Positions 1-64,000 of a stretch of DNA of 64,000 nucleotides are shown one piece after another. The position numbers were made by a program, and so were the translations under genes. This stretch comes from Thermodesulfovibrionales bacterium. GTDB taxonomy: Bacteria; Nitrospirota; Thermodesulfovibrionia; Thermodesulfovibrionales; Dissulfurispiraceae. Each line of letters begins with the position of its first letter. The stretch's first letter is position 1. Where the stretch lies: the NCBI GenBank assembly GCA_030017995.1, contig JASEGS010000006.1, forward strand, positions 1-64,000, in the 5' to 3' direction. The notes under the pieces were generated by a model. That model had not been told where the DNA came from. It searched no databases and was given only the letters and a program-made list of their open reading frames with translations.

Positions 1-148
1 ATTATGCAATCGGAGTCCTTCTTACTTCAACTAAAGAAAGGGACAATATCGAAGAGAGGGCAGGAGGCTTATTGAAAAAAATTATTCCATTGAAAAGATG
101 CTTGATAAAATTGAAACCCTGTACAAAAAACTTTTAGATAATGCATGA
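1..148 (+). pseudogene. Glycosyltransferase C-terminal tail with frameshift (partial)
   Basis: Only the 3' end is in the window. From base 3 one frame reads AIGVLLTSTKERDNIEER, a plausible glycosyltransferase tail. Around bases 59-62 reading must move to the next frame to continue as RRLIEKNYSIEKMLDK and stop at 146-148. Together the two pieces match the usual C-terminal helix of GT4-type glycosyltransferases (ARRLIEENYSW-like). One missing A (GCA AGG AGG reduced to GCAGGAGG) would explain the slip. The gene lies next to a methyltransferase and an O-antigen ligase, as expected in a surface-polysaccharide cluster. It may be a true pseudogene or a base-calling error. The family call rests on a short tail only. 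Confidence 0.5.
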
Positions 149-346
149 ATTCAAAGATGTAAAAAATTTTTTGTCATTAAACTCAGCCATACAGGCGATG
201 TCCACCTCTGTTTTGTTGACAAATACAACGCAAACGATGTATAAAAATCAAAATCTGAATAGAAAAATCAGTTTATTTTTAAATGGATATTCATCTGAGG
301 AAACTGAGGGAATTCCATTCTGTTTTTGGTAGACAGAGGGGTCAGA

Positions 347-850
347 GTGAAGTTAAATTTGGGATGCGGAAATAAAAGAAAAAAGGGCTTTTTAGGAGTT
401 GATTTATACCCTTGTGAGGCGGTTGATAAGATCGCTGATCTGAACGATGTTTTGCCTTTTGAGAATAATTCCATCGATGAAATATTGCTTGATAACGTTG
501 TTGAACACATACAGGATATATCAAAGTTATTTAAAGAGCTGCATCGAATCTGTGTAAACGAGGCAAAAATTACGGTGATAACGCCGCATTTTGCGAGCGC
601 AGCGTCGTGGAGGGACCCAACACATATACAGCATTTATCGTATTTTTCGATGAATCATTTTGAGAAAGAAAGTGTTGCTCATTATGTGGGCGGTGGCTTT
701 AAGGTATTGGAACGAAAGTTGTCGTTTGGGGGAGTTATGGGAAATATTGGGCGTTTAATATTTATGGTTAGTCCTAAAACGTACGAGAATAATTGGTGTT
801 TCATATTTAGGCCTGGTACATTAAGGTTTGTTATGAGTGTAGTAAAATAA
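347..850 (+). CDS. Class I SAM-dependent methyltransferase
   Basis: The N-terminus carries the glycine-rich SAM-binding motif LNLGCGNKRKKGFLGVDL, followed by an acidic strand end (VDL) and the motif-II-like segment DEILLDNVVEHI. This is the Methyltransf_11 type of Rossmann fold, and about 167 aa is a normal length. The substrate cannot be read. Its position just upstream of an O-antigen ligase suggests a sugar or lipid-linked glycan. An ATG exists at 326, but the GTG at 347 has a good GAGGGG Shine-Dalgarno sequence 6 bases upstream and starts right before the SAM motif, so I prefer it. The region is AT-rich like the rest of this cluster. Confidence 0.75.
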   Translation: MKLNLGCGNKRKKGFLGVDLYPCEAVDKIADLNDVLPFENNSIDEILLDNVVEHIQDISKLFKELHRICVNEAKITVITPHFASAASWRDPTHIQHLSYFSMNHFEKESVAHYVGGGFKVLERKLSFGGVMGNIGRLIFMVSPKTYENNWCFIFRPGTLRFVMSVVK

Positions 851-925
851 ATAGGTATATTTTCCCAAGAAAAATATTTTTGATTAGCAATATTCGCAAG
901 GCGGGAATGGAGACGATTTTTCTAT

Positions 926-953
926 TTGCAAATCGACATGAAGTTGTTATAAT
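926..953 (+). promoter_or_regulatory. Sigma-70-type promoter for the O-antigen ligase gene
   Basis: TTGCAA at 926-931, a 16-base spacer and a perfect TATAAT at 948-953 lie 43 bases before the start codon of the ligase gene at 997. This is sequence match only. Confidence 0.5.
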
Positions 954-996
954 TAACTTTGGCAGCGCATGGAGAAAATAGTTTTATGAAGAGGAA

Positions 997-2172
997 ATGG
1001 GCGAATCAACAATAAAAATACGTAATCATGGCGATGATTTTTCTGCAAAATCACCGATTTTCTATTGGATTTCAATAGTAGGACTTATTGTTACAATAAT
1101 AAACCTTCCGTTATCTGAAACCGGTAAAACTATAAGTCTTGCGATTACTGCGTGCGGATTCATTATTTTGTATTCTGCTTATTATCGTAAAATTCCACGG
1201 CTCCATCCAATAGGCATAGGTTTTTTAATCATGATTATGGCTTTTATAGCAACCTCTCTGTTTGCGCCAATCATAGATAGGGAAAGTCATGTCAAAGGAA
1301 TTCACAATTTGCTCAAGATGTTTTTAGTTTTCATAATTGTTGCAAATTTAGTTAAAACAGATAAAGAAAGAAATGCTATAGTCGCGGCATTTTTCGCATC
1401 TTTAGCTGTTGGCGAGTTGTGGGGCATATGGGATATTATTAATGGCAAAAAACAGGGATTGGAAATATACTCTCTCGGCCACTTTAACCATACCGGCATA
1501 TACCTCGCAATAATGCTTACATTAAACTTAAGCGTGCTGCAACTTTTTAAAGTGCGCAATTTATTAAAAGCTGGCATTATAGCTGCATTTTTATTGTCTC
1601 TGGTTTCGTTAATTTTAACCACATCGAGAGGCTCTATTTTAGGTTTTTTATGTTTTTTAATACTATCTCCTTTTATAATGAAAGACCACAAGGTTATTTT
1701 AAGAGTTATATTAAATATTGTAATTTTCGCACTATTTTTTATCTTGATAACCTATTTCTACAAACAGTTATCTTCTAAACTTTTGAGTTCCGGACTGCGT
1801 TTAGAGGTATGGAAAGATGCAATTAATGTATTCATGAATTCGCCGATTTTCGGCGTTGGCTTCAATCAGTATAATAAATGGGTGACCTTGAAAGTCTTTC
1901 ATGCCCACAGCCTTTACATAAATACGCTCGTTCAATCTGGAATTGTGGGATTGCTGGCTTTAATGTCTTTATTCTGGGGTTTTTTAAAAACTTGGGTTAA
2001 TGCAAAAAAATATATCGAAAACGAAAAAATGAGAGCATTCTGGGTTGCCTCGTTCGGAGCTTTTGTTGTTGTAGCAGTATCCGGAATTTTTAATACTGCA
2101 CTCCAGAGTGAACATGGCCTGGCATTTTCTATTCTGAGCGGGATATGTGCAGGCTTGCAAAATAAACAGTAA
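997..2172 (+). CDS. O-antigen ligase family membrane protein (Wzy_C)
   Basis: This 391-aa protein has about ten to twelve hydrophobic segments. The family landmarks are present: TTSRGSILGF around residue 208, followed by a hydrophobic stretch, then a periplasmic loop with GVGFNQY and HAHSLYINTLVQSGIVGL. The latter matches the conserved H-x-H-N-x-x-L pattern of the WaaL/Wzy_C family. Such proteins join undecaprenyl-linked O-polysaccharide to lipid A-core, or polymerise or transfer other surface glycans, in the inner membrane. The neighbouring glycosyltransferase tail and methyltransferase support a surface-polysaccharide role. Ligase, polymerase and protein O-glycosyltransferase members cannot be told apart from sequence alone. 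Confidence 0.85.
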   Translation: MGESTIKIRNHGDDFSAKSPIFYWISIVGLIVTIINLPLSETGKTISLAITACGFIILYSAYYRKIPRLHPIGIGFLIMIMAFIATSLFAPIIDRESHVKGIHNLLKMFLVFIIVANLVKTDKERNAIVAAFFASLAVGELWGIWDIINGKKQGLEIYSLGHFNHTGIYLAIMLTLNLSVLQLFKVRNLLKAGIIAAFLLSLVSLILTTSRGSILGFLCFLILSPFIMKDHKVILRVILNIVIFALFFILITYFYKQLSSKLLSSGLRLEVWKDAINVFMNSPIFGVGFNQYNKWVTLKVFHAHSLYINTLVQSGIVGLLALMSLFWGFLKTWVNAKKYIENEKMRAFWVASFGAFVVVAVSGIFNTALQSEHGLAFSILSGICAGLQNKQ

Positions 2173-2203
2173 TGGTAAAATATAATCCATAGGGATTTGT
2201 TGA

Positions 2204-2581
2204 ATGCGTTACGGTGAAAAGGCGATAAAAAAGGCAAAGCTTGAAGTATGGGATAATCCGTATCCTGAGCGGGATTATGAGGTCAATATATCATTCCCTG
2301 AATTCACATGCCTGTGTCCGCGCTCAGGCTATCCGGATTTTGCAGTCATTAAGATAAATTATGTTCCAGACAAAAAGATCATTGAATTAAAGTCGTTAAA
2401 ACTCTATCTTAATTCCTTTAGAGATATGCACATTTCCCACGAAGAGGTAACGAACAAAATATATTCAGAACTTAAAAAGGCCCTCAAGCCGAGATTTCTT
2501 GAAGTAATCGGTGATTTCAATCCGAGGGGGAATGTAAAGACAGTTATACGTGCGGCTTCAAAGCCTTTACCTTCTCTATAA
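2204..2581 (+). CDS. queF: NADPH-dependent 7-cyano-7-deazaguanine reductase
   Basis: QueF reduces preQ0 to preQ1 in queuosine biosynthesis. The 125-aa length fits the single-domain (YkvM) type. The segment [14 protein letters not shown] contains the catalytic Cys38 (the second Cys) and the proton-donor Asp45. The family signature ELKSLKLY (61-68) that binds NADPH is followed by NSFRD and HISHE (E80 contacts substrate). A further Cys36 takes the place of the usual Ser/Thr. The gene stands alone and its 3' end overlaps the convergent trpF by 38 bases. Confidence 0.93.
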
Positions 2582-3164
2582 ACTCCCTCATTTTTCTTAA
2601 ATCCTTTTTGCCCTTTTCTTCCTCTATTCCGCTGCTGACATCTACTGCATAAGGTCTCACATATCTGATTGCCGTTTCGATATTTTCTTGGTTGAGTCCT
2701 CCTGAAAGTATAATCCTTCCGAATCTCTTTGCCTCCACTGCTATATCCCAATTGAATATCTGGCCTGTACCGCCATAGGCTTCAGGAGAATATGTATCCA
2801 GAAGGAATGCCGATGTCTTATAAGTCTCAAGGAGTTTTAAGTCTGTGAAATCCTTTACTCTAAATGCCTTTATTACCCTGTGCCATATGCCGCAGGTCCC
2901 CGGCTGGTCGTCTCCATGCAGTTGCAATATGTTGATCCCGGCAAGCGCCATAATTTCTTTCATTCGCTCAGGGGATTCGTTTACAAAAACACCCACTGTT
3001 GCTACAAAGGGCGGCAAATGAAAGATTATTTCCATAGCTTTCTCAGGGGATATATACCTTGGACTCCCTTTGAAAAATACAAAACCAAGGGCATCTGCTC
3101 CATAATCCACTGCTGCAAGAGCATCCTCCAGATTTGTTATCCCGCATATCTTAACTTTTACCAT
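2544..3164 (-). CDS. trpF: Phosphoribosylanthranilate isomerase
   Basis: TrpF catalyses the Amadori rearrangement of phosphoribosylanthranilate, the third step in tryptophan synthesis. The protein starts [10 protein letters not shown] with the general-base Cys7. Further conserved elements are [28 protein letters not shown] (the general-acid Asp) and the phosphate-binding [10 protein letters not shown] and DVSSGIE. The start at 3164 is chosen over 3194 because the family begins right before the KICG motif. The gene faces away from trpB and lies on the opposite strand, so trpF and trpBA are divergent rather than one operon. Confidence 0.95.
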
Positions 3165-3263
3165 ATTGTTACGCCTTATCCCATATAATCTCACTTCACT
3201 TTTTTATAAGTATACCACAGGGAATATTATGATATAATAACTCTTTATAAAAAGGATTACGCG

Positions 3264-4454
3264 ATGAAAAAATACCCTGATAAAAAAGGATACTTTGAAA
3301 GTTACGGGGGAAGATTTGTACCTGAAACTCTCATGCCTGCCCTTCTGGAACTTGAGTCCGCATATGCAAAGGCAAGGAAAGACGATTTATTCCTCGGTGA
3401 GCTTCGGCATTTGCAGGAGACCTATATAGGCAGGCCGACACCGCTGTATTTTGCGGAACGCCTCACAGGACACATCGGCGGAGCAAAGATCTACTTGAAG
3501 CGTGAAGACCTCGCTCATACAGGCGCGCATAAAATAAATAATGCTATAGGGCAGGCGCTCCTTGCAAAAAAGATGGGCAAAAAAAGACTTATTGCCGAGA
3601 CTGGAGCCGGACAACATGGAGTAGCCACAGCCACAGGAGCTGCCCTTGTAGGACTCGAGTGCGAAATATATATGGGCTCTGAAGATGTGCAGAGACAGGC
3701 ATTAAATGTGTTCAGAATGCGGCTGCTCAACGCAAAGGTCAATGAAGTCAATATAGGCTCAAAGACTCTCAAAGACGCGATAAACGAGGCATTGAGGGAC
3801 TGGACCACAAATGTGAGGAATACCCATTATGTTATGGGAACTGTCTTCGGTCCTCATCCATTTCCTATGATGGTGAGAGATTTTCAGTCTGTAATAGGAA
3901 AAGAGGCGAAAAGACAGATGCTCAAGACAGAGGGAAGACTGCCTGATTATCTCATCGCATGTGTAGGCGGGGGCAGTAATTCCATAGGTTTATTCTATGA
4001 TTTTTTAAGAGACAGTGTAGAAATGATAGGGGTAGAGGCTGGCGGAAGGGGAATAGGCTCAGGAGAGCATGCTGCAAGATTTGCAGGAGGTTCCATAGGC
4101 GTTTTTCAGGGCTGCAAAAGTTATCTACTTCAAAATGATGATGGAAATGTACTGGGCACTCACTCTGTTTCAGCAGGCCTTGATTATGCCTCTGTTGGGC
4201 CGGAACACTCATTTTTAAATGATTTAAACAGAGTGCATTACACTTATGCCACAGATGAGGAGGCATTATCTGCATTTGAACTCCTGTCAAAGACAGAAGG
4301 TATCATCCCTGCCCTTGAGTCAGCACATGCAGTCGCAGAGGCTGTAAAACTTGCGCAGAAACTATCTAAAGACAAAATTATCATAGTTAATCTCTCAGGC
4401 CGCGGGGATAAGGATGTGCAGCAGGTGGCAAGGATTAAAGGGATAGAATTGTAA
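3264..4454 (+). CDS. trpB: Tryptophan synthase beta chain
   Basis: TrpB condenses indole with serine using PLP. The 396-aa protein has the PLP lysine K90 in [10 protein letters not shown], the catalytic-loop ETGAGQHG, the phosphate-binding GGGSNSIG and the C-terminal SGRGDKD, all typical of TrpB1. It is followed after 41 bases by trpA, with which it forms the alpha2-beta2 channelling complex. A TATAAT at 3233-3238, about 25 bases before the start codon, can act as -10, but no convincing -35 is visible. No tryptophan-rich leader peptide or attenuator is seen upstream. Confidence 0.97.
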
Positions 4455-4495
4455 AAAGCAACATTAATAAAGGTATTTTTGTTTAATTAACTGGC

Positions 4496-5272
4496 ATGAA
4501 ATCAAGAATAACTAAAACATTTGAATCGTTGAGGGCAAATGGCAAAAAGGCCTTTATTCCCTATATAATGGCAGGAGACCCTGACCTTAACAGGACAATG
4601 GAAAATGTCCTGCTGCTTGAAAAATGCGGTGCTGATATTATAGAGCTTGGCGTGCCATTTACAGACCCTCTTGCAGACGGCCCCACAATTCAACGTGCTG
4701 CTGAAAGGGCATTGGAGGCAGGGGTTACGCTCAGGAAGGTGATCTCCTTTGTCAGGGATTTAAGGCAACAGAGCGGCATACCCATTGTCCTTATGACCTA
4801 TTATAATTCTGTATTCAAATATGGGGATAAGGCTTTCGTGCATGATGCTGTGAATGCAGGCGTTGACGGTGTAATAATACCTGACCTCATACCTGACGAG
4901 GCAGGCAGCTTCATCAGGCTTTCTAATAAGGCTGGGCTTGATACAATTTTCCTCATAGCGCCTACCTCTACTGAAAATCGGATAAAAAAGATAATTACAG
5001 CAAGCAGAGGCTTTGTGTATTATGTGTCCATAACTGGCATTACAGGCGCTAAACTTGCTCTTGATGACACTTTCATGGAGCATATCAACAAGGTGAGATC
5101 TTTGACAAATAAGCCTGTAGCAGTGGGCTTCGGTATCTCGACCCCTGAAGATGCACACACTATAGCGCAGGTATCCGATGGGGTTATTATTGGAAGCTCT
5201 GTAGTGAAGAAATTGTTTGAACACCCGGATAGCGCCGGTGTATTTATAAAAAAGCTGAGGGAGGCAATCTAA
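4496..5272 (+). CDS. trpA: Tryptophan synthase alpha chain
   Basis: TrpA splits indole-3-glycerol phosphate to indole and glyceraldehyde-3-phosphate. The 258-aa TIM barrel carries the two catalytic acids in IIELGVPFTDPLADGPTIQ (E50 and D61, equivalent to E49 and D60 of E. coli). It also has the phosphate-binding VGFGIST and DGVIIGSS near the C-terminus. It sits directly behind trpB. The stop codon abuts a heptad repeat (5273-5302) that fills the gap to accD. Confidence 0.97.
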   Translation: MKSRITKTFESLRANGKKAFIPYIMAGDPDLNRTMENVLLLEKCGADIIELGVPFTDPLADGPTIQRAAERALEAGVTLRKVISFVRDLRQQSGIPIVLMTYYNSVFKYGDKAFVHDAVNAGVDGVIIPDLIPDEAGSFIRLSNKAGLDTIFLIAPTSTENRIKKIITASRGFVYYVSITGITGAKLALDDTFMEHINKVRSLTNKPVAVGFGISTPEDAHTIAQVSDGVIIGSSVVKKLFEHPDSAGVFIKKLREAI

Positions 5273-5302
5273 TTTGAAATTTCAAATTTGAAATTTCAAA
5301 TT
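5273..5302. repeat. Heptad tandem repeat, alternating TTTGAAA/TTTCAAA
   Basis: Four 7-bp units (TTTGAAA, TTTCAAA, TTTGAAA, TTTCAAA) plus TT fill most of the gap between trpA and accD. Adjacent units are reverse complements, so the array is also palindromic. It is one copy of the dispersed heptad family found across this window. Confidence 0.85.
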
Positions 5303-5311
5303 ACATACGTT

Positions 5312-6169
5312 ATGGCTTGGTTTAAAAAAACAAAAGAAATAAAACCCGAGAAAAAGGTAAAGATACCGGAAGGACTGTGGGTTAAGTGCGACAACTGTAA
5401 AGAGATAATATATAAAAAAGAGATAGAAAAGAACCTTCAGGTATGTCCGAAATGCAATTATCATTTCAGGATAGCTGTTGCAGAGCGCATCAATATATTG
5501 GCTGACGAGGGGAGTTTTGTTGAGCTTTACGCAGATATTGCTACGACAAACCCTCTTAATTTCAAGGATACAATTGCATATAAAGACAGATTGGCAGAAA
5601 ATAAGAAAAAAAGCGGAATTAACGAAGCTGCAGTATACGGCAGCGCTGCAATAAACAACAGGCCTGTCATACTCGCCATAATGGACTTTACATTTATGGG
5701 CGGCAGCATGGGGTCTGTTGTGGGCGAAAAAATAGCAAGGGCTGCTGAAAAAGCATTAGAAGAAAAGATACCACTGATAACAGTTTCGTCTTCTGGCGGA
5801 GCAAGAATGCAGGAAGGCATGTTTTCCCTCATGCAAATGGCAAAGGTGTCAGCAGCAATTGCAAAACTGAAAGAGGCAGATGTCCTTTATATTTCTATAG
5901 TTGCAGATCCAACATTTGGAGGAGTTACCGCCAGCTTCGCAATGCTGGGCGATGTCATAATTGCAGAACCAAAAAGTCTAATAGGTTTTGCAGGCCCCCG
6001 GGTTATTGAGCAAACCATTAAACAACAATTGCCCGAAAATTTCCAGAAGGCAGAATTCCTTCTTGAACATGGGATGATTGATATGGTAGTCGAGAGAAAA
6101 GACCTTAAGAATACTGTATACAAACTCATAGAGCACTTTATGCCGCGTGAGGAAGAAAAAGGGATGTAA
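5312..6169 (+). CDS. accD: Acetyl-CoA carboxylase carboxyltransferase subunit beta
   Basis: AccD carries the N-terminal four-cysteine zinc ribbon (CDNC and CPKCN, roughly residues 23-46) and a crotonase-fold carboxyltransferase core with SSGGARMQEG, GGVTASFAMLGD and IGFAGPRVIEQT. With AccA it transfers CO2 from carboxybiotin to acetyl-CoA, the first step of fatty-acid synthesis. The length of 285 aa is normal. The start is placed at ATG 5312 (MAWFKK, the family's usual beginning). The earlier ATG at 5288 lies inside the heptad repeat. folC begins 2 bases after the stop, so the two are surely co-transcribed. Confidence 0.96.
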   Translation: MAWFKKTKEIKPEKKVKIPEGLWVKCDNCKEIIYKKEIEKNLQVCPKCNYHFRIAVAERINILADEGSFVELYADIATTNPLNFKDTIAYKDRLAENKKKSGINEAAVYGSAAINNRPVILAIMDFTFMGGSMGSVVGEKIARAAEKALEEKIPLITVSSSGGARMQEGMFSLMQMAKVSAAIAKLKEADVLYISIVADPTFGGVTASFAMLGDVIIAEPKSLIGFAGPRVIEQTIKQQLPENFQKAEFLLEHGMIDMVVERKDLKNTVYKLIEHFMPREEEKGM

Positions 6170-6171
6170 AA

Positions 6172-7530
6172 ATGCATTCCGCCAATTATTATGATGCCGT
6201 TAACTATTTGTACGGCCTTCAGAAATATGGCATCAAGCTTGGCCTAAAAAAAACCGAAGACATACTTTCGAAGATAGGGAATCCGCATAAAAACCTCCTG
6301 TCAGTGCATGTTGCAGGCACTAATGGGAAAGGCTCTGTGTCTGCTATGATAGCCTCAATTCTTATGGCTCAAGGCTTTAAGGTGGGATTGTTCACATCCC
6401 CGCACCTTGTGAGTTTTACCGAAAGGATAAGGATAAATAACAAACAGATTTCCGAATCAGAAGTGGTAAGCCTTACGAATGAAATTAGATTCGAAATTCG
6501 AAATTCGAAATTCGAAATTCCTGAACCGACCTTTTTTGAATTTGTGACAGCAATGGCATTCCTGTATTTTGTTAGGAATAAAATAGATTGGGCTGTAATA
6601 GAAACAGGGATGGGAGGCAGACTGGATGCAACTAATGTTATTACGCCTGCTGTTTCTGTTATAACCAGGATAGGCTATGACCATAAAGAGTTTCTTGGAG
6701 AGACGCTGTCAGACATCGCAAAGGAAAAGGCGGGAATAATTAAAAGAGGGATCCCTGTGGTTTCTGCGCAACAGGAGCAAAAAGCAGAAGATGTAATATT
6801 TACAAAGGCAAAGGAAGAAAACTCTCCCATTGTTGCATATGGAAAAGATTTTAAGGGCATTTTAAAATCTTCTGATATTAATGGAATTGGCTTTGATTAT
6901 CATGACCCTGAACTCATAACTCATGACTCAAAGCTTGAAAACCTCTTTGTGCCGCTGCCCGGTGAACACCAACTTTTCAATGCCTGCATAGCAATAAAGG
7001 CAGCAATGCTGGCGCTTATGCAAAATACGGAATACGAAATTCGGAATTTGAAATTGATACGGGAGGGGCTCGCCTCAACCAAATGGCATGGGCGTCTTGA
7101 GATAGTAAAGAATGAGCCGTTGATAATGATTGATGGCGCTCATAATCCAGAGGCAGCAAATGCGCTTTCAGACTTTATCAGAAAACATCTGGGCGATCGC
7201 AGGATAATTCTGATAATAGGAATCATGTCAGATAAGGATATTGACGGTATTTTGAGACCTCTCTTGTCACTTGCATCAGATGTGATATTCACTACGCCGG
7301 ATTATGGCAGGGCTGCCTCTCCGGAAAAGCTTTCAGAATATGCGGCATCTTTAGGGTATTGTTCAAAGGTTACAGGTTCGGTTAAAGAGGCAATCGATAC
7401 AGCGATTAAAATCAGCGATGAGTCAAGCCATTCACTGATTTTAATCACAGGCTCTTTCTATACAATTGGAGAGGCAATGGAAACGCTCGGGGAAAATGCA
7501 ATAATGGGTGATTTAAGGGAAACTGTATGA
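6172..7530 (+). CDS. folC: Folylpolyglutamate / dihydrofolate synthase
   Basis: FolC adds glutamate to (dihydro)folate. The ATP-binding loop HVAGTNGKGSVSAM lies at residues 46-59, followed by the Mur-ligase features FTSPHLVSFTERIRIN, ETGMGGRLDATN, YDHKEFLG, HGRLE and MIDGAHNPEA. The length of 452 aa is slightly above the usual 420-430. The excess coincides with peptide segments encoded by heptad repeats (6490-6520, and 7024-7058). The frame stays open through both, so the enzyme is probably intact. The stop overlaps the lptD start (ATGA). Confidence 0.95.
   Translation: MHSANYYDAVNYLYGLQKYGIKLGLKKTEDILSKIGNPHKNLLSVHVAGTNGKGSVSAMIASILMAQGFKVGLFTSPHLVSFTERIRINNKQISESEVVSLTNEIRFEIRNSKFEIPEPTFFEFVTAMAFLYFVRNKIDWAVIETGMGGRLDATNVITPAVSVITRIGYDHKEFLGETLSDIAKEKAGIIKRGIPVVSAQQEQKAEDVIFTKAKEENSPIVAYGKDFKGILKSSDINGIGFDYHDPELITHDSKLENLFVPLPGEHQLFNACIAIKAAMLALMQNTEYEIRNLKLIREGLASTKWHGRLEIVKNEPLIMIDGAHNPEAANALSDFIRKHLGDRRIILIIGIMSDKDIDGILRPLLSLASDVIFTTPDYGRAASPEKLSEYAASLGYCSKVTGSVKEAIDTAIKISDESSHSLILITGSFYTIGEAMETLGENAIMGDLRETV
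6490..6521. repeat. Heptad tandem repeat (TTCGAAA)4 inside folC
   Basis: Four exact copies of TTCGAAA plus TTCC. In frame this gives FEIRNSKFEI, a 7-residue peptide period (21 bases = 3 units) inserted after the TNEIR segment of FolC. Confidence 0.9.
6906..6930. repeat. Possible heptad repeat (nnnCTCA)3 inside folC
   Basis: The segment reads as three 7-bp units ending in CTCA (GAACTCA, TAACTCA, TGACTCA). It is weaker than the other arrays and could be chance. It encodes part of DPELITHDSKLENL. Confidence 0.4.
7024..7058. repeat. Degenerate heptad repeat (AATACGG-like)5 inside folC
   Basis: Five consecutive 7-bp units, AATACGG, AATACGA, AATTCGG, AATTTGA and AATTGAT, are in phase and in frame. 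They encode TEYEIRNLKLI within FolC. Confidence 0.75.
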
Positions 7531-9521
7531 ACATCAGAGCAGTAAAGCAACAGAGCAGTAGAGCAGTAGTTTTTATAAGGAAATTTTTTTATTTTATTTC
7601 GCTCTTCTGTTCTTCTGCTCTTCTGCTCTTTTGCTCTGATGTCTGTGCTGTCACCATCACCGCTGACCACCTTGAATACCTCCATGAAGAGGATAAATAT
7701 ACTGCCATTGGGAATGTAAGGATAGAAAAAGAAGATGCCCTCCTGAAAGCTGATAAAATCATCCTTTATAACAAGACATCAGACGCCGAGGCGACAGGCA
7801 ATGTCTCTTACAATGACAGTGAAACCTTGATAAATACAGACCGTGCTGAAATAAATCTTGAGACAAAAACAGGCAAACTCTATAATGCTGTCATACTGCT
7901 AAAAAAAAGCAACTCATGGATTAACGGGGAAAATATTCAGAAGCTTAGTGAAGACCATTATTACGCAGCAACAGCCACATTCACCACCTGTGACTCTGAG
8001 GCATCTATCCCACCTGATTGGTGCTTTAAAGGAAAGGATGTTGATTTAATAATAGGAAAGAAACTTATAGCTAAGGATGTTACTTACAGGGTTAGAGGAG
8101 TCCCTGTGCTCTATTCCCCATACCTCTGGACACCTATAGAAACCGAGCGTGCAACCGGATTTCTGTTCCCTGTTATCGGCAGCAGCTCGAGAAAGGGATT
8201 TCGATTAAGCCCTGCCTTTTTCTGGAATATTGATGAAAACAGGGATGCAATCTTCTTCCTTGATTATTACAGCAAACGCGGCCTTGGAACAGGCATAGAA
8301 TACAGATATATAGACTTAGCCAATTATGGGAAATGGCAGGCCTTTCATATCAGAGATCAGGAGCTTAAAAAGGACTATTTTGAACTCAAGGTCACCCATA
8401 ACACACAAATAGGCGATATCAAAGGCTATCTGGATGTAAATTATATAAATCAGAAGGATTTTTATAAAGAGTATTCTGAGGAGACTAAAATAAATATCCA
8501 GCGGTTTTTGCAGTCCACAGGAGAGGTTTCAGCTCAGTTCACGAACTCAAGGCTCTATCTCCTTGGGCAATACTGGATAGACCTCAACGGTGAAAACTCA
8601 ATACTGCCTCAGAAATTGCCGGAGTTGGGCTATGTAATTAATCCTACAAGGATCGGGCCTTTTCTCTTTGCAATGAACTCAAGCATAGCCAATTTCTACA
8701 GAGACGAGGAAGCAAGAGGGCAGAGATTAGACATCAATCCTACGCTGTATCACTCATTTGGAGACGCAGTCCGGTTCTTTCAATCCGTTTCATTGCGTGA
8801 AACTGCTTATAATCTGCAAAACGGGGGGGATTATGGGTCTTCTCCGCATAGGGAGACATTTCAATACAGAGCAAGTGCATTAACACGATTTATAAAGAAA
8901 TATGACTCTTTCACACACATTATAGAACCGTCCCTTGAGTATAAGTTCATTCCAGAGACACGGTCACTGCCCCTCTTTGATTCAACCGAGCTCTTCAATA
9001 AAACTTCTCAATCGCAGTTTTCTTTATTAAATATTTTTTTATCCAAAGACTACCTTTTGTATGCGCGCCTGACACAGCCATATGATCTCAACGGAGACGA
9101 CAAATCATTGCTTCCAACTGCATTAGAGGCTTTCTTCAGAGGTCCGTTTATCCTCAGGTTTGACATGTCATATGACTCAAATAAGGGCAGGACAGAGACA
9201 GTTAATTCAGAAATAGGCTTTAAAATAACAGATAAAACAATTATTCGCGCCGGAGAGCGATACAGCAGACAAGACAATATATTGCTATCTGCAGCAGGAA
9301 TAGATTCAGCCCTAACTAAAAACTGGGCAATAAACGCAAGCATATGGTATGACCTTAAGGGAAACGGATTAAGGGAATCCGCTGTTCAAGCCACATATAC
9401 ACAGCAATGCTGGACAATTGTAGCCATGTTCAGAAGGAAACCATCTGATGGCGTGAATCCGCCTGACTATAGTTTTACATTTTTAATTGAATTAAAAGGT
9501 CTCGGTGCATTCAAGATATAA
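7527..9521 (+). CDS. lptD: LPS assembly outer-membrane protein LptD
   Basis: LptD is the outer-membrane barrel that with LptE inserts LPS into the outer leaflet. After an N-terminal signal peptide (cleavage likely after SDVCA), residues about 44-140 form the OstA/LptA-like jellyroll (TITADHLEYLHEEDKYTAIG and repeats of ADKIILYN type). The rest is a beta-barrel rich in alternating aromatic residues, with YSPYLWTPIETERATGFLFP typical of LptD. At 664 aa it is a bit short but complete. The hydrophobic core of the signal peptide ([10 protein letters not shown]) is encoded by an 8-bp tandem repeat. The gene overlaps folC by 4 bases and truB by 1 base. Confidence 0.93.
   Translation: MNIRAVKQQSSRAVVFIRKFFYFISLFCSSALLLFCSDVCAVTITADHLEYLHEEDKYTAIGNVRIEKEDALLKADKIILYNKTSDAEATGNVSYNDSETLINTDRAEINLETKTGKLYNAVILLKKSNSWINGENIQKLSEDHYYAATATFTTCDSEASIPPDWCFKGKDVDLIIGKKLIAKDVTYRVRGVPVLYSPYLWTPIETERATGFLFPVIGSSSRKGFRLSPAFFWNIDENRDAIFFLDYYSKRGLGTGIEYRYIDLANYGKWQAFHIRDQELKKDYFELKVTHNTQIGDIKGYLDVNYINQKDFYKEYSEETKINIQRFLQSTGEVSAQFTNSRLYLLGQYWIDLNGENSILPQKLPELGYVINPTRIGPFLFAMNSSIANFYRDEEARGQRLDINPTLYHSFGDAVRFFQSVSLRETAYNLQNGGDYGSSPHRETFQYRASALTRFIKKYDSFTHIIEPSLEYKFIPETRSLPLFDSTELFNKTSQSQFSLLNIFLSKDYLLYARLTQPYDLNGDDKSLLPTALEAFFRGPFILRFDMSYDSNKGRTETVNSEIGFKITDKTIIRAGERYSRQDNILLSAAGIDSALTKNWAINASIWYDLKGNGLRESAVQATYTQQCWTIVAMFRRKPSDGVNPPDYSFTFLIELKGLGAFKI
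7536..7650. repeat. Paired inverted octad repeat arrays at the lptD start
   Basis: The left arm 7536-7570 has four 8-bp units (AGAGCAGT, AAAGCAAC, AGAGCAGT, AGAGCAGT). The right arm 7611-7650 has five (GCTCTTCT, GTTCTTCT, GCTCTTCT, GCTCTTTT, GCTCTGAT). The arms are inverted complements around a 40-bp T-rich centre and could fold into a long imperfect hairpin 9 bases into the coding region. The right arm encodes the signal-peptide core of LptD. Confidence 0.85.
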
Positions 9522-10384
9522 TGAACATAATCATAAATCTCAATAAAAGCGCCGGAATTACATCCCATGATGCTGTGATCTCTGTAAAAAAACTATTCAA
9601 AGTAAGGAAGGCAGGGCACGCAGGCACACTTGATCCCATTGCCACAGGTATCCTTCTCATATGCCTGAACGAGGCTACAAAGGTTACAAAATATCTATCC
9701 GATCTTGACAAAGAATACATAATGACAGCAAAGCTCGGGGAAAGCACAGATACATATGACTCTGAGGGCGAGGCAATTAAAAGATTTGAGATTTCAGATT
9801 TAAGATTTCAGATAGAAGATATTGAAAAAATAATCCAGAGATTTGTTGGGGAGATTGAACAGATACCACCTATGTTTTCAGCAATTAAGGTATCAGGCAA
9901 ACCCCTTTATAAGCTCGCAAGAAAAGGCATTGAGGTGGAGAGAAAGCCGAGAAGGGTAACAATACATTCCATTGAGATCCTCAGATTTGAAAATCCTTTT
10001 TTAAAATTGAAGGTCTCCTGTTCAAAAGGCACATATATACGATCATTATGCAATGATATAGGAAATGCCCTCGGCGTTGGCGCTCACATAACAGAACTCA
10101 TACGCACAAAGGTTGGCAGTTTTGCACTTGAAAAGGCCGCTGCTATAAGCGAGTTGCCTCATAAAATTAGCGCTTTGCATCCCATTGATTCGGCTCTTGA
10201 ACATCTGCCAGAGATAATATTGCAAGGGGATTCCCTTAAAAGGGCGCAGCACGGCAATCCGATAAAGATGGCTTTAACAACGCCTTCACATTTTGTGAGA
10301 CTCAAATCTCCTGATGACAAACTTTTCGGTATCGGCAGACTCTCAAGAGGTTTTTTAAGAATAGAGCGTCTGTTGCTGATATAG
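9521..10384 (+). CDS. truB: tRNA pseudouridine-55 synthase
   Basis: TruB makes the universal pseudouridine 55 in the T-loop. The catalytic Asp38 sits in KAGHAGTLDPIATGIL. Other family blocks are DKEYIMTAKLGESTDTYD, QIPPMFSAIKVSGKPLYKLAR and CSKGTYIRSLCNDIG, with a C-terminal PUA-like tail. The length of 287 aa is normal. A heptad repeat (9782-9815) encodes an in-frame RFEISDLRFQI segment in the variable region after the SEGEA motif. The gene overlaps lptD by one base and ends 53 bases before the initiator tRNA. Confidence 0.95.
   Translation: MNIIINLNKSAGITSHDAVISVKKLFKVRKAGHAGTLDPIATGILLICLNEATKVTKYLSDLDKEYIMTAKLGESTDTYDSEGEAIKRFEISDLRFQIEDIEKIIQRFVGEIEQIPPMFSAIKVSGKPLYKLARKGIEVERKPRRVTIHSIEILRFENPFLKLKVSCSKGTYIRSLCNDIGNALGVGAHITELIRTKVGSFALEKAAAISELPHKISALHPIDSALEHLPEIILQGDSLKRAQHGNPIKMALTTPSHFVRLKSPDDKLFGIGRLSRGFLRIERLLLI
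9782..9815. repeat. Heptad repeat (AGATTTN)4 inside truB
   Basis: Units AGATTTG, AGATTTC, AGATTTA, AGATTTC followed by AGATAG lie in frame within truB and encode RFEISDLRFQI. Confidence 0.85.
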
Positions 10385-10400
10385 CTTATTTTCATTGAAG

Positions 10401-10430
10401 TTGACAATATCTGACCTGTTCGGGTATTTT
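10401..10430 (+). promoter_or_regulatory. Promoter of the initiator tRNA gene
   Basis: A perfect TTGACA at 10401-10406, an 18-base spacer and TATTTT at 10425-10430 end 7 bases before the first tRNA base. This is the expected spacing for transcription starting at or next to the mature 5' end. Confidence 0.6.
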
Positions 10431-10437
10431 AATAACC

Positions 10438-10514
<77 letters not shown>

Positions 10515-10829
10515 ATATTATCAAGGTTCCCTGAAAATCTCTGACAAGTCTTTTTATCTCATCCATCATTTTGTATTCATGAACAAATTTTCTATCGCCA
10601 AGTGTTTAAGAAAACTATACACCTTTACAATCGTTGTGCGCTATAATGTTTTCAATGGTTGCAGGTATTAATTCTTACGAAAACAACTTTAGCTGATGTA
10701 TAAAAGCAATATACACTTTTGCAATTATAATCCTAATCAACCTCCTTTTTGCAGGGTTGGCTGCGAATATGGCATATGGCATTAATATTGCAAATATCTT
10801 CTAAAAAATCGAGATTTTAAGGGGGGGAC
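10515..10829. other. Intergenic region upstream of the receiver/Nuo operon
   Basis: No gene is seen in these 315 bases. A short open stretch around 10707-10803 reads like a signal peptide (FAIIILINLLFAGLAANMAYG) but has no start codon in frame. TTGCAATTATAAT near 10720 resembles promoter elements without proper spacing. A strong GGGGGGG Shine-Dalgarno stretch precedes the ATG at 10830. Confidence 0.5.
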
Positions 10830-11594
10830 ATGGAAAAACAGAGGATATTGGTTGTAGACGATGACCCTGTAATATGTCTGAGCTGTAAAAGGATATTGGG
10901 CGCAGAAGGTTTTTCTGTATTCACTGTTGAAGACGGTGGAAGCGCCATTAAGAAAGTTTCAAATGAGGAATTTGATCTTGTCATAACAGATATAAGGCTT
11001 CCTGATGTATATGGACTTACTGTTGTTCAGGAGACAAAAACTGTGCAGCCAAAGGCAGATGTTGTAGTTGTAACCGGCTATCCCTCTCTTGAAGATGCAA
11101 AAGAGTCCATGAGGCTCGGCGCTTTTGAATACCTTGAAAAACCATTTACCCCTGACTTCATGATGAATATTGCAAAGAAGGTCTTTGACAAGAGGGGATG
11201 GATATTAAAAAAGGCCTACATTGACCAATTCAAAGACTATGTTGTTCCTGCCTCAGCAATGGATAACCTTACTGTTTATTATAAGGACGGGACATGGGCA
11301 AGACCTTCAAAAGAAGGAACATGGGAAATAGGCGTGGATGTAAGGCACTTTCTTGTAGGCGGTCAATTGCTTTATGTTGACATGTTGAAGGATTTAAAGG
11401 CTGTAACTGCCGGGGAAATGTGCGCCAGATTGCTTTCCGGCGAAGGGAATATCTACGAAGTCAAATCCCCAATGACAGGTATTGTCAAGGATACAAATAG
11501 CCGCGCCAATGATATCATATGCTCATTATTAAAAGACCACCTCTCTGAGGGATGGTTTTTATGGCTTGTGCGGATCAAACCCATACAGGTATAA
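10830..11594 (+). CDS. Response regulator receiver fused to a GcvH-like domain
   Basis: Residues 1-120 are a complete CheY-like receiver: acidic pocket VVDDDP, phospho-acceptor D54 in VITDIRLPD, T82 and K104 (LEKPF). Residues about 150-254 resemble glycine-cleavage H protein: EIGVDVRHFLVGGQLLYVD, VTAGEM, KSPMTGIVKDTN and SEGWFLWLVRI. The H-protein lipoyl lysine is absent; alignment places G206 there, so the domain is probably not lipoylated. No DNA-binding domain is present. It is the first gene of an operon, 9 bases before a second receiver protein that is fused to NuoE. A role in controlling or scaffolding the downstream redox complex is my inference. Confidence 0.8.
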   Translation: MEKQRILVVDDDPVICLSCKRILGAEGFSVFTVEDGGSAIKKVSNEEFDLVITDIRLPDVYGLTVVQETKTVQPKADVVVVTGYPSLEDAKESMRLGAFEYLEKPFTPDFMMNIAKKVFDKRGWILKKAYIDQFKDYVVPASAMDNLTVYYKDGTWARPSKEGTWEIGVDVRHFLVGGQLLYVDMLKDLKAVTAGEMCARLLSGEGNIYEVKSPMTGIVKDTNSRANDIICSLLKDHLSEGWFLWLVRIKPIQV

Positions 11595-11603
11595 GGAGGA
11601 TGA

Positions 11604-12467
11604 ATGGTTAAAGGAAATATACTTGCGGTTGACGATGAGCAGATCATTCTGAGGAGCTGCGAAAGGATACTGTCTCCTGAAGGATACAAGGTGGACACAG
11701 CAACATCGGCAAGAGAGGGCCTTGATCTTTTGGGCAAAAATAATTATGACCTTATTATTACTGATATTAAGATGCCGGAGATGGATGGCATTGAGTTTAT
11801 GAGACAGGTCAGAACAAAGAACCCTGATATAAATATAGTGGTAATTACGGGCTATCCCTCTCAGGAAAGCATTAAAGAAGCCTTGAGTCTCAGGATAATT
11901 GACTATCTGCCGAAACCATTTTCACCGATCCATCTCCTTGAGGTGGCTGGCCATGCAATGGAATTGAAGAAGAAGGGGGCTGCGCCAGAACCTCATGTGG
12001 AGGATTATACAGATGAAGTGGCTGCAAAATTGGATGCTATCATAGCTAAATATAAAAACAAACCCGGCAGCTTAATACCCGTACTTCAGGAATCTCAGGA
12101 ACTCGTAGGTTATCTTCCGAGGGTTGTTCAGAGACACATAGCGAAAAACTTAAAGATACCTGTCAGCGAGGTGCACGGGGTGGTTTCTTTTTATTCCTTT
12201 TTTACTATGAAGCCCAAAGGCAAGCACAATGTAAGGGTATGTCTTGGAACAGCGTGTTATGTAAAGGGCGCAGAAGAGATAATCAAAAAACTAAGTGGCG
12301 GCCTCAAGGTTGAAGTGGGCGGCATAACAGCAGACAAAAGTTTCTCACTTGAAACTGTCAGATGCTTAGGGGCATGTGGATTAGCGCCTGTTGTTGTTGT
12401 AGATAAAGACACCCATGGGTCTGTTAATCCCGTGAAGGCGATGGATTTGTTAAAAGAATATGAATAG
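11604..12467 (+). CDS. Response regulator receiver fused to NuoE-like [2Fe-2S] subunit
   Basis: Residues 1-115 form a receiver with DD at 10-11, phospho-acceptor D54 (IITDIKMPEMDG), T82 and K104 (LPKPF). After a short linker, residues 135-287 are a full NuoE/HoxE/HndA-type thioredoxin-like ferredoxin: LIPVLQESQELVGYLP, EVHGVVSFYSFF, and [2Fe-2S] ligands C213 and C218, C254 and C258 in the normal C-x4-C / C-x3-C arrangement. NuoE normally passes electrons alongside the FMN subunit NuoF, which is encoded two genes downstream. The fusion is a single uninterrupted frame. It suggests that phosphorylation directly alters a redox subunit. This architecture is unusual, and no histidine kinase is nearby. 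Confidence 0.9.
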   Translation: MVKGNILAVDDEQIILRSCERILSPEGYKVDTATSAREGLDLLGKNNYDLIITDIKMPEMDGIEFMRQVRTKNPDINIVVITGYPSQESIKEALSLRIIDYLPKPFSPIHLLEVAGHAMELKKKGAAPEPHVEDYTDEVAAKLDAIIAKYKNKPGSLIPVLQESQELVGYLPRVVQRHIAKNLKIPVSEVHGVVSFYSFFTMKPKGKHNVRVCLGTACYVKGAEEIIKKLSGGLKVEVGGITADKSFSLETVRCLGACGLAPVVVVDKDTHGSVNPVKAMDLLKEYE

Positions 12468-12541
12468 CAGAAGGCAGAGGACAGATGACAGAGTTTTTTA
12501 TTTCTTTTCTGACTTCTGATTTCTGACTTCTGGCTTCTGAA
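12468..12541. repeat. Paired inverted heptad arrays between redox genes
   Basis: The left arm 12468-12493 has CAGAAGG, CAGAGGA, CAGATGA, CAGAG. The right arm 12507-12541 has TTCTGAC, TTCTGAT, TTCTGAC, TTCTGGC, TTCTGAA. The arms are inverted complements separated by 13 T-rich bases, forming a potential stem-loop in the mRNA between the receiver-NuoE gene and the HndB-like gene. It is the clearest hairpin form of the dispersed heptad family. Confidence 0.85.
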
Positions 12542-12557
12542 AATTTAGGAGGTATAT

Positions 12558-12941
12558 ATGCCGAGACTGACAGTGGATGATCTGAAGAGAATAAAGGAAG
12601 AGTATAAGGCTGCCTTCACTTTAAGGGAGGGCGGACAAAGGGCAAAGATAACGGTGCATATGGGTACATGCGGAATAGCTGCAGGCGCGAGAAAGATTAT
12701 GGAGGCGATTATTGACGAGATTAACAAGAACAATATAAAAGATGTGATTGTAACAACTTCAGGGTGCGCCGGCCTATGCAGCAAGGAACCAATGGCAACT
12801 GTTGAGATAATTAATGAAGCGCCTGTTAAGTATGTGCTTCTTAATGAAGAAAAGATAAGAAAGATATTTAAAGAGCATGTAATAGAGGGCAAGGCAGCAG
12901 AGGAGTATGCCTTAGCAGTGGGCAGCGAAACAGCGTATTAG
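12558..12941 (+). CDS. HndB-like (2Fe-2S) thioredoxin-fold ferredoxin subunit
   Basis: The 127-aa protein has the HndB pattern ITVHMGTCGIAAGARKIMEA followed by TTSGCAGLCSKEPMATVEI. This is a small thioredoxin-like ferredoxin found in NADP-reducing hydrogenases and NADH-linked formate dehydrogenases. Only three cysteines are visible at the cluster positions (C38, C70, C74), one fewer than the classical four ligands. This is common in HndB-type sequences, so cluster binding is uncertain. An AGGAGG ribosome-binding site lies just before the ATG. The next gene, NuoF-like, begins 8 bases downstream and carries its own N-terminal ferredoxin of the same fold. Confidence 0.85.
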   Translation: MPRLTVDDLKRIKEEYKAAFTLREGGQRAKITVHMGTCGIAAGARKIMEAIIDEINKNNIKDVIVTTSGCAGLCSKEPMATVEIINEAPVKYVLLNEEKIRKIFKEHVIEGKAAEEYALAVGSETAY

Positions 12942-12949
12942 GAGGAGCA

Positions 12950-14836
12950 ATGGAAAGATATCGTGCGAGTGTTATGTTATGCGGAGGCACCGGCTGCATA
13001 GCTGGCAACAGCTTAAAGGTCAGGAATGCTCTTGTTGAAGAACTTAAAAACAGAGAACTTGAAAATGAAATAAATGTTGTTATGACTGGATGCAATGGTT
13101 TCTGTGCTCAGGGTCCGGTGATGACAGTTTATCCAGAAGACATCTTCTACGAAAAGGTTTCTGTTAATGATATACCTGTGATTGTTGAAGAACATTTTAT
13201 AAAAGGAAGACCGGTGGAAAGGCTCATGTATAAAGAGCCTTTAAAGAAAAGCACCATTCCTTTAATGAAAGATATTCCGTTTTTCAGCCTGCAGGTGCTG
13301 AGGGCGCTTAGGAATAAAGGGCTTGTAGACCCTGAAAAGATAGAGGAATATATTGCCAGAGACGGTTATCAGGCTGCTGCGAAGGCATTAACAGAGATGA
13401 CATCAGAGCAGATAATAAATGAGATTAAGAAGTCTGGTTTAAGGGGCAGAGGCGGAGCAGGGTTCCCCACAGGGATGAAATGGGAATTGTGCCATAAGGT
13501 TAAAGGCGAGCAAAAGTATATTCTCTGCAATGGAGATGAAGGAGACCCCGGCGCTTTTATGGACAGAAGCATAATGGAGGCAGACCCGCATGTTGTCCTT
13601 GAGGGCATGATAATAGGCGCAAAGGCAATCGGAGCCAGCAAAGGATACATATATGTAAGGGCAGAATATCCACTTGCAGTTCACAGACTGCAACTTGCCA
13701 TACAACAGGCAAAGGAAAACGGCTTATTAGGTGAAAATATCTTAGGCACAGGCTTCAACCTTGATATTGAGATATATCAGGGTGCAGGCGCATTTGTATG
13801 CGGCGAAGAGACCGCGCTTATGAGGTCATTAGAGGGCAAGAGGGGTATGCCAATCCCAAGGCCTCCATTCCCTGCACAAAAGGGTTTATGGGGCAAGCCG
13901 TCTGTTCTTAATAATGTTGAAACCTTTGCAAATATCCCACAGATAATAATAAACGGCGCTGAGTGGTATAAGAGTCTCGGCACAGAGAAGTCTACAGGAA
14001 CAAAGGTTTTTGCCCTGAGCGGCGCTATAAATAACATAGGGCTCATAGAGGTGCCAATGGGCATCCCGCTGAGAAAGATAATATATGATATCGGAGGCGG
14101 GATCCCGAAGGGCAGGAAATTCAAGGCAGTCCAGCTTGGAGGACCTTCCGGGGGCTGTATTCCGGAGCATCTGCTTGATACTCCCGTGACATATGAAGAT
14201 ATAGTTCAGACAGGCGCGATAGTGGGTTCCGGAGGCATGGTAGTTATGAATGATTTGAACTGCATGGTGAGCGTCGCAAAGTTCTTTCTTGAGTTTACCA
14301 CTGATGAGTCATGCGGCAAATGCCCTCCCTGCAGGATAGGCACTACTGTTATGCTTGACCTTCTGACAAATATAACAGAAGGCAGAGGGAAGGAAGAGGA
14401 TATGGAAATTCTGCAAGATATTGCCAAGGACATAATATCCACATCCCTCTGCGGATTGGGACAGACAGCGCCAAACCCGGTGCTGACCACAATAAAATAT
14501 TTCAGGGATGAATATGAATCCCATATAAAGGATAAATGGTGTAAGACAGGGGTCTGCAAAGACCTGTGCACATTCTATATAGATGAAGAGAAATGCAAGG
14601 CGTGCGGCGTATGTAAAAGGGTATGTCCGCAGAATGCCATATCCGGAGAAAAGAAAGTACCTCACCGTATTAAACAGGAACTCTGCATTCAATGTCGTTC
14701 GTGCTATGAGGCTTGCAAATTTGATTCAGTAAATATAGGGCCGGTAGCTTTGCGGGAAATATTGAAGGAAGACCTTCCAGCGCAGGAGATTTTAAGGAAT
14801 ATGCATGCGGCTGCATTAGCCGGAAAGGAGGAATGA
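12950..14836 (+). CDS. NuoF/HndC-like NADH-binding flavoprotein subunit
   Basis: The domains in order are: N-terminal thioredoxin-like [2Fe-2S] domain (C11, C16, C48, C52); NADH and FMN-binding NuoF core from about residue 160 with GLRGRGGAGFPTGMKW and NGDEGDPGAFMDR; the SLBB segment; the N3-type [4Fe-4S] site ESCGKCPPCRIGT plus a later Cys; and a C-terminal pair of [4Fe-4S] motifs (CKACGVCKRVCP and CIQCRSCYEACK). This 628-aa layout is that of HndC, HydB and NAD-linked formate dehydrogenase beta subunits. It oxidises NADH or reduces NAD and hands electrons to the 4Fe-4S chain. It lies between the HndB-like and NuoG-like genes in one operon. Confidence 0.93.
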   Translation: MERYRASVMLCGGTGCIAGNSLKVRNALVEELKNRELENEINVVMTGCNGFCAQGPVMTVYPEDIFYEKVSVNDIPVIVEEHFIKGRPVERLMYKEPLKKSTIPLMKDIPFFSLQVLRALRNKGLVDPEKIEEYIARDGYQAAAKALTEMTSEQIINEIKKSGLRGRGGAGFPTGMKWELCHKVKGEQKYILCNGDEGDPGAFMDRSIMEADPHVVLEGMIIGAKAIGASKGYIYVRAEYPLAVHRLQLAIQQAKENGLLGENILGTGFNLDIEIYQGAGAFVCGEETALMRSLEGKRGMPIPRPPFPAQKGLWGKPSVLNNVETFANIPQIIINGAEWYKSLGTEKSTGTKVFALSGAINNIGLIEVPMGIPLRKIIYDIGGGIPKGRKFKAVQLGGPSGGCIPEHLLDTPVTYEDIVQTGAIVGSGGMVVMNDLNCMVSVAKFFLEFTTDESCGKCPPCRIGTTVMLDLLTNITEGRGKEEDMEILQDIAKDIISTSLCGLGQTAPNPVLTTIKYFRDEYESHIKDKWCKTGVCKDLCTFYIDEEKCKACGVCKRVCPQNAISGEKKVPHRIKQELCIQCRSCYEACKFDSVNIGPVALREILKEDLPAQEILRNMHAAALAGKEE

Positions 14837-14842
14837 AAGAGT

Positions 14843-17281
14843 ATGATAGAATTCACTATAAATGGGAAAACAATAAAAGTTGAACCCGGCTCTACAATCC
14901 TTCAGGCCGCCCTAAAAAACGGCATTTATATACCGAATATGTGTTATGACAAACGGCTGAAACCTTACGGCGGCTGCAGGCTCTGTGTGGTGGAGCTTGA
15001 GGGACAGAAAAGACTCTTTGCCTCATGTTCTACACCAGCAGAAGACGGCATGGTCGTCTTTACAGAAACACCGAAACTTACAAAAGCAAGGAAGACGGTG
15101 CTGGAACTTTTACTGGTACACCACCCGCTTGATTGCCCTATATGCGACAAGGCAGGTGAATGCAGCCTTCAAGACCTTGCCTTTAAATATGGTCCGTCGC
15201 AAAGCAGGTTCTTCGCTGAAAGAAAGCATGACCCTGAAAGAATAGATGCGCCGATTGTGGAGAGAAATCCAAACAGATGCATACTCTGCGGTAAGTGCGT
15301 AAGAGTTTGCTACGAACATCAGGGAGTCGGAGCGATCAATATCATTGGAAGGGGGTTTAAGTCAAAAATAAGCCCTGCTTTTGAAGATACTCTTAACTGT
15401 GAATTCTGCGGACAGTGCATAGATGCATGTCCTGTCGGCGCGCTTGGCGCCAAGCCTTACAGGTTCAGATCAAGGGTATGGTATATGGATGAATATAAAA
15501 CAACATGCCCTTACTGCGGCTGCGGCTGCACAACCAATGTGAGCATCAGGGAGGGAAGGATAATAAGGGCAAGGGGCAAAGAGGATGTTGGAATTAATGA
15601 AGGAAACCTTTGCAGCAAAGGCAGGTTCGGCTTTGACTACATATATTCTGAAAACAGACTTACAACTCCTATGATAAAAAAGGACAGGAAACTTACGCCT
15701 GCATCGTGGGAAGAGACTCTCGAATATGCAGCAAGAAAACTCGAATCCATTAAAGAGAAATACGGACCGTCAGCCATAGGCGCCATCGGCTCCCAGAGAT
15801 GCTCTATTGAAGATAATCACATGCTACAGAGTTTCATGAGAAATGTCATAGGCACAGATAATATAGATTCTGCCGCAAGATTCGGCTATGTAAAATATCA
15901 GAAGACCATTGAAAAGGCCTTTGGCCTTGATTACATGCCCATAAAATGGGATGCTCCACTTAATGCAGACTTTATGCTTGTGGTTGAATCTGATATAACC
16001 TCAACCCTTCCTGTCTGGGGACTGAATTTTATTAAAGCCAGAAACAACGGAGCAAAGCTGGTAGTTGCAGATTCAAAGGAGACAAAGCTTGCGAGATGGG
16101 GCACAGAATGGCTGAGAATAAAACCGGCTTCCGGTGTTGCTCTTCTGAATGGCGTGGCAAAGGCAATCATAGATGAAGGGCTTAATCCAGAAGTCAAAAG
16201 CATAAAAAACTTTGATGCCTTTATAGAAGGTCTTGCAGATTACACACCTTCAGCAGTCTCTATGATTACAGGCATTTCTGAAGGCGAAATAATAAACCTT
16301 GCAAGGGCATATGCCTCATCCAAAAAACGTCTCATATCTTTGACATCCAATGCGTCAGAAAACACAAAAAGTCTCAGCACACTGTTAGCCGCTGCAAATC
16401 TTGTAATACTTATGGGAGATGACCCGGAAACCCTGCAGGTCCCTGCTGAATTCGCAAACACACGGGGCATGTTATCTGTGGGCGTAAGGCCAGCCTCTGG
16501 CGGGAAAGACGCCTATCAAATGTCCTATGAATATGGAATAAAGGCGCTGTACATAATGGGGGAAAATCCCCTTGTGACCTTTCAGGATGTCACCATGGTT
16601 GAGAAGACTTTAAAGGGGCTTGATCTGCTGATAGTTCAGGATATATTCCTTACAGATACTGCTAAGCTTGCAGACATTGTCCTTCCTGCGAGCAGTTGGG
16701 CTGAAAAAGAAGGGATGTTCATGTCTGCCGCCGGCGTAATCCAGAAGATTCCAAAACTAATAGCAGAGACAGGGCAATCCGTCCCTGACTGGAAGATATT
16801 CAGAAACCTTGCCCGGATAATGAACAGAGATTTGGGCATAAAAGAGCTTTCAGATATAAGAAAGGAGATCTCATTAATCCAGCCTTCAGCCCTCAGCCCT
16901 CAGTTCTCATTTAATCCTGCCCCTTATGAACTTATGGAAAAAGTGGACGATGAGTATCCCCTGACTCTTGTCACAGCCAATATCCTTCAGCATTCAGGCG
17001 CCCTCTCCGTACTTTCTAAAAATCTGGATTCTGTTGTTTCAGACGCTTATCTTCAGATAAATGTAAAAGATGCAAGGAGATACAATATCAGGGATGAAGG
17101 TTTTACAAGGGTCATCTCAAGGAGAGGCGAGGTATATCTTAAGGCAATGATCTCTGATGAAGTTCAGGAAGGAACAGTATTTGCTCCTGCGCATTTTGCA
17201 CATGCAAAGGTCAATGTGATGACGCATCCCTCTGTGAACGGGAAGATCCCTGTGATTGCAGTAAAAATTGAGGCTGCATAA
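14843..17281 (+). CDS. NuoG/FdhA-like molybdopterin-fold subunit lacking the Mo cysteine ligand
   Basis: The N-terminus has a plant-type [2Fe-2S] site (C34, C45, C48, C62), a His-Cys cluster (H94, C98, C101, C107), two [4Fe-4S] motifs (C146-C156 and C186-C196) and a further CPYCGCGC...NLC cluster (C222-C257). The molybdopterin oxidoreductase fold follows to residue 812. In formate dehydrogenases a Cys or Sec followed by His ligates and assists Mo after the NVD-x-x-AR segment. Here the matching residues are G348 and Y349 (IDSAARFGYVKYQ). The protein is therefore unlikely to be a formate dehydrogenase and resembles the structural NuoG role. Its electron acceptor is unknown. A heptad repeat encodes an in-frame QPSALSPQFS segment. 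Confidence 0.85.
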   Translation: MIEFTINGKTIKVEPGSTILQAALKNGIYIPNMCYDKRLKPYGGCRLCVVELEGQKRLFASCSTPAEDGMVVFTETPKLTKARKTVLELLLVHHPLDCPICDKAGECSLQDLAFKYGPSQSRFFAERKHDPERIDAPIVERNPNRCILCGKCVRVCYEHQGVGAINIIGRGFKSKISPAFEDTLNCEFCGQCIDACPVGALGAKPYRFRSRVWYMDEYKTTCPYCGCGCTTNVSIREGRIIRARGKEDVGINEGNLCSKGRFGFDYIYSENRLTTPMIKKDRKLTPASWEETLEYAARKLESIKEKYGPSAIGAIGSQRCSIEDNHMLQSFMRNVIGTDNIDSAARFGYVKYQKTIEKAFGLDYMPIKWDAPLNADFMLVVESDITSTLPVWGLNFIKARNNGAKLVVADSKETKLARWGTEWLRIKPASGVALLNGVAKAIIDEGLNPEVKSIKNFDAFIEGLADYTPSAVSMITGISEGEIINLARAYASSKKRLISLTSNASENTKSLSTLLAAANLVILMGDDPETLQVPAEFANTRGMLSVGVRPASGGKDAYQMSYEYGIKALYIMGENPLVTFQDVTMVEKTLKGLDLLIVQDIFLTDTAKLADIVLPASSWAEKEGMFMSAAGVIQKIPKLIAETGQSVPDWKIFRNLARIMNRDLGIKELSDIRKEISLIQPSALSPQFSFNPAPYELMEKVDDEYPLTLVTANILQHSGALSVLSKNLDSVVSDAYLQINVKDARRYNIRDEGFTRVISRRGEVYLKAMISDEVQEGTVFAPAHFAHAKVNVMTHPSVNGKIPVIAVKIEAA
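16880..16907. repeat. Heptad repeat (CAGCCCT)4 inside the NuoG-like gene
   Basis: Units CAGCCTT, CAGCCCT, CAGCCCT, CAGTTCT are in frame and encode QPSALSPQFS within the C-terminal part of the NuoG-like protein. Confidence 0.8.
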
Positions 17282-17587
17282 AAGATTTTAAACTTCGTCT
17301 TTTACGGCAGGGGCTGAAAAAGTATTTCTATGCCCCTGCTAAGTATCATGCTGATTTTCTATAATAAAATCCTTGTTATTAAACAACCCCGTAGGCTAAA
17401 CGCCTGCGGTATTGACAGCAACTCGCGGCGAGACTGTGGTTCATCTGTAATTCGAGCTTGCAATATTCATTCAGTATCATTATGACGAAATTGAAATTAA
17501 ATTATAGTTACATTGGAGTGCTAATGGAATTACAAGTTAAAGTTTGCAGTCAGGCTGCAGGCAATGTTATTGTCGAAAAGCAGTGTT
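17282..17587. other. Non-coding stretch with three hairpins after the redox operon
   Basis: No convincing gene is seen. Three inverted repeats stand out: GCAGGGGC (17307-17314) with GCCCCTGC (17332-17339), 17-base loop; CCGTAGGC (17389-17396) with GCCTGCGG (17402-17409), 5-base loop and one G-T pair; and CTCG/CGAG at 17422-17432 with a 3-base loop. None is followed by a T-run, so they are not plain intrinsic terminators. They could be a structured RNA or the remains of a mobile element. A 69-codon frame at 17458-17667 has no family features and overlaps the end of the ATPase gene. Confidence 0.5.
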
Positions 17588-18790
17588 TTATACAGACTCG
17601 CTTAAAAACTGCAATATGTGCATGTGTTTTACGCCCTTTTCACCGGTGTCTATCATCTTGTCCATAGAAACAACGATTTTGGGATAGTTGTCTTGAATCT
17701 TCAGCAGGTTCCCGAACTCCCTGTCCCATGTCTTCTTGTCGGGGATGAGATATGCCATCTGCACATAGAGTTTTTCGCCTTTTCTCTCGCATACAAAATC
17801 AATCTCTCTGTTGCCTAACTGTCCGACCGTAACAGTATAGCCGGATGCCCGCAGGTGCATGTAAACGATATTTTCGAGCATCTTGTTGATGTCAGACAAA
17901 CGGTAGTCCACAAGTGAATGCCTTAGCCCACAATCCTGAAAATAGTATTTCTCATTTATCTCAAACAGCTTTTTGCCTCCTATTTCCGAACGTTGCACCT
18001 TGAATACAAGAAATGCAGCAGAGAGAAAATGCAGGTAATTCAACACTACATTTGGAGAGATATTTGTCTTCTGTGATTTCAAAAAATCGCTGATCTTCTT
18101 TGCAGAGACTAAACTCCCGATATTGTCCGCCAGATATTCCGTCAGCCTTTCAAGAAAAGCTACATTTCTAATACTGTATCGAGCAACTACATCCTTGAAC
18201 ATTATCGTGTTGGTTATACTTTTAAGATAATCATAAACAACCGCATCGTCCAATTTCAGATTGACAAGATAAGGAAGGCCGCCATACTTCAAGTATTTCA
18301 AGAAGGTCTCTTCGGTATTGTCGAGTTTGTGGAATAGCATGAACTCCGGATATGTCAGGCTGTAGACCTCGATCTCGACATACCTTCCTGAAAGATAAGT
18401 TGCCAGTTCTCCGGACAGAAGGTCGGCGTTGCTCCCTGTGCAGTAAATGTCGTATTTCCCGCTTGCATGGAGATCTCTCAGCGCCCTCTCAAACTGGGCT
18501 ACGCCCTGAATCTCGTCTATAAAGAGGGCTGCTTTCCCTTTTGCCGACTGTTTTATATACCGCAACAGGTCATTGTAATCCCTTATTGCTTCAAACTCAT
18601 GCAATTCCTTATTGATATAGATTATGTTGCCCTTTTTAAGCCCGTGACGTGCCAGCTCGTCCATGATCTGAAAAAGAAGATAGCTTTTACCTACCCGTCT
18701 TTGTCCGACAAGCACCTTGATAATGTCCTTCTGCATGAATGGCCGTATCCTGTCAAGATACAGCGTCCGCTTAATGTATCTTTTAATCAT
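17588..18790 (-). CDS. AAA-family ATPase with DUF4143 C-terminal domain
   Basis: The 400-aa protein has Walker A VGQRRVGKSYLLFQ near residue 30, Walker B AALFIDEIQ near 95, the sensor-like YCTGSNADLLSGE and arginine-rich GRY segment of the AAA_14 family. These are followed by a DUF4143 domain with an HTH-like part (SAKKISDFLKSQK) and a restriction-endonuclease-like end (GNREIDFVCERKGEKLYVQMAY). Such solitary genes are common in accessory regions of anaerobic bacteria and archaea, and their function is not established. A degraded copy of its 3' part is present at 20488-20540, suggesting local duplication or repeated transfer. Confidence 0.85.
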   Translation of the reverse strand: MIKRYIKRTLYLDRIRPFMQKDIIKVLVGQRRVGKSYLLFQIMDELARHGLKKGNIIYINKELHEFEAIRDYNDLLRYIKQSAKGKAALFIDEIQGVAQFERALRDLHASGKYDIYCTGSNADLLSGELATYLSGRYVEIEVYSLTYPEFMLFHKLDNTEETFLKYLKYGGLPYLVNLKLDDAVVYDYLKSITNTIMFKDVVARYSIRNVAFLERLTEYLADNIGSLVSAKKISDFLKSQKTNISPNVVLNYLHFLSAAFLVFKVQRSEIGGKKLFEINEKYYFQDCGLRHSLVDYRLSDINKMLENIVYMHLRASGYTVTVGQLGNREIDFVCERKGEKLYVQMAYLIPDKKTWDREFGNLLKIQDNYPKIVVSMDKMIDTGEKGVKHMHILQFLSESV

Positions 18791-19152
18791 AGTTAAAAGT
18801 ATAGCATAAATACTAAATTATTTTAATTATATTTAAAATGATAGATAGACTGTTTTTGAACACCCTGAACGCTTCCTTTATTTTTCGCGTCTAATATAGG
18901 CAAGAAATAAATCTTGATGAAGGAGGTGAGGATATATAGGGAAGAATCTCATATGATCTCATTTGCGCTCCTGCCAATAGAAAAAGCTGGTGATATTTCT
19001 TTATCCGATGCGCAAGAGGCTGAAAATACATTATATAAGGGCATGGTTAAATAGATAAACAGGGACAGAATGGGAATTAAGCGCAAGTGCGCTGAACACT
19101 TCTGTAGTTTTTCTCATCAAATACAACAAAACCAAAAACGGAGGATTTGACC
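18791..19152. other. Intergenic region, mostly featureless
   Basis: This AT-rich gap holds one possible 45-codon frame (18917-19054, listed separately). It also has a near-perfect palindrome AGCGCA-AG-TGCGCT at 19080-19093, about 60 bases before the next gene, which could be an operator or a small hairpin. Nothing else is recognisable. Confidence 0.4.
18917..19054 (+). CDS. Possible small protein, 45 aa
   Basis: The frame runs from ATG 18917 to TAG and reads MKEVRIYREESHMISFALLP then a hydrophilic tail. It has no recognised domain. The AGGAGGTGAGG just inside the frame looks like a Shine-Dalgarno sequence for a later start, such as the ATG at codon 13. It may be the remnant of a longer gene. 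Weak. Confidence 0.2.
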   Translation: MKEVRIYREESHMISFALLPIEKAGDISLSDAQEAENTLYKGMVK

Positions 19153-19512
19153 ATGAAAACATTGATTACAGTTTTATTACTTGTGGCAGTAGTTTTTTCA
19201 ATACCTGCAACTTCTCTTGCAGGCGACAGGTTCGGCAGGAGTTTTGAGAGGGCTTTTGGAACGGCTCTTGGGATAGGGGCTGCGATTATTGTTACGGATG
19301 TTGTGAATCAGGCAATAAATCCACGATACTACAGGACTGTATATTATGAGCCTGCGGTAGTTTACACTGAGCCCATATATTATGATTCATATGACCGGCA
19401 CAGCGGGAGAGGATATAACAGAGGGTATAGAGACGGCTATGGCGACGGGTTCAATGACGGCTATGATGAAGGTTACTATGACGGCTCGCAGCGATATTAT
19501 AGAAGATATTAA
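19153..19512 (+). CDS. Small exported Gly/Tyr-rich repeat protein
   Basis: A clear signal peptide (KTLITVLLLVAVVFSIPATSLAG) precedes a short hydrophobic segment (GTALGIGAAIIVTDVV). The tail is built from repeated GY-x-x-GY-x-DGY units rich in Tyr, Gly and Asp (YNRGYRDGYGDGFNDGYDEGYY). Similar low-complexity tails occur in small periplasmic or outer-membrane-associated proteins of unknown function. ATG 19153 is preferred to the frame's earlier codons because GGAGG lies 8 bases upstream. I do not recognise a family. Confidence 0.65.
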   Translation: MKTLITVLLLVAVVFSIPATSLAGDRFGRSFERAFGTALGIGAAIIVTDVVNQAINPRYYRTVYYEPAVVYTEPIYYDSYDRHSGRGYNRGYRDGYGDGFNDGYDEGYYDGSQRYYRRY

Positions 19513-19638
19513 AACAACGAAACAGGATGCTTTGTATATGTCTGGTTGATTTAGCATAAGGTGAATTTATTTAATGACGAAGCATTAGCTTTTTGTGTAT
19601 AATTTTATAAATTTTACACAATTAAGGAGGAATTGATT

Positions 19639-20427
19639 ATGAGGGCGTTTATTTTAGGCATTATTGTGTCAGTCTTTCTTGTGGGCTGCGCGGGCGAGGT
19701 TAAAGAGCTTCAAATGAAAGATACGGCAGGTGCTACAAAAATAGTGGAGTTTCCAAAAGGCACGATTACCGGCGCAGCGTCAAAGGAGCAGGCAACTACG
19801 CTCGCTCAAATATTTGTTGACTCTCATAATATGGCTATAGAAGAACTATCAGAGATTAAAGCCAACACAAAGAGGTCTCTCAACAATGATGAGGCATTAA
19901 AGCATGCCACGCAGAGGATAGAGGCAGGGATTCAGAAGTTAGATGAATCCAACAGAAAGATACTTGAGACGAGCAAGAGCAATCTTGAAACAGCGCAGAA
20001 AGCAATTCAGATTATTGAACAGATGTCAAAAAGACATGGCACAGGAGAAATAACAATCTTTTTCCCTACAGGATCAAGCAGATTAGAAAAGAACTCCCTT
20101 GAATATGATAGGCTTGTCAGGTTTGCTGACTTTTTATCAAGGGAAAGCAGAGGCAGAAAAGTCTTATTAATTTCAATTGGCAGCGCCTCAGCCTTTGGCG
20201 ACAAAAAACTAAATCAAAGATTAGCAAAGCAACGGTCTGAGACTCCAATGGAGATTATTGACAAGTATCTTGTAAATAATCAGCATGAGTTTTTTAAAGT
20301 TTACGGCATTGGTGACGTTTATAGTCCTCAAAATATAACAATGAAGGAACATCAAAGATACCAGCATACAAGGATAATAGCCTTTTATGAGACTACCCAG
20401 ATACCTTCTCTGCCGGAAGGGCAATAA
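19639..20427 (+). CDS. Lipoprotein with coiled coil and OmpA-like C-terminal domain
   Basis: The N-terminus is a lipoprotein signal (FILGIIVSVFLVGC). A helical segment follows (about residues 60-140, ELSEIKANTK and repeats), then an OmpA/MotB-like domain from FFPTGSSRLEKNSLEYDRLVRFADFL to LNQRLAKQRSE. That domain usually binds peptidoglycan, so the protein may tether outer membrane and wall. ATG 19639 is taken as the start because AAGGAGG lies 8 bases upstream. The family assignment rests on motif resemblance only. Confidence 0.65.
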   Translation: MRAFILGIIVSVFLVGCAGEVKELQMKDTAGATKIVEFPKGTITGAASKEQATTLAQIFVDSHNMAIEELSEIKANTKRSLNNDEALKHATQRIEAGIQKLDESNRKILETSKSNLETAQKAIQIIEQMSKRHGTGEITIFFPTGSSRLEKNSLEYDRLVRFADFLSRESRGRKVLLISIGSASAFGDKKLNQRLAKQRSETPMEIIDKYLVNNQHEFFKVYGIGDVYSPQNITMKEHQRYQHTRIIAFYETTQIPSLPEGQ

Positions 20428-20487
20428 GGAGTTATCGCTAACTGCTAAAAGCGAGGGCTTTGTATAGACATCGGCAAGGAGATAAGA

Positions 20488-20540
20488 ATAGGAATAACAA
20501 CTTCGGGATAGTTGCCTTAGATCTTCGGTAGATTCTCGGC
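20488..20540 (-). pseudogene. Decayed fragment of the AAA/DUF4143 ATPase 3' end
   Basis: This stretch aligns without gaps to 17664-17716, near the 3' end of the intact ATPase gene. About three quarters of the bases are identical and most differences are transitions. The minus strand reads ENLPKI-stop-GNYPEVV against GNLLKIQDNYPKIVV in the intact protein. An in-frame stop shows it is not functional. It marks an old second copy whose remainder is gone or too diverged to see. Confidence 0.55.
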
Positions 20541-20598
20541 GCTTTAGCCTTTTGCATTTATCATGCCAATTCTCATTATGTTTAGGCTATAATACATT

Positions 20599-22152
20599 AT
20601 GTTTAAGAATATATATAGCGATATTTTCTACAGCATAGCGGACGGCGTTTATTTTATAGACATTGGACGGAAGGTAACACACTGGAACCGTGGTATGACG
20701 GAGTTCAGCGGGCAAACCGAAGAAGCGGCGATTGGCAGGCATTTCGAAGATGCCTTGAAATATGAGGATGAATCAGGCGCACCGCTCTCTTCTTATGAAT
20801 ATCCGATAGCGCTCTGCTTGCAAGCTTCTAAGAAAGTGATAAAAAATCTCTTCCTGATTGGTAAAAATCATGAACGGCATTATATCGAAGAGCAAGCATC
20901 TCCGGTCTTCAGGGGCGATAAGCTCATTGGCGCAGTTTCTATTATCAGGGATAATTCAAGGGTCTTTGCTGCTGTTGAAGCTCACCTTAAGAGCCACAGA
21001 AGCGACAGACTGATACCTATATGCGCATGGTGCAAGAAGATAAAGATAAGCGAGGATTCTTGGAAACAGATAGAGAAATACCTGACAGAAGAAGGATTCG
21101 GGGTTTTTACCCACGGCATGTGTCCTGATTGCGCGGACAAGATATTCGAAAAGAAAGTCTATCTCGAGAGCTATCAGAACATCTGCAAGGCCATAAGCTC
21201 AAGCCTGTCACTGGATGAGGTGTTGTCCCTGATTGTAACAAATGCTGCCAAAGTGATGAATGTTAAGGCGAGTATGCTCAGGCTTCTGAACAAAGAGACC
21301 AATCAATTGGAAATGGCGGCATTTCACGGTTTATCAGAACAATATGTAAATAAGGGGCCTGTTGAATATGATAGAAGCATAGCAGACGCACTGGAGGGCA
21401 AGGCTGTTTCTATCTATGACATCACCTCTGATGCAGACTCAAAATACCGCTCTGAAGCAGAGGAAGAGGGAATAAGGAGTATACTTTCTATCCCCGTGAA
21501 ATTCAAGAAAGAAGTAATAGGTGTTCTGAGGATGTATACTGCCGAACCTGTAAAATACAAAGACGAGGATCTGAAGTTTATGACAGCCATAACAGAGCAG
21601 GCTGCCATAGCCATAGTTAATGCCAGAACCTTTGAGACCACAGTGTCAAGGGCGAGGGAATATCTGAAGGTATTTGAAGAAATAACAAAGGCAGTCAGTT
21701 CGACCTTAAAACTAAACGAGGTGCTCAATCTTATAGTGAAGAAATTGCCTGAGGTAATGAATTTAAAGGCTGCGACAATAAGACTGCTCGACGACACTGG
21801 AGAAAACCTTGAACTGGTTGCTGCCAATGGGCTGAGCGAAAAGTATCTTGGAAGAGGCCCTGTGGACACCGAGGAAAATGTCATGGAGGCGCTCCAGACA
21901 AGGCCTGTTGCAATATACGACGTTGCCACTGACCAGAGGGTGCATTATCAGAAGGAAGCTATGGAAGAAGGCATAAAGAGCATGCTGACACTACCTATAA
22001 TTGCAAGGGATAAGGTGATAGGCGTTTTGAGACTTCTCACCGGTGTTCCTCATCAATTCTCAGATGAAGATATCGCTTTTTCCGCATCTCTTGCCGAGGT
22101 ATGCGGGACAGCCATAGAGAATGCAAGAATGTATGAACAACTCTCTCGGTAA
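20599..22152 (+). CDS. PAS - zinc-ribbon-like - GAF - GAF sensory protein without output domain
   Basis: Residues 1-115 are a PAS domain (SIADGVYFIDIGRKVTHWNRG...FSG). Next is a Cys-rich segment with IPICAWCKKIK and MCPDCADKIF (about 138-180), seen in many PAS/GAF proteins. Two GAF domains follow (about 185-340 and 355-515), each with an LRLL...AAHGLSE-like core. The protein ends after the second GAF; no kinase, GGDEF or HTH domain is present. It could sense a ligand and act on a partner protein. A TATAAT only 5 bases before the ATG suggests a leaderless transcript or a later start. Confidence 0.8.
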   Translation: MFKNIYSDIFYSIADGVYFIDIGRKVTHWNRGMTEFSGQTEEAAIGRHFEDALKYEDESGAPLSSYEYPIALCLQASKKVIKNLFLIGKNHERHYIEEQASPVFRGDKLIGAVSIIRDNSRVFAAVEAHLKSHRSDRLIPICAWCKKIKISEDSWKQIEKYLTEEGFGVFTHGMCPDCADKIFEKKVYLESYQNICKAISSSLSLDEVLSLIVTNAAKVMNVKASMLRLLNKETNQLEMAAFHGLSEQYVNKGPVEYDRSIADALEGKAVSIYDITSDADSKYRSEAEEEGIRSILSIPVKFKKEVIGVLRMYTAEPVKYKDEDLKFMTAITEQAAIAIVNARTFETTVSRAREYLKVFEEITKAVSSTLKLNEVLNLIVKKLPEVMNLKAATIRLLDDTGENLELVAANGLSEKYLGRGPVDTEENVMEALQTRPVAIYDVATDQRVHYQKEAMEEGIKSMLTLPIIARDKVIGVLRLLTGVPHQFSDEDIAFSASLAEVCGTAIENARMYEQLSR

Positions 22153-22188
22153 ATCACCTATAAACCCGTTCACTCATTTGCTGCTACA

Positions 22189-22947
22189 ATGAACAGTTTC
22201 ATAAAGCGGAAAATATACAAAAGCGATAGTTCTTCTCTTGAAAAGCGAGAAGATCTGATAGCTATAGAAAAAAGACTCAGAGTTTCAGTAAATGCCAAAG
22301 AGGTATTAAGCCTTTATTGCACACCTGTTATGGTCAGAGAATTGGTTGTGGGAATGTTTATGACCGAAGATATTATTAAAGGCAGTTGGTGTGCAGAGAG
22401 AATGTCCATAGAATACAGGGACGATATCTTTGTTGATATACCAGCAGAAGGAGAGGCTTCTACTGACGGCGCAGTCATAACGTCTGGCTGTATAGGAGGG
22501 ATAACTTTTCCAAAGAGATTGTCCCTGCAAAAAACAGATGACCTTTTCTGTATTAAAGCAGAAGACTTGAAAAATTTGTTTAAACGGTTCCAGAGCGCCT
22601 CGGAGCTTTATAAATTGACAGGCTGTGTCCACAGCGCAGGGCTCAGTGACGGACATCATATGCTCTGTCTTGCTGAGGATATAGGAAGACACAATGCGGT
22701 TGATAAGGTTATCGGATATGCAATATTAGAAAACATCCCTTTTGAGGGCAAGATAATGTTGGCAAGCGGAAGGCTGTCATCAGAAATCGTATCCAAGTGC
22801 GCCAGATGGAACATCCCAATAGTTGCGAGCAGGACATCTCCAACAAGTCTGGCTGTAGAGATTGCAGAGAAAAATGGAATAACTGTTGTCGGATTTATAA
22901 GGGCTGACAGGCTGAATGTCTATACCCATCCAGAGAGAATAACCTAA
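22189..22947 (+). CDS. fdhD: Formate dehydrogenase accessory sulfurtransferase
   Basis: FdhD moves sulfur from a cysteine desulfurase to the molybdenum cofactor of formate dehydrogenases. Family marks are ITSGCIGG, TGCVHSAGL, EDIGRHNAVDKVIG, ASGRLSSEIVSKC and PIVASRTSPTSLA. The first catalytic cysteine is present (C101), but the second of the usual CxxC is Gly (CIGG). The length of 252 aa is normal. It implies a Mo- or W-dependent formate dehydrogenase elsewhere, since the NuoG-like protein in this window lacks the metal-ligating Cys. Confidence 0.88.
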   Translation: MNSFIKRKIYKSDSSSLEKREDLIAIEKRLRVSVNAKEVLSLYCTPVMVRELVVGMFMTEDIIKGSWCAERMSIEYRDDIFVDIPAEGEASTDGAVITSGCIGGITFPKRLSLQKTDDLFCIKAEDLKNLFKRFQSASELYKLTGCVHSAGLSDGHHMLCLAEDIGRHNAVDKVIGYAILENIPFEGKIMLASGRLSSEIVSKCARWNIPIVASRTSPTSLAVEIAEKNGITVVGFIRADRLNVYTHPERIT

Positions 22948-22953
22948 TCTGCC

Positions 22954-24699
22954 TTAATCCTCAAACGTTACTCTCGCAACTTCTTCAATGGTTGTCATCC
23001 CTTCAATTATCTTTTTTATTCCGCTCTGTCTAAGAGTGGACATTCCCAGTCTTATGGCCTCCTTCTTTATTTCCGATGCTGTAGCTCCCTGAAGTATTAG
23101 TTCTTTCAGTCCTTCATTTAGTGGAATAACCTCATAAAGCGCTATCCTTCCTTTATATCCGGTTTCATTGCACTCCGGACAACCCGCTCCAGCATAACAT
23201 TCTGTGCCCTTAATCCTGTCAGGAGGAAAACCTATCTTTAGCAATGCTGCTTCTGAGACCTCTTGTCCAATCTTGCAGTTATCGCATATCTTTCTGATAA
23301 GCCTCTGTGCAACTATTAAAATAACGGATGACGACACAAGAAACGGCTCTATTCCCATATTTATAAGCCTTGTTATTGTGCTTGGGGCATCATTGGTATG
23401 TATAGTGCTTAATACCAGATGTCCTGTGAGAGCAGCTTTAACAGCGATCTCTGCTGTCTCAAAGTCCCTTATCTCGCCAACCATGATGATGTCAGGGTCC
23501 TGTCTCAAAAATGACCTTAGAGCAGACGCAAAGGTTAAACCAATCTCTTCCTTTATTTGGATTTGATTTATCCCGAAGAAATCGTATTCGATAGGGTCCT
23601 CTGCGGTCATTATATTGATTCCTGGATTGTTCAGCCTTGAAAGGGCAGAATAAAGAGTTGTGGTCTTGCCGCTGCCTGTCGGACCTGTCACGAGTATCAT
23701 GCCATATGGTTTTTTGATGGCTTCAAGAAAGTCCTGCAGTTGCTTTTTGTCAAAGCCCAGCATTAAGAGGTCTAATTGCAGACTTGATTTGTCGAGAAGT
23801 CTTAATACTACTTTTTCTCCAAAAAGGGTGGGCATGGAAGAAACCCTGAAGTCCACTTCCCTGTTGTCGCCAAATTTGAGTTTCATTCTGCCGTCCTGAG
23901 GCAACCTTCGTTCTGATATATCAAGGTTGGACATTATCTTCACACGCGATGTCAGGGCGTTCTTTATCCTGAGCGGCAGTTTTAAAACAGGCTGCAAGAC
24001 CCCGTCAACCCTATATCTTATCATTAGTATGTCCTCAAAAGGCTCTATGTGTATATCACTGGCGCGGGACTTTATGGCATTAATCAAAATACCGTTTACC
24101 AGCTTAACTACCGGGGCATCCACTTCCTTGATCGCCTTCTCTTCTTCCTTTTCTTCAACGACTGTTATATCTTCCAAAACACTGCCTATGACTTTGCCGA
24201 GGTCCTCAAGAGCAAGAATATCTTTTTGTTCTGCCTTGCCGGAAACCTTCTTTACTTCCCTTTCCCTCTTTGGATAATTGGTCTCTATAGCTTCCTTAAT
24301 GGATGACTCGGAAGCCACATAGACCGATACCTTCATGCCTGTTAGAAAACGCACATCGTCTATCGCAAAGCTGTTGGATGGATCCGTGATCGCGACCCGC
24401 AAAGATGCTCCTTCCTTTGAAATCGGAATAAGTTGATGTTTTTTTGCCAATTCATACGGAATCAGCCTCAAAAGGGATGTGTCGATTTTATGGTCTGCAA
24501 TGTTTATGGCAGGTGTGTTATATTGACGGCTCAAAAAAGTTATCAGGCTATCCTCATTTATATACCTTAGCTTGAGAAGCGCTGAACCAAGCCTTGTGCC
24601 ATCCTCTTTTTGAATGCGGATGGCTTCATTAAGCTGATTTTCAGTTATGAGTCTCGCCTTTAATAAAAGCTGTCCTAATAAAGAAGTCTCGATTCTCAT
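22954..24699 (-). CDS. pilB: Type IV pilus / type II secretion assembly ATPase
   Basis: The 581-aa protein begins with an MshEN (GSPII_E N-terminal) domain. The ATPase core follows: SDIHIEPFEDILMIRYRVDG, Walker A VTGPTGSGKTTTL, the Asp box AEDPIEYDFFGINQIQI, Walker B DPDIIMVGEIRDFETA, the His box LSTIHTNDA and a tetracysteine zinc site (CDNC and CPEC). It powers assembly of type IV pili or a type II secretion pseudopilus in the inner membrane. Neighbouring pilus genes are absent here, so PilB and GspE cannot be told apart with certainty. The gene converges on fdhD with 6 bases between stops. Confidence 0.9.
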   Translation of the reverse strand: MRIETSLLGQLLLKARLITENQLNEAIRIQKEDGTRLGSALLKLRYINEDSLITFLSRQYNTPAINIADHKIDTSLLRLIPYELAKKHQLIPISKEGASLRVAITDPSNSFAIDDVRFLTGMKVSVYVASESSIKEAIETNYPKREREVKKVSGKAEQKDILALEDLGKVIGSVLEDITVVEEKEEEKAIKEVDAPVVKLVNGILINAIKSRASDIHIEPFEDILMIRYRVDGVLQPVLKLPLRIKNALTSRVKIMSNLDISERRLPQDGRMKLKFGDNREVDFRVSSMPTLFGEKVVLRLLDKSSLQLDLLMLGFDKKQLQDFLEAIKKPYGMILVTGPTGSGKTTTLYSALSRLNNPGINIMTAEDPIEYDFFGINQIQIKEEIGLTFASALRSFLRQDPDIIMVGEIRDFETAEIAVKAALTGHLVLSTIHTNDAPSTITRLINMGIEPFLVSSSVILIVAQRLIRKICDNCKIGQEVSEAALLKIGFPPDRIKGTECYAGAGCPECNETGYKGRIALYEVIPLNEGLKELILQGATASEIKKEAIRLGMSTLRQSGIKKIIEGMTTIEEVARVTFED

Positions 24700-24788
24700 T
24701 TTTTAAAGATACTTTAAACACATGCTAAAGTCAATCATATATGGATTTTCTTTACCAGTTATCTGGACTATAGGCGAAATGCATGAAA

Positions 24789-24823
24789 CGGAAAACGGAA
24801 AGCGGAAAACGGAAAGCAAAAAG
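24789..24823. repeat. Heptad repeat (CGGAAAA/CGGAAAG)5 beside an IS remnant
   Basis: Units CGGAAAA, CGGAAAG, CGGAAAA, CGGAAAG, CAAAAAG lie in a gap between pilB and the left end of the decayed IS (24836). Confidence 0.8.
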
Positions 24824-24855
24824 CGGGGCATTCCCAGTTGACTCATAGTAAAATG

Positions 24856-25228
24856 TTACCGGAGGTTTGATGACTCAACGTATTTTTTATAACAGGAAGC
24901 GAATATATTTTTCAGCTTCTCTTCCATGCCCTTTCTCAGATGAAACGGATTCAGCCTTTCAAACTGTTCTGTAAGAGATTGCTTTACAGAAACAGGGATA
25001 TCTGGTGAATTCATAATTCTTTGATAAGGTGTCTTGGGAATATCATATTTTGGTATGCTTTGGTTTTATAAATCGTCTGAACTTGCGAAGGAGTCTTATG
25101 GCATATTTACGGTGATACCCGCAAGTGGCACAAAACTCGTCAAGAATAACAGCTTTTCCCTTGCGGCTGGCTCTCTTGTACCGTAAATAGATAGCTTCAA
25201 GATACTCCCTTTTGGACTGTGAACTCAT
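24856..25228 (-). pseudogene. Internally deleted integrase-type transposase
   Basis: The start at 25228 reads SKREYLEAIYLRYKRASRKG, then ILDEFCATCGYHRKYAIRLL. This is the N-terminal helix-turn-helix region of a transposase family with an rve catalytic core. After about 55 codons the frame breaks. In another frame it resumes as TPYQRIMNSPDIPVSVKQSL and FERLNPFHLRKGMEEKL to a stop at 24856, which is that family's C-terminal end. The whole DDE catalytic core is missing, so the gene is dead. An AAAGGAG ribosome-binding site survives upstream of the ATG. Confidence 0.75.
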
Positions 25229-25276
25229 AATGCGCTCCTTTTATGCGCATGTTTTTCGGGTAACATGCATTATGAG
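25224..25276 (-). promoter_or_regulatory. Hairpin over the transposase start region
   Basis: CTCATAATGC around 25224-25233, covering the transposase start codon, is the exact inverted complement of GCATTATGAG around 25267-25276. A transcript entering from outside the IS could fold to hide the ribosome-binding site, as known for several insertion sequences. The regulatory role is inferred. Confidence 0.4.
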
Positions 25277-25369
25277 TCAACGATTCCTTTTTATCCTTTA
25301 CTTCGGTAACATTTATTGTGAGGCAATTCGATTCGCCCCGCCTCTTTTTATAAAAACTCAATTGTGTAG

Positions 25370-25375
25370 TATAAT
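25370..25375 (+). promoter_or_regulatory. -10 element before the small membrane-protein gene
   Basis: TATAAT preceded by TGTAG lies 8 bases before the ATG at 25384. No Shine-Dalgarno sequence is visible, so a leaderless transcript is possible. No clear -35 was found. Confidence 0.35.
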
Positions 25376-25383
25376 CATAAACA

Positions 25384-25662
25384 ATGAAACATAAGAAGAA
25401 TCGTTTTTCTAAAAAGAATTCAAGCGCCTCAAAGTTAAAGATAAACATAGGGAGGTTTGCTCTTGTCTATCTTATCCTAATGGGCGCTTTTTTCCTCTTG
25501 ATAGGCCTTAAGCCAATACAGGATGTAATTGACCTTAACGGAATTTATACCAAAGGCGTTGTAATTGTTACATCGGCAGTGCTTGAAGCAATAGGCATCC
25601 ACTGCACATATCAGGGCTCTATTATACGGCTTCCCTCCATCTCACTTGATCCGCACTTATGA
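25384..25662 (+). CDS. Small membrane protein resembling the N-terminus of an exosortase
   Basis: The 92-aa protein has a basic N-terminus, one transmembrane segment (FALVYLILMGAFFLLIGL) and then KPIQDVIDLNGIYTKGVVIV...LEAIGIHCTYQGSIIRLPS. The arrangement recalls the first 70-80 residues of exosortase/archaeosortase proteins of the XrtH type, in which a V-x-Q-G-x-x-I segment precedes the catalytic Cys domain. That domain is missing here: the frame stops 12 residues later and overlaps the mnmE start by 4 bases (ATGA). It may be a truncated remnant or an independent small protein. The resemblance is from memory of the family and needs a profile search. Confidence 0.45.
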   Translation: MKHKKNRFSKKNSSASKLKINIGRFALVYLILMGAFFLLIGLKPIQDVIDLNGIYTKGVVIVTSAVLEAIGIHCTYQGSIIRLPSISLDPHL

Positions 25663-27053
25663 ATTTTCTTGACGACACAATAGCAGCTATTTCAACGCCA
25701 ATAGGCGAAGGCGGAATTGGAATTGTGCGCCTTAGCGGAAAAAATGCGATCTCTATTGCAGACAAAATTTTTTCCTCCCAAAAATCCAAAAAACTGAAAG
25801 ACGCTAAATCACACACTATTGTTTATGGTTTTATAAATAACCCCGAAACCGGAGAAAGAATTGACGAGGTCTTGGTCTCTGTCATGAAGGCGCCGCATAC
25901 ATACACAAAAGAGGATGTTGTTGAGATCAACTGCCACGGAGGCGCGCTTCCGCTCAGGATAACCTTGCAATTCCTATTAAAATTCGGAGCACGGGTTGCA
26001 GAGGCCGGAGAATTTACGAAAAGAGCGTTCTTAAACGGCAGAATAGACTTGTCTCAGGCGGAAGCTGTCATTGACATCATAAGGGCAAAGACAGAGCAGG
26101 CAGAGAGGCTTGCGCTCAATCAGCTTGAAGGAAGGCTTTCAAATAGGATAATTGATATCAGAGACAGGCTTACAGACATATGCGCGCATATCGAGGCGTA
26201 TATTGACTTTCCGGAAGATGATATTGAGACTCTTACAAAAGCTGCGATGATCAAGGCAATGCAGGACATAGGCGAAGAGCTTGGGAATCTTTCCAAAGGC
26301 TATAATGAAGGAAGGTTTTTCAGAGAGGGCGTCTCTACAGCAATCGTCGGAAAGCCGAATGTAGGCAAGTCGTCTCTCTTGAATGCATTATTGCAGAAAG
26401 ACAGGGCAATAGTTACGGAAATCCCCGGAACAACAAGGGATGTAATCGAGGGCTATCTTAACATCTCCGGCCTTCCTCTGAAAGTAATGGATACGGCTGG
26501 CATAAGAGAAACACATGACCTTGCGGAGATGGAGGGAGTAAAAAGGAGCTTAAAAGCTATTGAGGGCGCAGATATTGTGATAGCGGTTTTAGATGCGAGC
26601 AGGCCTCTGGATGATGCGGACATGGAATTAATTGAAAAGGTCAGGGATAAGAAAACTGTTTTTGCAATCAACAAGTCCGATATTCAAACTAATGATTTCG
26701 TTTTTCATTCATTTGACAACAAGCCTGTTATCAATGTCTCCGCTTTGAAGGGCGAAGGCATTGATGAACTAAAGAACACTATTTATTCTCTCTGCATATC
26801 TTCAACCAAAACCTCGAATAGAACCGTTGATATTCAAAATGTACTCGTAACGAATATCAGGCATAAGCAGTTAATAGACATGGCATTGGATGCGATTCAA
26901 GCCGCGGAAAACAGTTTAAAAAGAAACGAGCCTCTTGAGGTGGTTGCTCTTAATCTCAGGGAATCGCTTGACAGCCTCGGTGAGATTGTCGGAGCAGTTA
27001 CCACAGAAGACATCCTGAACAGGATATTCAGCGTATTCTGTATAGGTAAATAA
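25659..27053 (+). CDS. mnmE: tRNA uridine-5-carboxymethylaminomethyl modification GTPase
   Basis: MnmE, with MnmG, modifies U34 of certain tRNAs. The N-terminal tetrahydrofolate-binding domain has [22 protein letters not shown], and [14 protein letters not shown] and [12 protein letters not shown] follow. The G domain has [29 protein letters not shown] and NKSD, and the C-terminus ends in the invariant FCIGK. The length of 464 aa is normal. It is translationally coupled to the small upstream membrane protein. Confidence 0.97.
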
Positions 27054-27056
27054 GCT

Positions 27057-27932
27057 TTATTTATCTTTCTTCTGAGGCGCGGGCTGAGGTGTAGGCGCTA
27101 TTGTTATTTTTGAGAGAGCATCCTTGTTTATATCTATCTTATAGCTCTTTTTCAGGTTCTCTATTAAATTGTCAAATGCCTTCTGCTGTCTTTCAGCGGC
27201 TAATTTTTGACTTATAAGTCCTTTTATTTTATCGAATTCAGGCACACTGCCTTTTGAGTCTGTTACCTTAAGTATGTGAAAACCGTCTTTTAGTTTTATC
27301 GGAATGCTAATTTCGCCTTTCTTGAGCCTGAATGCAACATTCTCAAGTTCAGGGGTCAATTCCCCTCTTTTAAAGGAGCCTATGTCCCCTCCTAATTTCG
27401 CAGATGCTTTGTCCTGTGACATCTCAGCAGCTACCTTTGCAAAGTCTTCACCTTTCTGCAGTCTCTCCGCTGCCTTTTTTGCATCTCCTTCTGTTTTTAT
27501 CAATATATGGCTTAATCTGACCTGATTGTTCAGCATGAATTCATCTTTGTGTTTATCGTAATATTCCTTTATATCCTTATCAGAGACCTTTGCTGATGCC
27601 TCTATCTCTTTTTCAAGAAGCTGGTTGATGATTGTAAATTTCTTGAACTCATCTATTTTTTTCTGCAAATCCTTGTTTTTGTCTAATCCCCTTTTTTTAG
27701 CCTCGAGGTATAACAACTCCTTCTTTACAACCTCATCTACAAACCTTGCCGTCCCTTCAGTCCCTTTGAAAAATTCCTTTGCCGCATCAGGAAGGGAAGC
27801 AATTGCTGCCTGCACATCTTCCTGAGTTATCTTTGTTCCGTCTATTTTTGCAACATAATCACCTTTCTGTCCGTCTTTGGCACATGACGCAATAAAGGCA
27901 GCCGCTATCACTATCCATAAAAAGGTTCTCAT
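27057..27932 (-). CDS. Parvulin-type peptidyl-prolyl isomerase lipoprotein
   Basis: The N-terminus is a lipoprotein signal (LWIVIAAAFIASC). A SurA_N-like helical region follows (about 30-150), then a parvulin domain with VRLSHILIK, GEDFAKVAAEMSQDKASAKLGGDIGSFKRGELTPE and DGFHILKVTDS. A C-terminal helix and a Pro/Lys-rich tail end the protein. Periplasmic chaperones of this PrsA/SurA kind fold outer-membrane or secreted proteins. The start at 27932 is preferred to 27968 because AAGGAG lies 8 bases before this ATG. It converges on mnmE. Confidence 0.88.
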   Translation of the reverse strand: MRTFLWIVIAAAFIASCAKDGQKGDYVAKIDGTKITQEDVQAAIASLPDAAKEFFKGTEGTARFVDEVVKKELLYLEAKKRGLDKNKDLQKKIDEFKKFTIINQLLEKEIEASAKVSDKDIKEYYDKHKDEFMLNNQVRLSHILIKTEGDAKKAAERLQKGEDFAKVAAEMSQDKASAKLGGDIGSFKRGELTPELENVAFRLKKGEISIPIKLKDGFHILKVTDSKGSVPEFDKIKGLISQKLAAERQQKAFDNLIENLKKSYKIDINKDALSKITIAPTPQPAPQKKDK

Positions 27933-28213
27933 CGTATATCTCCTTTTGTATCTTGCATTAAAAATCATAAAAATTCATAATCATAGATAGCAGGCATGCC
28001 TCAAAGCTTTAATAATGCGATAAGATTATTAGATGCCTGTTTTTCTGCTTAATATAAAGATAATGCTAAAATTGCCTCTAATGCTGGAGGATTCGGCGCT
28101 AAGGTATCGCTATTAAAGGCTTTTCAGCACGCCTGCTACCTATTAAGAATGTCTAACTATTGATCAATGTAACATATTTGAAAAACAAAAGTAAAAGCGG
28201 ATATGCTAAGAAT

Positions 28214-29272
28214 ATGAGCAAGGTAATCGTGGGCATGAGTGGAGGGGTTGACTCATCCGTAACCGCATATCTACTGAAACAGCAGGGATATGAGGTAGAA
28301 GGCGTAAGCTTTATTCTCTACGAGGCGCGGCTGAAAAATACCTTTACAGGCTGCTGCTCCATCGAGGCAATAAAGGATGCAGGGAGTACTGCAGCGCACA
28401 TGGGCGTGAGACACACATCTGTGGATTTACGGGAAGAATTCATGGAAAGGGTAATAGAGCCCTTTATCACAGCCTATTCAAAGGGCATTACTCCTAATCC
28501 GTGCATCATGTGCAACAAATACATAAAGTTTCCATATCTTTTGGAAATAGCATCTGAAAAAGACGCTGATTTCATTGCAACAGGGCATTATGCAAGGATA
28601 GAGGATCAGAAGCTCCTCAAAGGGATAGATGCGAAAAAAGACCAGTCTTATGTGCTATATATCTTAAGAACAGAAGAGATTAAACGGCTTAAGCTGCCCC
28701 TCGGTGATAAAAAAAAGGATGAAGTCAGGAAGATTGCAAAAACTATGAATCTGCCTGCTGCTAATAGGCCTGAGAGTCAGGAGATATGCTTTATAGAAGA
28801 CAGAAATTATTTCAAGTTCCTCGAAAACCTTACCGAAGCCGGTGAAGGCTTAATCATTGATGTTGAAACAGGCAAGCTTATAGGAAGACACAAGGGAATC
28901 CATTTATATACTATCGGACAGAGGAAGAGGCTCGGCTTATCAACAGGCAAGCCGCTATTCGTGACGAGAATAGACCCTTCAAAAAATGCAATATATGTGG
29001 GGCCCCGGGAAGCGGCAATGATGAAGGAGTTTGTAGTGAAAGATGTTAATTGGTTGATGACGGATTACGAATTACAGGTTACGAATTATAAATTCACGGC
29101 TACGGTGAAAGTAAGGTCAACTATGAAAGATGAGCCTGCTACTGTTATTGTTCTTGATAACGACAGGGTAGAGATTGTTTATAACGAGCCCCAGTGGGCG
29201 CCTGCACCCGGGCAAAGCGCTGTTTTCTATAACGGAGAGGTGGTGATAGGCGGAGGGATTATTGCGGGTTGA
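28214..29272 (+). CDS. mnmA: tRNA-specific 2-thiouridylase
   Basis: MnmA thiolates U34 of Lys, Glu and Gln tRNAs. The PP-loop motif VGMSGGVDSSVTAYLL lies at the N-terminus. The two catalytic cysteines are in TPNPCIMCNKYIKF and RPESQEICFIEDRNY, with the interaction motif GIDAKKDQSYVLY between them. The start is placed at 28214 (MSKVIVGMSGG), just before the PP-loop; the frame is open from 28160. A heptad repeat (29063-29097) encodes DYELQVTNYKFTAT in the C-terminal barrel. It also has TGCCSIEA, typical of this enzyme. The 3' end overlaps a convergent gene by 14 bases. Confidence 0.95.
   Translation: MSKVIVGMSGGVDSSVTAYLLKQQGYEVEGVSFILYEARLKNTFTGCCSIEAIKDAGSTAAHMGVRHTSVDLREEFMERVIEPFITAYSKGITPNPCIMCNKYIKFPYLLEIASEKDADFIATGHYARIEDQKLLKGIDAKKDQSYVLYILRTEEIKRLKLPLGDKKKDEVRKIAKTMNLPAANRPESQEICFIEDRNYFKFLENLTEAGEGLIIDVETGKLIGRHKGIHLYTIGQRKRLGLSTGKPLFVTRIDPSKNAIYVGPREAAMMKEFVVKDVNWLMTDYELQVTNYKFTATVKVRSTMKDEPATVIVLDNDRVEIVYNEPQWAPAPGQSAVFYNGEVVIGGGIIAG
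29063..29097. repeat. Degenerate heptad repeat (GATTACG-like)5 inside mnmA
   Basis: Units GATTACG, AATTACA, GGTTACG, AATTATA, AATTCAC are in frame and encode DYELQVTNYKFT in the C-terminal domain of MnmA. Confidence 0.75.
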
Positions 29273-29735
29273 AGTCATGGGGAGGGAATAGGTCTTCGCG
29301 TCCCTGCTTTTTCTTTTTTATCTGGTCTTTGATGAAATCCCTCTGTTCAGGCGTTAGATCTTGCCATCTTTTCATTGCGTCTTTCAAATATCGTCTTTTC
29401 TCTGGAGGGAGACTTTTCCATCTGGAATAATTGTCCCGTAATCTTTTTTTCTCTTCAGGAGGAAGCTGTTTGAACCTTTCAAATTTCTCCAGCATTGATT
29501 TTCTGTCTTCAGGCGGCAGATTTTTAAATCGTCTGTAATTATTCTTCAGCAAATCCCTTTCTTCAGGCGATAGTTTTTCCCATTCTCTGAACCTTTCCTT
29601 AATTGCTTCTTTTTCAGAAGGGGGCATCTGTTGCCATCTTTTAAGGTTTTCTTCATAGTTCTCGGCCTTTACAACTGACGCAAAAGAACCAGTCAAAAAG
29701 ATGAAACTAAATAAGCTGGTTAAAAATATTTTCAT
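29259..29735 (-). CDS. Exported DUF3106-like repeat protein
   Basis: After a signal peptide (KIFLTSLFSFIFLTGSFASVVKA) the mature protein is built of five to six helical repeats of about 22 residues. Each has the pattern RW-x-x-LPPEER-x-x-LK-x-x-Y-x-R(W/F) (for example FKNLPPEDRKSMLEKFERF). This is the DUF3106 type, often encoded beside ECF sigma factor/anti-sigma pairs. It is the third gene of the sigma operon and probably periplasmic. The start at 29735 (MKIFLT) is chosen because the upstream part of the open frame is the 18-bp repeat at the end of the anti-sigma gene read in another frame. Confidence 0.75.
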   Translation of the reverse strand: MKIFLTSLFSFIFLTGSFASVVKAENYEENLKRWQQMPPSEKEAIKERFREWEKLSPEERDLLKNNYRRFKNLPPEDRKSMLEKFERFKQLPPEEKKRLRDNYSRWKSLPPEKRRYLKDAMKRWQDLTPEQRDFIKDQIKKKKQGREDLFPPHDFNPQ

Positions 29736-29736
29736 A

Positions 29737-30183
29737 TCAAGTTTTAATGTTTTCAATCTCTTCAAGGTCTTGTAATATTTCAAGGTTCTCCAGTAATTCA
29801 AGGTCTTTAATCATCTCATGATTTTTAGTAACAAAGGCATCTTCCTGCTTTTTCTCATATACCTTGAATCCGCCAATGCCTGTTATTATTACCAGTATTA
29901 TGGCGAATACATATACAATGGCTGGTTTAAGAACCACAAAATATTTTTTAGAACCTTTCGCTTCAATCTTTTCATACACCTTTTCAAGATAGTTATTCCA
30001 ATATGCATCAGCCGGTTCATGTTCTTTTATCTTTAGCTTATCAAGTGAAGTCCTGATCTTTTCCCATGAATAGAGGCATCTGCTGCATGTTTCAAGATGC
30101 CTTTTAATCTCTTCGGTTGCGGATGGGTCAAGCTCTTCATAGTAGTAAAGCAGCAAGTCCTTTTCTGCATCCCTGCATCTCAT
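29737..30183 (-). CDS. Zinc-finger anti-sigma factor (membrane-anchored)
   Basis: The N-terminal anti-sigma zinc-binding domain has the HLETCSRCLYSW motif (H-x3-C-x2-C) around residue 28. One transmembrane helix (IVYVFAIILVIITGIGGF, about 90-107) leads to a short extracytoplasmic tail. The tail is an acidic leucine repeat, DLELLENLEILQDLEEIENI, encoded by three 18-bp tandem units. It would hold the upstream-encoded ECF sigma factor at the membrane until a signal arrives. It overlaps the sigma gene by 4 bases. Confidence 0.85.
   Translation of the reverse strand: MRCRDAEKDLLLYYYEELDPSATEEIKRHLETCSRCLYSWEKIRTSLDKLKIKEHEPADAYWNNYLEKVYEKIEAKGSKKYFVVLKPAIVYVFAIILVIITGIGGFKVYEKKQEDAFVTKNHEMIKDLELLENLEILQDLEEIENIKT
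29759..29812. repeat. Three 18-bp tandem repeats at the end of the anti-sigma gene
   Basis: Units of 18 bases centred on TTCAAGG begin at 29759, 29777 and 29795. They encode a 6-residue acidic leucine repeat at the C-terminus of the anti-sigma factor. Confidence 0.7.
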
Positions 30184-30758
30184 CGCAAAACCCCCTTTAA
30201 TTTTTTCTGGAGATCTCTGACAGCCCTGAATAAATGCACCTTAACCGTTCCCTCCGCGCAACCCATGATTTCTGATATCTCGCTTATCTTTAAACCCCTT
30301 AAGTGTTTCATCACGAATGCCTCTCTTTGTTTTATAGGCAATCTCTTGACAGCATTAGCTATGGCGCTTCCCTTCTGTTTGTCAGAGAACTCTTTTTCAG
30401 GGTTTGTTCCTCCTTTGATTTCGATAGCCTCTTCTTCACCTTCTTTGTTGATAAAATGCAGAGGGATTAGGGAGGCGAGGCGTGTCTTTCTGTTATGCGC
30501 CCTGCAGAGATTCAGGACGATCTTATAAAACCATGTTTTGAAACTGCTCTCTCCCCTGAATTTAGCTATTTCCGTGTAAACTATGGCAAATGCCTCCTGC
30601 GATATGTCCTCTGCGTCTTGCATATTGCCTGTCATGCTGTGCGCCAGTGAAAGACCCAGCCTTTTATATCTGTTGACAAGCTCACCAAAAGCTGTTTCAT
30701 CTCTTTCTTTAATCTTTTTGATCAGTTCTTCGTCACTGAGTGCTGTATTTGCATTCAT
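30180..30758 (-). CDS. ECF RNA polymerase sigma factor (RpoE-like)
   Basis: This 192-aa sigma-70 family protein has region 2 (AFGELVNRYKRLGLSLAHSM, DAEDISQEAFAIVY, FRGESSFKTWFYKIVLNLC) and region 4 (RLPIKQREAFVMKHLRGLKI and MGCAEGTVKVHLFRAVRDLQ), with no regions 1 or 3. It heads an operon with its anti-sigma factor and a DUF3106 protein. An inverted repeat lies 43-86 bases upstream of its start, between it and the divergent exported protein at 31003. Confidence 0.92.
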   Translation of the reverse strand: MNANTALSDEELIKKIKERDETAFGELVNRYKRLGLSLAHSMTGNMQDAEDISQEAFAIVYTEIAKFRGESSFKTWFYKIVLNLCRAHNRKTRLASLIPLHFINKEGEEEAIEIKGGTNPEKEFSDKQKGSAIANAVKRLPIKQREAFVMKHLRGLKISEISEIMGCAEGTVKVHLFRAVRDLQKKLKGVLR

Positions 30759-30800
30759 TTCAAATTTGCTTCTTACCCATTTAGAGCATAGTGATGTGCA

Positions 30801-30844
30801 AAAAGTTTACATATATTATCACAAAAGGTAATTTGTAAACCTTT
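30801..30844. promoter_or_regulatory. Inverted repeat between the sigma operon and the divergent gene
   Basis: AAAAGTTTACA (30801-30811) is repeated inverted as TGTAAACCTTT (30834-30844) with 22 bases between. Its place in the control region suggests a binding site for a dimeric regulator. This is inference from symmetry and position. Confidence 0.45.
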
Positions 30845-30892
30845 TCAGAAATTCAGCATCTATAAAACCAAAGACTGAGGAAAATAAAGGTC

Positions 30893-30970
30893 ATGGAAAG
30901 GAGGGTTCAAAAATATGAGGGCATTTTAAAACGGATATCAAAATATGAAAGGCTGAGATTAACGATTTAA
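30893..30970 (+). CDS. Possible 25-aa peptide
   Basis: ATG 30893 to TAA 30970 reads MERRVQKYEGILKRISKYER plus five residues, with an internal repeat (QKYEGILKR and SKYERLRL) and an AAAGG sequence 4 bases upstream. It could be a real small basic peptide upstream of the coiled-coil protein, or chance. Weak. Confidence 0.2.
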   Translation: MERRVQKYEGILKRISKYERLRLTI

Positions 30971-31002
30971 AATGATTCAACTTTGAAAACGAGGAGGATA
31001 CA

Positions 31003-31341
31003 ATGAAAAGATATTCATTAATTGTGGCAATGGCTGTATGTTTTGTGGCTGTTTGGGCAATGCCCGGTTTATCCCTGACACCTGAGGAGAAAAGAGCGCT
31101 TATAAAAAGTGATATAAGGGAGATAAGGGAAGATAGAAGAGAACTCCGGGAGGATATTAACGAGCTTAGAGAAGACAGAAGGGAGCTAAGGGAAGATCTA
31201 AGAGAGGGTGCAAGCAGGGCTGAAATCAGGCATGATATAAAGGAGATCAGGCAGGACAAGCGGAAAATAAGGAAAGATGTGGCGGAACTGCAGCATGACA
31301 AGCGGAAGCTGAGAAGGGATCTGCACAGGCCAATAGATTAA
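31003..31341 (+). CDS. Exported highly charged coiled-coil protein
   Basis: A signal peptide (SLIVAMAVCFVAVWAMPGLS) precedes about 85 residues of almost uninterrupted Arg/Glu/Asp/Lys/Leu in 7- and 14-residue repeats (REIREDRRELREDINELRED). This is a single long helix or coiled coil. Such proteins are often envelope-stress products or periplasmic spacers. It faces the ECF sigma operon across a region with an inverted repeat and may belong to that regulon. A strong hairpin terminator follows. No family is recognised. Confidence 0.7.
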   Translation: MKRYSLIVAMAVCFVAVWAMPGLSLTPEEKRALIKSDIREIREDRRELREDINELREDRRELREDLREGASRAEIRHDIKEIRQDKRKIRKDVAELQHDKRKLRRDLHRPID

Positions 31342-31392
31342 TTCAATAAGATAGAGCAGGTTGATCTGAGCAGCGTAGAGAAAAGGGTTTAT

Positions 31393-31422
31393 ACAGGGAG
31401 GATATTTCCTCCCTGTGTTTTT
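31393..31422 (+). terminator. Intrinsic terminator after the coiled-coil protein gene
   Basis: The perfect 10-bp stem ACAGGGAGGA/TCCTCCCTGT has a TATT loop and is followed by GTTTTT. It lies 51 bases after the stop at 31341. Confidence 0.85.
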
Positions 31423-31501
31423 ATGGTAAAGCCATGATTGCTGACATGATTTTATTATTTGTGTTATTTTAATCAATAATAATAAAGGCAGGAGAGGTTT
31501 T

Positions 31502-31966
31502 ATGACAGGAAAGGTTGTATCAATAAATATCAGCGAGAAAAAAGGGATGAGGAAAAAGCCGGTTGAAGAGGTAAATATAATCGAAAACACAGGCATCGAG
31601 GGCGATGCCCATGCCTCGGATAAGTGGCACAGGCAGGTCAGCCTGCTCGCGCTGGAAAGCGTAAAAAAGATGCAGGATATGGGACTTAATGTAAAGCCCG
31701 GAGACTTTGCGGAAAACATTACAACAGAGGGATTAGATCTTCCCGCGCTTCCTGTCGGCACGAGGATGAAGATAGGCAGGGATGTAATAGGAGAGGTAAG
31801 CCAGATAGGAAAGGAATGCCATACGAGATGCGCTATCTATCATCAGGCCGGAGACTGCGTCATGCCTAAAGAAGGGATCTTCATAAAAGTCCTCAAAGGC
31901 GGCAAAATAAAGGTAGGAGACGAGGTCTCCGTAATGCTGAGAAAAACGGTCGAGGAATACTCCTGA
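31502..31966 (+). CDS. MOSC domain protein
   Basis: The 154-aa protein is a single MOSC domain: ENTGIEGDAHASDKWHRQVSLLA, PGDFAENITTEGLDL, LPVGTRMKIG, the conserved cysteine segment GKECHTRCAIY, and GIFIKVLKGGKIKVGDEV. MOSC proteins handle or bind the sulfurated molybdenum cofactor. The gene lies 7 bases before mogA, supporting a cofactor role. The codons here are noticeably more GC-rich than in most of the window, as in the following genes. Confidence 0.88.
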   Translation: MTGKVVSINISEKKGMRKKPVEEVNIIENTGIEGDAHASDKWHRQVSLLALESVKKMQDMGLNVKPGDFAENITTEGLDLPALPVGTRMKIGRDVIGEVSQIGKECHTRCAIYHQAGDCVMPKEGIFIKVLKGGKIKVGDEVSVMLRKTVEEYS

Positions 31967-31973
31967 CCCGAAT

Positions 31974-32453
31974 ATGATTACCGTTGCGGTACTGACATTA
32001 AGCGACAAAGGCTCTAAAGGCGAAAGAGAAGACAAAAGCGGCCCTGCCATCGAGGAAACGCTCAAGTCCATAGGCGAAGTCAGGCATTACGAGATACTTC
32101 CCGACGAAAGGGATTTAATAAAGGAAAGGCTTTTGCATTATAGCGGCAAGGTTGACCTGATCCTGACAACAGGAGGCACAGGCCTTTCGCCGAGGGATGT
32201 CACTCCCGAAGCGACTCTCGATGTCATCGAGCGAGAGATCCCCGGCATAGCGGAAGCAATGAGGATGGAGGGACTGAAAAAAACGAACAGGGCGATGCTT
32301 TCGAGGGCAGTCGCGGGAGTCAGGGGCAAAACCATGATAATAAACCTTCCGGGCAGTCCTGCTGCCGTAAAAGAGAATCTCGAAGTGATAATTGACGTAA
32401 TACCTCACGCAGTGGAAAAAATAAAGGGCGGTCAGGAGGAATGCGGCAGATGA
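31974..32453 (+). CDS. mogA: Molybdopterin adenylyltransferase (MogA/MoaB family)
   Basis: The family adenylylates molybdopterin before metal insertion. Visible blocks are VLTLSDKGSKGEREDKSGPAI, DLILTTGGTGLSPRDVTPEAT (the phosphate-binding signature) and INLPGSPAAVKENL. The length of 159 aa is typical. It is sandwiched between the MOSC gene and ccdA and overlaps ccdA by 4 bases. MogA and MoaB cannot be strictly separated by sequence reading alone. Confidence 0.9.
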   Translation: MITVAVLTLSDKGSKGEREDKSGPAIEETLKSIGEVRHYEILPDERDLIKERLLHYSGKVDLILTTGGTGLSPRDVTPEATLDVIEREIPGIAEAMRMEGLKKTNRAMLSRAVAGVRGKTMIINLPGSPAAVKENLEVIIDVIPHAVEKIKGGQEECGR

Positions 32454-33172
32454 GCGATGTCTCTTTTACGATGGCCTTTCTGGCTGGGGTATTCTCGTTT
32501 CTTTCGCCGTGCGTATTGCCGCTCGTGCCTGCGTATGTCTCGTTTATAACAGGCGTATCCCTCGACGAATTAAAACACTCCCAAAAAATTTCAAAAACAA
32601 TCGCCAAGACCATGCCGAATACAATAGCTTTTATTTTCGGCTTTTCTACGATCTTTGTGTCTCTTGGCGCATCATCGTCTCTGATCGGCAGCCTGCTCCT
32701 TAAATATCAGGATGATCTGAGGATAGCGGGAGGCATCCTTACGATCATATTCGGTTTCTTCATAGCGGGCTTTATAAAGCTCGATTTTTTGATGAGGGAA
32801 AAGAGATTCCATATTGACAAAGGCCATGCGGGCTATATAGGCGCGTTTTTTATCGGAATGAGCTTTGCCGCCGGATGGACGCCCTGCATAGGCCCTATCC
32901 TCGGCAGCATCCTGATATATGCGAGTTCAAAGGCGTCTGCGGCATACGGCCTGAAGCTTTTATCGGTATATTCCCTCGGTCTCGCCATACCTTTCATCCT
33001 TTCAACCCTCGCCATTAATCTGTTCCTCACTTACACGAGGAAAATACATAAATTCATGAAGGTGATAATGATAATCAGCGGACTGATCCTCATCGCCTTC
33101 GGCATCATGCTCCTGACAAACAGGATGGGGCAGCTCTCGGCGCTATTCCCCGATTTCGGGATAAAATTCTGA
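32450..33172 (+). CDS. ccdA: CcdA-like thiol-disulfide transporter
   Basis: Six hydrophobic segments follow FLAGVFSFLSPCVLPLVPAYVSF. The redox-active cysteines are in SPCVLP and TPCIGP, the pair that carries reducing equivalents across the inner membrane to cytochrome c maturation or periplasmic thioredoxins. The length of 240 aa is normal for CcdA/DsbD-beta. ATG 32450 is preferred over 32441 because it gives an ATGA overlap with mogA and has GGAGGA upstream. Confidence 0.88.
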   Translation: MSDVSFTMAFLAGVFSFLSPCVLPLVPAYVSFITGVSLDELKHSQKISKTIAKTMPNTIAFIFGFSTIFVSLGASSSLIGSLLLKYQDDLRIAGGILTIIFGFFIAGFIKLDFLMREKRFHIDKGHAGYIGAFFIGMSFAAGWTPCIGPILGSILIYASSKASAAYGLKLLSVYSLGLAIPFILSTLAINLFLTYTRKIHKFMKVIMIISGLILIAFGIMLLTNRMGQLSALFPDFGIKF

Positions 33173-33182
33173 GGAGATAAAG

Positions 33183-33896
33183 ATGACAAACAGAGAAATT
33201 GAAGAAGTATATCAAATCGTTAAGGATTACCATGAAAAATATCTGAAGAAGCATGGCGTGAAATTACCGAAGTTGCAGGATGCTGACGGCAATTATGTAA
33301 AGGATGCTCTGGTGTTAGTGTATCTTGCAAGGTTTTATCCAAGTACTGTTTCTGTGATGAAGGGCGAGCTCACAGAATTTATCAGAAAATTTTATCCCAA
33401 AATCAATGATGTTCAGCAGGCAAGACATCTCGGGGCGCAAAAAGGGTGGTTTATTTCAGCAGGAGGCAGAGATAATGTCCATGTAAAGAAAAGCGGAGAG
33501 TATCGCTTGATTACTCTGGAAAGGCCTTATCCTCATTTCAAAGGACACAGAATTGAGGCGACCGGGAATTGGGAGGCAATTAAACGTCAATATGGAAATC
33601 ACTGCGCCACCTGCGGTTCAGAGGAAGGCAAGAAAAATCTCCACTATCCGAACACAATAACGAATTTGCAAAAGGCGCATATAGACTCATCAAAACCTTT
33701 GATTGAAGGAAACATTATTCCTCAATGTCAAAAATGCAATCGCGCATACAGAGATTTTTGGATATTTGACGAAAGAGGAAGGGTTAGAGGAATTGCAAAG
33801 CCGGCAATAATTAAAAAGTGCAGTGAAAAAGCAAAAAGAGGTATTTATAGAATTTTATACAACGAGTTTAAAGGTAAAAATCCAAATGAATGGTAA
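33183..33896 (+). CDS. HNH endonuclease, probable restriction enzyme
   Basis: The C-terminal half carries a zinc-stabilised HNH motif: CATCGSEEGKKN, then KAHIDSSKPLIEGNIIPQ and CQKCNRAYRDFW. The N-terminal half (1-140) is specific and not recognised; it likely provides DNA recognition. The gene overlaps the following DNA methyltransferase by 11 bases, the usual arrangement of a type II restriction-modification pair. Base composition is clearly lower in GC than ccdA before it and leuS after the pair, suggesting transfer. The recognition sequence cannot be inferred. Confidence 0.8.
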   Translation: MTNREIEEVYQIVKDYHEKYLKKHGVKLPKLQDADGNYVKDALVLVYLARFYPSTVSVMKGELTEFIRKFYPKINDVQQARHLGAQKGWFISAGGRDNVHVKKSGEYRLITLERPYPHFKGHRIEATGNWEAIKRQYGNHCATCGSEEGKKNLHYPNTITNLQKAHIDSSKPLIEGNIIPQCQKCNRAYRDFWIFDERGRVRGIAKPAIIKKCSEKAKRGIYRILYNEFKGKNPNEW

Positions 33897-34923
33897 GCAT
33901 TTGAATAAAATCATACATGGTGATGCGCTGCAAATTCTGCCTAATATTGCAGACAACACCGTTGATTTAGTTTTAACCGACCCTCCGTATTTTTTAGATA
34001 AGATGGACGCCGGCTGGGATGAGAAAAAGGTTTCAAGCAAGAAATACCATCATGTCGTCAAGTCGCTGCCTGCCGGAATGAAATTTGACCGTGAGCAAGG
34101 GAAAAACTTTTATAAGTGGTATTATAAGATTTCAAAAGAGATTTTAAGGGTTTTAAAACCGGGCGGATTTTTCTTTTCCTTTTCCAGTCCGAGACTATAT
34201 CACCGCATGGTTTGTGCGATTGACGACATCGGATTTTTTATACGAGACTCTTTTATCTGGCTCTATACGCAAAATCAGCCCAAGGCAATGAGTCTAAACC
34301 ATTTTATTGATAAACTGAATGAGAATGAGCAAACAAAAACGAATTTAAAAAAACAGTTGCTCGGCTGGAAAACGCCGCAAATCAAATCTTGCTTTGAGCC
34401 GATTGTAATGGCCCAAAAAGAACCGGAAGGCACATTTTTGGAGAATTTCAGAAAATATAAAGTAGGATTGCTCAATACAGATGTGAAAATCGGTCAGGAT
34501 ATGTTTCCGGCCAATGTAGTTTCAACGGACACAATCAATGAAGTGGTTGATAAATGCTTTTTGATTTCAAAGCCGGACAAAAAAGAAAAAGGGAATTTTA
34601 ATATACATAAGACGGTAAAGCCTTTGAGCTTATGCGAGCATATTATAAAACTAACAACTTATTCGGATGAGGCAGTTGTCCTTGATCCGTTTTGCGGCAG
34701 CGGAACAACTTTAGTGGCAGCAAAAATTTTGGGCAGAAAGTTTATTGGCATTGATATAAATAAGGAGTATATTGAAATAGCTAAATTACGGATTGAAGAA
34801 ATGAACGGAGATGTTACTCGATATAATATCTCAGGTAGAGAAAAACAGTTGCGAATATGTGATAAAAAAGCAGTCTATAAAATCTCAAGAAAATCAAAAC
34901 AACAACTGCTGATAAAATCATAA
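33886..34923 (+). CDS. DNA methyltransferase (N4-C or N6-A), restriction-modification partner
   Basis: The catalytic motif LVLTDPPYFLDKMD is at the N-terminus and the SAM motif DPFCGSGTTLVAAKILG is near the C-terminus, the beta-class order of DPPY before FxGxG (N6_N4_Mtase family). The DPPY motif leaves N6-adenine most likely. The start at 33886 (MNGKHLNK) overlaps the endonuclease stop; an earlier in-frame ATG at 33823 would overlap more deeply. The length is 345 aa, AT-rich like its partner. Confidence 0.88.
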   Translation: MNGKHLNKIIHGDALQILPNIADNTVDLVLTDPPYFLDKMDAGWDEKKVSSKKYHHVVKSLPAGMKFDREQGKNFYKWYYKISKEILRVLKPGGFFFSFSSPRLYHRMVCAIDDIGFFIRDSFIWLYTQNQPKAMSLNHFIDKLNENEQTKTNLKKQLLGWKTPQIKSCFEPIVMAQKEPEGTFLENFRKYKVGLLNTDVKIGQDMFPANVVSTDTINEVVDKCFLISKPDKKEKGNFNIHKTVKPLSLCEHIIKLTTYSDEAVVLDPFCGSGTTLVAAKILGRKFIGIDINKEYIEIAKLRIEEMNGDVTRYNISGREKQLRICDKKAVYKISRKSKQQLLIKS

Positions 34924-34964
34924 GTGAGATTTAACCGCATAGGGCAGAAATTCGGAGGTTTTTT

Positions 34965-37571
34965 TTGCAGGAGAAATATAATCCGCAGGAGATTGAGTTG
35001 AAGTGGCAGAAATATTGGGCTGAGAGAAAGCTCCACAAGACAGAAGCGGACAATTCTAAAGAAAAATTCTACTGCCTCGAGATGTTCCCCTATCCCTCGG
35101 GAAAGATACACATGGGACATGTCCGCAATTACGCGATAGGCGACGTCATTGCTCGATACAAAAAGATGCGCGGCTTTAATGTGCTTCATCCGATGGGATG
35201 GGACGCATTCGGCCTTCCTGCCGAGAACGCCGCTATAAAGCACGACACTCATCCGGCCAAGTGGACTTATGAAAATATAGAGCACATGAAAATACAGCTC
35301 GACCGCATGGGACTGAGTTATGACTGGGAAAGGGAAGTTACTACTTGCAGTCCCGAATATTACAAATGGAACCAGTGGTTTTTCCTCAAGCTCTTTGAAA
35401 AAGGGCTCGCTTACAAAAAGTCGTCATTCGTGAACTGGTGTCCTTCGTGCGCTACGGTGCTCGCGAACGAGCAGGTTATCGAAGGCGCGTGCTGGAGGTG
35501 CGACAGCACGGTGATCCAGAAAGAGCTTGAGCAGTGGTTTTTTAAGATAACTGCTTACGCGGAAGAACTGCTTCAGGGATGCGATGAATTGAAAGGATGG
35601 CCCGAGCGTGTAGTTGCCATGCAGAAAAACTGGATAGGAAAGAGCGAAGGAGTAGAGGTTGATTTCCCGATTGAAGGCTCAAGCGAGAAATTTAAAATAT
35701 ACACGACAAGACCCGATACCATATTCGGCGTTACATATATGTGCATTGCGCCCGCGCATCCCCTCGCGGAAAGGCTTGTTCAGGACATGGCCGGCCTCGA
35801 TGCGATAAAGGCACAATACGGAAAAGAGGAAATCAAGGAAGGACTCTTCACAGGCCATTACGCGATAAATCCTCTGACAGATGAAAAGATACCCGTTTAT
35901 GTAGCCAACTTCGTTCTTATGGAATACGGCACAGGAGCCATTATGTCCGTCCCCGCGCATGACCAGAGAGACTTTGAATTCGCGCAGAAATATAACCTGC
36001 CGGTGAAGGTCGTAATAATTCCTGAAAGGAATACGGACTGCGGAATCGGGAGCGCTGAATTGAAAGAGGCTTATGAAGAGGAAGGAGTTCTCATAAATTC
36101 AGACAGATTCAGCGGACTCAAAAGCGGCGATGCGAAAAAAGATATAGCGAGATTCATATCGGATAAAGGATTAGGGAAAATAACCGTCAATTACAAACTG
36201 AGGGACTGGGGAATTTCGAGGCAGAGATACTGGGGCACGCCGATCCCAGTGATATACTGCGAAAAATGCGGCATAGTGCCTGTTCCCGAAAAAGACCTTC
36301 CAGTAATACTTCCAGAGGATGTGAAATTAAGCGGCGAAGGCGGCTCTCCATTATTGGAGTCCGAGAAATTTTTAAAGGTCAAGTGCCCGAAATGCAATGC
36401 GGACGCGCGGCGCGAGACCGACACAATGGATACCTTCGTTGACTCGTCATGGTATTTTATTGCCTATTGCATGAAAACAGAGCAGCAGAGCAGCAGAGCA
36501 GCAGAGCAGCAGGAGGAAGAAAAAAACAAGCCTTTTGACTTTAACTCATCACTCATCACTCATCACTCATCACTTAATTACTGGATGCCTGTTGACCAAT
36601 ACATAGGCGGAATCGAGCACGCAGTGCTTCATCTTTTATATTCGAGGTTTTTCACAAAAGCGTTGAGAGACCTCGGCGTCCTCAGTTCAAGAGAGCCGTT
36701 TCAGAATCTTCTTACGCAGGGGATGGTCTGCAAAGAGACATGGAAATGCCCGGAGCACGGCTGGCTTTTCCCGGAAGAGGTGAAAAATGGGAAGTGCATC
36801 CTTTGCGCTAATGAAGTTGAAAAAGGCCGCGTAGAAAAGATGTCTAAATCCAAAAAAAATGTGATCGATCCCGATGCCCTTATTAACAAATACGGCGCAG
36901 ACACCATAAGGCTCTTCTCGCTTTTTGCGGCCCCCCCTGAAAGGGACCTCGAATGGTCTGATAAAGGCGTTGAAGGCGCTTATAGATTTTTGAACAGGGT
37001 ATGGGGAATAGTTTATAAACATAAAGCAGAAGAGCAGAAGAGCAGAAGAGCAGAAGTAACTTCCGCACTTCCGAGCTTCCGCACTAATGCGCTTTTAAAG
37101 AAAACCCATCAGACAATAAAAAAAGTCACATCAGACATAGAAAAGGAATACCACTTCAACACCGCAATTGCCGCCCTCATGGAGCTGACAAACGAGATAT
37201 CAGACAATGCTCCGGGCAAAGAAACCGATTTCGCAATAAAGAGCCTGCTTTTGATGCTCGCTCCGTTTGCCCCTCATATAAGCGAGGAATTATGGGAGAT
37301 AACGGGGGAGGCGATGGGAGAAAAGAGAAGCATATTCGAGCATTCATGGCCGTTATGGGATGAAGACATGGCAAAGGAAGAGGAAATCGAACTTGTTGTG
37401 CAGATAAATGGCAAGCTTCGTGCTAAGATAACAGCGCCTGCCGGCATGTCCGACGATGAAGCTAAACAGAGGGCATTGCAGGAGCAGAAGGTAAAAGAGA
37501 CTCTCGATGGCAAAGAGATAAAGAAGGTCATTGTTGTGCAAGGCAAGCTGGTGAATATCGTTGCGGGGTAG
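34965..37571 (+). CDS. leuS: Leucyl-tRNA synthetase with repeat-encoded insertions
   Basis: The HIGH motif is [11 protein letters not shown] (about 42-52) and KMSKS is in [11 protein letters not shown]. The CP1 editing domain has TTRPDTIFG and [14 protein letters not shown], and [20 protein letters not shown] is also conserved. It starts with TTG at 34965, supported by CGGAGG 8 bases upstream. The 868-aa protein contains two low-complexity insertions encoded by tandem repeats: about residues 505-537 ([11 protein letters not shown] to SLITHHSSL) and 687-707 ([10 protein letters not shown] to SALPSF). Both keep the frame and fall in surface positions, so the enzyme is presumably active. Confidence 0.95.
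36478..36575. repeat. Octad and heptad repeat arrays inside leuS, first insertion
   Basis: Four exact CAGAGCAG octads (36478-36509) and four exact ACTCATC heptads (36544-36571) are separated by 34 bases. Together they encode a 30-odd-residue Gln/Ser-rich insertion in LeuRS just before the NYWMPVDQY motif. Confidence 0.92.
37027..37085. repeat. Paired octad arrays inside leuS, second insertion
   Basis: CAGAAGAG units (37027-37056) and then CTTCCGCA, CTTCCGAG, CTTCCGCA (37060-37083) resemble the inverted-arm layout seen at lptD. They encode [20 protein letters not shown] in frame at the junction to the anticodon-binding domain. Confidence 0.85.
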
Positions 37572-37582
37572 CAAATTAAAAA

Positions 37583-38113
37583 ATGCAAAAAGAAAAATTG
37601 AAAATTTCAATTAAAGATTTAAAATTATTCTTTAATTTTACACTTTTATTTTTTGTTTTTACTTTCTACGGCTGCGGTTACACTATTCAGACGAGGGCTA
37701 ATCTGCCGTTTGACGCCATATCAATCGGAAAAATAGAGAACAAAACCCTTGAACCCAAACTTCAGGACAGATTTAGCAGGGCGCTTGCAGAGACATTCTC
37801 AGAATATGGTTTCCATGTGGATCCATCATCAAGACATTTGCTCGAATGTGAGATAACAAAATTTGAGCTGATGCCTGTAGCTGAACGCAATATGACAGCA
37901 ATCCAGTATATTTTAGATATAAAGGCAAAATTTACTGTCAGAGATTTAAAGAGCGGAACTTCAGTTGTCATTTTAGTTGAGACTCCTTTTATTACATATT
38001 TCACTTCTGCTGACAGGGTCGAAGCAATCCTTGCACAAAAAGAGTTGTCAACGGATAGCGCTTTAAGGAATCTGGCTCAGGAATTGATAAGGCGTATAAT
38101 CTATGAGTATTAA
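37583..38113 (+). CDS. lptE: LPS assembly lipoprotein LptE
   Basis: LptE plugs the LptD barrel in the outer membrane. The 176-aa precursor has a lipoprotein signal ending FYGCGY (C31 lipidated), followed by a domain starting YTIQTRANLPFDAISIGKIENKTLEPKLQ. The last is a typical LptE/RlpB sequence. Position between leuS and holA is the classical leuS-lptE-holA order. The signal-peptide region (KEKLKISIKDLKLFFNFTLLF) is encoded by an A/T-rich stretch that can also be read as degenerate heptads. Confidence 0.9.
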   Translation: MQKEKLKISIKDLKLFFNFTLLFFVFTFYGCGYTIQTRANLPFDAISIGKIENKTLEPKLQDRFSRALAETFSEYGFHVDPSSRHLLECEITKFELMPVAERNMTAIQYILDIKAKFTVRDLKSGTSVVILVETPFITYFTSADRVEAILAQKELSTDSALRNLAQELIRRIIYEY

Positions 38114-38993
38114 GCAATTTGAGCAGGAGTTTTCTAAAAACCTGCCGTCACCTGTCTATCTCATTTACTCCAGCGAGGACTTTCTCCTCTGCGACGCATT
38201 ATGCAGTATAAAGGACACACATCGCGATAATGCGTTTAATTTCCATGCCTTTGATGTCAGCTCATCAGATGACAATAAACCTATAGAGCAGATTGTAGAT
38301 ATTCTTAACACATTACCATTTCTGTCTGAAAGAAAGGTTGTTGTAATAGATAATCTTCAGAAACTGCCAAAGAAAGATCTCAAAAAACTTGAGGGGTATT
38401 TATTAAACCCATCAGACTCTTCTCTTTTGGTCATGTTGTATAAAGGGAATGCATCCAAGCTTTTTGATGTGTCTGTCTTAAAGAGTATCAAGGTTATAGC
38501 TCTCAGGATGGAGGACAAGGATATCCCATTATGGATTAAAGGCAAAGCTAAGGATAAAGGGCTGGAACTTACAGACAGGGCGACAATGTATATGATGAAT
38601 TCAGTTGGGACAGATCTTGGCATGCTCCATGCTGAAATAGAAAAGATTTCATCGATGGGGGAAGCAGGTGTAATGGATATTGATGACATTAAGGGGATAG
38701 TTTATGCCGGCGCTGAATACAGCGCCTTTGATCTTGTTGATGCGCTTAAGAGGAAAGATGCAAAAGAGGTCTTCAGGATATTCGAAAATATGAGCAAGAA
38801 TATGGAGCCTCAGATGATACTTGGCGCTATAAACTGGCAGTATTCCGGACCCTGGTCAAAATCCAGACAAAAGGAATCTCAGCTTAAAGAAATTTTCAGG
38901 TTCTTGCACGAAGCTGACGCTGGGATTAAGACCTCAAATATTTATGTTATTGAGAGTTTGTTGGTCAAACTGCTTGCCGCTGACATGGGATAA
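38103..38993 (+). CDS. holA: DNA polymerase III subunit delta
   Basis: The 296-aa protein has the delta-subunit pattern: PVYLIYSSEDFLLCDAL near the N-terminus (clamp-loader AAA fold without a P-loop), LNTLPFLSERKVVVIDNLQKL, IKGKAKDKGLELTDRATMYM and a helical C-terminal collar (FDLVDALKRKDAKEVFRI and QMILGAINWQ). It opens the beta clamp within the clamp loader. It overlaps lptE by 11 bases and converges on rpsT. Confidence 0.9.
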   Translation: MSIKQFEQEFSKNLPSPVYLIYSSEDFLLCDALCSIKDTHRDNAFNFHAFDVSSSDDNKPIEQIVDILNTLPFLSERKVVVIDNLQKLPKKDLKKLEGYLLNPSDSSLLVMLYKGNASKLFDVSVLKSIKVIALRMEDKDIPLWIKGKAKDKGLELTDRATMYMMNSVGTDLGMLHAEIEKISSMGEAGVMDIDDIKGIVYAGAEYSAFDLVDALKRKDAKEVFRIFENMSKNMEPQMILGAINWQYSGPWSKSRQKESQLKEIFRFLHEADAGIKTSNIYVIESLLVKLLAADMG

Positions 38994-39002
38994 TGGGTTG
39001 AT

Positions 39003-39290
39003 TTAAGATGCAAGGGCAGCGTTTGCTTTTTTTGTAATTCTCGATATTTTCCTTGAAGCAGTGTTCTTATGTATGATGCCTTTATAAGCAGCGCTGCTTA
39101 TGACTTTTATCGCAGCTTTTAATGTTTTTTCAATATCCTCCGTATTTTTTGTTGATAAGATTGTTTCCAGCTTGGTGATATATGTCCTTATTTTTGTTTC
39201 TACAGACTGATTGCGCAATCTATGTTTTTCAGCCTGTTTTTCCCTTTTAATGTTCGATAAGTTCTTTTTTGGTGCTGATTTGCCTGCCAA
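39003..39290 (-). CDS. rpsT: 30S ribosomal protein S20
   Basis: The 95-aa basic helical protein reads SAPKKNLSNIKREKQAEKHR, then SVETKIRTYITKLE and GIIHKNTASRKISRITKKAN, the standard S20 pattern (KGxxHKNxAxRKxSRL). A GGAGG ribosome-binding site precedes the ATG. It faces holA, a common arrangement. Confidence 0.97.
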   Translation of the reverse strand: MAGKSAPKKNLSNIKREKQAEKHRLRNQSVETKIRTYITKLETILSTKNTEDIEKTLKAAIKVISSAAYKGIIHKNTASRKISRITKKANAALAS

Positions 39291-39420
39291 TTTCTCCTCC
39301 TATTTAGTTCAAGTTCATAGTATCTTTGAGATAAGCCAAGAGCCGTTAACTATGAGCTAAAAAGATAGCACAAAGCTTAACAGAAAATCAATATTTATGC
39401 TAATATTTCTACTAACGGCT

Positions 39421-40359
39421 ATGAAATATAAACCTATTGATCTAACTAAACTCACAACATATTCTGTAAAGGACAGAAAGAGCAAAGTCTCTTCAGAGAA
39501 GTCTGCCCTTCTGCATAAGAAAGGGGGTTCCTTCAGCGATTTTATAAAAGGACTTCCTGATTTTCTTGCGGCAAAGGACTTAAAGGCAGTTGCTAACGCA
39601 ATCATAACCGCCCGCCAAAACAAACGGCCTGTTATCCTCGGCATGGGAGCGCATTCTATAAAAGTAGGGCTCTCTGCTTTGATCATTGACCTAATGCGCC
39701 GGGGCGTTATTACAGCTATTGCTACAAACGGGGCATGCATTATACATGATTTCGAGATGGCATTTATAGGGCAAACATCAGAGGATGTTGCCATGGAATT
39801 ATGTTGCGGCTCCTTTGGAATGGCCAAAGAGACAGGCCAGATGTTGAATAAGGCTATTATCGATGGAGTTAAAGACGGCAATGGCATTGGACAAGCCATT
39901 GGTAAGTTTATTGACTCTTCTGATTTTCCTTTTAAGGAAATCAGCATTTTCAGGGAGGCATACAGACTTGATATTCCGGTTACCGTGCATGTAGCAATCG
40001 GCGCTGACATTATACATATGCATCCAGAGGCTGATGGCCATTTCATTGGAGAAGGAAGTATAAGGGATTTCAGGCTTTTTGCATCCGTTGTTTCTGACCT
40101 TGAAGGCGGGGTATATATAAATCTTGGTTCTGCTGTTATTCTTCCAGAGGTTTTCTTGAAGGCGCTTACAATTGCAAGAAATTTGGGGCATAAGGTGGAA
40201 GATTTCACCACAGTTAATATGGACTTCATTCAGCACTACAGGCCTCAGGAAAATGTTTTGCGTAGACCAACAATGATTAAGGGGCGGTGTTTTGCGATTA
40301 CAGGGCATCATGAGATAATGTTCCCATTGCTTTACGCAATGTTGATTGAAGAGATATAG
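39421..40359 (+). CDS. Deoxyhypusine-synthase-like protein
   Basis: The 312-aa protein shows the Rossmann-like deoxyhypusine synthase fold elements: PVILGMGAHSIKVGLSALII, IATNGACIIHDFEMAFIGQT, SFGMAKETGQMLN, VTVHVAIGADIIHMHPEADG and YINLGSAVILPEVFLKAL. Bacteria lack eIF5A, so the substrate is not deoxyhypusine on eIF5A. Bacterial homologues are of uncertain function, some acting as homospermidine synthases, but this clade is different and unnamed. The start at 39421 (MKYKPIDL) is chosen over the in-frame ATG 39397. Confidence 0.8.
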   Translation: MKYKPIDLTKLTTYSVKDRKSKVSSEKSALLHKKGGSFSDFIKGLPDFLAAKDLKAVANAIITARQNKRPVILGMGAHSIKVGLSALIIDLMRRGVITAIATNGACIIHDFEMAFIGQTSEDVAMELCCGSFGMAKETGQMLNKAIIDGVKDGNGIGQAIGKFIDSSDFPFKEISIFREAYRLDIPVTVHVAIGADIIHMHPEADGHFIGEGSIRDFRLFASVVSDLEGGVYINLGSAVILPEVFLKALTIARNLGHKVEDFTTVNMDFIQHYRPQENVLRRPTMIKGRCFAITGHHEIMFPLLYAMLIEEI

Positions 40360-40360
40360 G

Positions 40361-40431
40361 TAGCAGTGCAGTAGTTACTTTGCCCCTCAGAGAACCCAGA
40401 AATTTTGCTTTAAATCAGCCTCGCACTGCTA
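40361..40431. promoter_or_regulatory. Inverted repeat upstream of the ferredoxin gene
   Basis: TAGCAGTGC (40361-40369) recurs inverted as GCACTGCTA (40423-40431), 53 bases apart, in the 95-base gap before the ferredoxin gene. No T-run follows. It could bind a regulator or form a long-loop stem. Confidence 0.35.
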
Positions 40432-40454
40432 TCATAATCAGATATGGAGTGTAA

Positions 40455-40646
40455 ATGAATGTCATAGTTGATGAAGAAAAATGCATCGGTTGCGGGAGAT
40501 GTGAGGAGATATGCCCTGCTGTTTTTCACCTAAATGAAACCACCGGCAAGTCTGAAGTAATAGATGAGGAGGCCTGTGATTTTGTTGGCTGTTGCGAGGC
40601 AGCTGAGGAGAATTGTTCTGTTGAGGCAATAACATTAGTAGAATAA
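40455..40646 (+). CDS. Ferredoxin, single [4Fe-4S]
   Basis: The 63-aa protein has CIGCGRCEEIC near the N-terminus (C10, C13, C16, C20) and CSVEAITL near the C-terminus (C54). The cluster ligands are most likely C10, C13, C16 and C54. Additional cysteines C20, C41, C46 and C47 could form a disulfide or a vestigial second site. Proteins of this type serve as low-potential electron carriers, for example with the 2-oxoacid oxidoreductase encoded near the end of the window. Confidence 0.9.
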   Translation: MNVIVDEEKCIGCGRCEEICPAVFHLNETTGKSEVIDEEACDFVGCCEAAEENCSVEAITLVE

Positions 40647-40673
40647 GTAAATAAAAAAAGAGCCCTAATATCC

Positions 40674-42203
40674 CTAAAACTGTCCTCTGTCCAGCGTCCT
40701 GTATTGTATTGCCTCTGAGACGTGGTGGCTGCGGATAATCTCTGAACCTTCTAAATCCGCAATTGTCATCGACACCTTAAGTATCCTTGAATATGCCCTT
40801 GCGCTTAGTCCAAGGCGCTGCATTGCGGCATCCAGAAGACCATGGGCGTCTTCCGCGAGCCTGCAATGTTTTTTCATATGACGTGTCTTCATCTGTCCGT
40901 TTGCAAATATTTTGTCGTCTTTGAACCTTTTCAACTGCCTTTCCCTTGCCTCTGTTACCCTTTGTCTTATTGTCTCTGATCTTTCTCCTGAGTAGTCATT
41001 GGAGAGTTCTTTATAGGGCACAGCAGACACATCTACATGGATGTCTATCCTGTCCATCAAAGGACCGGAGACTCTTGATCTGTAACGGTTAATCATATTG
41101 GGAGTGCATGTGCATTGGTGCTGCGAGCCGAAATTGCCGCATGGACAGGGATTTAGGGCGCCGATCATAACGAATTGCGACGGATAGGTAACAGTTGCTG
41201 CAGCCCTCGATACTGTGACATAGCCGTTTTCCAGTGGTTGCCTCAGCACTTCAAGAACGTTCCTTTTGAATTCCGGCAATTCGTCCAGAAAGAGTATCCC
41301 ATGATGCGCCATGGATACTTCACCGGGTTTTGGTGTCTGCCCGCCGCCTATCAGAGCTACGTCCGATATAGTGTGATGCGGGGATCTGAAAGGTCTTGTT
41401 GCTAAAAGTGATTGATTGTTTTTGAGCAGGCCGGCAACACTGTGTATCTTTGTTGTTTCCAATGCTTCTTCAAAAGTCATGGGAGGCAAAATTGTAGGAA
41501 GTCTTTTTGCAAGCATTGTCTTGCCGCTGCCTGGAGGGCCGATCATCAAAACATTGTGTGAACCTGCTGCTGCCACTTCCAGCGCCCTTTTTGCGTGCTC
41601 CTGTCCTTTAACATCAGAAAAGTCATCTTCATACTCAGAATTTTCTGACATTACAGCGCTAATATCTATAGAGAATGGTTCTGTTTTTGCTATCCCATTT
41701 AAAAACTCTATGGTTTCAGGGAGGCTGTTCATGCTGAATATATCTATTCCGCTTACTACTGCTGCTTCTGCTGCATTTTCCTTTGGAAGAATTACACCTT
41801 TTAGCCCAAGTCTTTTTGCTTCGAGGGCTATGGGCAATGCCCCTCTGATCGGTTTTATTTTTCCATCGAGGGAGAGTTCTCCGGCGAGCATGTATTCACT
41901 GATTGTATCTGAAGGGATTAGATTTTCTGATGCGATTATTCCTACTGCGATTGGGAGGTCAAAGGAGGATCCTTCCTTTTTCAGGTCTGCAGGGGCGAGA
42001 TTTACAGTAATCTGCTTTAAAGGGAAGTTAAATCCTATATTTTTCAGGGCTGCTTTTATCCTGTCCCTGCTTTCTTTTACTGTTGCATCAGGAAGGCCCA
42101 CCATGGAGAAGTGAGGAAGCCCTTTTGATGTTATATCAACCTCAACCTCTACAGTATGCGCATCAATGCCGTAGACACAAGCACTTAGAACCTTGGAAAG
42201 CAT
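40674..42203 (-). CDS. comM: ComM/YifB-family Mg-chelatase-like AAA ATPase
   Basis: The 509-aa protein begins MLSKVLSACVYGIDAHTVEV, the standard YifB/ComM start. It has a Lon-protease-like S5 fold N-domain, Walker A MIGPPGSGKTMLAKRLP, GILFLDELPEF (Walker B) and a Mg_chelatase C-terminal part (NPCPCGNFG). ComM is a hexameric helicase that promotes branch migration during natural transformation in Gram-negative bacteria. The start overlaps the radical-SAM gene end by 41 bases, supported by conservation of the N-terminus. Confidence 0.95.
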   Translation of the reverse strand: MLSKVLSACVYGIDAHTVEVEVDITSKGLPHFSMVGLPDATVKESRDRIKAALKNIGFNFPLKQITVNLAPADLKKEGSSFDLPIAVGIIASENLIPSDTISEYMLAGELSLDGKIKPIRGALPIALEAKRLGLKGVILPKENAAEAAVVSGIDIFSMNSLPETIEFLNGIAKTEPFSIDISAVMSENSEYEDDFSDVKGQEHAKRALEVAAAGSHNVLMIGPPGSGKTMLAKRLPTILPPMTFEEALETTKIHSVAGLLKNNQSLLATRPFRSPHHTISDVALIGGGQTPKPGEVSMAHHGILFLDELPEFKRNVLEVLRQPLENGYVTVSRAAATVTYPSQFVMIGALNPCPCGNFGSQHQCTCTPNMINRYRSRVSGPLMDRIDIHVDVSAVPYKELSNDYSGERSETIRQRVTEARERQLKRFKDDKIFANGQMKTRHMKKHCRLAEDAHGLLDAAMQRLGLSARAYSRILKVSMTIADLEGSEIIRSHHVSEAIQYRTLDRGQF

Positions 42204-43083
42204 CTCTTTCTATAAACCTCTCTTCTATATTTCGGATAATCTCCTGTCTTGTCTTGCCCCATTTTGGCGCTATTAATATTTCATCAGGCGCTGTTGCAAA
42301 CATCCTCTGCAGGACTATATCAGGGGACAAACGCTCCACAAAGTCCACGAGGAAATCCAGGTATTCGTCATGCTGGAATGTGTGAAACGGCTTGTTAGCG
42401 TATTGCTCCGCAAGGATAGTGTCTTTTATTATCTGAAGCTGGTGTATCTTCAGGAACTCCAGCGGCAGGGCTGAAATCTCGTCAGCCATGGCAAGCATCT
42501 CTTGTCTTGTTTCTGTTGGAAATCCTGCAATAATATGTGCGCCGATATGGATGCCGCGGTCTTTTGTCATATTTAAGGCATCAAGGAACGTTTTATAATC
42601 GTGTCCTCTTAAGATATATTTCAGAGATTTGTCATAGATTGACTGCATGCCGTATTCAATCAGAATGAAATGTTTTTTTGCCAGTGTTTGCAGCAATTCT
42701 ATTTTTTCTTCATCCACGCAGTCAGGTCTTGTGCCTATGGCAAGTCCTATCACCGCAGACTTTGAGAGGGCTTCTCTGTAAAGTTTTTCGAGTTCTTCAA
42801 CAGAGGCATAGGTGTTTGTATAAGGCTGAAAATAGACAAGGAATTTGCCAGCCCTGTATCGTCCTGAAAGGTATGCTATGCCGTTTTTTATTTGCTCGCT
42901 GATAGGAAGATTAGTTTTACATCCTGACGGCCTGAAGCTGTCGTTGTTGCAGTAAATGCAGCCTGTTACGCCAAGTGTTCCGTCCCTGTTGGGACAAGTA
43001 AAACCTGCATCTACATTTACCTTATATACGATGGCGCCGAACCTCTCCCTGAGATATGCTCCAAAGGCATTATATCTACGCAT
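42163..43083 (-). CDS. Radical SAM protein, TIGR01212/YhcC family
   Basis: The cluster motif lies in FTCPNRDGTLGVTGCIYCNN. The protein also has YFQPYTNTYASVEEL, GLAIGTRPDCVDEEKIELL, ILIEYGMQSIYDKSLKYILRGHD (split by family spacing) and IHIGAHIIAGFPTET, all features of the YhcC group. The biochemical function of this family is not established; a role in RNA modification or regulation has been suggested. It is encoded upstream of comM on the same strand, overlapping by 41 bases. Confidence 0.88.
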   Translation of the reverse strand: MRRYNAFGAYLRERFGAIVYKVNVDAGFTCPNRDGTLGVTGCIYCNNDSFRPSGCKTNLPISEQIKNGIAYLSGRYRAGKFLVYFQPYTNTYASVEELEKLYREALSKSAVIGLAIGTRPDCVDEEKIELLQTLAKKHFILIEYGMQSIYDKSLKYILRGHDYKTFLDALNMTKDRGIHIGAHIIAGFPTETRQEMLAMADEISALPLEFLKIHQLQIIKDTILAEQYANKPFHTFQHDEYLDFLVDFVERLSPDIVLQRMFATAPDEILIAPKWGKTRQEIIRNIEERFIERDAFQGSKCLCLRH

Positions 43084-43114
43084 AGTTTTTAATTATTTAT
43101 TTTTATCAGCCTTA

Positions 43115-43143
43115 ATGTCAAATATCGCTGGATTTGGTATAAT
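43115..43143 (+). promoter_or_regulatory. Promoter of the class II aldolase gene
   Basis: ATGTCA at 43115-43120, a 17-base spacer and TATAAT at 43138-43143 (preceded by TTGG) lie about 30 bases before the ATG at 43173, which has a GGAGGA ribosome-binding site. Confidence 0.5.
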
Positions 43144-43172
43144 TATGCAAAACTTTTTTGCAGGAGGAATTT

Positions 43173-44531
43173 ATGAGTTTAAAGGGATTAAAGGACTTTA
43201 TAGAGATCAGTAAAGGCAGCATTTTTTTAAAGGACAAATCAGGCATTAGGAATATTATAGACAGCCTTATCTATGACGCTGTTTTTGAATCCAATGATGA
43301 AAAAAAGAAGGCTCTTTTAATTCTCATCAAGGAGATAGCAAAGGCATGCGGTGCAATACCAGCCTCAATTCAAGGTTTATATGAGGAGATGGGAAGGAAC
43401 TATCCTGGATTCACAGTGCCTGCAATAAACATAAGGGGACTCACATATGATGTAGCGAGGGCTGTATTCAGAAAAGCGATGGAGGTGAAGGCAGGCGCAT
43501 TCATATTTGAGATTGCGCGTTCAGAGATTGGATATACGAAACAGCGTCCTATTGAATATTCGGCTGTTATTCTGGCTGCTGCGGTGAGAGAAGGTTATGA
43601 AGGGCCGGTATTTATTCAGGGCGACCACTTTCAGCTTGTGAGGAAAAATTTCCTTGCAGATGCGCCTCCTGAAATAAACTATGTGAAAGGACTCATTACA
43701 GAGGCTGTTGAGGCAGAGTTTTATAACATAGACATAGACGCATCTACTGTGGTTGATATAGAGAAGCCGGCAATTAAGGAGCAGCAGAAGCCGAACTTTG
43801 AGATGACGGCAGAACTTGCAAGGCATGTGAGAGGTCTTCAGCCTGCTGGGGGTGAAGTCTCCATAGGCGGAGAGATTGGAGAGATAGGCGGCAAAAACAG
43901 CAACCCTGAGGAAGCAAGGGCATTTCTTGAAGGCTTTAATGAGACCTTTAAGGGTGGAACAGGTCTCAGCAAACTGAGCGTTCAGACAGGGACAAGTCAC
44001 GGAGGCGTTGTTCTCCCAGACGGAAGTCTCGCAAAGGTCAAGATAGACTTTGACACTTTAAGGGATCTATCAGACCTTGTAAGAAAGGAATTCAAACTTT
44101 CAGGATGTGTGCAGCATGGCGCATCAACACTTCCTGAGGAGGCGTTTCATATGTTCCCTGAAACAGGAACATCTGAGGTGCATCTCGCCACAGGTTTCCA
44201 GAACATCATTTATGACTCAAGTCACTTGCCGGCAGACTTCAGAAACGAGGTATATGCTTATTTAAAGCAGGAGTGCGCAAAAGAGTGGAAAGAAGGGCAG
44301 ACAGAGGAGCAGTTTATATATAGCACGAGGAAAAAAGGATTCGGGACAATAAAGAAAAAGTGGTGGGACCTGCCAGCAGATGTAAGAGAGCCTATTATGA
44401 AGGAGCTTGAGGACAGGTTCGGCCTGCTCTTTGAAAAGCTAAAGGTTACAAATACAGCAGATATTGTAAAAAAGACAGTAACGCCTGTTGTTGTCAACAA
44501 GGAGATTAATACAGATTTGCTCGGCCTCTAA
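43173..44531 (+). CDS. Class II fructose-bisphosphate aldolase-like protein
   Basis: The protein has the TIM-barrel metal-dependent aldolase motifs FTVPAINIRG, FIQGDHFQL (metal His), EFYNIDIDASTVVDI, SIGGEIGEIGGKNS, VQTGTSHGGVVLPDG (metal His) and GCVQHGASTLPEEAF (metal His). At 453 aa it is much longer than the 280-350 aa of standard class II FBP aldolases, with extra N- and C-terminal helices. Substrate could be fructose bisphosphate or another ketose phosphate. The genes for FBP aldolase/phosphatase and phosphofructokinase follow within 3 kb, supporting a place in hexose phosphate metabolism. The start at 43173 follows GGAGGA. Confidence 0.8.
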   Translation: MSLKGLKDFIEISKGSIFLKDKSGIRNIIDSLIYDAVFESNDEKKKALLILIKEIAKACGAIPASIQGLYEEMGRNYPGFTVPAINIRGLTYDVARAVFRKAMEVKAGAFIFEIARSEIGYTKQRPIEYSAVILAAAVREGYEGPVFIQGDHFQLVRKNFLADAPPEINYVKGLITEAVEAEFYNIDIDASTVVDIEKPAIKEQQKPNFEMTAELARHVRGLQPAGGEVSIGGEIGEIGGKNSNPEEARAFLEGFNETFKGGTGLSKLSVQTGTSHGGVVLPDGSLAKVKIDFDTLRDLSDLVRKEFKLSGCVQHGASTLPEEAFHMFPETGTSEVHLATGFQNIIYDSSHLPADFRNEVYAYLKQECAKEWKEGQTEEQFIYSTRKKGFGTIKKKWWDLPADVREPIMKELEDRFGLLFEKLKVTNTADIVKKTVTPVVVNKEINTDLLGL

Positions 44532-44553
44532 CATTAAAACCGGGAAATGAGTT

Positions 44554-46194
44554 GTGAGGGATGATAATTATTCAAAGACCGCTCTTGATCTTTTATTGAT
44601 CCTGTTTATTACAGCAGTAATTTATCTTCCTTTTCTCGGACTCCCACCGTGGGGAGGCAATGAACCATTGAGGGTAGTTGCCGCTCAAGAGATACTAAAA
44701 TCAGGCAACTGGACAGCGCCCATGCTGCACGGAAGGCTTTATTTTCTTAAGCCGCCTTTAATGAACTGGCTTATTGCCGCAAACGGATATATATTTGGCG
44801 CTGTCAATGAATGGACATCCCGTCTGCCTTCGGTATTTATAACATTTGCAATGGGCGTTTCTGTTTATCTCCTGTGTAAGAACTGGCTGGGCAGGGCAGG
44901 CAGATTTTTTGCAGCAGTCGCAACTGTCAGCATGGTGGGGTTAATCTCAAAGGGCGTAACAGCAGAGATAGACAGCTTTTTCATTTTTTTTGTTGTGATT
45001 TCCCTTTTAATCTGGATGAACGGCTATTCAAGGCAGTGGAGGCCTATTATCTTATGGGGTATTTCATTGTCGCTTCTTGCTGTGGGGTTTCTAACAAAAG
45101 GCCCGCAGGTTATAGCCTATTTTTATTTAACTGTTTTTGCATACCTGCTGCTGAAGAGGAGGGCAAGGTTTTTCTTCTCACTGTCCCATCTTGCCGGACT
45201 ATGTCTTTTTCTGCTAATCCTCGGCAGTTATTTACTCGCTATCCTGAGATGGATTCCATTTAATGACTACATTGACATATGGTCTGATCAAATAATGCAG
45301 CGGGCAGAGGGAAAACATCACCTTGCATTTTTTACACATGCCGTTTCCTATCCCTTTATAATGACATTCCAATTCATGCCGTGGGTCTTGTTCATTATCC
45401 CGGTTTTTTATCTAAAGGGTTTGAGAAAAAAGGCAAACGGAATATTCAAAAATGAGATATTTAGTTACTCCCTTGTGATGTTGGCAGTCAACTTCCCGAT
45501 TTACTGGCTGCTTCCGAGCGCCATGGCAAGATATTTTCTTCCAGCATGCCCGTTTGTAGCTATAGCGACAGGGGTATTCTTTGAATTTTATCTGCGCGAA
45601 GCGAGGGACAATCCTGAGATTAGTGTTTTTTTCAAAAAGGCATTGAAGCTTCTTTTATGGGCAGCGCTGTTTTTTGCCCTAATGCTGCTTCCGGTTGTTT
45701 TGTTCATGAAACTAAAACCATCCATGTCTTTAATCATGGTGATAATATCGCTTATATCTCTTATTATCGTCACCGGTTACAGAATCAATTCAATTAAATT
45801 GCTTCATGTGCCTGTTTATGTTGCTCTTATTACAGGACTGTTCTTTCTTGCATATACCTATATTGATACACGCTATAATTTGGAAAAGGTCTATAATCCG
45901 AGAACAATCGCACAGGAGATAGATGCGGTGTTAAAGGGAGATATAAATACAGTATATGAAATAGGTTATAACAAACAACTCCTGAGAGTGACAAGCTATC
46001 TAAGAAAAGGCGTAATTCAGGTAGAGAATCCTGCCAAATTAAAATCCATAGATAACAAAAATAATAAGACATATTTTGTTTTTTACGTCAGATTAGGCGA
46101 TCAAACTCTTTTTCTGCAAGACATTGCATGGGAAAAGATTTATTCAACACCAATAGGCAGTAAGGGAGAAATTGTGGTGGGGCGATTAATGTGA
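44554..46194 (+). CDS. GT39-family (ArnT/PMT-like) glycosyltransferase
   Basis: The 546-aa protein has about eleven membrane segments and an N-terminal periplasmic loop, LGLPPWGGNEPLRVVAAQEILKSG, at the position of the catalytic acidic motif of ArnT/PMT proteins. LYFLKPPLMNWLIAANG and the conserved WTSRLPS follow. Members transfer sugars from polyprenyl-phosphate donors to lipid A or proteins. Here the usual DE pair is partly changed (GNEPLR). It starts with GTG at 44554. Substrate unknown. Confidence 0.8.
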   Translation: MRDDNYSKTALDLLLILFITAVIYLPFLGLPPWGGNEPLRVVAAQEILKSGNWTAPMLHGRLYFLKPPLMNWLIAANGYIFGAVNEWTSRLPSVFITFAMGVSVYLLCKNWLGRAGRFFAAVATVSMVGLISKGVTAEIDSFFIFFVVISLLIWMNGYSRQWRPIILWGISLSLLAVGFLTKGPQVIAYFYLTVFAYLLLKRRARFFFSLSHLAGLCLFLLILGSYLLAILRWIPFNDYIDIWSDQIMQRAEGKHHLAFFTHAVSYPFIMTFQFMPWVLFIIPVFYLKGLRKKANGIFKNEIFSYSLVMLAVNFPIYWLLPSAMARYFLPACPFVAIATGVFFEFYLREARDNPEISVFFKKALKLLLWAALFFALMLLPVVLFMKLKPSMSLIMVIISLISLIIVTGYRINSIKLLHVPVYVALITGLFFLAYTYIDTRYNLEKVYNPRTIAQEIDAVLKGDINTVYEIGYNKQLLRVTSYLRKGVIQVENPAKLKSIDNKNNKTYFVFYVRLGDQTLFLQDIAWEKIYSTPIGSKGEIVVGRLM

Positions 46195-46284
46195 GGATCT
46201 GCTATTCAAATATATAGAAATGCCCTTGCAACTTCATTCATAAAGCGATATTATTTGAATCAGCAGAAGAAAGGAGGAAGGAGC

Positions 46285-47385
46285 ATGTCAGGAAAGATTA
46301 CATTAAGCGTTATCAAGGCGGATGTGGGGGGGTATGTGGGGCATTCATCTATGCACCCTGACCTCATGAATGCAGCAGAGGAGAGGCTGTCAAATGCCTT
46401 TGACAAGGGACTGCTTATTGACTACCATGTCACGAGGTGCGGGGATGACCTTGAACTTATCATGACTCATAAGAACGGTCTGGATAATGAAAAGATCCAC
46501 AAGCTTGCATGGGATACCTTTGTTTCTTGCACAGAGATAGCAAAGGAGTTAAAGCTGTATGGCGCAGGGCAGGACCTTTTGTCAGACGCTTTCTCAGGCA
46601 CTGTAAAGGGCATGGGGCCGGGCGTAGCAGAGATGGAGTTTGAGGAAAGAAAGAGCGAGCCCGTAATTATTTTTATGGCTGACAAGACATCTCCGGGCGC
46701 ATGGAATCTGCCCATTTATAAAATCTTTGCAGACCCCTTTAACACAGCCGGACTTGTTATAGACCCTTCAATGCACGGAGGGTTTAAGTTTGAGGTTGTG
46801 GATGTATACGAGCACAAAAAGATAATACTCTCTGCCCCTGATGAGATATACGACCTTTTGATGTTCATCGGAGCAATGCGCCGTTTTATGATAAAGAATG
46901 TTTATAGAAAGTCCGATGGAGAAATAGCGGCAGCAGCATCCACACAAAAGCTCAGCCTTATAGCAGGCCGCTATGTGGGCAAAGACGACCCTGTTCTTAT
47001 TGTGAGGTGTCAGTCAGGGCTGCCTGCAGTTGGCGAAGTCCTTGAGCCATTCGCTTTCTCACATCTGGTGGAAGGGTGGATGAGAGGGTCTCATCATGGT
47101 CCGCTGATGCCGGTGCCTTTTTATGAGGCGAACCCTTCAAGGTTTGACGGGCCGCCGAGAGTAATAGCAGCCGGATTCCAGTTGTGCGGCGGCAAACTTA
47201 TAGGACCGAGGGATCTGTTTGATGACCCTGCTTTTGATGAAGCAAGGAAAAAGGCGAATGAAATAGCTAATTATATGAGATCTCATGGACCTTTTGAACC
47301 TCACAGACTGGGGCTTGATGATATGGAATATACAACAATGCCTCAGTTGATGAAAAAGCTGGAGGGCAGGTTTGTCCCTGAATAA
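46285..47385 (+). CDS. Bifunctional fructose-1,6-bisphosphate aldolase/phosphatase (type V)
   Basis: The N-terminus SGKITLSVIKADVGGYVGHSS is the hallmark of the archaeal-type FBP aldolase/phosphatase, with Asp/His metal ligands. Further blocks are HVTRCGDDLELIMTH, GVAEMEFEERKSEPVIIFMADKT, GAWNLPIYKIFADPFNTAGLVIDP and GFKFEVVDV. It turns triose phosphates into fructose-6-phosphate irreversibly and so commits carbon to gluconeogenesis in many autotrophic or thermophilic anaerobes. The start at 46285 has GGAGGAAGGAG upstream; the TTG at 46255 is less likely. It overlaps the phosphofructokinase frame by 14 bases. Confidence 0.93.
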   Translation: MSGKITLSVIKADVGGYVGHSSMHPDLMNAAEERLSNAFDKGLLIDYHVTRCGDDLELIMTHKNGLDNEKIHKLAWDTFVSCTEIAKELKLYGAGQDLLSDAFSGTVKGMGPGVAEMEFEERKSEPVIIFMADKTSPGAWNLPIYKIFADPFNTAGLVIDPSMHGGFKFEVVDVYEHKKIILSAPDEIYDLLMFIGAMRRFMIKNVYRKSDGEIAAAASTQKLSLIAGRYVGKDDPVLIVRCQSGLPAVGEVLEPFAFSHLVEGWMRGSHHGPLMPVPFYEANPSRFDGPPRVIAAGFQLCGGKLIGPRDLFDDPAFDEARKKANEIANYMRSHGPFEPHRLGLDDMEYTTMPQLMKKLEGRFVPE

Positions 47386-48655
47386 TCAGAATAATATTGC
47401 CGGGAAAGAGGTGCTCGGCATAGTGGTTGGCGGCGGCCCTGCTCCGGGGATTAATGGCGTCATAAGCTCTGCAACTATAGAGGCTATTAATCAGGGCAAG
47501 GCAGTAGTCGGCATAAGAGGCGGTTTTAAAAGCCTTTTTGAGGGCAACCATAACTGCATCGTTCCTCTCTCAATGGAAGATGTCTCGAGGATACACACAG
47601 AAGGCGGTTCGATTTTGAGGACATCACGGGAATATCCGGAAAAGGTAAAAGAGAAGTTCGGCATTCTTATGTCCACTCTTAAAGGCCTCGGCATCAAATA
47701 TCTTTTGACTATAGGAGGAGAGGGCACACTCTTTATGGCAAACTGGATAGAGAGGGAGGCAAGGGGAGCAATAAGTGTTGTCCATGTGCCAAAGACAATA
47801 GACAATGACATTCCGCTGCCCGGAGGTGTTTCAACCTTTGGCTACCAAACAGCGAGACATTGGGGAGTGGAGATTGTTAAAAATATAATGGAAGATGCAA
47901 GGACAACTGGCAGGTGGTATTTTATAACCACTATGGGCAGGCATGCTGGACATCTGGCGCTCGGCATAGGCAAGGCAGCCGGTGTAACCCTAACTTTAAT
48001 ACCCGAGGAATTTCCTGAAAATAAGCTTTCATTTAAAAAGGTCGCTGATATTCTGACAGGGACTATAATCAAGAGACTCTCTATGGACAAGGATCATGGC
48101 GTGGCTGTCCTTGCAGAGGGAATAACAGAAAAGTTTGATATGGAAGAACTCAGTCATTATGAGCAACTGGAAAAAGATGAGACAGGAAGGATAAGGCTTT
48201 CAGAGGTTCAATTAGGCAGGGTTTTAAAAAACTTTATAAAAAAGACCCTTGATGAAATGGGCATAAAGGTCACTATTGTTGATAAGAATATCGGATATGA
48301 ATTAAGGGCTGCTGACCCCATCCCATTTGATATTGAATATACGAGGAATTTGGGATACGGCGCTGTCAGATACCTTCTGAGGGGGGGCACAGGGGCAATG
48401 ATAGCCTTTTATGAAGGCCGTCTGAGGCCTATACCGTTTGTTGAGATGATTGATTATAACACCGACAAGGTCAGGATAAAGACTGTGGATATAACCTCTG
48501 AGACATATGAGGTCGGAAGAAAGTATATGATAAGGCTTGAAAAGGAAGACCTTGAAGGAGAGAAGTTAGCCCGTCTCGCAAAAACAGCGAATTTAAAAAT
48601 AGAGGAATTCAAGGAGAGATTTGCCTATCTCTTTGATATAAATACCTGTCTATAA
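47372..48655 (+). CDS. 6-phosphofructokinase (phosphate donor uncertain)
   Basis: PfkA-family blocks are VVGGGPAPGINGVISSA, TIGGEGTLFMANWI, VPKTIDNDIPLPGGVSTFGYQTA, TTMGRHAGHLALGIGKAAG, IPEEFP and NLGYGAVRYLLRGG. The GGEGT motif keeps the Gly typical of ATP enzymes, while PKTIDND carries the Lys typical of PPi-dependent enzymes, so the donor is unclear. At 427 aa it is longer than the ATP-dependent E. coli type. The frame opens with TTG 47372, overlapping the FBP aldolase/phosphatase stop; a GTG at 47411 is another possible start. A reversible PPi enzyme would suit a gluconeogenic lifestyle. Confidence 0.85.
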   Translation: MSLNNQNNIAGKEVLGIVVGGGPAPGINGVISSATIEAINQGKAVVGIRGGFKSLFEGNHNCIVPLSMEDVSRIHTEGGSILRTSREYPEKVKEKFGILMSTLKGLGIKYLLTIGGEGTLFMANWIEREARGAISVVHVPKTIDNDIPLPGGVSTFGYQTARHWGVEIVKNIMEDARTTGRWYFITTMGRHAGHLALGIGKAAGVTLTLIPEEFPENKLSFKKVADILTGTIIKRLSMDKDHGVAVLAEGITEKFDMEELSHYEQLEKDETGRIRLSEVQLGRVLKNFIKKTLDEMGIKVTIVDKNIGYELRAADPIPFDIEYTRNLGYGAVRYLLRGGTGAMIAFYEGRLRPIPFVEMIDYNTDKVRIKTVDITSETYEVGRKYMIRLEKEDLEGEKLARLAKTANLKIEEFKERFAYLFDINTCL

Positions 48656-48657
48656 CC

Positions 48658-49158
48658 GTGCAGCAGAGTAATGAGAAGGCATATGGCAGGCAGGCGACTG
48701 AGTTTATAATCAACAAAATAATTTATATGAATGATTTCGAGCGGGCAGAAAGGCTGAGGGAGGTTTTTGAGGCTCTATATGAGGTAAATAAGAGAGTCCC
48801 CATAATTGTTGAGGGCAGGAGGGATGTCCATGCCCTACGAAAGATAGGGTTCGTGGGGAACATTATCACCCTTCATGCCGGCAAGGGGCTTTATGAATTC
48901 TGCGAGGATATAGCAGAGCATTATCACAGGATAGTCCTTCTTATGGACTGGGATGAAAAGGGTGAAACTCTCCATAAGACAATATCAAAACATCTCAGGG
49001 GCATGTGGGAGGAATTTGCGCCTTTTAGGGAGATAGTGAAGATATTGTGTCAAAAAGACATTAAAGATATTGAGGGAATTCCTGCGCTTCTTGAAAGGCT
49101 CGCAGGCGAAGAAGTAAAGATTGGTGAAGAAAGGGAGGGATTTTTAGGAGATATCTGA
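48658..49158 (+). CDS. TOPRIM-domain protein
   Basis: A TOPRIM fold is visible: VPIIVEGRRDVHALRKIGFVG carries the conserved Glu, and IVLLMDWDEKGETLHKTI the DxD-like acid pair. This resembles RNase M5 and DnaG-type small TOPRIM proteins of bacteria and archaea. At 166 aa it has no other domain. The frame opens with GTG 48658, 2 bases after the phosphofructokinase stop, but ATG 48727 is also possible; neither has a good ribosome-binding site. Function unknown; rRNA maturation or DNA repair are possible. Confidence 0.75.
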   Translation: MQQSNEKAYGRQATEFIINKIIYMNDFERAERLREVFEALYEVNKRVPIIVEGRRDVHALRKIGFVGNIITLHAGKGLYEFCEDIAEHYHRIVLLMDWDEKGETLHKTISKHLRGMWEEFAPFREIVKILCQKDIKDIEGIPALLERLAGEEVKIGEEREGFLGDI

Positions 49159-49257
49159 GGCAGCCCGCTCTTTCAAGAAAGAATTATTGGTTTGTGAGCC
49201 TTTGATATATTCAAAATGGTCAATTGGGAGGCCTGATTCGGTTGTCTTTTTCTGTGA

Positions 49258-49263
49258 TATAAT
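49258..49263 (+). promoter_or_regulatory. -10 element just before yraN
   Basis: TATAAT ends 8 bases before the ATG at 49272. With no Shine-Dalgarno sequence in between, transcription would start at or next to the start codon. Confidence 0.3.
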
Positions 49264-49271
49264 TTCAATAA

Positions 49272-49613
49272 ATGAAAACTCTCGGTTCAAAAGGTGAAGA
49301 TATCGCGGCAGATTTTCTAAAAGGAAAAGGGTGTAATGTCCTGCATCGCAATTACAAGACACCCATGGGAGAAGCGGACATTGTAGCCAAGGACAAAAAT
49401 ACTATTGTATTTGTTGAGGTAAAGGCAAGAAGCAGCGAGGCCTTCGGTCAGCCATTTGAGGCCGTAACTTACAGGAAGCAGGAAAAAATCAAAAAAGTTG
49501 CGCTTTATTATATGAAGCATAACAAAATCGAAGCTCCGGTCAGGTTTGATGTTATAAGCATCATATCCAAAAACGGAATAGATGAAGTAAATCATATAAT
49601 GGAGGCATTTTAA
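49272..49613 (+). CDS. yraN: UPF0102 family nuclease-fold protein YraN
   Basis: The 113-aa protein shows the UPF0102 pattern GSKGEDIAADFLKGKGCNVL, NYKTPMGEADIVAKD and TIVFVEVKARSS. The GEADIV...VEVKAR elements match the E-x-D-x-(E/Q)-x-K nuclease core. Members are small, widely conserved, and of unproven function, possibly in DNA processing. Placed before a class IV aminotransferase gene with 15 bases between. Confidence 0.92.
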   Translation: MKTLGSKGEDIAADFLKGKGCNVLHRNYKTPMGEADIVAKDKNTIVFVEVKARSSEAFGQPFEAVTYRKQEKIKKVALYYMKHNKIEAPVRFDVISIISKNGIDEVNHIMEAF

Positions 49614-49628
49614 ATTTTTAATTTATTT

Positions 49629-50513
49629 ATGTTTGTCTATCTAAACAATAAACTCGTTTTAGCGTCAGAGGCAAAGGTCTCTGTATTTGACCACGGCTTT
49701 CTTTATGGAGACGGAATATATGAGACCATGCGCGTTTATGACGGTGTGGTCTTTATGTTGGATGAGCACATCCAGAGATTGTTTCGCTCAGCGTCTTTTA
49801 TAGGACTTGATATTCCTAAAAACATATCTGATATCAAAATCGCTATCTATGAAACTCTGCAGGCAAATAAACTGACAAATGCGTATGTTAGATTAACAGT
49901 ATCCAGAGGAGAAGGTCCGATAGGGCTTGATCCTGACTTTTGCAAGGAACCTACATTTGTAATAATGACCAATGAATTCAAAAGCTACCCGAAATCGTAC
50001 TATGAGGATGGAATAAAACTAATAATCGCAAATGTCAGAAGGAATCTGAAAGAGGCATTGAATCCTCAGATAAAGTCCCTCAACTTCCTTAACAATATCC
50101 TTGCGAAAATAGAAGCAAAACAGGCAGATGTTTATGAGGCGATAATGTTGAATGTAGAGGGTTTTATTGCAGAAGGCACGATAATAAATATTTTCTTTGT
50201 TAAGGACGGTATATTATGCACTCCTTCTTTAGAATGCGGAATCCTTGACGGGATAACAAGGGCGCTGGTTATAGACCTTGCTGTGAGAAACGGTATCGAA
50301 GTAAGAGAAGGCGAATTCACTAAAGACGAGCTATACAACGCATCTGAAGTATTTATAACTAATACAACCATGGAAGTAATGCCTGTTTGCAGGGTTGATG
50401 ACAAAGGATTCAAGGTGGGAGAGGTATCAAGACTGCTGCTGAAAAAATACAGACAAGAGGTTACAGGATATGTCTATGAAAAGAAGGGAGAGCATCCTTC
50501 CATCTGGGAATGA
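49629..50513 (+). CDS. Class IV PLP aminotransferase (branched-chain type)
   Basis: Features of fold-type IV enzymes: VSVFDHGFLYGDGIYETMRVYDG, HIQRLFRSA, the PLP Lys in PQIKSLNFLNNILAK, EGFIAEGTIINIFFVKDG and EVFITNTTMEVMPV. The length of 294 aa fits IlvE, D-amino-acid aminotransferase and aminodeoxychorismate lyase alike. The conserved E-G-T-x-x-N segment favours IlvE-type use but does not prove it. It overlaps deoC by about 44 bases. Confidence 0.85.
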   Translation: MFVYLNNKLVLASEAKVSVFDHGFLYGDGIYETMRVYDGVVFMLDEHIQRLFRSASFIGLDIPKNISDIKIAIYETLQANKLTNAYVRLTVSRGEGPIGLDPDFCKEPTFVIMTNEFKSYPKSYYEDGIKLIIANVRRNLKEALNPQIKSLNFLNNILAKIEAKQADVYEAIMLNVEGFIAEGTIINIFFVKDGILCTPSLECGILDGITRALVIDLAVRNGIEVREGEFTKDELYNASEVFITNTTMEVMPVCRVDDKGFKVGEVSRLLLKKYRQEVTGYVYEKKGEHPSIWE

Positions 50514-51174
50514 AATAGCGCGGCTTATAGACCAAAGCCTTTTAAAACCTCAGGCTACAGAGGCAGATATTATCAGGCTCTGCAAAGGAGCAATAAAGCA
50601 TAATTTCTATTCTGTGTGTGTGAACCCGTATTATGTGCCTCTCTGCAAGGCGCTGCTCAGAGGGCATGATATAAAGGTGACAACTGTTATAGGATTTCCG
50701 CTGGGCATGACTTTAAAGGATATAAAGGTGAAAGAGGCAAAGCAATCAGTGCGTTACGGAGCTGATGAGCTGGACATAGTTATAAACATAGGCGCTGTGA
50801 AGTCAGGCAACTGGGATTATGTGGAAGAGGAGCTTTCAGAACTGATCATGGCCACAAGGTCATCTGTTCACAAGGTGATCATAGAAACATGCTATCTCAA
50901 TGATAAAGAAAAGATAATGGCTGCAAAAGCGGCAATAGCATGCGGCGCGAGGTTCATAAAGACATCCACAGGGTTCGGGACAAAAGGCGCTGTACTCAGG
51001 GATATAAGGCTTATTAAAAAAATTACTGGCAGCAAAGCTGGGATTAAAGCAGCAGGCGGAATAAAAACCCTCGCTCAGGCGCTGAGTTTTATAAAAGCAG
51101 GCGCGACAAGAATAGGGACAAGCTCAGGAGCGGAGATAATGGAAGAGGCAGCCAAAGGGAAACTTCAATTGTGA
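50470..51174 (+). CDS. deoC: Deoxyribose-phosphate aldolase
   Basis: DeoC cleaves 2-deoxyribose-5-phosphate to acetaldehyde and glyceraldehyde-3-phosphate. Its motifs include LIDQSLLKPQATEADI, FYSVCVNPYYVPLCKALL, TTVIGFPLGMTLKDIKVKEA, ELDIVINIGAVKSGNWDYVEEE, the Schiff-base lysine in ARFIKTSTGFGTKGA, and IKAAGGIKTLAQAL. The 234-aa length is normal. The start at 50470 (or ATG 50476) overlaps the aminotransferase end, and the 3' end overlaps hydA by 10 bases in convergent orientation. Confidence 0.94.
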   Translation: MSMKRRESILPSGNEIARLIDQSLLKPQATEADIIRLCKGAIKHNFYSVCVNPYYVPLCKALLRGHDIKVTTVIGFPLGMTLKDIKVKEAKQSVRYGADELDIVINIGAVKSGNWDYVEEELSELIMATRSSVHKVIIETCYLNDKEKIMAAKAAIACGARFIKTSTGFGTKGAVLRDIRLIKKITGSKAGIKAAGGIKTLAQALSFIKAGATRIGTSSGAEIMEEAAKGKLQL

Positions 51175-52445
51175 ATATGCACATGCACAGAGCATGATAT
51201 GCATGGGTCATAGCTTCTTATAATCCTTTCACAAGCTGTTTTTATGAAATCTGCAGGTTTATCCATGTTGTTTTGCAGGAAATGGTATATGTTCATCTCT
51301 ATATGTCCTAAGTTCTGGGACGTGGGGGGGATGATAGCGCAGTTCTTTACATATCCATTTTCATCAATCTCATATCTATGTATTAGTATGCCTCTGGGCG
51401 CTTCTGTTATCCATACTGCCTCGCCTGCTGCGGGCTCAAATTCAATAAAAGGTTTGTCAGGTTCTTCGTAGTCTTCGATGATCTTTATTGCCTCATTGAA
51501 TGCATATGCAATCTCTACAGACCTTGCTATTATGCCCATCTGAGTATTTTTAATAGGCAGCGCTACACCGGATTCTTTTATGATATTTCTGAGCTCTGAT
51601 GGCAGTTTTTCATGATTAAGGTTCAGCCTTGATATAGGCCCCACAATATACGGCCTTACTCCTGTATCTTCCTTTATTCCTGAATGGAGTGCTGTTGAAT
51701 ATTCCATCTGATATTCCTGAATCTTCTTTAGGAAACCATCCATTGTCAGGTCCAGACCGTTATTTGAAATGACTCTGCCTTCATTCAGCGGGTATTCATT
51801 GTCATGGCTTAAAGACACATATCCCATATCCAATGGATTTTCATCGAAGGGCAAACCTGCTGCCCATTTAATAGCGCTGACTGACTCATCATATGCCTTT
51901 TTAAGTTCAGGCAGCATGGCAGTCAAGGACTTTTTATGTGGAACTTTGTAAAATCCTCCCGCCCTTACAGATACAGGATGGATAGGTCTTCCGCCGAGGA
52001 TGCTCAAGATGTTATTGCCGATTTTTTTTAACCTCAGGCCTTTCTTTGCAATATTTAGATATTCTTTGCCAGCCCATGCGCTTTCAATACCGTAAAAATC
52101 AGGGCCGTTGAGCAGATAGACATGGAGGGCATGACTCTCTATCCATTCGCCGCAATACATTAATCTTCTTAATGCCTTTATTGATTTGTCTGTTTCGACC
52201 CCAAATATCTTCTCTAATGCGTGCACAGAGCTCATCTGGTATGCCACAGGGCATATCCCGCATATCCTCGCTGTGAAGTCCATCACATCTGAGAAATGTC
52301 TTCCGACAAGAAATGCCTCAAAGAACCTCGGGGCTTCAAATATCTTCAGGTTGAGTTTAGTGACTTTGCCGTTTTTCATATGAATGGAGATGCCACCTTC
52401 TCCTTCAACCCTCGACAGGTAATTAATCTTGATAGTTTTATTCAT
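51165..52445 (-). CDS. hydA: Group 3b NiFe hydrogenase large (catalytic) subunit HydA
   Basis: The NiFe site ligands are C62 and C65 in ARICGICPVAYQ and C415 and C418 in DPCISCSVH. SRVEGEGGISI at the N-terminus and the length of 426 aa fit the cytosolic bidirectional group 3b (sulfhydrogenase alpha). It oxidises H2 or evolves it with NADP(H) via the gamma subunit. Only five residues follow the conserved His421, so C-terminal processing, if any, removes a very short peptide. It is the last gene of hydBGDA; the maturation genes are not in this window. Confidence 0.95.
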   Translation of the reverse strand: MNKTIKINYLSRVEGEGGISIHMKNGKVTKLNLKIFEAPRFFEAFLVGRHFSDVMDFTARICGICPVAYQMSSVHALEKIFGVETDKSIKALRRLMYCGEWIESHALHVYLLNGPDFYGIESAWAGKEYLNIAKKGLRLKKIGNNILSILGGRPIHPVSVRAGGFYKVPHKKSLTAMLPELKKAYDESVSAIKWAAGLPFDENPLDMGYVSLSHDNEYPLNEGRVISNNGLDLTMDGFLKKIQEYQMEYSTALHSGIKEDTGVRPYIVGPISRLNLNHEKLPSELRNIIKESGVALPIKNTQMGIIARSVEIAYAFNEAIKIIEDYEEPDKPFIEFEPAAGEAVWITEAPRGILIHRYEIDENGYVKNCAIIPPTSQNLGHIEMNIYHFLQNNMDKPADFIKTACERIIRSYDPCISCSVHVHIHN

Positions 52446-52512
52446 TGATCTAACACTTACTTATTTCATAACTATTCACTGTCATCTGACCTTTATCTAA
52501 TCGGGCAAACGA

Positions 52513-53274
52513 TTATCTGCCTTCAAGTCGCACTTTCCTGTAAGCATATGTATTCATTTTATCCAGTAACTGAATACACTCATTTTGTGTTAAGCCCATA
52601 TCCTGAAACTGTTTTAAGAGGGACTCTATGTTTGCTTCTTCTTTCGGGCCGAAACATCCGTAACATGCCTTTCCAAAGGAAGGGCACAATACACCGCAGC
52701 CTGTCTTTGTGATTGGTCCAAGACATGGCTCTCCATTTGTGACCAGCAAACATGGTATGCCTTTGCCTTTGCAATCCATGCAAAGGCTGTATTTAGGAAT
52801 ACCCGGTCTTTTCCCAATAAGAAAGGAGACCATTGTCTCCACCATCGCCTCTTTATTTATGGGACATCCCCACAATTCATAATCCACAAATACATGCTCT
52901 GATATGGGTGTTGATGCAGGAAGGGCGTCTATAAAATCCGGCGATGGATAGACATACTGTTTATACGATGAAAGGCTTGCCAAGTTTCTCAATGCCTGCA
53001 GCCCTCCTGAAGTGGCGCATGCTCCGATGGTTATCAAGCGCCGTGACCTTTCCCTTATGTCCATGATGTCCTGCCTTTGCCTTTCTGCGGATATGGAGCC
53101 TTCCACAATAGCTATGTCAAACTGGCCTTTTAGAGGACTGTCAGATGCCTCACGGAAATAAGAAATATCAAAGAGTTCAATGAAGTCTAATATCTCATCC
53201 TCAAGGTTTAGGATGGAAAGCTGGCATCCATCGCATGAAGCGAATTTAAATATGCCTATTTTAGGCTTCTTCAT
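52513..53274 (-). CDS. hydD: Group 3b NiFe hydrogenase small subunit HydD
   Basis: The small subunit begins with GIFKFASCDGCQLSILNLED (C14 and C17 of the proximal cluster), then IGACATSGGLQALRN and CPINKEAMVE. Cys-rich motifs for [4Fe-4S] clusters follow (CMDCKGKGIPC, GEPCLGPITKTGCG and CPSFGKACYGCFGP). It relays electrons between the NiFe site in HydA and the FAD/FeS module HydGB. The 253-aa length is usual. Confidence 0.94.
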   Translation of the reverse strand: MKKPKIGIFKFASCDGCQLSILNLEDEILDFIELFDISYFREASDSPLKGQFDIAIVEGSISAERQRQDIMDIRERSRRLITIGACATSGGLQALRNLASLSSYKQYVYPSPDFIDALPASTPISEHVFVDYELWGCPINKEAMVETMVSFLIGKRPGIPKYSLCMDCKGKGIPCLLVTNGEPCLGPITKTGCGVLCPSFGKACYGCFGPKEEANIESLLKQFQDMGLTQNECIQLLDKMNTYAYRKVRLEGR

Positions 53275-54105
53275 TTAAATCTCCTTTATCCACAAAAACC
53301 CTGCTATTTCTGAGAACCTGAATACAGGACCATTTTTGCATACAAATTTAGGACCGAAGAAACAATGGCCACAGATACCCATGCCGCAATTCATGTTCCT
53401 CTCTATTGAAATAAATATCCTTTCCGCAGGGACGTTTTTCAATGTCAACATCTTTACAGTGTTCTGCATCATCACCTCAGGTCCGCATATAAAAAACATT
53501 GTATTAATGGGATTGAATGAAACCTTGTTTAAAAGCCCTGTTATAAGCCCCACATCGCCATGCCAATACTCCTCAGGGTCAGCTTTGTCAACTGTCAGAT
53601 GCACTTCGAACACGGAGCTGTATCTCGGATACTCATCTCTGAAGATGATGTCCTTTGGAGTTTTTGCGCCATACAATAAAACATTTCTCCTTTTTATATC
53701 TTTTGTTTTTACTATTTCTCTTATGACTGACCTCAGTGGCGCTATACCCAAGCCTCCTCCTATGATCATTAAATCCCTCTCTTTAATCTCTGAAAGGGGC
53801 CATCCATTGCCGAACGGGCCTCTAATGCCTATTGCGCTGCCTGTGCTTAAGCTCGATATATGGGTTGTAACATCACCTGCGATCCTGATTGTGTGCATGA
53901 GGTCGTGATCTGAAGATGCGGAGCTTATAGATATAGGCGCTTCGCCTATTGCAGGGACATACAACATATTGAACTGCCCTGGTTTGAATTTATATTTCTT
54001 CTGAACAAACTTGTCAGTTATCTGCAATGCATAGGTGGCAGTATCTCTCGTCTCTTTCTTTATCCACTTTATTTTAGCCTCAAAGGGTATTGACTTATCG
54101 TGCAT
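53275..54105 (-). CDS. hydG: Sulfhydrogenase gamma subunit, NAD(P)-binding flavoprotein HydG
   Basis: A ferredoxin-NADP reductase-like protein: FAD-binding KFKPGQFNMLYVPAIGEAPIS, the NAD(P)-binding IIGGGLGIAPLRSVI and FFICGPEVMM, and a C-terminal [2Fe-2S] site in NCGMGICGHCFFGPKFVCKN. The start at 54105 (MHDKSIPF) overlaps hydB by 11 bases; the frame is open to 54126. It connects the hydrogenase to NAD(P)H. Confidence 0.93.
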   Translation of the reverse strand: MHDKSIPFEAKIKWIKKETRDTATYALQITDKFVQKKYKFKPGQFNMLYVPAIGEAPISISSASSDHDLMHTIRIAGDVTTHISSLSTGSAIGIRGPFGNGWPLSEIKERDLMIIGGGLGIAPLRSVIREIVKTKDIKRRNVLLYGAKTPKDIIFRDEYPRYSSVFEVHLTVDKADPEEYWHGDVGLITGLLNKVSFNPINTMFFICGPEVMMQNTVKMLTLKNVPAERIFISIERNMNCGMGICGHCFFGPKFVCKNGPVFRFSEIAGFLWIKEI

Positions 54106-55201
54106 TTCTGAGCGCCTCCAGTTCATGGGTTATGTCTATTCCCACAGGACACCATGTTATGCATCTGCCGCACCCCACACAGCCCGGCAAACCAAATTGT
54201 TCGAAAGTATATGCCAGTTTGTGGGACATCCACTGTCTGTACCTTGCTTTTCTTGAAGGCCTGAAGTTGCCTCCGTGAACCCTCGCAAAGTTCTTTGAAA
54301 AGCATGAGTCCCAAGCCCTTATCCTTACCCCTGATAGTCCCTCTGATTTCTTAAGGACTCCTGATAGACTGACAAGGTCATAACTTGAATTGCAGAAACA
54401 GGTGGGGCAGACCTGTGTGCAATTGCCGCATTCAAGGTCGCGTTTCTCTATCTCTGCCCACCTTGGATGTTCAAGGTTTCTGTAAATCAGCCAAGGCAGT
54501 TCGTCAAATTTGATGGCTTTCTTCATCGCCTTTCCGCACCTTTGTATGCTCTCATTCCTTTCTTTCATATCATTGTCATTAACCCTATCCTGCTGCAATC
54601 CGGTCAGCAGCCTCTCTCCTGCAACTGTCCCTGTTTCGAGGATAAAAGAATCCCTGATCTCTGTGATGACAATGTCAAAATAGTCTTTCACCTCAGGGCC
54701 TGTGCCAATGGATTGGCAGAAGCAGTTGTCGCCGGGATAAATACAGTTGACTGCCATGATAAAACAATTCTTTCTTAAGGATTCATATGTCTTGTCTCTA
54801 ATATGTTCTCCTGAAAAGACCCTGTCGTATAGTTTCATGGCCGATATGTCACATGCCCTGATGCCTATGAAGGCAAATGGTTTTTCGTCGCTATTTGACG
54901 GGCTTATGGTTATTCCTTTTTTTGACTTTTCAAACCTGAAGATCTCTGCAAAAGGTGGATGAAGGAATCGTTTGAAAGAATCAGGACCCGGTGAAAAGGA
55001 AAAAACTTCAGCATTTTCTCCCTGTTTGAGTTTGTAGCAGCCAGGAGACTGCTGATCCCTATAGCCTGCAGGTATATCATGAAATTCAATTTCTGAAAGT
55101 ATAATTGCGTTGTTTTCAATCTTTGGTCCGATGAGCTTGTGGGAAGATTTTAATCTGTCAAAGATATGGCTGAGGTTGTATTTCTGTATCTTTATTATCA
55201 T
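54095..55201 (-). CDS. hydB: Sulfhydrogenase beta subunit, [4Fe-4S] protein HydB
   Basis: Typical of group 3b HydB: AFIGIRACDISAMKLYDRVF, NCIYPGDNCFCQSIGTGPE and two C-terminal [4Fe-4S] motifs (CGNCTQVCPTCFC and CVGCGRCITWCPVGID). It forms the outer electron-transfer part with HydG and may carry sulfur reductase activity. The start at 55201 (MIIKIQKY) is used; the frame is open to 55273 without support. It heads the operon hydB-hydG-hydD-hydA, the same order as in Thermococcales. Confidence 0.92.
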   Translation of the reverse strand: MIIKIQKYNLSHIFDRLKSSHKLIGPKIENNAIILSEIEFHDIPAGYRDQQSPGCYKLKQGENAEVFSFSPGPDSFKRFLHPPFAEIFRFEKSKKGITISPSNSDEKPFAFIGIRACDISAMKLYDRVFSGEHIRDKTYESLRKNCFIMAVNCIYPGDNCFCQSIGTGPEVKDYFDIVITEIRDSFILETGTVAGERLLTGLQQDRVNDNDMKERNESIQRCGKAMKKAIKFDELPWLIYRNLEHPRWAEIEKRDLECGNCTQVCPTCFCNSSYDLVSLSGVLKKSEGLSGVRIRAWDSCFSKNFARVHGGNFRPSRKARYRQWMSHKLAYTFEQFGLPGCVGCGRCITWCPVGIDITHELEALRNAR

Positions 55202-55225
55202 AGAGCACCGATAAGCGTAGTAAAA

Positions 55226-55255
55226 TTGACAAAGCTTTAATATTAAGTTTACACT
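55226..55255 (+). promoter_or_regulatory. Promoter of the trigger-factor gene
   Basis: A perfect TTGACA at 55226-55231, an 18-base spacer and TACACT at 55250-55255 lie 70 bases before the TTG start of tig. Confidence 0.45.
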
Positions 55256-55325
55256 AAAAAGGCTAAAAATCAAGCACTAAGCTTTTCAGCTAAATTTATT
55301 ATCCAAAATTATCAGGAGGAAGAAA

Positions 55326-56561
55326 TTGTTAAAGACACTCGAAGATATTTCGCCGACAAGAAAACGGCTCAAGATAGAAATACCGGCAGAGGTTGTTGAA
55401 TCAGAGATCCAGAAGGCATTGCTCAATCTGCAGAGCAAAGCGAAGCTGCCCGGGTTTAGGCCCGGCAAGGCGCCAATGGCTATGATAGAAAAGAAATTCG
55501 GAAAAGATGTAGAGGCAGAAGTTTTGGAAAGGATTATTCCTGAGTCCTATTTGGAGGCAGTAAAGGAGGCTGACATAAAGCCTGTTATGCAGCCTATAAT
55601 CGAGGAGCCCTACGAATTCCAGAGAAATTCGCCTATTTCCATGACATTGAATGTTGAGGTCAGACCAAAGGTCGAAAACCTTAGCTATGAAGGCATAAAT
55701 ATCAAGGAGATACCGGTTGAGGTTAAGGATGAAGATGTAGACAAGGTGCTGGAGAGTCTTGCAGAGGAAAGGGCTGTTTACGAATTCTCAGAAGATGCCA
55801 TTAATTCAGGAGACCTGATAACTATTGATTATACAGTAGCAGACGAGGGCGCTGAATCAAAGGACGTTGTCCTGAAGGTAGGCAGCGGACATTATCCAGC
55901 GGAATTCTTTGATGCCATTACAGGCAGGAAGAAAGATGAGGAATTGGAAGTCGAGGCAACCTTTTCTGACGATTCTCGGTCCCAGTTTGCAGGCAAAAGG
56001 GTGAAATTCAAAATAAAGATAAAAGATGTTAAAAGGCGCAACGTGCCTGCTATTGATAATGAATTTGCAAAGGATTTGGGTTTTGATAACCTTGAATCAT
56101 TAAAGGAAAAGCTGAAAGACAATATTTTAGTATCTAAAAGTAAAGAAGCAGACTCGACTAAACAAAAGGAGATTCTGGATAGGATTATAGAGTCTCATTC
56201 ATTTGAGTTGCCTGAAGGGCTTTTGAATTCTGAAATCGGTGGTATAATTGGTGAGATAAGGGCTGCTGGCAAAGATGACAGGCCTGATGAGGCCCTTAGA
56301 GAAGAGATAAAATCCCTTGCGGAAAAAAGAGTAAAGGCATCCATCCTTCTGGAGGCAATAGGGGAGAAAGAGGGTATAACTGCAACGGATGAGGATATGA
56401 AGGAAGAGATATTTAAAATGTCCCAGAGGTTTTATATGTCGCCGGAAAATGTGATGAAATACTATATCACAAGGGATGGTTCTTTAGGCGGGCTGAGGCG
56501 GAGTGTTTTTGAAAAAAAGGTGTTAGGTTTTCTTTTAAGTAAAGCGGTAATAGAAAAATAA
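55326..56561 (+). CDS. tig: Trigger factor, ribosome-associated chaperone
   Basis: The 411-aa protein has the ribosome-binding N-domain with the signature KLPGFRPGKAPMAMIEKKFG, a PPIase (FKBP-type) middle domain (SGDLITIDYTVADEGA and the shortened loop KVGSGHYPAEFFDAITG) and a C-terminal helical arm. It starts with TTG 55326, strongly supported by CAGGAGGA 6-12 bases upstream. It is followed by clpP and clpX, the classical tig-clpP-clpX order. Confidence 0.95.
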   Translation: MLKTLEDISPTRKRLKIEIPAEVVESEIQKALLNLQSKAKLPGFRPGKAPMAMIEKKFGKDVEAEVLERIIPESYLEAVKEADIKPVMQPIIEEPYEFQRNSPISMTLNVEVRPKVENLSYEGINIKEIPVEVKDEDVDKVLESLAEERAVYEFSEDAINSGDLITIDYTVADEGAESKDVVLKVGSGHYPAEFFDAITGRKKDEELEVEATFSDDSRSQFAGKRVKFKIKIKDVKRRNVPAIDNEFAKDLGFDNLESLKEKLKDNILVSKSKEADSTKQKEILDRIIESHSFELPEGLLNSEIGGIIGEIRAAGKDDRPDEALREEIKSLAEKRVKASILLEAIGEKEGITATDEDMKEEIFKMSQRFYMSPENVMKYYITRDGSLGGLRRSVFEKKVLGFLLSKAVIEK

Positions 56562-56583
56562 CTAAAGAAGATTGGAGATTAAA

Positions 56584-57186
56584 ATGAGTATAGTTCCCAT
56601 AGTTATAGAACAGACAGGCAGGACAGAGAGGGTTTACGATATCTATTCGAGGCTGCTTAAGGATAGGATAATCTTTATAGGCACTGCCATAGATGACAAT
56701 GTGGCGAATGTAGTAATAGCGCAACTGCTTTTTTTGCAGACCGAAGACCCTGATAAGGATATTCACATCTATATTAATTCACCCGGCGGGGTTGTCTCAG
56801 CAGGTCTTGCTATATATGACACCCTGCAGTATGTTAAACCTGATATAGCCACTTATTGTATCGGGCAGGCAGCGAGCATGGGCGCCTTGCTTCTTTGCGC
56901 AGGTACAAAGGGAAAGCGTTTTGCGCTTCCTCATTCACGTATAATGATACATCAGCCTATAGGAGGATTTTATGGGCAGGCGACGGATGTCGAGATACAT
57001 GCAAGAGAAATATTGAAGATGAAACAGACCTTGAATGGTATTTTAGCCAGACATACAGCACAGCCTTTTGAAAAGATACAGGCAGACACTGAAAGGGATT
57101 TCTTCATGTCAGGCGAGGATGCAAAGAATTATGGCATAGTGGATGATGTGATAGCCACCATAAAGGAGACAAAGAAGAAGAGTTAG
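56584..57186 (+). CDS. clpP: ATP-dependent Clp protease proteolytic subunit
   Basis: The catalytic triad is S98 in [12 protein letters not shown]123 in MIHQP and D172 in TERDFFMS, matching E. coli S97, H122 and D171. [17 protein letters not shown] is the oxyanion region. The start at 56584 ([19 protein letters not shown]) is the canonical N-terminus; the frame's earlier TTG at 56572 is not used. The 200-aa length is normal. Confidence 0.97.
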
Positions 57187-57196
57187 GGGGTTTTTG

Positions 57197-58435
57197 ATGG
57201 CAAAAAAGATGAGTGAAAATGTCCTCAGATGCTCTTTTTGTGGAAAGGGACAGGATGAGGTTAAAAAACTGATTGCAGGTCCTATGGTTTATATATGTGA
57301 CGAATGCGTTGGTTTATGCAATGAGATAATAGATGAAGAGCTGCAGACACCGGGAGCTAAGACATCAAAGAAACTGCCTGCTCCGTCTGAAATACATGAA
57401 TTTCTGAATGATTATGTTATAGGACAGGATAAGGCTAAAAAGATACTTTCTGTAGCTGTCCACAACCATTATAAGAGGATATTCAACGCCTCAATTTTAG
57501 ATGTAGAACTTCAAAAGAGCAATATACTGCTTATCGGACCAACCGGTACCGGCAAAACACTTCTCGCTCAAACTCTCGCCAGATTTCTTGATGTGCCTTT
57601 TACTATTGCGGATGCAACAACGCTTACAGAGGCTGGATATGTTGGAGAAGATGTGGAGAATGTGCTTCTCAAGCTGCTTCAGGCAGCAGATTATGATGTC
57701 GAAAAGGCTCAGATGGGTATAATCTATATTGACGAGATTGACAAGATCAGCCGCAAGTCAGACAGCCCTTCCATCACAAGAGATGTCTCAGGGGAGGGGG
57801 TTCAACAAGCGCTGTTAAAAATAATAGAAGGGACTATCGCAAATATCCCGCCTCAGGGGGGTAGAAAACATCCTCAGCAGGAGTATATTCAGCTTAATAC
57901 AACCAATATACTTTTTATATGCGGCGGCGCCTTTGTAGGACTGGATAAGATTATTGAGCAGAGAATAGGCAAGAGAAGCATAGGATTTGGCGCCGCACTC
58001 GGCGTGCCGGAGAAAAAGACCAAGAATATACTTAACCTTGTTGAGCCTGAGGATTTGATGAAATACGGGCTTATCCCTGAGTTTATAGGCAGGCTTCCGG
58101 TTGTGGCGACTCTCGCTGAGCTGGATGAAACAGCCCTAATCAAGATTTTAACAGAACCTAAAAATGCCCTGACAAAACAGTACCAAAAACTGCTTGCTCT
58201 GGATAAGGTTCGCTTGAAATTTACTGATGGAGCATTGTCTGCTATAGCTAAAAGGGCTGTTGACAGGAAAGCAGGGGCGAGGGGATTAAGGGCAATACTG
58301 GAAGATGTAATGCTTGATGTCATGTATGAGATCCCTTCCCAGAAGGATGTGACCGAGTGTGTCATAAATGAGGAGGCCATTACTAAAAGGGAAAAGCCGA
58401 TTATTGTTTATGAAAAGAAGGCAGAATCAGCGTAA
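57197..58435 (+). CDS. clpX: ATP-dependent Clp protease ATPase subunit ClpX
   Basis: The N-terminal zinc-binding domain has C12, C15, C34 and C37 ([12 protein letters not shown] and CDECV). The AAA+ core has Walker [19 protein letters not shown], Walker [12 protein letters not shown], the pore loop region [11 protein letters not shown] and the IGF loop (RSIGFGA) that docks on ClpP. It unfolds substrates for ClpP, encoded 10 bases upstream. ATG 57197 follows TTAGGGGG at a good distance. Confidence 0.97.
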
Positions 58436-58855
58436 GGATTTTTCCATCGCCTTTTTTATTGCATCTCTGAGTTCAGGATCTTCAAGGTTCGAGATGGTTT
58501 GATCTATCCAGACGGCGTCTTGATTATTCAAAGGTTTTGAAGCCCGGTCATTTTTTGCAACTTTTTGAATGTTTTTAGTGTAAACTCTTCCATGCTTAAG
58601 CCTTACATTGCTGATGCCATAAGGTTGAAGCTTTTTGAGCATATCCTGCCTAAAGAACTTTAATTGTCCAAGCCATGCAGGGGAATCAACATTTATTGTT
58701 AATTCCTTATTGGTTAAATCTACAGGGTATGTGTGGAGCGACAGGGGTTCACCAAATATATTCCTCCATTCGCTCTGGATGGAATAAAGTTTGATTCTAT
58801 CCTCTATGCCGAGGTTTTTGAATATGGACGAAAGGACAGAGGCGGCTGATTTCAT
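58427..58855 (-). CDS. DUF721 / DciA-like protein
   Basis: The protein ([20 protein letters not shown]) has the DUF721 pattern of a helical start, a KH-like centre ([24 protein letters not shown] and [18 protein letters not shown]) and a variable tail. DciA proteins help load the replicative helicase DnaB in bacteria without DnaC. The frame is open to 58921, but the start at 58855 matches the family and leaves the heptad repeat (58858-58885) in the leader directly before the ATG. It overlaps clpX's end by 9 bases. Confidence 0.75.
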
Positions 58856-58857
58856 TT

Positions 58858-58885
58858 CAGATTGCAGATTGCAGATTGCAGATTT
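58858..58885. repeat. Heptad repeat (CAGATTG)4 before the DciA-like gene
   Basis: Three exact CAGATTG units and one CAGATTT lie immediately upstream of the probable start codon (58855, minus strand), so the repeat sits where a ribosome-binding site would be. Confidence 0.88.
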
Positions 58886-58941
58886 TATTTTGAGGCTGTT
58901 GTTTAAATCATAAGTCTGCAATCATCATCTGGAATTTTTAA

Positions 58942-59130
58942 TTAGGCTGCTTTTACTACCTTTTTAGAGCGGAGACACCTTGTGCAGACATATGCCCGTT
59001 TTGTGCCGCCATTTGTCTGGATTCTAATCTTCTGAATATTAGGCATGAGGATGCGCTTTGTCTTATTGTTTGCGTGACTTACATTATTGCCGACCACTTT
59101 TTTCTTTCCACATACAGAACAACTTGCCAT
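58942..59130 (-). CDS. rpmB: 50S ribosomal protein L28
   Basis: The 62-aa protein reads [20 protein letters not shown], then [13 protein letters not shown] and [15 protein letters not shown], the zinc-binding L28 form with CxxC pairs at both ends. It diverges from infB, 123 bases away. Confidence 0.97.
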
Positions 59131-59253
59131 AAAGCCTCCAAACGGATTTTAGTTTTTAACCAAAATTGAATAAATAAAGTCTTTTATGATAACATTTTAA
59201 GAACATTGTTACAAGCATTAAGTGAATTAAAGCAAATTGGAGGTCTTTAGTAA

Positions 59254-61614
59254 ATGCCTAATGAGATAAAAAGCGCTGAACTCGCAAAGGAACTCGGTGT
59301 AAAGTCTACGGATATAATAAAGGAACTCGGAAAGATAAGGGGCACTGAATATAAAAAAGGCACAACCAATGTAAAGCTGAGCCCTGAAGAAGCTGAAAAG
59401 GTAAGAAGTATTTTTAAACCTGTTCGGGTTTCTGTGGGAGTGAAAAAGGCAACTCTGGTAAAGATAGAGAAGGAAAAGCCAAAGAAAGAAAAGATTGAGA
59501 AACCTGCAGGAATAAAAAAGGCAAAGGCAGAGAAGGTTAAAGAAGCTGTCGTTTCAGAAGAGAAAGAGAGGGTGTCTGAGATAGAGCCTGAGAAGGGGAT
59601 AGAAAAAATAGAAGAGATAACAAAACCTCCGGTCGTGATTCCGGAAGAGGAAGAGGAATTAAAGCTTCCTGACAGGTTCAAAAAGGAATTAGAAGTTGAA
59701 AAGGTTGAGAAAATTAAGGTAAAGCCGGGTATGCAAAAGGCATTTCAGGCTATAAAAAAGATAGAGCCAAAGAAATGGGTTGAGCACAGGGGTATTAAGA
59801 GGCCAAAGGATAGGTTCAAAAAGATTGAACACATATTGCCTCCTGTTATCACAGCACCTCGAAAAAAGTCCATAAAACTGGAAGAGGGCATTACAGTAAA
59901 GGAATTTGCTGAACTTATAGGACAGAAGATACCTGATGTGATTAAAAAGTTTATGGAGATGGGCTATATGCCAACCATTAATCAGCCTGTGGATATGGAC
60001 GCAGCAGTGCTTATAGCTGACAGCTTTGGTGTAAAGGTTGAAACTGTTATTCCGGAGAAAATAGATGTGATCGAGGAGATTGCGGAAGACGCAGGCAGCC
60101 TTAAGCATAGACCGCCTGTAGTTACTATAATGGGTCATGTTGACCACGGAAAGACATCCTTGCTGGATGCCATAAGAGAGACAAAGGTAACAGAAACAGA
60201 GGCAGGAGGGATTACACAGCATATCGGGGCATATAAGGTATCCCTGCGGGGAAAGGATATAACATTTTTGGATACTCCGGGACACGAAGCCTTTACGGCC
60301 CTTAGGGCAAGGGGCGCAAAGGTTACAGATATAGTTGTGCTTGTAGTTGCGGCTGATGACGGGGTCATGCCTCAGACCGTGGAGGCAATAGACCACTCAA
60401 AGGCTGCAAATGTGCCAATAATAGTCGCAATTAATAAGATAGATAAGCCAGAGGCTAATCTTGCAAGGGTGAGAAGTGAGCTTGCAGAGCACGGGGTGGT
60501 ATCTGAAGAGTGGGGTGGACAGAATATCTTTGCAGAGGTATCAGCAAAGAAAAAGATAGGCATAGAGCATCTCCTTGAGATGGTGCTCCTTCAGGCCGAG
60601 ATGATGGAGTTAAAGGCAAACCCGAACAAACCTGCGCGTGGAGCAATAATCGAAGCAAAACTGGACAAGGGCAGAGGACCTGTGGCTACAGTTCTCATTC
60701 ATGGAGGCACACTTAAGGTTGGTGACGCCTTTGTAGCGGGAACTACTTCTGGTAAGGTTAGGGCGCTGATAAATGATGCAGGGGAAAAGATAAATGAGGC
60801 AGGGCCTTCGGTTCCTGTTGAGGTCATTGGTTTCTCTGAGGTGCCCAATGCCGGGGATGTGTTCGTCTGCGTTGAAGATGAGAGAAGGGCAAGGCAGGTT
60901 GCATTGGCGAGATTGCACAAACAAAGACTTGCTGAGATTTCAAAGCACAAAAAATTAACCCTCGATGAATTATATTCAAAGATAAAAGAGGGGCAGGTTA
61001 AGGAATTAAATATAATTATTAAGGGAGATGTGCAGGGTTCTGTTGAAGCAATAAAGAAGGCGTTGGAAGGCATTACTCATCCTGATGTTAAGGTGAAAGT
61101 GATTCATACAGCAGTAGGCGGCATTAAGGAATCTGATGTAATGCTTGCTGCTGCTTCAAATGCGATCATAATCGGGTTTAATGTCCGGCCGGAGTTAAAG
61201 GCATCACAGATTGCAGAAAATGAAGGAGTGGACATCAGGCTTTATAACATAATTTACAATGCTATTGAGGATGTTAAAAAGGCAATGGAAGGCCTCCTTG
61301 AGCCAACCCTTAGGGAGAAAGTGCTTGGCAGGGCTGAGGTGAGAGAAACATTCCATGTTTCAAGGGTAGGCACTATAGCGGGATGCATGGTCATTGACGG
61401 CGCTATGAGCAGGGCAAGCGATGGCATAAGGGTTATCAGGGATAATATAGTTGTATACGAAGGCAGGATAGCATCATTAAAAAGGTTTAAAGAAGATATC
61501 AGGGATGTGCAGTCAGGATATGAGTGTGGTATAACCATAGAGAACTTTAATGATATAAAGATTGGCGATATTTTAGAAAACTTTGTTATAGAGAAGATAG
61601 CAGCGAAACTTTAA
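59254..61614 (+). CDS. infB: Translation initiation factor IF-2
   Basis: The 786-aa protein has the N-terminal IF2_N segment ([20 protein letters not shown]), a long Lys/Glu-rich linker (about 70-200), a second IF2_N segment ([20 protein letters not shown]), the GTPase domain ([26 protein letters not shown]) and the C-terminal fMet-tRNA-binding domains with [13 protein letters not shown]. It positions the initiator tRNA on the 30S subunit. rbfA follows after 36 bases filled with a heptad repeat. Confidence 0.97.
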
Positions 61615-61621
61615 TAACCAG

Positions 61622-61649
61622 TTCTGGCTTCTGTTTTCTGACTTCTGAA
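61622..61649. repeat. Heptad repeat (TTCTGAC-like)4 between infB and rbfA
   Basis: Units TTCTGGC, TTCTGTT, TTCTGAC, TTCTGAA are nearly identical to the right arm of the hairpin element at 12507-12541. It occupies the whole infB-rbfA gap and ends one base before the rbfA ATG, so rbfA has no Shine-Dalgarno sequence. Confidence 0.88.
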
Positions 61650-61650
61650 T

Positions 61651-62007
61651 ATGCATCCATACAAAAGATCACAGCGTTTAGGTATTCTCCTTAGGGAAGA
61701 AATAGCCGATATAGTGATGAGAAAGGTGAAAGACCCTCGTCTCGGATTCATCACTGTCACTGATGTGGAGATGTCTGAAGACCTTAAGGCCGCAAAGGTG
61801 TATATCAGTGTATATGAAGGCGACAGGGATCTCACGCTCGATATATTGAATTCAGCAAAAGGTCTTATGCGCAGCGAGATATCAAAAAGGATCAGGGTTA
61901 AGTTCATTCCAGCTATTGAATTCAGGATTGACAAATCTATAGAACATGGCGACAGGATTGATATGCTGCTGAAAAAGATACGGGAAAGCAGGGATAGTGG
62001 GGAGTAG
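61651..62007 (+). CDS. rbfA: Ribosome-binding factor A
   Basis: RbfA assists 30S maturation. The KH-like fold is seen in SQRLGILLREEIADIVMRKV, DPRLGFITVTDVEMSEDLKAAKVYIS and the C-terminal RVKFIPAIEFRIDKSIEHGDRI (family blocks). The 118-aa length is typical. It lies between infB and nrnA, a conserved order; nrnA starts 24 bases after it. Confidence 0.94.
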   Translation: MHPYKRSQRLGILLREEIADIVMRKVKDPRLGFITVTDVEMSEDLKAAKVYISVYEGDRDLTLDILNSAKGLMRSEISKRIRVKFIPAIEFRIDKSIEHGDRIDMLLKKIRESRDSGE

Positions 62008-62031
62008 CGGATTGTTAAAGGGAATATAATC

Positions 62032-62997
62032 ATGTTGCCGCCGAAAGATTTGCTCAACTTTCTGAAAAATGAGGACAATTTTATCATTGCTACCCATATA
62101 AGCCCTGATGGCGATGGGCTTGGCTCTGCGATTGCCCTTTCCATTGCCCTGCAGAAACTCTGCAAGAAGACTATACTTTTATGCAAAAACCATATGCCAA
62201 AGCAGTATAAATTTTTACCTGGCAGCGAGAAATTTATCACTTTTGAGACTCTTCGGTCTTTGGCCTCTAACTTTCAGCCCTGCAATCTCATCCTCATAGA
62301 CTGCAATGACATTGACCGTATTACTGATGACAGGTCAGAAATCCAGGGCGTCAATATTAATTCTTCTTTATTGATAGATCATCATGAAACCCAAAAAGAT
62401 TATGGAGATATAAAGTGGATAGAACCGGGGGCAGCAGCCACAGGTGTTATGGTGTATTATCTGACAAATGAACTTGGGGTGGAGATTGACAAAGATATGG
62501 CAATAAACCTCTACGCTGCTATAGCTGTGGACACAGGCAATTTCCGCTATGAAAACACAACACATGATGTTCTGCGAGTTGCATCTGAACTGATCGCTGC
62601 AGGCGCAATTCCGCATGTGATTTACAGGGAACTTTTTGAATCATGGCCTGACGGCCGTTTCAATCTGTTTATTAAGGTGCTTAATACCCTGCAGGTTGAA
62701 GATGGCATAGCAGTTGTTAAAGTCACCAGAGAGATGTTTAATGAAACATCAACAACACCTGATGACACAGAGCATTTTGTTGAATTTCCGAGGATAATGG
62801 AGGATGTGAAGGTATCGGTGCTCTTCAGGGAGATTGACGATAATCATTTCAAGGTCAGTCTGAGGTCAAAAGATGGCATAAATGTCGCTAAGATTGCAGA
62901 GGTATTTGGGGGCGGCGGTCATAAAAATGCTGCAGGATGCAGGATAGAGGCTGATTTTGAGACTTCTAAATCACGGTTATTGGGTTTATTGCGTTAG
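62032..62997 (+). CDS. nrnA: Bifunctional oligoribonuclease / PAP phosphatase NrnA (DHH family)
   Basis: DHH-phosphoesterase motifs are IIATHISPDGDGLGSAIAL, LILIDCNDIDRI, LIDHHETQKDYG and DTGNFRYENTT. The C-terminal DHHA1 domain has FGGGGHKNAAGCRIE. NrnA degrades nano-RNA and dephosphorylates pAp. The 321-aa length is normal. The 3' end overlaps the convergent oxidoreductase gene by 12 bases. Confidence 0.95.
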   Translation: MLPPKDLLNFLKNEDNFIIATHISPDGDGLGSAIALSIALQKLCKKTILLCKNHMPKQYKFLPGSEKFITFETLRSLASNFQPCNLILIDCNDIDRITDDRSEIQGVNINSSLLIDHHETQKDYGDIKWIEPGAAATGVMVYYLTNELGVEIDKDMAINLYAAIAVDTGNFRYENTTHDVLRVASELIAAGAIPHVIYRELFESWPDGRFNLFIKVLNTLQVEDGIAVVKVTREMFNETSTTPDDTEHFVEFPRIMEDVKVSVLFREIDDNHFKVSLRSKDGINVAKIAEVFGGGGHKNAAGCRIEADFETSKSRLLGLLR

Positions 62998-64000
62998 TTT
63001 AAATAAATAAACTTGCAGCAGTTTTTCATACAGGTCTTCAGGCGTCATCATTGCCCCGCCAGGCCTGCCGTAGAAGAGAACTTCTGACTTCCCATTGACA
63101 GCCAATCTAACGTCTTCTACCATCTGGCCTGCGTTCAGTTCCACAGTAATGAATCTTCTGTTTTCCCCTGATTGTTCGTTTATAGCCCTTTCAGGAAAGG
63201 GGAATAGTGTTATGGGTCTGAACAAGCCTATCTTATGTCCTTCGTTTCTCAACCTTCTTACAGCAGATGCGGCAATGCGGGCTGCGATTCCAAAGGCAAC
63301 AACAATTAATTCAGCGTCATCAATGAAATATGCTTGAAACCTCACTTCTGTTCCTTTCATCTTCTGATATTTGGCCTGGAGCATATAATTCCTTTGCTCA
63401 AGCTCCCCCTCTCCCATGAATAGGGATTTTATGACATTAGGTTTTCTGCCTTCGCATCCTGTAAGAGCCCATGTTTTTTCAGGGAGGTCAGGTTTTACAT
63501 AAGGACTTCGGACAAAGGGTTCCATCATCTGCCCGAGTATAGCATCGCCAAGTATCATAACAGGATTTCTGTATTCATCAGTTTTGTCAAAGGCAAGCAT
63601 TGTTAAATCCCATAGTTCCTGCAGGTTGTACGGTGCATAAACGAGGAGCTTGTAATCTCCATGTCCTCCGCCTTTAACTGCCTGGAAATAATCTGCCTGG
63701 CTTGCAGAAATATTGCCGAGACCCGGACCACCCCTTTGCATATTAACAATAACCGCTGGAAGTTCTGCCCCTGCAAGAAATGAGATTCCTTCCTGTTTCA
63801 GGCTTATGCCCGGACTGCTTGAAGACGTCATTGCTCTTGCGCCGCATGCAGATGCCCCATATACCATGTTTATTGCTGATATCTCGCTTTCAGCCTGTAT
63901 GAATGTACCACCTACCTCTGGCATGCGCCATGACATGTATTCCGGAATTTCGTTCTGGGGTGTTATTGGATAACCAGCATAAAACCTGCACTCGGCTTGA
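62986..64000 (-). CDS. 2-oxoacid:ferredoxin oxidoreductase alpha subunit (5' end beyond the window)
   Basis: The reading frame runs off the right edge. The outermost codons read QAECRFYAGYPITPQNEI, the pyrophosphate-domain signature of the alpha (VorB/KorA) subunit, and GGTFIQAESEISAINMVYGA is also typical. The TSSSSPGISLKQEG and VNMQRGGPGLGNISASQADYF motifs are conserved. The C-terminal third has a transketolase-C-like domain (FGIAARIAASAVRRLRNEG). It would oxidise a 2-oxoacid to acyl-CoA or carboxylate the reverse way with ferredoxin. Which oxoacid cannot be read. An internal ATG at 63936 is not the true start. Confidence 0.9.
   Translation of the reverse strand, partial: QAECRFYAGYPITPQNEIPEYMSWRMPEVGGTFIQAESEISAINMVYGASACGARAMTSSSSPGISLKQEGISFLAGAELPAVIVNMQRGGPGLGNISASQADYFQAVKGGGHGDYKLLVYAPYNLQELWDLTMLAFDKTDEYRNPVMILGDAILGQMMEPFVRSPYVKPDLPEKTWALTGCEGRKPNVIKSLFMGEGELEQRNYMLQAKYQKMKGTEVRFQAYFIDDAELIVVAFGIAARIAASAVRRLRNEGHKIGLFRPITLFPFPERAINEQSGENRRFITVELNAGQMVEDVRLAVNGKSEVLFYGRPGGAMMTPEDLYEKLLQVYLFKLTQ

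Follow-up and report, generated by a model that had tools for sequence, protein, structure and literature searches.

Signal peptides are quick to evolve, and where they come from usually goes unexplained. The start of lptD in the Thermodesulfovibrionales genome studied here, contained in a 64,000-nt stretch of one contig (hereafter the window), raises the question of whether the DNA encoding an export signal can be traced to a repeat. Cells that bear LPS normally cannot do without LptD, and the product of this gene carries both the LptD barrel and the LptD_N domains (Pfam). The ATG at 7527 overlaps the stop codon of folC (7528-7530), and the next in-frame ATG, GTG or TTG is codon 101; thus, the lptD start is regarded as secure on sequence grounds. 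The features that the argument needs are as follows.

7527..9521, + strand: lptD, 664 aa (Pfam LptD 3.7e-26, LptD_N 3e-07)
7531..7642, + strand: copy of the dispersed hairpin element in lptD, codons 3-39 (inverted repeat, R1 match, MFE z -5.1)
7533..7569, + strand: left arm of AGAGCAGN units, purine-rich strand, encoding the charged n-region IRAVKQQSSRAV (TRF 7536-7569)
7570..7600, + strand: spacer TTTTTATAAGGAAATTTTTTTATTTTATTTC, 31 nt, AT-rich, homologous to the element core TAGTTTTTATTAAGGAATTTTTTT (alignments)
7601..7642, + strand: right arm of TCTGCTCT-type units, encoding the hydrophobic core (TRF 7601-7637)
7643..7655, + strand: c-region and putative signal peptidase I site VCA/VT (direct reading; cleavage site inferred; the slash marks the cut)
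37031..37085, + strand: related octamer hairpin in frame in leuS (R1 on both strands, E 1e-05 and 1.4e-04; Pfam)

Two arrays of period 8 were delimited by TRF, one on the left (7536-7569; unit AGAGCAGT, 4.2 copies, 76% match) and the other on the right (7601-7637; unit GCTCTTCT, 4.6 copies, 89% match). They lie within inverted arms of 39 nt each (7531-7569 and 7604-7642), which are 79% complementary and separated by 34 nt. Neither the array score (p < 0.005) nor the folding of the hairpin was matched in any of 200 dinucleotide shuffles (MFE of -56.7 kcal/mol vs -35.3 +/- 4.2 in the shuffles). The repeat arrays and the hairpin described by the first-pass annotation are thus real, albeit with imperfect units and with the extent corrected from 7536-7650 to the interval between the fifth base of the open reading frame (7531) and 7642. 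As also stated there, the right arm encodes a hydrophobic core of ten residues, and the left arm, assigned to codons 4-15, lies in codons 3-15.

We called signal peptides from hydropathy and context. The best 12-aa hydropathy of the LptD leader was 2.27 with the element and 0.74 after codons 3-39 were deleted; the hydrophobic core is gone once the repeat is removed, and the element therefore appears to supply the predicted n- and h-regions. From 7643 on, the sequence is free of repeats and enters the conserved start of mature LptD, ITADHLEY (anchor residue 44 at nt 7656). Altogether, nearly the whole n-region and h-region of the predicted signal peptide is the element, and the c-region and the mature start are ordinary. 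The hydropathy of this h-region is low compared with the relatives (83 of 93 score higher), which counts against the explanation that we favor.

The repeat at lptD is one copy of a dispersed palindromic element with the architecture (AGAGCAGN)n-TAGTTTTTATTAAGGAAT...-(NCTGCTCT)n, the arms being built of 8-nt units. Aligned copies run from the left arm through TAGTTTTTATTAAGGAAT and a T-rich core to the right arm, so that the similarity extends beyond the arms, and the core is common to the lptD copy and the leader of an Omp85 paralogue in the relative G046. A covariance model (R1; 85 positions) built from 24 elements, with the lptD copy left out, matched lptD at 7544-7637 with 70.1 bits and, E-values of this model being rough, an E of 5.3e-13 in the window and of 1.4e-11 genome-wide; this was the best match in the genome. 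The word AGAGCAGNAGAGCAG occurs 25 times in the same genome (1.70 Mb in 55 contigs, a draft) vs 0 times in the reversed control. It is abundant in some relatives, all represented by draft metagenome assemblies (116 occurrences in G030, in which the LptD leader itself matches approximately 20 places), and missing from most. The purine-rich arm came first in 73 of the 78 close pairs of arms from nine genomes and the pyrimidine-rich arm in 5 (sign test 7e-17, with sites treated as independent). Across the order the element is patchy: 21 of 150 genomes carry it, representing 12 of 77 genera; the nearest named relatives of this LptD are metagenome assemblies of Nitrospirota and Thermodesulfovibrionales. 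Against Rfam, nothing but generic long-hairpin microRNA models came up, with scores far under threshold, and no target-site duplication was recognized in the listed flanks or at the empty site in glycerate kinase described below. The homology to a dispersed element, spacer included, supports the earlier suggestion of a mobile or expanding repeat having taken the place of part of the export signal. We consider it highly probable that the predicted signal peptide of LptD is a domesticated copy of this palindromic element, in which inverted arrays of 8-nt units surround an AT-rich core.

The phenomenon extends beyond lptD, as the same element supplies other predicted signal peptides. Every distinct match in the own genome and most of those in G017 and G046 were read by eye, using the stretches around the repeats. 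The 16 loci of the own genome comprised five signal peptides (LptD, an Omp85 paralogue, an M16 peptidase, a TPR lipoprotein, and a SurA-like protein that scores under the curated Pfam cut-off), seven copies kept in frame within conserved genes (leuS, comEC, a cation ATPase twice, cbiD, a histidine phosphatase [His_Phos], and a DUF2229 protein; Pfam), and four intergenic or gene-end copies. If leaders make up approximately 2.3% of the genome, the probability of finding five of 16 loci in leaders is 2e-5, a figure that depends on assignments by eye and on orthologous copies that are not independent. Approximately eight further element leaders were found in G046 (Omp85, a SpoIID-like protein, an outer membrane efflux protein, TPR proteins, and two proteins without a Pfam match) and three in G017, some of which are orthologous to those of G046.

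Other repeats lie within genes of the window. leuS carries three separate in-frame insertions of octamer or heptamer repeats (36478-36512, 36544-36574, and 37031-37085). Heptamer arrays of the ATTCGAA, AATACGG and AGATTTC types are found within the conserved genes folC (6489-6520 and 7023-7055) and truB (9781-9820), where they are kept in frame and translated as RFEIRNSKFEI-like inserts. At a separate locus, L036:1334-1727 (+), the leader MKLRVKSLELGVKIKTLLLCCFAALLLFFSLQPSAFSA, followed by EKW, seemingly consists of three arrays, namely AGTTAAG heptamers, CTGCTCT octamers and TTCAGCC heptamers.

When the starts of lptD were compared across relatives, all of which lie outside the own genus, other repeat words or none were found at the equivalent place. 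Arrays of period 7 or 8 were present in 37 of 92 lptD genes (150 nt before the mature start), counts that kinship between the genomes makes non-independent; the controls gave 0 of 93 in each of three interior windows of lptD and 4 of 86 in a folC window. As for other genes, arrays occurred in 9 of 27 tolB leaders, including that of the own genome, and in 0 of 35 regions upstream of truB. The own tolB (L127) has a leader, LSVFCVLCSVFCLLYSV, made from TTCTGTG heptamers, a repeat word different from that of lptD. Most relatives build their lptD arrays from other unit words, such as AATAGGC, AAACAGT or AAAAGTG, and these arrays are analogues of the octamer element, not the same element. On a quick LptD tree with many open forks, the presence of an array changes at least 17 times and the unit word 32 times. 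The sisters L006 and L087 have unrelated leaders that differ in length between the conserved GAAACNGTATGA and TGGGCTACCACG, and their flanks are alike. The leader of the Omp85 paralogue is octamer-based in the own genome (G000), G017 and G046, and apparently made of other repeat words, as read from the peptides, in G005, G042, G043 and G002. Likewise, a loop of glycerate kinase (L338-L343) contains the element in G046 and other repeats in G005 and G001, and is empty in both G042 and G022. This loop is a hotspot for unrelated repeats across species, one of which is a GGGGGGATCGGGCCA array in G001.

Some of these observations are also expected from local replication slippage, in which short 7- or 8-mers that signal peptides already contained grow on the spot; no locus would donate sequence to another, and the region would simply be tolerant. 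The arrays are imperfect, their unit words vary between species, and the glycerate kinase loop has seen other repeats expand in other species; slippage may indeed be the origin of many of the heptamer cases. For the octamer element, however, copies at unrelated loci share the non-repetitive core TAGTTTTTATTAAGGAA and a fixed polarity of the arms, and R1 recognizes lptD at an E of 5e-13. Slippage alone cannot carry a core from one gene to another. We thus regard local slippage as an unlikely account of the lptD leader, albeit the strongest of the competing ones.

Slightly less probable still is that the hairpin regulates lptD translation as an RNA structure, masking the start codon until it is opened by ribosomes finishing folC. 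The overlap between the two genes and the position of the ATG at the foot of the strong stem fit this idea, and the first-pass annotation had proposed that the arms could fold over the start region. As a correction to that proposal, the main stem leaves out the Shine-Dalgarno-like AAGGG and has the ATG at its foot. Furthermore, the same element is found in coding interiors and intergenic sites, and folding of the array-bearing lptD regions of relatives is no more than moderate (mean z -1.5). Since a strong hairpin is limited to some of these regions (z < -3 in 7 of 37), the folding is probably a by-product. The strongest folding seen was that of L087, the lptD of G043, whose leader forms a stem of approximately 44 bp with AAGTGGG/TTCTTAC-type arms (z -11.9).

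The repeat might also act as a contingency switch, an out-of-frame 8-nt repeat toggling LptD on and off as the (CTCTT)n repeat in the leader-peptide coding region of Neisseria opa genes does in phase variation by slippage (PMC3960869). The likeness is that a short tandem repeat, with a unit that is not a multiple of 3, encodes the hydrophobic core of a leader. Unlike in opa, the octamers here are imperfect (76-89% match), which lowers slippage, come in inverted pairs, and are part of a dispersed element. The gene concerned is normally essential, and nearly all of the best lptD matches in the relatives searched lack internal stops (the exception being one TGA in G030). We regard a switch of this kind as very improbable.

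Signal peptides are rich in Leu and Phe, but chance low complexity of hydrophobic codons, or codon bias, is ruled out with near certainty by a period scan of the lptD leaders (36 at period 7, 3 at period 8, and one each at periods 6 and 9, against approximately 0.1 in shuffles), by the array-free bamA leaders of the same genomes (0 of 28), and by the DNA homology between the lptD segment and intergenic copies. Neither 7 nor 8 is divisible by 3, so amino-acid repetition cannot cause such arrays, and selection at the codon level does not explain them.

Returning to the domesticated element, its structure offers a reason for its suitability as a leader. Each arm reads as a near-identical periodic peptide in any frame because the unit length is not divisible by 3, and the purine-rich arm comes first on both strands because the element is palindromic. 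The purine-rich arm yields polar, mostly basic residues and the pyrimidine-rich arm yields Leu, Ala, Phe, Cys and Ser. Among the 13 copies checked, 12 gave the polar-to-hydrophobic reading in three or more of the six frames and eight in all six, most copies giving it in five or six; the stop-free frames per copy ranged from zero to four. A copy inserted after the start codon and ahead of the c-region, in a gene for an exported protein, would therefore provide an n-region and an h-region if its frame were open. At lptD, insertion or array expansion would have occurred in a tolerant segment of the signal peptide, selection would have retained the copies that still exported LptD, and the hairpin would be mainly a relic of the structure of the element. 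Both the mobility of the element and the export function of the leaders derived from it are what we infer from sequence.

Among known systems, REP/BIME sequences, which are associated with RAYT (Y1) transposases, are likewise short, palindromic and dispersed. Y1_Tnp genes, however, do not track the octamer element, and we rejected a Y1/RAYT transposase as its mover: G002 has 15 R1 matches (both strands counted) and no Y1_Tnp (a draft, 96% complete), and Y1_Tnp is present in many genomes that lack the element, with no correlation between the two. The element works like the Rickettsia palindromic elements (RPE), palindromes of approximately 100 nt found between and inside genes, and in frame in conserved proteins (PMC2229807, PMC2996958). 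It too is a dispersed palindrome of approximately 100-150 nt (112 nt in lptD) with genic and intergenic copies, some in frame in conserved genes; the likeness is one of these features. The differences are that the arms here are arrays of 8-nt units, that a large part of the genic copies are predicted signal peptides, and that the host belongs to Thermodesulfovibrionales. RU-2/YPAL and RU-1 (ERIC), small mobile sequences of enterobacteria (Delihas 2007), are among the closest known systems, and in Yersinia a MITE-like repeat has been reported to form part of a predicted leader (PMC2759123). The RU-2/YPAL case concerns mainly one poorly characterized exported protein, whereas several conserved envelope proteins, including LptD and Omp85, are concerned here in several species. 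The STRR and the TAACTGA/GGGAATC heptanucleotide repeats of cyanobacteria, Beggiatoaceae and Xanthomonas are similarly dispersed, patchy short tandem arrays with no known mover (PMC4679880, PMC4692102). STRRs consist of direct heptanucleotide units, and all of these repeats are described as lying mainly between genes; in contrast, the own lptD has an 8-nt unit with a core and inverted arms, and the octamer element is often in coding sequence, although many relatives have 7-nt units. In the openly searchable literature, we found no account of repeat-derived signal peptides in Nitrospirota and no report of such elements repeatedly serving as leaders of conserved envelope proteins.

One practical consequence is that gene starts in genomes bearing such repeats are easily mis-annotated. 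For the biology of these bacteria, the source DNA of a predicted export signal can be named, and a physical reason can be offered for why palindromes with units of 7 or 8 nt may make workable export signals in any frame. Export signals appear to have been repeatedly supplied or swapped by repeat DNA, here and in the relatives, and the event recurs in conserved proteins across a bacterial order. The system allows one to test directly if functional parts of proteins come from selfish or junk repeats. Whether the inverted-array elements are ready-made signal-peptide cassettes that have repeatedly replaced the leaders of essential envelope proteins in Thermodesulfovibrionales is, in our judgment, evenly balanced; if so, export signals in this order would turn over by the insertion of repeats instead of by point mutation.
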